A program made the translations under genes and the position numbers. Source: a virus. From it: a DNA stretch of 22,960 bases. The notes below the pieces were generated by a model. That model saw only the letters and a list, made by a program, of their open reading frames with translations. It did not search any database and was not told the origin of the DNA. Below, piece by piece: positions 1 to 22,960 of the stretch (its first letter is position 1; each line of letters starts with the position of its first letter). The stretch spans positions 1-22,960 of the IMG/VR virus record IMGVR_UViG_3300034062_001424; one strand, written 5' to 3'.

Positions 1-644
1 TGCGCTCGTCTGTTACCGGCACTTACGGTGTGGGCATTCAGAGCGCCGCGTACACCCGATCTTATGTCACGACATACACCGTAAACGTGGCGAACACTTG
101 GGAGTTTAAGACGCTCACCATTCCGGGCGACACCAGCGGCACGCAGAATGTGGGCAATGGTCTGGGCGTTGGCGTCTGCTTTGATCTGGGTTCCGGCTCA
201 AACAGCAACACAACGGCAGGAGCTTGGGGCGCTGGCGGCGGCTTTTTCCGCACGTCGGGCTGCGTCAACTGGATCGCTAACGCTGGCGCGACCTTCTACC
301 TGACCGGCGTGCAGTTCGAGGTTGGCTCTGTAGCCACACCTTTTGAGCGCCGCCAGTATGGGCAGGAACTGATGCTGTGCCAGAGGTATTATGAACGTGG
401 CTTTGTGTGGCGATTCATAACGACAGGAACCTCAAACCTAGATGCGACAACAGTTTATTGGAAGGTTCAGAAGCGTGCAGCCGCTACCACAACTGTTGCG
501 TTATCGTCTTCATCTGCACTAGTTTCAGGGCCATTTCTCACGCCCGGCGGTGGAGGGCAGGGAGAATTTGCCGCCGAATACAGCTTTACGCTCAGTAGCA
601 GTGGATTTTGCCATTCCTCCTGGACAGCTTCGTCGGAGCTTTGA
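1..644 (+). CDS. Tail fibre / receptor-binding protein, 5' end missing
   Basis: This reading frame is open from the left edge (first full codon at position 3), so the gene begins outside the window; 213 residues are visible. They align without difficulty to the C-terminal 60% of the fibre protein at 1628-2698. Shared features are the RSSVTGT segment, a (T/V)TIPGDT(S/T)GT strand, the NFDLGSGS-like strand, and an ATFYLTGVQ(F/L)EVG..ATPFERRQ(Y/F)GQEL..CQRYY core. That core is a jelly-roll, carbohydrate-binding-like module common in phage fibres. By alignment about 435 bases of 5' sequence are missing. After CQRYY the two proteins differ, as expected for an exchangeable receptor-binding tip. A GTG at position 30 could be read as a start, but homology upstream of it argues against this. 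The gene ends 2 bases before its small partner. Confidence 0.85.
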   Translation, partial: RSSVTGTYGVGIQSAAYTRSYVTTYTVNVANTWEFKTLTIPGDTSGTQNVGNGLGVGVCFDLGSGSNSNTTAGAWGAGGGFFRTSGCVNWIANAGATFYLTGVQFEVGSVATPFERRQYGQELMLCQRYYERGFVWRFITTGTSNLDATTVYWKVQKRAAATTTVALSSSSALVSGPFLTPGGGGQGEFAAEYSFTLSSSGFCHSSWTASSEL

Positions 645-646
645 CA

Positions 647-823
647 ATGTACTCCAACGCCACCTATCACATAGACCTTTCCGGCAACCAATCAGCCATC
701 CGCTGCGACATCAACGGCGCGACCAGCTTCGTGCCCCTAGATGAGGCGAATACCGACTACAAAAATATCATGGCCCTGGTAGCTGAAGGCAAGCTCGTCA
801 TCGCTCCTTCGGAGACCCCCTGA
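647..823 (+). CDS. Small fibre-associated protein (copy 1)
   Basis: A 58-residue protein starting MYSNATYHIDLSG. Its core, IRCDINGATSFVPLD followed by AN.DY.NIMALVA.GKL.IAP, is nearly the same as the 59-residue protein at 2702-2881. Small proteins of this N-x-D-Y...W/LVA-x-G type are very common directly after phage tail fibre genes, and fibre assembly or chaperone roles have been proposed for some. The function here is inferred from that position. The ATG at 647 was chosen over an in-frame ATG at 608 because 647 aligns with the start of the second copy and avoids overlapping the fibre gene. Its TGA overlaps the ATG of the next gene by one base (TGATG), suggesting coupled translation. Confidence 0.85.
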   Translation: MYSNATYHIDLSGNQSAIRCDINGATSFVPLDEANTDYKNIMALVAEGKLVIAPSETP

Positions 824-1452
824 TGCCCGTAATCATTTCCGGAACTACCGGCATCTCTGGCACGGACGGCTCTGCCGCAACGCCTGCCGTGCAGGGCACC
901 GACGCGAACACGGGAATGTTCTTCCCTGCGGCTGACACCATCGCCTTTGCAGAGGGCGGCACGGAAGTCATGCGTATCAACGCTACCGGCGTTGTGAACT
1001 TTGTCTCGCCGCCTACAGTTGGTGGTGTTTCGGTGCTTGCTGGGCCTGCGTTCGGAGCATTTGCCAGCACTGCCACAAACACCGCAACGGCAACCTTTAC
1101 GAAGGTTGTCCTTGTTTCTGAAGAGTTTGACACCAACAGTTGCTTTGACACAGGGCTGTCTCGCTTCACGCCCAATGTGGCCGGTTATTACCAGTTTAAC
1201 GGAGCCATATTTGGCGGCGCTTATGTTAACCAGTTAGTTGCAATATTCAAGAATGGCTTCGAGTTTAGGCGTGGTGTATGGTCTAGCGTCATAAATGGTC
1301 CTTCCGAGTCAACAGTTGCAAGTCTTGTTTATATGAACGGCACAACCGATTACGTTGAGATGTTTTGGTATCAACAATCTGGCGTAACGGTTAACCTAGG
1401 CACGGGTCAAGCATACACATATTTTAACGGTTTCTTGGCAAGGGCTGCATGA
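823..1452 (+). CDS. C1q-like jelly-roll tail protein
   Basis: A 209-residue protein. Residues 1-65 form a Gly/Thr-rich stalk-like segment containing GTDANTGMFFPAADTIAF, a phrase frequent in phage fibre stalks. Residues from about 70 to the end form a C1q/TNF-like jelly roll: the pattern FTKVVL..E.FDT...FD, RFTPNVAGYYQFNG, a FKNG turn, TDYVEMFWYQQSG and a final YFNGFLARAA. Such domains form trimeric receptor-binding tips, so a role in host recognition is likely but inferred. The gene lies between the two fibre/small-protein cassettes. The C-terminal half (about 1200-1440) is visibly more AT-rich than the stalk, which suggests a swapped tip. The stop overlaps the next ATG by one base. Confidence 0.85.
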   Translation: MPVIISGTTGISGTDGSAATPAVQGTDANTGMFFPAADTIAFAEGGTEVMRINATGVVNFVSPPTVGGVSVLAGPAFGAFASTATNTATATFTKVVLVSEEFDTNSCFDTGLSRFTPNVAGYYQFNGAIFGGAYVNQLVAIFKNGFEFRRGVWSSVINGPSESTVASLVYMNGTTDYVEMFWYQQSGVTVNLGTGQAYTYFNGFLARAA

Positions 1453-1628
1453 TGACCCTCTACGACCGCATCATGGCGATCTACCCAACGCTGGTGACGC
1501 AGGACTTCCTAACCGTCATCCGTCTCCAGAACGACAGCGATGGTCGGGGCGACTACATTGCCGCCTGGAGCCACCCGACGCTGCCACGCCCCACGCAGGA
1601 ACAGCTTGACGCTGTGGAGGCCACCTGA
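1452..1628 (+). CDS. XkdW-like small tail protein
   Basis: A 58-residue protein, MTLYDRIMAIYPTLVTQDF at the start and LPRPTQEQLDAVEAT at the end. The pattern (short helix with YP, then F....I.LQNDSDG..DYIAAW, then a P-T-x-E-x-L helix) resembles the small XkdW-type proteins encoded next to phage tail fibre genes, which are of unknown or chaperone-like role. The ATG at 1452 overlaps the upstream TGA, and the TGA at 1626-1628 overlaps the ATG of the next gene. This chain of one-base overlaps on both sides strongly supports a real, translationally coupled gene despite its length. The family call is from pattern recognition, not a search. Confidence 0.75.
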   Translation: MTLYDRIMAIYPTLVTQDFLTVIRLQNDSDGRGDYIAAWSHPTLPRPTQEQLDAVEAT

Positions 1629-2698
1629 TGTCAACAATCCAAGCGACGAACATCAAGTCCGCCGCCTCTGTCTCGAACAACATCGTCCTCGACGCTTCGG
1701 GCAACGCAACCTTCGCGGGCACTGCGGCGATGGCGTCCAGCTTCCTGCGGAACCGCATCATCAATGGGGATATGCGAATCAGCCAGCGGAATGGGACTTC
1801 GGCTGGCACCTATGGGGCCGGAGCCGCATATTGGCTTGATCGTTGGATAAACTCGGCAAGCATTGCGAACAACATGCAGGTGCAGCAATCAACAATTGCC
1901 CCTGCCGGTTTCAACAACTCGACCATTTTTCGGGCGCTCACGGGGGCAACTATTGGTTCGTCCGACCTGTTTGTCTCTCAGCAACTAATTGAGGGATTTA
2001 ATGTTGGAGACTTGGCCTGGGGAACTGCCTCTGCGGTGACCGTTACCTTGTCTTTCTGGGTTCGCTCATCCGTGACCGGCACGTTCGGCGGCTCTATTCG
2101 CAACGGTTCGCTCAACAGGTCGTACCCCTTTACCTACAGCATTGCTTCAGCCGACACCTGGACTTACCGAACTGTCACAATCCCCGGAGACACAACAGGG
2201 ACATGGGCAACGGACAATTCGGCTGGGTTGAGCCTGAACTTTGATCTCGGGTCTGGTTCAACGTTTCGCGGAACCGCTGGCACATGGGCGGCAGCCAATT
2301 TTATTGGTGCGACCGGAAGCGTATCGCCGATGGCGACCAACGGCGCAACCTTCTACCTGACCGGCGTCCAACTCGAAGTAGGCACCGTCGCAACGCCCTT
2401 TGAACGCAGGCAGTTCGGGCAGGAACTGGCGCTGTGCCAGAGGTACTATCAGGTGCTAACTAGTCAGTTGGTTTATGAGGGAACGGTTAATGGAGGCGCT
2501 AACCCAATTAACAATATAGCCCTTCCAGTACCAATGAGGTCTTCCCCAACTGTTTCACTCACATCTCTTGGAAGCAGCAATGCATCCACTTTGTTGGTGA
2601 ACACTGTAGATGCGACAACACTCAGGGTGCAGTGCACGGCACTTGCAACAGGAAGTGCATTCTTCGTCTATAATGCTGGCATTGCAGCGGAACTTTGA
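1628..2698 (+). CDS. Tail fibre / receptor-binding protein
   Basis: A 356-residue protein. Residues 1-40 (MSTIQATNIKSAASVSNNIV, then LDASGNATFAG) look like a short virion-attachment or stalk segment. From residue 42 comes a widespread phage fibre module: NRIINGDMRISQRNG, a LDRW strand, FRALTG, IEGFNVGDLAWGTASA, LSFWVRSSVTGTF, TVTIPGDTTGTW, and ATFYLTGVQLEVGTVATPFE followed by RRQFGQELALCQRYY. This is a beta-rich, probably carbohydrate-binding fold. The last 80 residues after CQRYY form a separate tip that differs from its paralogue at the left edge. The fold is inferred from family patterns; adhesion to the host surface is the expected role. It is followed 3 bases later by its small partner protein. 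Confidence 0.88.
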   Translation: MSTIQATNIKSAASVSNNIVLDASGNATFAGTAAMASSFLRNRIINGDMRISQRNGTSAGTYGAGAAYWLDRWINSASIANNMQVQQSTIAPAGFNNSTIFRALTGATIGSSDLFVSQQLIEGFNVGDLAWGTASAVTVTLSFWVRSSVTGTFGGSIRNGSLNRSYPFTYSIASADTWTYRTVTIPGDTTGTWATDNSAGLSLNFDLGSGSTFRGTAGTWAAANFIGATGSVSPMATNGATFYLTGVQLEVGTVATPFERRQFGQELALCQRYYQVLTSQLVYEGTVNGGANPINNIALPVPMRSSPTVSLTSLGSSNASTLLVNTVDATTLRVQCTALATGSAFFVYNAGIAAEL

Positions 2699-2701
2699 TC
2701 C

Positions 2702-2881
2702 ATGTACACCAACGCTCAATACATCGCCTTCAATGGCGTCAACACCAGCATCCGCTGTGACATTGACGGCGTGACCTCGTTCGTGCCGCTTGACCCGGCG
2801 AATGTTGACTACCAGAACATCATGGCGCTGGTCGCTGCTGGCGAGCTTACTATTGCTCCTGCCGACTCTGCTGGGGGATAA
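2702..2881 (+). CDS. Small fibre-associated protein (copy 2)
   Basis: A 59-residue protein, easily missed because of its length. It reads MYTNAQYIAFNGVNTSIRCD and then IDGVTSFVPLDPANVDYQN, IMALVAAGELTIAP and ADSAGG. It is a clear paralogue of the protein at 647-823, and both start 2-3 bases after the stop of a homologous fibre gene whose last residues are Glu-Leu. The shared arrangement supports joint duplication and a joint role with the fibre. Function is otherwise unknown; a fibre assembly or cap role is an inference from position. Confidence 0.85.
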   Translation: MYTNAQYIAFNGVNTSIRCDIDGVTSFVPLDPANVDYQNIMALVAAGELTIAPADSAGG

Positions 2882-2887
2882 AGACGG

Positions 2888-3601
2888 GTGTTTGGCTTCT
2901 ACCCATTCAGCGGCGCTTCGTTCAGTGGGCTAGCCAACGCCTTCTATGCCGAGAGTGTGTCTGACGCCATTGTCCTGACGGATGCTGCCACAACACAAAA
3001 GGCGGCTGTCGCCGCTGGGGCCGACACCCTCGTCCTGTCTGATGTGGCGAACGGCAGCCTCAGCATGCTGGCGAGCGCGTCCGACGCCATCGTCCTGACG
3101 GACTTTGCGGCCAAGGCCCCGGACTGGTTCGCTGCGGCGTCCGATACCCTGACCCTGACCGACTCTGCTGCCATAAGCTATAATTTCCTGGGGGCGGCAT
3201 CTGACACGATAACTCTTACGGATTCCGCCACGGGCGGCTTTGCCTTCCTAGAGAGCGTGTCGGATTCCATCACCTTTGCAGAGACGGCGGTCGGCAACTT
3301 TGCCGCATCGGCAAGTGCGTCTGACACCATCATCCTGGCTGACGCTTCGGCTGGCATTTTGGCTATGCCGGTGTCGGCCTCTGACGCCATAGTCCTGACG
3401 GACGTTGCGGCAAATATCGCTGGCATGGTCGCGTCTGCGTCGGATACAATCACCCTCGTAGACGTTGGGGCAGGATACGGAGGGTGGGACCCGATACCGA
3501 ATCCGAATCCGGGCTGGACTCCGATCAACCCAGGAGGGGGCAGTTCTTGGACGCCCATCTCCCCCGTGGCAGCAACCTGGACCCCTATAGGAAACAGCTA
3601 A
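2888..3601 (+). CDS. Tandem-repeat virion protein with W-x-P-I tail
   Basis: A 237-residue, very low-charge protein with a GTG start. The N-terminus (VFGFYPFSGASFSG, residues 1-22) is followed by eight full and one partial copy of a 20-residue repeat of the form SxSD(A/T)I(V/T)LTD-A, from residue 23 to about 196. The C-terminal 38 residues contain four W-x-P-I motifs at W200, W210, W221 and W231 in a Pro/Gly-rich context. Repeats of this kind point to a beta-solenoid or fibre-like structural element, and W-rich tails of this style occur in other phage minor structural proteins. No enzymatic motif is visible. The start at GTG 2888 is the only good candidate after the upstream stop at 2881. The exact role is unknown. 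Confidence 0.8.
   Translation: MFGFYPFSGASFSGLANAFYAESVSDAIVLTDAATTQKAAVAAGADTLVLSDVANGSLSMLASASDAIVLTDFAAKAPDWFAAASDTLTLTDSAAISYNFLGAASDTITLTDSATGGFAFLESVSDSITFAETAVGNFAASASASDTIILADASAGILAMPVSASDAIVLTDVAANIAGMVASASDTITLVDVGAGYGGWDPIPNPNPGWTPINPGGGSSWTPISPVAATWTPIGNS
2954..3475 (+). repeat. Nine 60-bp coding repeats (20-residue period)
   Basis: Codons 23-196 of the repeat protein read as a strict 20-residue period with no length variation in eight successive units. The conserved part is SASDTITLTD (first ten residues); the second ten residues vary. Conservation is clearer in protein than in DNA, so this is an old or selected repeat rather than a fresh DNA expansion. Confidence 0.9.
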
Positions 3602-4159
3602 ATGAGCCTCAAAGATAACCTTCGAGTCGTGGATGAAGCCGCAGCCGGGCTGACTATGGGGCATTCTGCCCAGGACAGCATCGACGTGAAGGGCTCCTTC
3701 AAGGTGATCTGCCGAGCCGCTGACGGCTCCGTCCGCTGGGAAGATGACCTCTCGAACCTCGTTGTGACGGTCGGCAAGAACGACCTCTTCAACAAGTACT
3801 TCGGTGGCTCGGCCTACAACGCGGCGTTCTTCGTCGGTCTGAAGACCGCCGGTTCCATCAGCGCAGCCGACACGATGTCCTCGAAGTCGTGGACCGAGAT
3901 TACGGTTTACTCGAACGGCACTCGCCCCGCCTACACGGCAGGAACTGCTGTGGCCGGTTCGACCGACAACACCGCGTCTCCCGCCGTCTTCAACATCAAC
4001 GGCACCGCGACGGTTGGTGGTTGCTTTATTGTGACCGGCGCTGGTGCCAACACGATTGGGGGCACGACCGGCACGCTCTTCTCTGCGACGGACTTTGCGG
4101 TTGCTCGCAGCGTCCTGAGCGGCGACACGCTGACCGTCACCTACACGATCTCCTGCTGA
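3602..4159 (+). CDS. Virion structural protein of unknown role
   Basis: A 185-residue protein starting MSLKDNLRVVDEAAAG, directly after the stop of the repeat protein; AGGAA lies 9 bases upstream of the ATG. Visible features are a short helical start, a DLSNLVVTVGKNDLFNKYF segment, a FFVGLKTAG strand with SAADTMSSKSWTEIT, and a beta-rich second half (GTATVGGCFIVTGA, FSATDFAVARSVLSGDTLTV). This pattern recurs in phage structural modules next to tail fibre genes, but I know no experimentally assigned function. It is probably a minor tail or decoration protein. It has no signal peptide, membrane segment or catalytic motif. Confidence 0.75.
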   Translation: MSLKDNLRVVDEAAAGLTMGHSAQDSIDVKGSFKVICRAADGSVRWEDDLSNLVVTVGKNDLFNKYFGGSAYNAAFFVGLKTAGSISAADTMSSKSWTEITVYSNGTRPAYTAGTAVAGSTDNTASPAVFNINGTATVGGCFIVTGAGANTIGGTTGTLFSATDFAVARSVLSGDTLTVTYTISC

Positions 4160-4170
4160 GGGTAGGGTAG

Positions 4171-5337
4171 ATGCCCAGTACATATTCGCCAGCCCTACGG
4201 CTTGAGCTTATCGGCAACGGTGAGCAGGCCGCGAACTGGGGCAACACAACGAATACCAACCTGGGCTCCCTGCTTGAGCAGGCGATCACTGGCGTCGGCA
4301 ACATTGTTATGGCCGACGCCAACTACACGCTCATCAGCGGTAACGGCATTGCAGACGAGGCCCGTAATGCGGTGCTGGTTATCACTGGCACCCTGACAGC
4401 GACACGCAACGTCATCGTGCCGACGAGCAACAAGTTCTATGCCGTCCGGAATGCGACTACTGGCAGCCAGAGCATTGTGGTGAAGACCGCCGCTGGCACT
4501 GGGGTAACGCTCGCCAACGGCTTCACTCAGCTTATGTACTGCGACGGGACGAACGTTGTCCTGGCGTCCATTCCCATCAATGCGACTAACGGGAATGTCT
4601 CTGTCTCTGGTGCAGCAGCTATTGCTGGCAACACGACGATTGGCGGCAACCTTGCCGTCACGGGCACCATCACTGTCGCTGGCGGCGATATCATCCCTGC
4701 TGGCGTGATCTGGGAATACGGCGGCTCCACGGCCCCGACCGGCTGGCTCCTCTGCAATGGCGCTGCTGTGAGCCGCACGACCTATTCGGCGCTCTTTGCC
4801 ATCATTGGCACGGCCTACGGCAACGGCGACGGCTCCACCACATTCAACGTTCCAGACCGGCGTGACCGCGTTGGTGTTGGGGCAGGATCAAGCTATTCTC
4901 GGGGTCAGACCGGCGGCGCCGTTACTGCCACCACCAGCACTGATGGCGCTCATAACCATACCGGCAACACTGGCGGCACGACACTCAGTACCGCACAGAT
5001 TCCAAGCCACCAGCATACTGGTACGACCAACATAGCTGGGGCGCACACGCACCGCACTGGCGAGCCCAACAGCGGTGGTGGCAACTACTATGGCACCGCA
5101 TCTGGGTTTGGCGGAAACATTAGCTCTCCTGCTGACCGTGATCGTCTGATTGGCGGCATTCTTGACGACCAAACTTACGTCACCAGCACGGACGGCAACC
5201 ACAGCCATACCTTCCTTACGGACGGAACTGGTGGGGGCGGAAGCCACAACCACACCATCAGCACGGACGGGTCGCACACTCACACGGTCTCGACGCTTCA
5301 GCCCTACCTAGCCTCGAACTTCATCATCAAGACCTAA
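4171..5337 (+). CDS. Tail-collar domain fibre protein
   Basis: A 388-residue protein. The N-terminal 130 residues (YSPALRLELIGNGEQAANWG, then TNTNLGSLLEQAI) are a familiar phage fibre base segment. A short stalk (NTTIGGNLAVTGTITVAGGD) leads to a tail-collar domain at about residues 172-230 (IIPAGVIWEYGG, PTGWLLCNGAAVSRTTYSAL, YGNGDGSTTFNVPDRRDRVG). The C-terminal part carries six His-x-His pairs at residues 261/263, 280/282, 292/294, 344/346, 359/361 and 369/371, followed by LQPYLASNFIIK. In the T4 short tail fibre, similar histidines bind metal along the trimer axis, so metal-stabilised trimerisation is likely here. The start ATG follows a purine-rich GAGGGTAGGG site. Confidence 0.9.
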   Translation: MPSTYSPALRLELIGNGEQAANWGNTTNTNLGSLLEQAITGVGNIVMADANYTLISGNGIADEARNAVLVITGTLTATRNVIVPTSNKFYAVRNATTGSQSIVVKTAAGTGVTLANGFTQLMYCDGTNVVLASIPINATNGNVSVSGAAAIAGNTTIGGNLAVTGTITVAGGDIIPAGVIWEYGGSTAPTGWLLCNGAAVSRTTYSALFAIIGTAYGNGDGSTTFNVPDRRDRVGVGAGSSYSRGQTGGAVTATTSTDGAHNHTGNTGGTTLSTAQIPSHQHTGTTNIAGAHTHRTGEPNSGGGNYYGTASGFGGNISSPADRDRLIGGILDDQTYVTSTDGNHSHTFLTDGTGGGGSHNHTISTDGSHTHTVSTLQPYLASNFIIKT

Positions 5338-5338
5338 C

Positions 5339-7432
5339 ATGCCACTCACCAAGCTCCAGTTTGCACCGGGGGTCTTGCACGACGGGTCTCGGTACTCAAC
5401 GTCCGGGGCTTGGTCTGACTCTGACAAGGTGCGCTTCCGCTCGAACTTCCCTGAGAAGATTGGAGGGTGGCAGCGCGCCACCTTGCAGGCGTTTATGGGC
5501 ACGGCTCGCAACCTGTTCCCATTCTCTGATCTGACGGGCAGCTACTTCCTGGGGATCGGCACAAACCTCAAGTACTACATCGAACGCGGCGGCTCTCTCT
5601 ACGACATCACACCCATCCGAGCGACGATCACGCAGAGCAACCCATTCTCCACCACGAGTGGTTCAACGACGGTCGTTGTGACGATCCCTAATCATGGGGC
5701 GTTCCAGAATGATTTCGTGACTTTCTCTGGGGCGAGTGCTGTCGGCGGTCTTACCCTGAATGGTGAGTTTCAGATTACCGATGTGCTGACATCGGCCACA
5801 TTCACCATCACTGCCGCATCTGCTGCCTCATCCACAGCGACTGGCGGCGGCTCCGTCACGGCAGTCTTCCAGCTTAACACTGGCCTGGACACAACGCTGT
5901 ACGCGAACGGCTGGGGCGCTGGAACCTGGGGCGGCGTTCTGCCTGGAACCAGCGCCACCTTCACCGGCTCCATCAGCGGCACGACAATGACCGTCACGTC
6001 GGTCGCATCTGGTACTCTAGCTGTTGGACAGTTAGTCACTGGAACCGGCGTGTCGGCCAGTCCTCCGGGCTCTTCTGCCACATACATAACTGGCGTGACT
6101 ACGCCCTGGTCGGCGTCGCCGCCCACGAACGGCGTTTACACCGTCAGCGTGTCGCAGACTGTCTCGTCCACCACGATGTTTGCCTTCAGCGGTACTGGAT
6201 GGGGCGCTGCGTCTAACACCCAGGTCGCTGGTACACGACTGAGGCTATGGTCCTCCGATAACTTCGGGCAGAACCTCGTCATCAATCCGCGTGACGCAGC
6301 GATCTATTACTGGGCAAACTCTGGAGGACTTGGCTCCAGAGCGGTGCTTCTGTCGTCCCTTGGCGGCGCGTCTGATGTCCCATCGGTTGCGCGACAGATC
6401 ATTGTCTCCGATCTCGACCGCAAGGTGATCGCCTTTGGCTGTTCGGACATTGTGACCAACGTCCAGGATCGTCTTTTGATTCGTTGGTCTGATACGGAGA
6501 ACCCTGCTGTTTGGACTCCACTGGAGACCAACTCTGCTGGCGGCATTCGCATTCCTACCGGCTCTGAGTTTGTGTCTGCCATCGAGACCAAGCAGGAGAT
6601 TCTTGTTTGGACTGACGATGCGCTGCACTCCTTGCGCTATATTGGCGCTCCCTTTGAGTACTCGATTGCACGTATCGCCCTGACTTCCCTTCTTGCTCCC
6701 CAGGCCGTTGTGTCCGCAAACGACGTGACGTTCTGGATGGGGCAGAATGGATTCTTCCAGTACGACGGTCGCGCGATTGGCCTGCCTTGCTCGGTCAAGG
6801 ATTTTGTCTTCAACGACATCAACCTAAACCAAGCCGAGAAGATCACGGCTGGCAGCAACATGGCGTTCAATGAGGTGTGGTGGTTCTACCCATCTGCCAA
6901 CTCAAACGAGAACGACCGCTACGTTGTCTATAACTACAACGAGCGCGTTTGGAGCGTGGGTACAATTGTTCGCACGGCCTGGATTGATCGCAGCATTGAG
7001 GACTTTCCTCGTGCGGCCTCTGTCGATGGCTACGTCTATTTCCATGAGATTGGGCAGGATGATGGTTCGACCAATCCGCCGTCTCCGATTCTCGCATACA
7101 TTGAAAGCTCTCCCATTGAGATTGGGCAGGGCGATCAGTTTGGCTTTGCTTGGCGCATGATCCCTGACTTGGACTTCAGGAACAGTTCTGCCCCTAACCC
7201 AACGGTGAACTTCATCTTGGAGACGCAGGACTTCTCTGGCTCCAACTTCAACCAGTTCGCCAACAACAACACGACCCTGACGGCAACGCTGCCTATCGCT
7301 CAGTTCACGGACCAGACCTACTTCCGTCTAAGGGGCCGCATGCTGACGCTGCGAGTGCAGAGTGAAGAGGTCGGCGTTGCTTGGCGCCTGGGCGTTCCGC
7401 GTGTCGATATCCGGACGGATGGCCGTCGATGA
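5339..7432 (+). CDS. Tail nozzle / packaged-DNA stabilisation-like protein
   Basis: A 697-residue beta-rich protein. The N-terminus (FAPGVLHDGSRYSTSGAW, then DKVRFRSNFPEKIGGWQRA) is typical of a large structural protein found in many podovirus-like genomes beside the ejection proteins. It resembles, in plan, the P22 gp10 / phage-stabilisation group that closes the portal channel, but I cannot prove this from sequence alone. Two small beta modules follow: residues about 95-180 (TIPNHGAFQNDFVTFSGA) and 205-284 (TFTGSISGTTMTVTSV to VSQTVSSTTMF). The core then resumes at GWGAAS and LRLWSSDNFGQNLVINPRD. The later region has WMGQNGFFQYDGR and a PDLDFRNSS strand set. Its stop overlaps the next start (ATGA). 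Confidence 0.7.
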   Translation: MPLTKLQFAPGVLHDGSRYSTSGAWSDSDKVRFRSNFPEKIGGWQRATLQAFMGTARNLFPFSDLTGSYFLGIGTNLKYYIERGGSLYDITPIRATITQSNPFSTTSGSTTVVVTIPNHGAFQNDFVTFSGASAVGGLTLNGEFQITDVLTSATFTITAASAASSTATGGGSVTAVFQLNTGLDTTLYANGWGAGTWGGVLPGTSATFTGSISGTTMTVTSVASGTLAVGQLVTGTGVSASPPGSSATYITGVTTPWSASPPTNGVYTVSVSQTVSSTTMFAFSGTGWGAASNTQVAGTRLRLWSSDNFGQNLVINPRDAAIYYWANSGGLGSRAVLLSSLGGASDVPSVARQIIVSDLDRKVIAFGCSDIVTNVQDRLLIRWSDTENPAVWTPLETNSAGGIRIPTGSEFVSAIETKQEILVWTDDALHSLRYIGAPFEYSIARIALTSLLAPQAVVSANDVTFWMGQNGFFQYDGRAIGLPCSVKDFVFNDINLNQAEKITAGSNMAFNEVWWFYPSANSNENDRYVVYNYNERVWSVGTIVRTAWIDRSIEDFPRAASVDGYVYFHEIGQDDGSTNPPSPILAYIESSPIEIGQGDQFGFAWRMIPDLDFRNSSAPNPTVNFILETQDFSGSNFNQFANNNTTLTATLPIAQFTDQTYFRLRGRMLTLRVQSEEVGVAWRLGVPRVDIRTDGRR

Positions 7433-8001
7433 TTGGCCGTACTCGCCTGCCCACTCCCACGATTGAGTATAACTACGAATGGGGCAATCAGCTTACGCGA
7501 GCGATTGACCAGAACCTTGATCGGACGTTCTTGGGATTCCCCAACTACGCTGAGGCAAGTGGGTTCTATGGGTCTTTCTTCGACACGACGACCCAGACTG
7601 CGGCGGCGATCAACACGCCATATGCGATGCAACTCAACACGACTGCTGAGTCTAATCAGGTTGCAGTCGTGAGTGGGTCTCGCATCACGTTCAAGAATCG
7701 TGGAACATATAACGTTCAGTTCTCGGCCCAGTTGGACCAGACTTCAGGCGCGAGCCACAACATCTACATATGGCTCAGGAAAAATGGAGTTGATGTGCCG
7801 AACTCTTCTTCCATTGTAGCTGTTCAGGGCACGACGGCTGAACTTGTGGCCGCTTGGAACTTCATCATTAGTGTTCTGGGCGGCGACTATGTTGAAATCA
7901 TGTGGGCAGTCAGCAACACGAACGTACAGATCGTGGCTGCCCCGGCGAACGCTTTCTCGCCAGCGATTCCGTCTGTTATAGTTACCGTAGTGTCGGTTTA
8001 A
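7429..8001 (+). CDS. C1q/TNF-like jelly-roll tail protein
   Basis: A 190-residue protein using the ATG at 7429, which overlaps the upstream TGA by four bases (ATGA). A more upstream in-frame ATG at 7381 was rejected because it would overlap the previous gene by 52 bases. The N-terminus (MIGRTRLPTPTIEYNYEWG) is a probable virion-attachment segment. Residues about 60-185 form a jelly roll: ITFKNRGTYNVQFSAQLDQ, HNIYIWLRKNGVDVPNSS, TAELVAAWNFIISVLGGDYV and EIMWAVSNTNVQI. This subtype is widespread in phage tail proteins. A receptor-binding or accessory-tip role is inferred. It is unlike the C1q protein at 823-1452 in its N-terminus and loops. Confidence 0.8.
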   Translation: MIGRTRLPTPTIEYNYEWGNQLTRAIDQNLDRTFLGFPNYAEASGFYGSFFDTTTQTAAAINTPYAMQLNTTAESNQVAVVSGSRITFKNRGTYNVQFSAQLDQTSGASHNIYIWLRKNGVDVPNSSSIVAVQGTTAELVAAWNFIISVLGGDYVEIMWAVSNTNVQIVAAPANAFSPAIPSVIVTVVSV

Positions 8002-8011
8002 GGACAGCCTC

Positions 8012-9295
8012 ATGCGCGACGCAGCCCGGACTCTAGCCAGCTACGGACGGAACGGCGACGACATGCTGGTGCATGTCAGCCGCAAGGAGCTTGAGGGGAT
8101 CCGAGCCCTGACGGGTCGGGACTTCACGCGCAATCCAGACACGGGCCTGCCGGAAGCCTTCAACTTTGCCAGCCTCCTGCCTATCGCGGCAGGCATTGCA
8201 GGCACGGTCCTCAGCGGCGGCAACGTGGGCGTCGGCGCGCTGGCCTCTGGTGCTGCGTCTGCGGCAAAGACGGCAGCGCAGGGCGGTTCTGCCCAGGACG
8301 CACTGACGCAAGGTCTAATCAGCGGCGCGACCTCCTATGCTGGCGGTCAGCTTCTGTCTGGTGTTGGCGATACTGTGGCTCAAGCCACCCAAACTGCGAC
8401 TACCGGCCTTGGGGAATCTGCCATTCAAGGGGCCGGAAGCTCGATGGCTGCTGCGCCAACTGGCGCAGCCGCAGCTTCAGTTCCCGGCCCAACTGCCGAT
8501 GTCGGCTCGTTTGGTGTCGTGCCTGCGCCAGCCCCCTTTGGTGGCGGGGCTGAGGTAGTCCAGCCGCCAGGGTTGATGGATCGCATGGCAACGAGCGCCT
8601 CTAACTTCGGCACGCGGCTGTCCAACATCGCGAGCGATCCTGGGGCAGCAATCTCCAAGATTGGCGAGAACATCTCCAACAATAAGTTCTCTGCCCTTAT
8701 CGCTGGTGGCGGCATGCTCTCCCAGGCCAACGATATGTTTGGCAATCAGCGCAGGATGCCGGGCGAGCCTGAATACGACCCGAACAAGTATCCTGAGCAG
8801 TTCCCCACCACTCCGCGCAGCTTCACTCCACCGCCTGCTGGCTATCGCCCTGGCGCTGGCCCTGAGTACCGCTACTTCGCTGAGGGCGGCTTGGCCTCTG
8901 TCCGCAAGGACGAAGGCTATACAGCCAACGTGATGAACGAGGCGAAGGCCGCGCTTCTTGGCGAGCATCCCCGCCCGCGTGAGGCGATTGCCCGCTTCAG
9001 GGAAGCCTTTGGCGACGAAGCCCTGAACCTCCTACGCGACCGTATCTCGCCGGGCCGGGTGCGTGGGGCTGGCGGCGGCATGGATGATCTCGTTCCGGGC
9101 AGCATCGAGGGCCGACAGAAGGTTCGCCTTGCGGACGGTGAGTTCGTGGTGCCTGCCGATGTCGTGTCTGGTTTGGGCGACGGCTCTACCGACCAGGGCG
9201 TTCGCAAGCTGCACGGTCTTATGGACAAGGTGCGCCAGCAGCGGACGGGCATGAAGGCTCAGCCCAAGGCGATTGGCGGAAAGATCACCCTGTGA
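8012..9295 (+). CDS. Internal virion / ejection protein A
   Basis: A 427-residue protein; an AAGGA site lies 8 bases before the ATG. The N-terminus (SYGRNGDDMLVHVSRKEL, then TGRDFTRNPDTGLPEAFN) belongs to a recognisable family encoded next to podovirus tail genes. Residues 53-200 are Gly/Ala-rich with long hydrophobic stretches (LLPIAAGIAGTVLSGGNVGV), suggesting membrane interaction. Residues 240-285 are Pro-rich. The C-terminus contains AEGGLASVRK, then MDDLVPGSIEGRQKVRLADG and EFVVPADVVSGLGDGSTDQG, the most conserved part of the family. By position it is the first of the proteins expected to leave the virion with the DNA. That role is inferred from gene order; no enzyme motif is visible. 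Confidence 0.75.
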   Translation: MRDAARTLASYGRNGDDMLVHVSRKELEGIRALTGRDFTRNPDTGLPEAFNFASLLPIAAGIAGTVLSGGNVGVGALASGAASAAKTAAQGGSAQDALTQGLISGATSYAGGQLLSGVGDTVAQATQTATTGLGESAIQGAGSSMAAAPTGAAAASVPGPTADVGSFGVVPAPAPFGGGAEVVQPPGLMDRMATSASNFGTRLSNIASDPGAAISKIGENISNNKFSALIAGGGMLSQANDMFGNQRRMPGEPEYDPNKYPEQFPTTPRSFTPPPAGYRPGAGPEYRYFAEGGLASVRKDEGYTANVMNEAKAALLGEHPRPREAIARFREAFGDEALNLLRDRISPGRVRGAGGGMDDLVPGSIEGRQKVRLADGEFVVPADVVSGLGDGSTDQGVRKLHGLMDKVRQQRTGMKAQPKAIGGKITL

Positions 9296-9705
9296 ATGTG
9301 AGCTTGGTCCCAGCGGATCACGTTGACGCTGTCTGGGATTCGGTGAAAGTCTTTCTCATTCCTGCCGTTAGGGTGACTAACGGTAGGTATATGCTCTACG
9401 ATGTGTATGCTGCCCTCAAGGCAGGGGACATGCAGCTTTGGATTGCGTTCGATGATGAGCGGGAGATCCTTGGCTGCGAGGTGACGAGGGTTACAGACTA
9501 CCCGTCGCGCCGGGTTCTTACTTCCCTGTTCACTGGGGGCAGAAATATCCACGCCTGGAAGCACCAGATGATGGGCGTCATGGTCCGGTGGGCAGAAGAT
9601 AACCAATGCACGGCCATCGAGGGCTATGGTAGAAAAGGCTGGCTCAAGATGCTGGATGCCTACGGGGTGAAACAGACCCTCATCCTGTTCGAGAAGGATA
9701 TCTGA
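9292..9705 (+). CDS. GNAT-like small protein within the ejection block
   Basis: A 137-residue protein. The GTG start at 9292 overlaps the upstream TGA (GTGA), indicating coupled translation. The layout resembles an acetyltransferase (GNAT) fold: an N-terminal helix (ADHVDAVWDSVKVFLIPA), a strand pair (MQLWIAFDDEREILGCEVTR), a long helix (WKHQMMGVMVRWAEDNQC) and a late IEGYGRKGWLKMLDAYGVK segment followed by a final strand. Similar proteins with a GR.GW motif occur in the same position in related phage genomes. I see no clear classical Q/RxxGxG/A acetyl-CoA loop, so catalytic activity is uncertain. It may instead be a virion or chaperone-like component. Confidence 0.65.
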   Translation: MNVSLVPADHVDAVWDSVKVFLIPAVRVTNGRYMLYDVYAALKAGDMQLWIAFDDEREILGCEVTRVTDYPSRRVLTSLFTGGRNIHAWKHQMMGVMVRWAEDNQCTAIEGYGRKGWLKMLDAYGVKQTLILFEKDI

Positions 9706-9706
9706 G

Positions 9707-10678
9707 ATGGGCGGCGGCGGCGGCGGGCAGCCAACTCAAAGCACCACCTACACCTCGAACCTTCCCGAGTACGCTCGTCCATACTTCGAGCGCATGATGG
9801 GCAGGGCTGAGGCTGAGAGCAATCAGCCCTACGTTCCATACGGCGGGCAGCGTATCGCTGGCTTCACTCCAGACACGCAGACCGGCTTTGGCATCACGCG
9901 AGACGTAGCTGCGCGAGGCACGCCTGAGCTTGACGCGGCGGGTGGGATCCTGGGCGCGTCTGCGATGCGTGGCCTTGGCGCGAGCGGCTACACGTCGAAT
10001 CCAATCCAGCAGCAGGCGTTCGGGCAGGAGCAGGCCCAGAGCTATATGTCGCCCTACATGAACGAAGTCCTGGCGCGCCAGAAGGCTGCCGCCGTTCAGG
10101 ACTTTGAAGAGGGGCGACCGAAGCGCGAGACAGAGGCCATTCGATCTGGGGCTTTCGGTGGCTATCGCTCTGCCATTCAGGAGGGCGTGGCGCAGCGTGG
10201 CCTAGGACAGCGGCTGTCTGATATCGAGGCGGCTGGCCGCCAGAAGGCATTCGAGAACGCGCAGGCCCAGTTCGAGCGTGATCGTGCTGCGTCGATGTCT
10301 GCTCAGGGCACGACCGAGCAGCAGCGCCTGCAAGCTGCCCAGTATGGTTTGGCTGGGGCAGGACTTGGTCTCCAGGCCGGTGCCGAGCTTGGCCGTACTG
10401 GCGCGATGCGCCAGGGTCTGACGCTTCAGCAGGCTGAGGCTCTTCAGAAGCAGGGCGGTGCCCAGCAGCAGCAGGCCCAGCGTGAGCTTGATCTTGGCTA
10501 CGAAGACTTCCTTCGCCAGCGCGAAGCGGAGCGTGGCAACATCAACTTCATGTCGAGCATTCTGCGGGGTATCCCCGTGCAGCCGACACAGGTCCGCAGC
10601 ACCTACGACAATCCCAACCCGCTGGCTCAGTTTGGCGGTCTGGGCATTGCTGGCCTTGGCCTGCTGCGTAGCCAATAG
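9707..10678 (+). CDS. Internal virion / ejection protein B
   Basis: A 323-residue, mostly helical, Gln/Ala-rich protein starting at an ATG one base after the upstream stop, with AAGGA 9 bases before. The start is glycine-rich (MGGGGGGQP), followed by LPEYARPYFERMMGRAEAES and PYGGQRIAGFTPDTQTGFGI. Further on are QSYMSPYMNEVLARQKAAA, RSGAFGGYRSAIQEGVAQRG and a long coiled-coil-like stretch (QKAFENAQAQFERDRAA to LQKQGGAQQQQAQRELDLG). The final residues are hydrophobic (FGGLGIAGLGLLRSQ). This family occurs in many podovirus-like genomes directly before giant ejection proteins. The expected role is in the internal core or in the trans-envelope channel, by analogy with T7 internal proteins; this is inference. 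Confidence 0.75.
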   Translation: MGGGGGGQPTQSTTYTSNLPEYARPYFERMMGRAEAESNQPYVPYGGQRIAGFTPDTQTGFGITRDVAARGTPELDAAGGILGASAMRGLGASGYTSNPIQQQAFGQEQAQSYMSPYMNEVLARQKAAAVQDFEEGRPKRETEAIRSGAFGGYRSAIQEGVAQRGLGQRLSDIEAAGRQKAFENAQAQFERDRAASMSAQGTTEQQRLQAAQYGLAGAGLGLQAGAELGRTGAMRQGLTLQQAEALQKQGGAQQQQAQRELDLGYEDFLRQREAERGNINFMSSILRGIPVQPTQVRSTYDNPNPLAQFGGLGIAGLGLLRSQ

Positions 10679-10687
10679 GGGCTCTAG

Positions 10688-12427
10688 ATGAACCTTCTCC
10701 GCATCCAGGACGCCCTCAAGAACGCCTCTGACCAGCAGCTTATGGCGCTGATGCAGGCTCCCGACAGCACTGCGCCGTCGTATCTGGTGCTGTCTGAGAT
10801 CCGCCGCCGCAAGGATATGCGCGCGAAGCAGGCCCCGCAGGAGGGCTCCAATCGCACTGTGGCAGAAGACCTTACTGCCCCGCAGGAGCCTGTTGGTATT
10901 CAGGGCCTACAGGGTCAGGACTCGATTGACCCGGACGGCGTTGATGCCGCCGATGGCGGCGTGCAGGGCATGGCTGCTGGCGGGCTGGCGTCTCTACGTC
11001 GCTATCGAGATGGCGGCGTTGTGCGGATGCAAGTCGGTGGATCGCCGCCGACCTCTCCATTGATCCCTATGGGCGCGGATCTGGAGCGCGATTTGGCCCA
11101 GCGAGCAGCCGCAGCCCAGAGAGAAGGAGCCGCTCAAAGGGCGGCTTCTGCCAACCAGAGTCAGTCTCGTTTTGTCACTGACGCTATGGCTGACGTTCGC
11201 GCCCAGATTGAAGCTGGGGTGCCTGTGCAGGACGCGATTAACTCCACGCTGAACGCTCCAAGCTATCGGGGTCGAGTCACCCGAGAGCAGCTTCCTCTGT
11301 CTATATTCAACCCCCCTTCTCCCAACATAAACATCGACCCCGAGCCGGGCTTCGGGGAAATCAATGCTGGTGCCGGGTATGGTGAGGCGTTCGGCAACGA
11401 GCCTGGGCCGTCTGGCATTCAATACGACTCTCCAATTGGACCTGAGCGTCCAGCCCAGAGAGGCGGTCAGCAGGGACAACCGGGCCAGGGCCAGCAGGGT
11501 CAGGGTCAGCCTCGCCCCGCTGGTGGCGGCGGTGGTGGTGGCGGCGCGCCAGCAGGGGCAGGCGGTGCCGAAGCTGGCCTGCCGACGATGGCAGACATCT
11601 ACCGCCAGAACCAAGGTCTGTTCGCAGACGGCATTGCCGCTCTTCGTGAGCGGGCTCAGCAGGAGCGCGTCGATCCTGCCGCCCGTCGCAACGAGGCTGT
11701 GAACATGGCTCTGATCGAGGCTGGCCTTCGTATCGCTGGCTCTCGCAACCCGAGCCTTGTTGGTGCGATTGGTGAAGGCGCTCTGCCTGCGGTCCAGTCC
11801 TACGGCCAGCAGCTTGGTCAGATCCGTGCCGAGCAGCGCGAGGCTCGTCGCGACGAACTGGAACTGGCGAAGCAGGAGCTTAACCGTCAGTTCGCTGTGG
11901 GTCAGATCAGCGCCACCGAGTACCGCACTCGGATGGACAACATCACCCGCACGAACATTGCAGACCGCCAAGAGCGGGCGGCGAGCGCGCGGGCTGCTGA
12001 AGCGGAGAACAGGCTCGACCAGCGCGCTCAGATTCAAGCCAGACTCCAGGCCGATGATCTTCGTCGTCGCGGCTACTACACGCCGGAGGAGTTTGCTGCC
12101 CTCAGCCCGCAACAGCAGGCTTTGGTTCGTGAGCAGCGCTCTATGGGTCGCCCTGCTGACACGGCTGGCGCAGGCACGGTTCTCAATGCAACTGTCGCGG
12201 AGATCGGTCGCATCCGGACTGAGATGGACGCTGACCCCGCGCCAAGGCCGACGAGTTCTGGGTATGCAGAATGGCAGCGCCGAGATACCGAGCGTAGAGA
12301 GCGCCTCCGTCAAGCCGAACAGCGCCGCAATCTCTATGAAAGCATTGTGGTCGGGGGGCGGGCTCCGGGCGGGGGCACTGCACCCGGCGGCGGTCAGGGT
12401 TCCGGCATCTCTCAGTTTGGTGGGTAA
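10688..12427 (+). CDS. Internal virion / ejection protein C
   Basis: A 579-residue protein with AGGGG 7 bases before its ATG. The N-terminus (RIQDALKNASDQQLMALMQ, then PSYLVLSEIRRRKDMR) is a conserved entry segment of this family. Next comes MAAGGLASLRRYRDGG, related to a motif in protein A. The middle (residues 230-300) is a low-complexity Gly/Pro/Gln linker including a run of seven or more glycines. The C-terminal half is helical and highly charged (GQLGQIRAEQREARRDELEL, then KQELNRQFAVGQISATEYRT). An AIGEGALPAVQSYGQQLG segment precedes this helix, as in related phage proteins. It is probably a long internal protein released with the DNA. No catalytic motif is visible. Confidence 0.75.
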   Translation: MNLLRIQDALKNASDQQLMALMQAPDSTAPSYLVLSEIRRRKDMRAKQAPQEGSNRTVAEDLTAPQEPVGIQGLQGQDSIDPDGVDAADGGVQGMAAGGLASLRRYRDGGVVRMQVGGSPPTSPLIPMGADLERDLAQRAAAAQREGAAQRAASANQSQSRFVTDAMADVRAQIEAGVPVQDAINSTLNAPSYRGRVTREQLPLSIFNPPSPNINIDPEPGFGEINAGAGYGEAFGNEPGPSGIQYDSPIGPERPAQRGGQQGQPGQGQQGQGQPRPAGGGGGGGGAPAGAGGAEAGLPTMADIYRQNQGLFADGIAALRERAQQERVDPAARRNEAVNMALIEAGLRIAGSRNPSLVGAIGEGALPAVQSYGQQLGQIRAEQREARRDELELAKQELNRQFAVGQISATEYRTRMDNITRTNIADRQERAASARAAEAENRLDQRAQIQARLQADDLRRRGYYTPEEFAALSPQQQALVREQRSMGRPADTAGAGTVLNATVAEIGRIRTEMDADPAPRPTSSGYAEWQRRDTERRERLRQAEQRRNLYESIVVGGRAPGGGTAPGGGQGSGISQFGG

Positions 12428-12432
12428 TCCGC

Positions 12433-15400
12433 ATGTCGTTTGATGTGGACGGTGCAAGGCGGGCTGGCTACTCGGACAAGGACATTGCCGAGTATCTAGC
12501 CCCTCGCAGGAACTTCAACATCGGAGGGGCGCGTGAGGCCGGATACTCTGATGCTGACATCGTCTCCTACTTGATGAGCAGGCCCGCTCCGGCGGGTCGA
12601 GAAACTGTTGCCCCCACTCAAGTTACTGAGGCTCCCGCTCAGCGAGCGCCCACTCCGGAACGTGGCTTCTTCGGCGGCATCGCTTCTCTAGCTGGCGACA
12701 CTGGTGCGTCTATCGTCACAGGCGCTGGTAGCGCCCTGTCTGGTATCGGCGGCTTGGGCGGCGTTGCTGGCCTTGGCTACGACAACATGCTGTCTCGCGC
12801 TGGCCGTCGAGTCTCCGAGTTCGGTGAGGGGCTCATGTCCCCCGAGCTTGTCGAGAAGCGGCAGGCTCTCTCTCGCGCCATTCAGGACGCCGAGTCCCAG
12901 GGTCTAGTTGGCGAAGCGCGTGCCGCGCTCTCCACCCTGGCGTCGAACCCCAGCCTGCTCTTCTCTATGGCGATTGAGCAGATCCCCGCCTTCGTGCTGT
13001 CTGGTGGCGTCGGCAGGGGCGCGTCTGCGATTGGTCAGGTGGCAGCACGTCGTGCTGCGGTTGGCGGTGGCGAGGCTGCTGAGCAGGCCGTCCTCCAGGC
13101 TGGTCAGCGCGCTGGTCAGGTTGCCGCTGTCGGCACTGCCGCTGGCTTGCAGGGTGGTAGCGTTGCTGAGGAGACGTATCAGGATGTGATGCGTCTGCCG
13201 GGCGAGACGCTTCAGCGCAGCCCTGTCTATCAAGAACTCCTGCGGAGCATGTCTCCGGACGAGGCTCGCGCCACCATTGCTGATCGTGCTGCCCGCGAAG
13301 CTGGTGTTCTTAGTGGCGGCATCTCTGTCGGCGCGATGGCCCTCATGCCGTCGAGCGCAGAGCGAGCTTTGTTTTCTCGTGGCGTGTCTCAAAGCGCGAT
13401 CCGTCGTGCGCTTGGCGTTGGTACTGCCGAAGCCGGGTCTGAGGCCATCGAGGAAGGCGGCGGTCAGTTCGCACAGAACCTTGCCATTCAGCGCCGGGCT
13501 GATGAGCAGCGCAGTCTAACGCAGGGTGTTGGCGGTGCGGCTGCTACGGGCGCTGTGCTTGGCGGCATCATGGGTGGTGGTATTGGCGCGATCCAGCGTC
13601 CTCCCATCCCTCCCTCCACCGAGCCGGGCGCTGGCAATCTTCCGTCCGATCTGCGTGGCGCTATCGAAGACTATGTGGCGAACCGCGAACCTATGACTGA
13701 GGGGCAGAATCTTCTGCCTCGTGAGCTTCCCGTCGTTGATACGCCGGTCGGCAACCTCACCGTGTCTCAGGCCATCCGCTACTTTGAGCGTCGGTTTCCT
13801 GAGCTTGCTAGCCTGGACGACGTTCAGGAGAAGATTCGTGTAGGCCAAACCCTTCTTGCCAGGGAGCAGGAGGGTCGTGCTGCTGGTCGGCAGGGTGTGG
13901 AGGAGGGCCGCTACCGCAGGGAGATTGCCACCAGCCCTGAAACGGCAGAGGCTTTCCGTCTCGCAGATATACAGGCTCGCAATCGTCCAGTCGTTAACGA
14001 AGAGACGATCCGCCGCAATCTCGAAGCCTCAGATCTTGAGCTTGATCGGCTTCTCGTCGCCAAGGAATACGAGACACAGAGGCTGGCCGCTGCCACCAGC
14101 GGCGGCAGAGTTGATGCTATGGCTCGTGAGTCCGCTCAGTCTAACCTCAATCAGCTTAACCAACTGATCGCAGCGCAAGAGCAGGCTCGCAGGGAGATTT
14201 CTGCCCAGCTTCCCACCACTGAAAGGGAGGCTCCTTACGCTGGTGGACGCCGGGCTGAGGCTGAGAAGGCGTTTGCTGAGGCCGAAATCCAACAGAGGCA
14301 GGGCGCTGTTCCCAGCGTTGACGTTCTTCGTCGGGATCTAGCTGCGGCTGAGGATCAGCTTAAGCGTCTGATGGACGCGCGCGATGACGCGAACAAGCGC
14401 CTCAAGAAGATCGAGAAGGCCAAGGTTCTAGACGCTCCAGCCAGGGAAGCCACGCAGGCTGAGATCGCCAATCTTGACGATCTGATCGCCGGGCGTGAGG
14501 CAATTCGTCGTTCCATCGTGAACTCGATGCCTGCCACCGAGCGCGACATCACTGCTCGCGAGAACCTTCGCACCCAGGCTGGTGAAGCCTTCGGTGTGGC
14601 ACAGGGAATGAGAGATAACCTGGAGCGGCAGCAGCAGGCTCCTGGCATTGAGATCCCTTCCGGCTCTGGCGTTCCCGACACGATCCCTCAGCAGACGGAC
14701 GACACCCGCGCTGGCGCGCCGCAGATCACAGGCCAGCGTTACCTTCTGAACCCCGTCTATAATGCACGGGGCGAAATTGAGAATGGCGAACAGGTTCTCG
14801 ACATTCTGCCATCCGATAACTTCGGGAAGGTCCTGGCGGTTGTCGAGCGCCAGAGAGGCAACATCACTGAGCAAGTCCCCGTCGAGACTACGATGGACGA
14901 GCTTGTGCAGATGCCTATCCGCGAGACTGCTCGCGCGACGCAGGAGTCCATTGGCGCTGGTGTCGCTCCTCCGCGTGGCGTTGGCTCTGACATTCAGCCT
15001 CGTCGTGCCACTAGCCGTCAGACGCCGCAGGCTTCCGCTCGTGCTGCTGGGGCAGAACAGACTGCACCACAGGTAGAGGCCGAGCCGAGCGCCGCTGACG
15101 CTCGCGCGTCTCGTCGTATTGCTGCCCTGAACAGGATCAATGCTCTCTATCTAGACAAGCTCAAGGGCATGGGTGTCCAGGGCCGTCTGATCCGCAACGC
15201 CGTCGTTGATGCGCTGAAGAACCGCACGATGTCGGCGGGGGAAGTGTATGGTTCCTTCATTGCGGCTGACCGACTTGCTGGCCTTCTGCCTGCTGGTGCG
15301 AACCACCGCATTCAGTTCGTCAAACAGCTTCTGCCCACAAAGGAACTCGCAGAGGCCATCGCCCGTAGTGGAGGTGACCCGACGAAGGAATTGCAGGGTC

Positions 15401-18400
15401 TTCGTGAGCGTCCCTCCGATGCCGCCTTGCAGGGCGTCATCACGATCTCGCTCTCTCCCTCATCGAACGTCATGCCCTACCTGACTGAGACGGCGACGCA
15501 TGAGGCGTTCCACGTCCTTCAGGATTACTACAGCAAGTACGATCCGCAGTTTGACAGGCTCATGGGTCAGAGCTTCCGCGACAACATGATGATTGGGGAC
15601 GTTGACCCGACCATCCGCAGGAAGCTTGAGCAGGCGCGCTATCCGAACTCCAGCAAGAGCTACTGGCAAGTTCTGAGCGAGAGCCTGCCCAATGTGATCG
15701 AGGACGCCAAGGAAGCCCAGGCTTACGTCTTCGCCGCGCTGATGGATGCGTCTCGTCGTGGCGTGCCTATGACTGGGCTGAAGCCTGCCTTTGCTCGCTT
15801 CGTGAATGTGATCAAGAACTTCTTCTCGAAGATGGGCAGCGCGCTGCGCGGCGACGGATTCCAGACGGTCGAAGAGGTTCTTGGCCGCGCTGCTCGTGAG
15901 GGTGGCCGACGCTTCGACCAGATGGCTGCGCCGACCGAGCAGGACTTCCCGTCGCGCGGGGCGCAGGCTTCTGCCCGCAACCTCGCTGAGATGCCGGGCG
16001 TCGATGTGTCTGAAGGCAACAAGCTGGGATTTGAGCCTGCCCTTCGGGTGCGAGCAGATGTTGATGAAAGCACTCTGCCCAGGCTCGCGCTGATTTCTCA
16101 AAGCACGGACAACAAGAACGCGGCTCGTCAGCTTGCTGCGCTTGATGACACCCTGTCGAAGTTCCCCACTCCTGAGAACTCCGCTGAAGACTGGGCGAAG
16201 ATGGAGGCTTATGCCTTCTCATCTCCGGAAGTCCCGATCCCGCCGTACAACTTCATGCGGGACATTAATGGCGGTGCGGTTGACCTTCTCCGGACGCTCA
16301 CGAAGGGGCAGATCGAGGATGCCGATCATGGCTTCCGCAACGCCCGGATGTTCCGCCAAGCATACATCAACAAAGAGCTTAGCCCGGTCACAACAGGCAA
16401 GCTCTTCATGTGGTCTTTCCTGTCTCGCGGAGTTTCGCCGTACACGCAGGAGAGTCTCTTCGTTGATGCCTTCGATGGGGCAGATCAGTGGATTAGGAAG
16501 GCGGCTGCCGGTGACTTCACTGAAGCCGACTTCCCTGCTTACGAGCGCTGGGCAAAGTCTGTCGCCCCGAAGGGAAGTGGTCAGCCCGGAGCCGGAGCTA
16601 CCCACAACCTCAACGCATTCGGAAAGAGCTTCCTCTTCAAGATGTCTAGGCGGGACGCCCCTGGCGGCATCTCGCGCCTTCAGTATCTTCACAACCTGAT
16701 GGAAGACCCGACCAGCACAGGCAAGGGTATCCGTCGTGAGTTTGTGAAGATGGCGTCTGATGGCGTCGGCATCGACAACAAGGTTGTCTCCTTCACCCTG
16801 CTCGTGTCTGGATTCCCAGACGTGATGGTCCTTGACCGCGTTCAGATGCGACGTCTCTGGGACGATGGTAGGTTCAACAACAAGAACCTGTATGACGGAG
16901 AGACCGAAGAGCGCGTTGTCAACGGAGAGAAGAAGCGCGTCACAAAGACGGGCACATCCCTTGCTGAGCTTACCTATGGCGCGCGTGGCCTGCTCATCTA
17001 TGAAGCTATCGAAAGGGCGCTGGAGCGCAGGATTGCCAGCATCTATGGGGCTGTTGGCCGACCGCAGGACGCCAGCGTTGGGCGATATCATTGGGAAACT
17101 TGGGTTGCGGACAGCCAGCAAGAGGCGTCGCATGGCAGCATCGACGCCATCCTTTCTGACGCTCGCGGCGACGACAGGGCGATTGCTCGCGTTGTAGCCA
17201 AGCAGGGAGAATACGGCGGGTACGAGTATGGCGCTCGCTACGGGAGAGACGAGCAGGGCGTTCCGTACTTCATCTATGACGCCGGAACCGGGCGGGATAT
17301 GAAGTTCAGTGTTCCCGCCTTTCGTGGGTTTCTCACTGATGTGAAGATTCCTGCGAGCGGAGTTGTGCCTGCAAGTGTTGGTGAAAAGCCAATGCTTGAT
17401 GCGGACGGCAATGCAGTGCTGTATAAGGTTGGACCTAACAAGGGCCAGCCTCGCACCGAGCCTATCCCTTTCAGCGTTTCGGAGAGTGGGAATGCCCCCT
17501 GGTACACGCGACCCGAAGTCAATCGAGAGAGGCTCCAAGAGCTTGCTTCGTCCTGGGCGGATCGAGGAGGCGGCACAGGCGAAAGAGCGAGAACTGTTTT
17601 CGCTGATGCTGCGCGGGCCGAAGCTTCCGCTCGCGACAGAGCCGGATCCGGGTCAGCAGCAGAGCTAACCAACGAGCAGACTGAGGAACTGATCGACCAG
17701 GGCGTCGCCGCCCTTCAGTCTGCCGCGCTCAACGTCCAAGCTTCTGCGCGTGTTGGTGACATCGTCACCGACGTTGAGGTCATCGAGGCATCCGGAACGA
17801 GAGCCAAGGCGAACTACGTTATAGTTGCCGACCTCAAGTCTGGTGGCTATCTGAACATTGACCTGTCGGTTGATGATGGGCTTCTGAAGGTAAACGTCGT
17901 TCAGGGTCTGAATATTCAGAAGAACCCCTTCAAGTACAAGACGGATGGTTTTGGGATTTATTCTGAAGGCGTCGATCTCACCTACACTGGGATGAAAGAA
18001 CTCTCGCGCCGCGTTCTTGAAATCCTGCTGCGGAACCACCCCAACATCAACGAAGCTCAGGGCTTCCGGGTTGCTGGTGCCCGTATGAGGGCGGCTCGTG
18101 AGAGGGGTGAAGAGAACAACCTCGAACGCCTGAAGGCCCGAGCGAAGCTTAGGATTCCCCAGGCATCTGCCCGTTCTCCGCTTGCCGCCGATCCTGCCTT
18201 TGCCGTCATGCGAGACAAGCTGACGGGCAAGGAGATCGACAAGCCCAACGTCTTTGCTGACGGGCTTCGTAGGTTTGTTGGAGCCCTGCCGGGCGAGAAT
18301 CTTTCTTCTGCCCTCGTGCGGACCTCCGTCAATCGCGCTGGTGCAGGGTGGATGATTGACACCCTGTCTAAGCAAAAGGGCATGACCGTCAGGAATGTCG

Positions 18401-20760
18401 GTCAGGCTATGGAGATTGCGCTCAACAACAGCGGTCGTGTTCAGATGTACCTGAATCATGGCCCACTCGCATACGATCCGAAGACCGGCGACGTGAATGT
18501 GCGCGATGACGTGCCGGGCCTAATCGACGCCATCAAGGGTAAGCTCAACGTTGCAGACAAGAGGGAGGCACAAGCCTACCTTGTCGCTCTTCGTGAGCGC
18601 GATCTTCGTAAGGCAGGAAAGAAGGGCTTCTTCAACCTGACCGACAAGGAGATGAACGCCATCATCTCCAAGGCTGAGGCGGCGCACCCTGAGTGGAGGC
18701 AGATGGCTGCTGACATTCAGCGCATCAACAAGGCGCTGCTCGACTTCGCTGTCGCCACTGGCACTCTTGATCGTGCCAAGGCTGATCAGCTTGGCAGCAT
18801 GTTCTACACGCCCTTCTACCGGCAGGCCGATGAGGACGTGAAGGGCGATTCAGACGCAGTCGTTGGGCCGCGTCTGTCTCAGAGCCTCACTCGCGTTAAG
18901 AGCGCCTTCGATGTCAGCGTGAAGGGCGGAGAGAATCCGCTTGGCGATCTGTTCGAGAACATGATCCGCAACGCCGACGTGATCATGAAAGCTGGCATGA
19001 AGAACGTCGCCATGAGCAAGGCGGCTGAGGCGTTGCAGGATGTCGGCCTTGGTCGCCCAGTGAAGACGCGCGAGACGGGCAAGACCATTACCTACCGCGT
19101 TAATGGGCAGGATAGACACTTCGAGGTTGATGATCCCGCCTTCTACATCGCCCTTGCTGGAGCGCCGCGTGAGTTCACGAACGGTATCTATCAGACGATG
19201 GCGACGATGGCGGGCTTCTTCCGCGACATGGTGACGCTGGCACCGAGCTTCATGCTGGCGAACCTGTGGCGTGGTAAGATCATGGCGTATGTGCAGGAGG
19301 GAACTCCCCTCTATGCAAATACGTTCGATGGTCTGAAGCAGGCCCTTCAGTCCAGCGCGTCCTATAAGGCCATCGCCGCACAGACTGGCTTCGGTGGCTA
19401 CACCTACGGCATGGGCGAGCGTGATGCTGCCGCCGCCTTCGAGCGTGAGATTGCCGGGCTTGGCTACGGCCCTGGCGGTCTGATGCGTCGCGCCTTCGAC
19501 ACTCTCCAGAAGGCCAGCGAAGCGACGGAAATGGCCGAGCGCATCAAGATTTATGAGCGCATGAAGGCTCAGGGGATGAGCGACAAGGACGCTGCATTCC
19601 AGGCTTATCTCCTTGCGCCGTTCTCTCGCAGGGGTATGGGCGGTGGCTGGATCGGCTCCACCGTCAACTGGCTTGTGCCTCTTGTGCCGTTCTTGAATGC
19701 CAAGATTCAGGGCATGTACCGCCTTATCGAAAACGAGAAGGGCGACAAGACGGTTGGCGTGTGGAAGGTCCGCATGGCGCGACAGATGTTCCTGCGCGGC
19801 CTTGTGGTCATGGGCCTGTCGCTGGCGCTTGCTGCCAAGAACATGGCGGATGAACCTGAGCGTTGGGATAACGAGAACCCTGACCTCAAGTTCCGCTACG
19901 ACATCTGGTATCTGCCGAATGACAACAGGATCCTCCTGCCTCGAGCCTTTGAAATCGGCTCCTTCTTTGGTGCGCTGCCTGTCTTTATTCTCGACGCCAT
20001 CCGTCGCAACGACAGCAGGGACTTGGGCAAGGCGCTAACCGATCTAGGCACCTCGACCTTCTTCTTTAATCCAATCCCCCAGGCTGCTGTGCCTGTGCTG
20101 GGTGCCTTCACGAACTACGACTTCTTCCGTAGCCGCTCACTTGAGACGGCTGGTGATGCGAGCAAGCTTCCCGAAGAGCGCGTCAATCGCAGCACGAGTT
20201 CCGTCGCCAAGGCAATTGGCGAGACGTTCGGGGTCAGTCCGATCCGGGTTCAGTATGTGCTTGAGGGATACTCGGGCACGATTGGCTCGACTGTCTTGGC
20301 TGGCTTCGACAGCATCCTTTCTTCCTTCGGGATGATCCCTGGCAAGCCTGCTGGTGCGTTTGGCGATCCGATGAGCATGCCTGCCATCATCGCCGGTCTG
20401 ACTGGAGCGAACCGCTTCTATCGAAGCGATGACCAGAGTGCGACTCGCTTCATTGGCGAGTTCTACAAGATCAAGGAGATGACGGACCAGCTTGTGCGGT
20501 CTCAGAACATGGCTATGGAGACACGCGACCTTGATCGTTTGGCAGAACTGCGTGGCGATGCTGGTCTGCCCCTGCGTCTGAGGCCGATGGTCAATCAAGC
20601 CTCGACGCAGATCACTGAGATCAACAAGCGCATGGCTCGCATCGAGCGCAGCGATATGGACTCGGTGTCTAAGGCTGACGCGCTGCGTCCCTTGAGGGAG
20701 CAGCGCGACATGGTGGCAAGGCGTGTTGTTGAAAGGGCTAGACAGATCGGCGCTTACTGA
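12433..20760 (+). CDS. Giant polyvalent ejection protein (2775 residues)
   Basis: The protein is far larger than T7 gp16. Order of parts: two 25-residue GAR.AGYSD repeats (3-51); a Gly/Ala-rich hydrophobic region (about 75-390); a tandem duplicated 106-residue helical module (520-731); a metalloprotease-like domain with HEAFH at 1023-1027 and a possible third ligand E1094; a segment with DNKVVSF and VLDRVQMR (1183-1729), possibly HhH-glycosylase-like; a 136-residue alpha/beta segment (1774-1909); and a long C-terminal region resembling large-polyvalent-protein-associated domains such as LPD38, with a membrane-like helix at 2452-2471. Motifs (Q/E)ASAR at 866, 1178, 1730, 1769 and 1910 separate these parts. 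Such giants are thought to be injected with phage DNA to protect it or reprogramme the cell; that role is inferred. No lysozyme or transglycosylase motif was recognised. Confidence 0.8.
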   Translation: MSFDVDGARRAGYSDKDIAEYLAPRRNFNIGGAREAGYSDADIVSYLMSRPAPAGRETVAPTQVTEAPAQRAPTPERGFFGGIASLAGDTGASIVTGAGSALSGIGGLGGVAGLGYDNMLSRAGRRVSEFGEGLMSPELVEKRQALSRAIQDAESQGLVGEARAALSTLASNPSLLFSMAIEQIPAFVLSGGVGRGASAIGQVAARRAAVGGGEAAEQAVLQAGQRAGQVAAVGTAAGLQGGSVAEETYQDVMRLPGETLQRSPVYQELLRSMSPDEARATIADRAAREAGVLSGGISVGAMALMPSSAERALFSRGVSQSAIRRALGVGTAEAGSEAIEEGGGQFAQNLAIQRRADEQRSLTQGVGGAAATGAVLGGIMGGGIGAIQRPPIPPSTEPGAGNLPSDLRGAIEDYVANREPMTEGQNLLPRELPVVDTPVGNLTVSQAIRYFERRFPELASLDDVQEKIRVGQTLLAREQEGRAAGRQGVEEGRYRREIATSPETAEAFRLADIQARNRPVVNEETIRRNLEASDLELDRLLVAKEYETQRLAAATSGGRVDAMARESAQSNLNQLNQLIAAQEQARREISAQLPTTEREAPYAGGRRAEAEKAFAEAEIQQRQGAVPSVDVLRRDLAAAEDQLKRLMDARDDANKRLKKIEKAKVLDAPAREATQAEIANLDDLIAGREAIRRSIVNSMPATERDITARENLRTQAGEAFGVAQGMRDNLERQQQAPGIEIPSGSGVPDTIPQQTDDTRAGAPQITGQRYLLNPVYNARGEIENGEQVLDILPSDNFGKVLAVVERQRGNITEQVPVETTMDELVQMPIRETARATQESIGAGVAPPRGVGSDIQPRRATSRQTPQASARAAGAEQTAPQVEAEPSAADARASRRIAALNRINALYLDKLKGMGVQGRLIRNAVVDALKNRTMSAGEVYGSFIAADRLAGLLPAGANHRIQFVKQLLPTKELAEAIARSGGDPTKELQGLRERPSDAALQGVITISLSPSSNVMPYLTETATHEAFHVLQDYYSKYDPQFDRLMGQSFRDNMMIGDVDPTIRRKLEQARYPNSSKSYWQVLSESLPNVIEDAKEAQAYVFAALMDASRRGVPMTGLKPAFARFVNVIKNFFSKMGSALRGDGFQTVEEVLGRAAREGGRRFDQMAAPTEQDFPSRGAQASARNLAEMPGVDVSEGNKLGFEPALRVRADVDESTLPRLALISQSTDNKNAARQLAALDDTLSKFPTPENSAEDWAKMEAYAFSSPEVPIPPYNFMRDINGGAVDLLRTLTKGQIEDADHGFRNARMFRQAYINKELSPVTTGKLFMWSFLSRGVSPYTQESLFVDAFDGADQWIRKAAAGDFTEADFPAYERWAKSVAPKGSGQPGAGATHNLNAFGKSFLFKMSRRDAPGGISRLQYLHNLMEDPTSTGKGIRREFVKMASDGVGIDNKVVSFTLLVSGFPDVMVLDRVQMRRLWDDGRFNNKNLYDGETEERVVNGEKKRVTKTGTSLAELTYGARGLLIYEAIERALERRIASIYGAVGRPQDASVGRYHWETWVADSQQEASHGSIDAILSDARGDDRAIARVVAKQGEYGGYEYGARYGRDEQGVPYFIYDAGTGRDMKFSVPAFRGFLTDVKIPASGVVPASVGEKPMLDADGNAVLYKVGPNKGQPRTEPIPFSVSESGNAPWYTRPEVNRERLQELASSWADRGGGTGERARTVFADAARAEASARDRAGSGSAAELTNEQTEELIDQGVAALQSAALNVQASARVGDIVTDVEVIEASGTRAKANYVIVADLKSGGYLNIDLSVDDGLLKVNVVQGLNIQKNPFKYKTDGFGIYSEGVDLTYTGMKELSRRVLEILLRNHPNINEAQGFRVAGARMRAARERGEENNLERLKARAKLRIPQASARSPLAADPAFAVMRDKLTGKEIDKPNVFADGLRRFVGALPGENLSSALVRTSVNRAGAGWMIDTLSKQKGMTVRNVGQAMEIALNNSGRVQMYLNHGPLAYDPKTGDVNVRDDVPGLIDAIKGKLNVADKREAQAYLVALRERDLRKAGKKGFFNLTDKEMNAIISKAEAAHPEWRQMAADIQRINKALLDFAVATGTLDRAKADQLGSMFYTPFYRQADEDVKGDSDAVVGPRLSQSLTRVKSAFDVSVKGGENPLGDLFENMIRNADVIMKAGMKNVAMSKAAEALQDVGLGRPVKTRETGKTITYRVNGQDRHFEVDDPAFYIALAGAPREFTNGIYQTMATMAGFFRDMVTLAPSFMLANLWRGKIMAYVQEGTPLYANTFDGLKQALQSSASYKAIAAQTGFGGYTYGMGERDAAAAFEREIAGLGYGPGGLMRRAFDTLQKASEATEMAERIKIYERMKAQGMSDKDAAFQAYLLAPFSRRGMGGGWIGSTVNWLVPLVPFLNAKIQGMYRLIENEKGDKTVGVWKVRMARQMFLRGLVVMGLSLALAAKNMADEPERWDNENPDLKFRYDIWYLPNDNRILLPRAFEIGSFFGALPVFILDAIRRNDSRDLGKALTDLGTSTFFFNPIPQAAVPVLGAFTNYDFFRSRSLETAGDASKLPEERVNRSTSSVAKAIGETFGVSPIRVQYVLEGYSGTIGSTVLAGFDSILSSFGMIPGKPAGAFGDPMSMPAIIAGLTGANRFYRSDDQSATRFIGEFYKIKEMTDQLVRSQNMAMETRDLDRLAELRGDAGLPLRLRPMVNQASTQITEINKRMARIERSDMDSVSKADALRPLREQRDMVARRVVERARQIGAY
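12439..12585 (+). repeat. Two 25-residue GAR.AGYSD repeats
   Basis: Residues 3-26 and 28-51 of the giant protein repeat the pattern F(D/N)(V/I)xGAR(R/E)AGYSDxDIxxYL. The offset is exactly 25 residues. Similar AGYS-x-x-(D/E)-I-x-x-(Y/F)-L motifs occur near the N-termini of large phage internal proteins, where they may help virion packaging or assembly; that role is inferred. Confidence 0.85.
13990..14625 (+). repeat. Tandem 106-residue helical duplication
   Basis: Residues 520-625 and 626-731 of the giant protein align end to end without gaps. Paired landmarks are RRNLEAS / RRDLAAA, LDRLLVAKEYETQRL / LKRLMDARDDANKRL, DAMARESAQSNLNQLNQLIA / DAPAREATQAEIANLDDLIA and LPTTERE / MPATERD. Both copies are rich in Glu, Arg, Gln and Leu with heptad-like spacing, so a paired coiled coil or helical hairpin is likely. 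DNA identity is clearly lower than the protein pattern, so the duplication is old. Confidence 0.85.
15028..15042 (+). other. QASAR inter-domain motif 1
   Basis: Residues 866-870 of the giant protein, context TPQASARAAG, in a Ser/Arg/Gln-rich linker that ends the N-terminal half and precedes the metalloprotease-like domain. Codons are CAG GCT TCC GCT CGT. Confidence 0.8.
15499..15714 (+). other. HExxH zinc-metalloprotease-like motif in the giant protein
   Basis: Codons 1023-1027 read His-Glu-Ala-Phe-His in the context LTETATHEAFHVLQDYY, preceded by hydrophobic strands (GVITISLSPSSNVMPY). A glutamate at 1094 in KEAQAYVFAALMD, 67 residues after the second histidine, is a suitable third zinc ligand for a gluzincin-type fold. 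The domain is bounded by ASAR motifs at 866 and 1178. The motif is seen directly; activity is inferred. Confidence 0.7.
15964..15978 (+). other. QASAR inter-domain motif 2
   Basis: Residues 1178-1182, context RGAQASARNL, at the end of the metalloprotease-like domain. Codons are CAG GCT TCT GCC CGC. Confidence 0.8.
17620..17634 (+). other. EASAR inter-domain motif 3
   Basis: Residues 1730-1734, context ARAEASARDR, with Glu replacing Gln. It ends the 547-residue segment that contains DNKVVSF. Codons are GAA GCT TCC GCT CGC. Confidence 0.7.
17737..17751 (+). other. QASAR inter-domain motif 4
   Basis: Residues 1769-1773, context NVQASARVGD, 34 residues after motif 3 and directly before the small alpha/beta segment. 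Codons are CAA GCT TCT GCG CGT. Confidence 0.8.
18160..18174 (+). other. QASAR inter-domain motif 5
   Basis: Residues 1910-1914, context IPQASARSPL, directly before the long C-terminal region. Codons are CAG GCA TCT GCC CGT. Confidence 0.8.
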
Positions 20761-20766
20761 GCGCCG
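20748..20766. terminator. Hairpin at the convergent gene junction
   Basis: A perfect 7-bp GC-rich inverted repeat (CGGCGCT / AGCGCCG) with a 5-base loop TACTG. It contains both the TGA of the giant gene (20758-20760) and the TAA of the facing minus-strand gene (20754-20756). It could act as a two-way terminator or RNA-stabilising stem. Neither side has a clear T-tract, so classical intrinsic termination is uncertain. Confidence 0.5.
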
Positions 20767-21050
20767 TTCGCAATCTCTTCCAGGATAGCTGCGTAGCCTG
20801 CGATATCGACGTGGCTATCCTGGTGCCCAGGGCTATGCATCAGCCGGGCGACCTTCACCATGAGCATCATCATCGCCACATCGTAGGCGGTGATGTCCCC
20901 GCTGGGGCCATTGCTGACACGGGACTCATGCAGCCATGCGTTCCACAGGTCAGCGATGCGCTGGTGGTTGATCGTCTTGTCGCCGTAGTCCTGAGCGCGC
21001 TGCCCGCCAACAAGGGCGGCAGCATGTTCCAACATCTCAGAAGCTTTCAC
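20754..21050 (-). CDS. DUF6378-like phage protein
   Basis: A protein of about 98 residues. Key pattern: ASEMLEHAAALVGGQRAQDY followed by GDKTINHQRIADLWNAWL, then TAYDVAMMMLMVKVARL and a late SHVDIAGYAAILEEI. This all-helical pattern matches the phage family DUF6378. It has Asp and Glu residues reminiscent of helical nucleotide pyrophosphohydrolases, but the activity is not established. Start choice is uncertain: TTG at 21056, GTG at 21050 (GGGAG about 10 bases upstream) and ATG at 21035 are in frame. GTG keeps the VKASEML helix that seems conserved. It overlaps the upstream gene by 14 bases and ends inside the 3' end of the giant plus-strand gene. Confidence 0.75.
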   Translation of the reverse strand: MKASEMLEHAAALVGGQRAQDYGDKTINHQRIADLWNAWLHESRVSNGPSGDITAYDVAMMMLMVKVARLMHSPGHQDSHVDIAGYAAILEEIANGAQ

Positions 21051-21468
21051 TGTCAAACTTCTCCCTGAGTTCGATGAAGGCGGCGCGAGCTTCGCGATTG
21101 TCTTTCAACTCAGACCGGCTCTCGATGTCGCAGTAGGCCTTGATGCCTTCAGCGCAGTCTTCTTCAGACATGGTGAGGGCAAGACCCCGCCTCACCATCC
21201 ACCTCTGGAACTTCATGTTGCGGCAGAGCATGCCTGCGGACTGCACGGCTCGCTCGCCTTCCTCCATGTCCTTGCCCTTGATGGGCCTGTCATGATCATC
21301 GACGGGCAGCATGCCGACCATGTAGCGGCTACCGGGCCGTGCGGAGAGAAGGTCAACAGGAACCTCGTCAGGGTGAATGGTCAGGGTCATGTAGGTGCCC
21401 TTCCCGTCCTGCCGCATGGATGTCTTGATGGCCTCGAACTTCAGCCAGGGTTGCTTGGGTTCTGTCAT
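21037..21468 (-). CDS. Phage protein of unknown function
   Basis: A 143-residue protein with a strong GGAGGG site directly before its ATG. I recognise the general pattern from phage replication regions but not a named function. Visible parts: a beta-rich first half (KQPWLKFEAIKTSMRQDGKG, TYMTLTIHPDEVPVDLLSA, SRYMVGMLPVDDHDRPIKG) and a helical second half (GERAVQSAGMLCRNMKFQRW, then a Cys- and Glu-rich DCAEGIKAYCDIESRSEL). It has no signal peptide or membrane helix. It is the first gene after the hairpin at 21498-21515, so it may have its own promoter or be read through from the upstream replication genes. Confidence 0.7.
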   Translation of the reverse strand: MTEPKQPWLKFEAIKTSMRQDGKGTYMTLTIHPDEVPVDLLSARPGSRYMVGMLPVDDHDRPIKGKDMEEGERAVQSAGMLCRNMKFQRWMVRRGLALTMSEEDCAEGIKAYCDIESRSELKDNREARAAFIELREKFDSESF

Positions 21469-21497
21469 TATCCCTCCGGCACCTCGTCAGAGTTAGA

Positions 21498-21515
21498 TGG
21501 GGGCTTTCGCCCCCA
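21498..21515 (-). terminator. GC-rich hairpin with GAAA loop
   Basis: On the minus strand this reads TGGGGGC-GAAA-GCCCCCA, a perfect 7-bp stem closed by a stable GNRA tetraloop. It starts 5 bases after the stop of the 21521-21751 gene. The following bases (TCTAACTCT) form only a weak T-rich tract. It is probably an attenuator, partial terminator or mRNA-stabilising stem between two minus-strand genes. Confidence 0.6.
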
Positions 21516-21520
21516 CCAAC

Positions 21521-21751
21521 TTACGCGACCCGCCACACGCGGATCGTGGTGTCGCCTTCCTGAGCAGCGCGGAAGGAACCCTCAACCTCGCAGTTGCGGA
21601 TGAAGTTACGCATAGAGGCAAGCTTGTACTCAGCGCGGAAGCTGTCGCCCGGCTGCATTTCCTTCATGGTGACGAGCATCGCATCACGCTGCTTGGACTT
21701 GCGGCCCGTGTAGCGGCGCGGGATGGGAATGCCCTTCTCGATCTCAAACAT
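21521..21751 (-). CDS. DUF7303-like small phage protein
   Basis: A 76-residue protein with start MFEIEKGIPIPRRYTGRKSK and later MKEMQPGDSFRAEYKLASM and a final IRVWRVA. The combination of a short N-terminal (E/D)KGIPIP segment, a PGDSF strand and a C-terminal R-V-W-R-(V/I) strand is the signature of a very common small phage family (DUF7303) of unknown function. It is probably a small DNA- or protein-binding beta domain. The ATG at 21751 was preferred to a TTG one codon upstream because GGAG lies about 8 bases before it. Its first 8 bases overlap the preceding gene. Confidence 0.8.
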   Translation of the reverse strand: MFEIEKGIPIPRRYTGRKSKQRDAMLVTMKEMQPGDSFRAEYKLASMRNFIRNCEVEGSFRAAQEGDTTIRVWRVA

Positions 21752-21971
21752 CAAGGATCTCCGTTATGACTGCATAGACTGGCGCGTCATTGCGCTCAGC
21801 CCAAACTGCTCCGTGCAGTCCAACCTCATCCCCAATCTTCCAATCCTGCCCATCAGACTTGGGCAGAACGTCTAACTCTCGCAGGATCAATCCAGCATAG
21901 TGGGGGTTGATCGCTTTGACCCGCGTCGTTCGCACCACTCCACCGGGTCCACCCCCTTCAGATCCCACCAT
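21744..21971 (-). CDS. Small beta-rich phage protein, unrecognised
   Basis: A 75-residue protein. From residue 15 it reads TTRVKAINPHYAGLILRELD, then GQDWKIGDEVGLHGAVWAE and VYAVITEILDV, which looks like a small SH3-like or OB-like barrel with alternating strands. The Gly-rich first 12 residues may be non-coding: in-frame GTG codons at 21938 and 21935 are alternative starts. The ATG at 21971 has GGAGA upstream. It overlaps the HNH gene by 85 bases (or about 50 with the later start) in another frame. Function is unknown; position suggests an accessory role in DNA replication or recombination. Confidence 0.6.
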   Translation of the reverse strand: MVGSEGGGPGGVVRTTRVKAINPHYAGLILRELDVLPKSDGQDWKIGDEVGLHGAVWAERNDAPVYAVITEILDV

Positions 21972-22165
21972 GTCTTCTCGTCTCCGTATGAGTGAAGCTC
22001 AGCGTGATGATCGGCGCAAAGAGGAACAGCCCAATCATCGCCGCTCTTCTTCCCCATCGCGGAGGGTTCGGCAAACATCAGGTGATGCGCCTGCGACCAC
22101 CGCTGGCATATCAGACAGCCCTGTGTCCGGACCCACGAGAGACGCTTGTTGTCCTTGCTTCTCAC
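21887..22165 (-). CDS. HNH / DUF968-like nuclease
   Basis: A 92-residue protein from a GTG at 22165, which has GGGAG 7 bases upstream. Zinc and active-site pattern: C17-x2-C20 (GCLICQRW), A-H27-H28-L, DDWAVPLC50-x2-H53-H54 and then AELHSYG, with a WWDL segment after. This arrangement of CxxC, HH and CxxHH is that of small phage HNH-type nucleases of the DUF968 / Ref-like kind, which act on DNA during recombination or packaging. Other possible starts are TTG codons at 22168 and 22201; the frame is closed by TAG at 22207-22205. A short overlapping ORF lies upstream in another frame. Confidence 0.75.
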   Translation of the reverse strand: MRSKDNKRLSWVRTQGCLICQRWSQAHHLMFAEPSAMGKKSGDDWAVPLCADHHAELHSYGDEKTWWDLKGVDPVEWCERRGSKRSTPTMLD

Positions 22166-22241
22166 CAAGCGTCTCCCTGTTCCTCTCAAGCCATTCGACA
22201 AGATCTATCTGTCGAGGATCAGTGCGGTATGTGTGTCCCAT
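22035..22241 (-). CDS. Possible small ORF overlapping the HNH gene
   Basis: A 68-codon frame beginning MGHTYRTDPRQIDLVEWLER at an ATG with GGAGAG about 8 bases upstream, 18 bases after the SSB-like gene's stop. The first 28 residues look like a normal helical protein, while the rest overlaps the HNH gene in another frame and reads like a shadow. It may be a short coupled gene, a leader peptide, or the N-terminus of the HNH protein joined by a +1 frameshift. I recognise no family. Confidence 0.35.
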   Translation of the reverse strand: MGHTYRTDPRQIDLVEWLERNRETLGEKQGQQASLVGPDTGLSDMPAVVAGASPDVCRTLRDGEEERR

Positions 22242-22259
22242 TGCCGCACTCTCCGAAGA

Positions 22260-22535
22260 TCAGAAGGGAATGTCGTCGTCAAAAGCCATCTTCGGCTTCG
22301 GCTTTTCCTGCTGCTTGTTCTCAGAAAGCTGGATCGAATAGAACTTCCCGTTCCTGCCTTCCTTGACCCAGCCAGCCATCCGCATCTTCAGCGGCTCGTT
22401 CTTCTTGGCAAGCTCGACCAGCGCCTTCAGCGTCTCCATGTTGATCTCAACGTCGCCGCTGAGATCGGGGGAGCTTTCCTTCGTCTTGTTGCGGTTCATG
22501 AAGAGAGCGCCGCCGTAGTACTTCTTAGTTTCCAT
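22260..22535 (-). CDS. SSB-like phage protein with acidic tail
   Basis: A 91-residue protein with AAGGAG 7-8 bases before its ATG. It reads ETKKYYGGALFMNRNKTKES, PDLSGDVEINMETLKALVEL, MRMAGWVKEGRNGKFYSIQL, then a Lys/Pro/Gln linker and the C-terminus MAFDDDIPF. A DDDIPF-type acidic end is the hallmark of bacterial and phage single-stranded DNA-binding proteins, where it recruits repair and replication partners. The AGW(V/I)KE...GKFYSIQL strand pair is typical of small phage OB-fold-like proteins. It lies directly after the annealing protein, overlapping it by 11 bases, which fits joint action on single-stranded DNA. The OB fold itself is inferred. Confidence 0.75.
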   Translation of the reverse strand: METKKYYGGALFMNRNKTKESSPDLSGDVEINMETLKALVELAKKNEPLKMRMAGWVKEGRNGKFYSIQLSENKQQEKPKPKMAFDDDIPF

Positions 22536-22960
22536 CAGACTTCTCCTTCTTGAGTTCTTCCTTGCGCTTGGTGAAGGCGGCAGTCGCGCGCTTCAGCGCT
22601 TCGGGTGCGTGTTCCTTGAGGACATTCCGGGCCTCGTAGTTCTCGGACCAGAAGTCCTTAAGCTCGTTCTCGCTCTGGCAAGTCCCAGCGAACGTCACGA
22701 AGGTGGCCTCGATCTGCTTGATCTTCTCGCTATCAGCAGCCGGGACTTCCTTCGGCGCAGCCTTCATCTCCGAGCCAATGATGTCAGCCGGGTTCGTCTC
22801 GTCCGCGTCCCCGTCCTTCTCGCCCGTAGCGACGGAGAACAACTGACGCATGAACACCTTGTCCAGATAGGACATGGCAGAACCAACGGTCTGTGCCCCC
22901 TGGATCGGGTGGATGATCGTGAGGGTGGTGAAGTCCTTGATGAAGTCACCCTTCACATGC
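22525..22960 (-). CDS. erf: ERF-type single-strand annealing protein, 5' end missing
   Basis: The frame is open to the right edge (first full codon at 22959), so the N-terminus is outside; about 144 residues are seen. The segment TTLTIIHPIQGAQTVGSAMS followed by YLDKVFMRQLFSVATGEKDG matches the ERF recombinase core (Q-x-x-GSA-x-(T/S)Y...R...L..(I/V)ATGE.D), which carries out RecA-independent annealing. The C-terminal 70 residues are helical and charged (SEKIKQIEATFVTFAGTCQS, EEALK-type helices, KRKEELKKEKSDGN). The usual TYxRRY is altered here to SYLDKVF, so the call is likely but not certain. A GTG at 22956 should not be taken as the start. Confidence 0.7.
   Translation of the reverse strand, partial: HVKGDFIKDFTTLTIIHPIQGAQTVGSAMSYLDKVFMRQLFSVATGEKDGDADETNPADIIGSEMKAAPKEVPAADSEKIKQIEATFVTFAGTCQSENELKDFWSENYEARNVLKEHAPEALKRATAAFTKRKEELKKEKSDGN

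Follow-up and report, generated by a model that had tools for sequence, protein, structure and literature searches.

A tryptophan-tailed repeat protein encoded in a phage tail-fibre cassette, with relatives in SAR11 and other aquatic phages

The window analysed here, the whole stretch of 22,960 nucleotides from the viral record IMGVR_UViG_3300034062_001424, encodes among its tail-fibre genes a protein that consists of a 22-residue head, eight 20-residue units, a partial ninth unit and a tryptophan tail. The gene product is probably a small, acidic shaft protein with the shape of a coil, of a class whose genes lie next to tail-fibre genes in many uncultured phages from water. We consider the chances even that it is a structural protein of the phage tail, in which a solenoid rod serves as a spacer and the conserved ends serve as docking segments.

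Architecture and predicted fold of the repeat protein

The repeat gene is divided as follows.

2888..3601, + strand: coding sequence of the repeat protein, from its translation (237 aa, GTG start, TAA stop)
2888..2953, + strand: head of 22 residues, with hydrophobic-[G/S/A]-x3 three times at period 5 (F2-G3, F7-S8, F12-S13)
2954..3433, + strand: eight full 20-residue units, S-x-S-D-x-[IL]-x-[LF]-x-[DE]-x-A-x-G-...
3434..3484, + strand: partial ninth unit (SASDTITLVDVGAGYGG)
3485..3598, + strand: tail with four W-x-P-I motifs (W200, W210, W221, W231), predicted to be disordered in the monomer

Homologues use the same start site with ATG, GTG or TTG. The window protein has a calculated pI of 4.05, contains 22 Asp and Glu residues against 2 Lys and Arg residues, and lacks Cys. 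Every unit is exactly 60 nt long (starts at 2954, 3014, 3074, 3134, 3194, 3254, 3314, and 3374), and the Asp of the SD motif falls at residues 26, 46, ... 186, giving eight gaps of exactly 20. BLOSUM62 autocorrelation of the protein peaks at lags 20, 40, and 60, with z = 14.4 at lag 20, a score that none of 1000 shuffles reached at any lag from 5 to 60. The strict array of eight units and a partial one, as given in the preliminary description, is thus borne out by the Asp spacing, the autocorrelation and the shuffles. The coordinates proposed there (2954-3600) start at unit 1 and omit the conserved 22-residue head at 2888-2953.

Mean identity between units is 53% in DNA and 40% in protein, values that point to an old protein repeat and not to a fresh tandem repeat of DNA. 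Among 124 units from 14 distinct proteins of the close family, hereafter the SD family, position 4 is Asp in all 124 and position 10 is Asp or Glu in 123, while in the same register position 6 is Ile, Leu, or Val in 124 and position 8 is Leu, Phe, or Ile in 124. Read from sequence, this pattern is that of a strand with one buried side and with acidic residues framing it. A Thr-rich, ice-binding-like face was considered and rejected as too variable: of the 124 units, 57 have Thr at position 5, 62 at position 7, and 54 at position 9. An antisense match within the coding sequence (E 2.9e-5, one stop) was dismissed as a reverse-strand echo of the repeats.

The tail tryptophans lie 10, 11, and 10 residues apart within the motifs WDPI, WTPI, WTPI, and WTPI, so that the spaced W-x-P-I motifs described earlier are confirmed at all four; a fifth tryptophan, W80, lies inside a repeat. 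When the 42-residue tail was shuffled, all three gaps fell between 10 and 12 in 41 of 20000 trials. Purifying selection was seen in head, repeats and tail alike within the close family. The dN/dS ratio, from 45 pairs of 10 sequences, was lowest for residues 1-25 (0.069), intermediate for the tail (0.144) and highest for the repeats (0.288).

An AlphaFold2 monomer model of the window protein, built with 23 sequences, reached a mean pLDDT of 62.1 and a pTM of 0.63, with the five models ranging from 46 to 62. It places two strands in each unit, and pLDDT is mostly 60-80 in the repeats and below 50 from residue 194 onwards in the tail. Disorder throughout, the outcome that had been set down beforehand as contradicting the proposed fold, was not seen, since the repeats were modelled as a beta-solenoid and only the tail as disordered. 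The beta-solenoid suggested in the preliminary description is supported, as a prediction, for the repeats by the two strands per unit and by the beta-helices found on structural comparison, at modest confidence, and does not extend to the tail. AlphaFold2 is known to turn many tandem repeats into solenoids; here, the alternation of buried and exposed residues in the window family backs the prediction, and a beta-solenoid is a reasonable prediction for the repeats.

Beta-helices headed the VIA-align comparison, with a Parabacteroides beta-helix adhesin at the top (4opw_A, Z 16.5, rmsd 3.1, 179 aligned). The beta-helix adhesins and secretion domains 4opw, FHA 1rwr, and HxuA 4i84, which we take to be right-handed beta-helices, share their fold class with the model and show no sequence relation to the window protein (6-12% identity). 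We know of no period-5 head or tryptophan tail in such proteins. The same comparison aligned residues 198-416 of the phage 7-7-1 tail fibre (9rkv_M, Z 13.7, rmsd 3.1, 195 aligned). This long tail fibre of an Agrobacterium phage (9rkv) has a beta-helical shaft like the one predicted for the window protein. Its authors call residues 177-453 beta-helical and describe a trimeric fibre that is anchored at its N-terminus and ends in a C-terminal jelly roll (PMC12796354); the model of the window protein has neither anchor nor jelly roll. Foldseek found no PDB chain below E 0.077 for the model, and its best match in BFVD was an uncharacterised protein of an uncultured phage (E 3.9e-6, 29% identical).

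Close relatives and the wider class

A scan of IMG/VR with the window protein returned 26 loci, corresponding to 17 distinct sequences; many are copies, four are cut by contig ends, and one (L006) lacks the head. A further six loci, L047 and five distant ones, came from a profile scan. The 20-residue spacing recurs across the 26 close relatives, down to approximately 50% identity, and the conservation of the period in homologues, which had been named in advance as a test that could refute the proposed interpretation, is therefore established for this family. The number of repeats varies by whole units, as the suggested comparison of relatives brought out: L021 is two units short (197 aa), and L047 carries an extra unit (257 aa). 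The reading frame is intact in the relatives on 26 contigs.

The tail can be exchanged separately from the repeats. The last 180 nt of the L021 gene (L021:5412-5591) match the corresponding stretch of L015, L016, L018, and L019 at 99-100% DNA identity, while the repeats are 53-54% identical and the next gene is 71-72% identical. The exchange in L021 is apparently limited to the gene's 3' end, the remainder having diverged. Because 18-25% of bases in this stretch differ between the window and L015, recent recombination explains the L021 tail better than constraint on the DNA does; the exchange was seen in a single lineage. Tail DNA identity exceeds repeat identity in 87 of 91 pairs, and the tail is more similar than the next gene in 62 of the 78 comparable pairs. 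Spare copies of the tail, as expected of a shuffling cassette, were looked for and rejected: the tail is present in single copy in all eight close-family records, and no copy was found in five records of the SET family at E 0.1.

The SET family, taken as 21 of the 24 loci from its own scan (15 distinct proteins), has a head of the form MFGFYAFS, repeats of 20 residues and tryptophans 11 apart. Its head and first units align in register with those of the window family (hhalign E 1.4e-8, columns 1-112 on 1-112). The SET proteins are 261, 361, and 382/383 aa long, differences that correspond to 5 x 20 residues (261 versus 361) and to 2 x 11 residues in the tail (361 versus 383); one protein is a residue shorter after the last tryptophan. 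At core positions 6 and 8, the SET family has mostly Ala and Gly where the window family has Ile/Leu, so the detailed packing cannot match. The model of a SET protein (L066) is poor, with a pLDDT of 49, and carries little weight.

The VTG family has a period of 22 and includes HTVC023P gp68, HTVC027P gp68, and the DSL-LC04 and 023Pt_psg01 proteins; our set comprises at least 148 IMG/VR loci, its second list being the best 80 of 115. Among the VTG loci listed, 142 of the 153 ORFs of sufficient length are periodic, with the peak at 22 in 111, at 44 in 29, and at 23 in 2. At these loci, two or more such tail tryptophans occur in 163 ORFs at 143 loci, some of these ORFs being unrelated, and the tryptophan gap is 11 in 323 of 352 cases. 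A chain of at least three tryptophans 10-12 apart was found in 129 of the 142 periodic ORFs versus 3 of the 878 other ORFs at the loci listed, and one of these three (L225) apparently carries a true tryptophan tail. The distance from head to tryptophan is 194-198 or 260-261 in 36 of 58 distinct HTVC-type proteins from the loci listed, a count that omits the 22 with no match to the head pattern (some truncated, some with another spacing of the pattern).

Profile-profile comparison, with one comparison behind each E-value, joined HTVC-type to DSL-type proteins (E 1.4e-20) and the SET tail to the tail of the DSL-LC04 group (E 1.1e-5, 47 columns). The SET to HTVC-type comparison was not significant (E 0.095), and the window family matched the HTVC type weakly and in the tail only (E 0.0026, probability 11.5%). 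At the level of sequence, the window-SET and HTVC-DSL relationships are firm, the SET-DSL link runs through the tails only, and the whole class is likely, though not proved, to share a common ancestor.

The head motif occurs in all 17 distinct SD proteins, in all 15 SET proteins, and in 108 of 110 VTG proteins, as against 4-8% of shuffled N-termini, a control that understates the freedom of choice, since visual inspection had picked out the motif in several families before any pattern was written and counted; proteins within a family are also not independent. We define W-tail modular phage repeat proteins here by this head motif, a period of 20-22, tryptophans 10-12 apart and a phrog_31104 gene close downstream, all of which the window protein displays. 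The W-G motif of the head recurs between repeat blocks within HTVC027P gp68 and the DSL-LC04 protein (L235:1980-2945, L084:1150-2280). A protein of ct7L0027 (L086:1-642) has the same type of head (MYGFDPLSTAPFSAL) and another tryptophan-rich end with WNG motifs, in which the tryptophan gaps are 4, 1, 8, 5, 8, and 5; this end matches three Rhodobacter phages.

The closest known proteins are gp68 of the Pelagibacter phages HTVC023P and HTVC027P, DSL-LC04 WJZ48131.1, and 023Pt_psg01 URG13121.1, all annotated as hypothetical. They resemble the window protein in the period-5 head, repeats of approximately 20 residues, the tryptophan tail and the neighbouring fibre N-terminal gene. They differ in their VTG-type repeats, with period 22 as measured in the IMG/VR relatives, and in tails whose tryptophans are mostly 11 apart and mostly W-x-x-[VI], without proline. 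The HTVC-type repeats show no convincing sequence match to those of the window protein.

Database searches placed the protein in no named family. PDB profile and phmmer sequence searches returned none, the best profile match being OspA at a weak E of 0.079, which is absent from the Foldseek and VIA-align rows listed. The repeats matched phrog_12240, a group of unknown function, weakly (E 2.5e-5) and over only 110 of its 387 profile positions. In Pfam, the calcium-binding nonapeptide (RTX) family gave no match to the window protein at E up to 1, and the class is unnamed, the one match, below cut-off, being Cthe_2159 to the 023Pt_psg01 protein (E 0.0005); NCBIfam returned nothing for the window protein and one sub-cut-off match for HTVC027P gp68. 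A tblastn search of phages gave two weak records for the window protein (best E 0.7) and none for a SET protein, and a window-family profile scan of genome contigs gave one Sporosarcina record (E 2e-5, residues 81-226). No virion proteomics or structure was found.

Gene neighbourhood

The genes around the repeat gene are as follows.

1628..2698, + strand: upstream tail-fibre gene, phrog_4492 (E 3.8e-57)
2702..2881, + strand: small ORF of 59 aa between the fibre gene and the repeat gene, a paralogue of 608-823 (cross-matches; weak phrog_5784)
3602..4159, + strand: next gene, 185 aa, phrog_8123, function unknown (E 3.9e-30)
4171..5337, + strand: tail-collar/fibre gene, N-terminal part phrog_31104 (Pfam Collar E 8.7e-23; PHROGs)
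5339..7432, + strand: homologue of a stabilisation protein, a virion protein, phrog_3287 (E 1.5e-62)

Phage relatives of the last product are annotated as 'stabilization protein' or 'needle head protein'. This tail-fibre cassette supports a location in the tail, the part of the earlier surface-fibre proposal that the gene context sustains.

Several further observations concern the window itself. The fibre-like genes 3-644 and 1628-2698 cross-match in relatives, and fibre modules therefore seem to have been duplicated and shuffled here. The small paralogous ORFs 608-823 (71 aa) and 2702-2881 each lie directly 3' of a fibre-like ORF and are possibly fibre assembly factors. A 59-aa ORF at 1449-1628, between two fibre-like genes, matches XkdW (PF09636, E 1.6e-8), and an ORF of 2775 aa at 12433-20760 carries LPD38 near its end (E 6.5e-20).

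Gene context was compared in 19 of 27 close-family contigs and in 9 of 21 SET loci. The 185-aa gene lies directly 3' of the repeat gene in 18 of the 19 close-family loci, the nineteenth contig ending inside the repeat gene, and it is followed by the collar/fibre N-terminal gene in all 17 loci with room. All nine SET loci compared have a homologue of the 185-aa gene upstream, and the fibre N-terminal gene lies directly downstream in seven of the eight with room (the exception being L068). Among the VTG loci listed, the fibre N-terminal gene is found downstream in 129 of the 131 with room, at a distance of 60 nt or less in 87, of 61-300 nt in 41, and farther in 1. An upstream phrog_644-type gene is present in 47 of 113 VTG loci listed and is not a constant neighbour, because it occurs in 47 of 69 DSL-type loci and in none of 44 HTVC-type loci.

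In the phages CRP-901 and CRP-902, a fibre gene of this kind is present with no W-tail protein directly before it, and the repeat protein is thus dispensable in some phages. MinM2 likewise carries the fibre gene and no W-tail gene just upstream. Among nine more phages collected through the fibre N-terminal domain, a W-tail gene lies just before it in one (HTVC027P) and is absent in seven, with Bordetella PHB04 left out. A terminase match was obtained in one of six phage records searched.

Possible role in the phage tail

Because the ends are conserved while the middle diverges and changes in whole units, the protein is most simply read as a rod-shaped spacer that docks through both of its ends. 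We infer that the protein is present in the virion, docks by its ends and acts as a spacer. It would be made and assembled together with the neighbouring fibre proteins, and its repeats would coil into a short acidic beta-solenoid with 20 residues and two strands per coil. The usual rise of a beta-solenoid is 4.8 angstrom per coil, and nine coils would give a rod of approximately 4 nm. The head and the flexible tail would tie this rod to conserved tail parts, most plausibly a fibre or adaptor encoded nearby, and the length of the spacer would be adjusted by whole units. With its tandem tryptophan motifs, the flexible and proline-rich tail is reminiscent of the short peptides by which viral fibres such as that of adenovirus dock, and repetition of the motifs would raise docking avidity.

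It is also possible, with clearly lower probability, that the protein is a receptor-binding fibre, with the head as virion anchor, the solenoid as shaft and the tryptophan tail attaching to the host surface. The position among fibre genes speaks for this, as does the movement of the tail as a module in L021, which is often seen in receptor-binding parts. However, the exchange occurred in a single lineage, and receptor-binding tips are usually the most variable part, whereas this tail is among the best-conserved parts (dN/dS 0.144) and exceeds the repeats in identity in 87 of 91 pairs. A similar tail also occurs in phages of quite different hosts, SAR11 included. The better conservation of the tail than of the repeats (dN/dS 0.14 versus 0.29) is explained at least as well by docking to a conserved partner in the phage as by host-receptor binding.

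A head/neck decoration or internal virion protein, outside the adsorption apparatus, seems unlikely to us. The DSL-LC04 gene lies a few genes after the adaptor, the corresponding stretch of CRP-901 lies between adaptor and fibre, and neither the 185-aa neighbour nor phrog_644 has a known function, all of which would suit such a protein. However, among constant neighbours the fibre N-terminal gene lies closest (129 of 131 VTG loci listed), and the window gene lies between fibre and collar genes.

A curli-like or amyloid-like fibre, produced in the infected host and secreted, is very improbable. Curli genes are reported in some HTVC023P-type pelagiphages (PMC9599517), and the SET-family model aligns to CsgA with Z 25.4, but with an rmsd of 8.8 and from a poor model. 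This reading was set aside: no Pfam curlin repeat was matched by the window protein at E up to 1 or by relatives at E up to 0.1, CsgG was found in none of 14 class-carrying phage records (several of them fragments, and the window not among them), and the gene is located in the tail module. A low-complexity relic with no functional protein, for which biased composition and the lack of a named family might be cited, deserves practically no weight, as it is refuted by the purifying selection in all regions (dN/dS) and by the intact frame in relatives on 26 contigs.

Beyond the spacer rod with docking ends, we tentatively propose, as a broader and more doubtful hypothesis, that the window protein represents a widespread, unnamed class of modular tail proteins with three nested periods: a 5-residue head, solenoid coils of 20 or 22 residues and a tryptophan ladder every 10-11. 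Rod length and the number of docking motifs would vary independently in whole units, allowing a phage to tune reach and avidity stepwise, and the docking ladder would be traded as a separate DNA module. Under the same hypothesis, the Asp ladders (positions 4 and 10) at both ends of one strand per coil may bind metal. Beta-solenoid tail proteins are already known; the modular layout with three periods appears to be undescribed in the open-access literature searched, in which we found no description of the W-tail repeat class.

The HTVC023P-type SAR11 phages are described as being among the most abundant in the ocean (PMC10149686). Although the class occurs in these and extends to many further phages of aquatic origin, neither Pfam nor NCBIfam has a name for it. 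Should the protein prove to be a rod in the virion, adjustable in length and equipped with a docking ladder, it would be a simple natural case in which an adsorption structure is tuned stepwise, and such tuning could be tested in a growable isolate.
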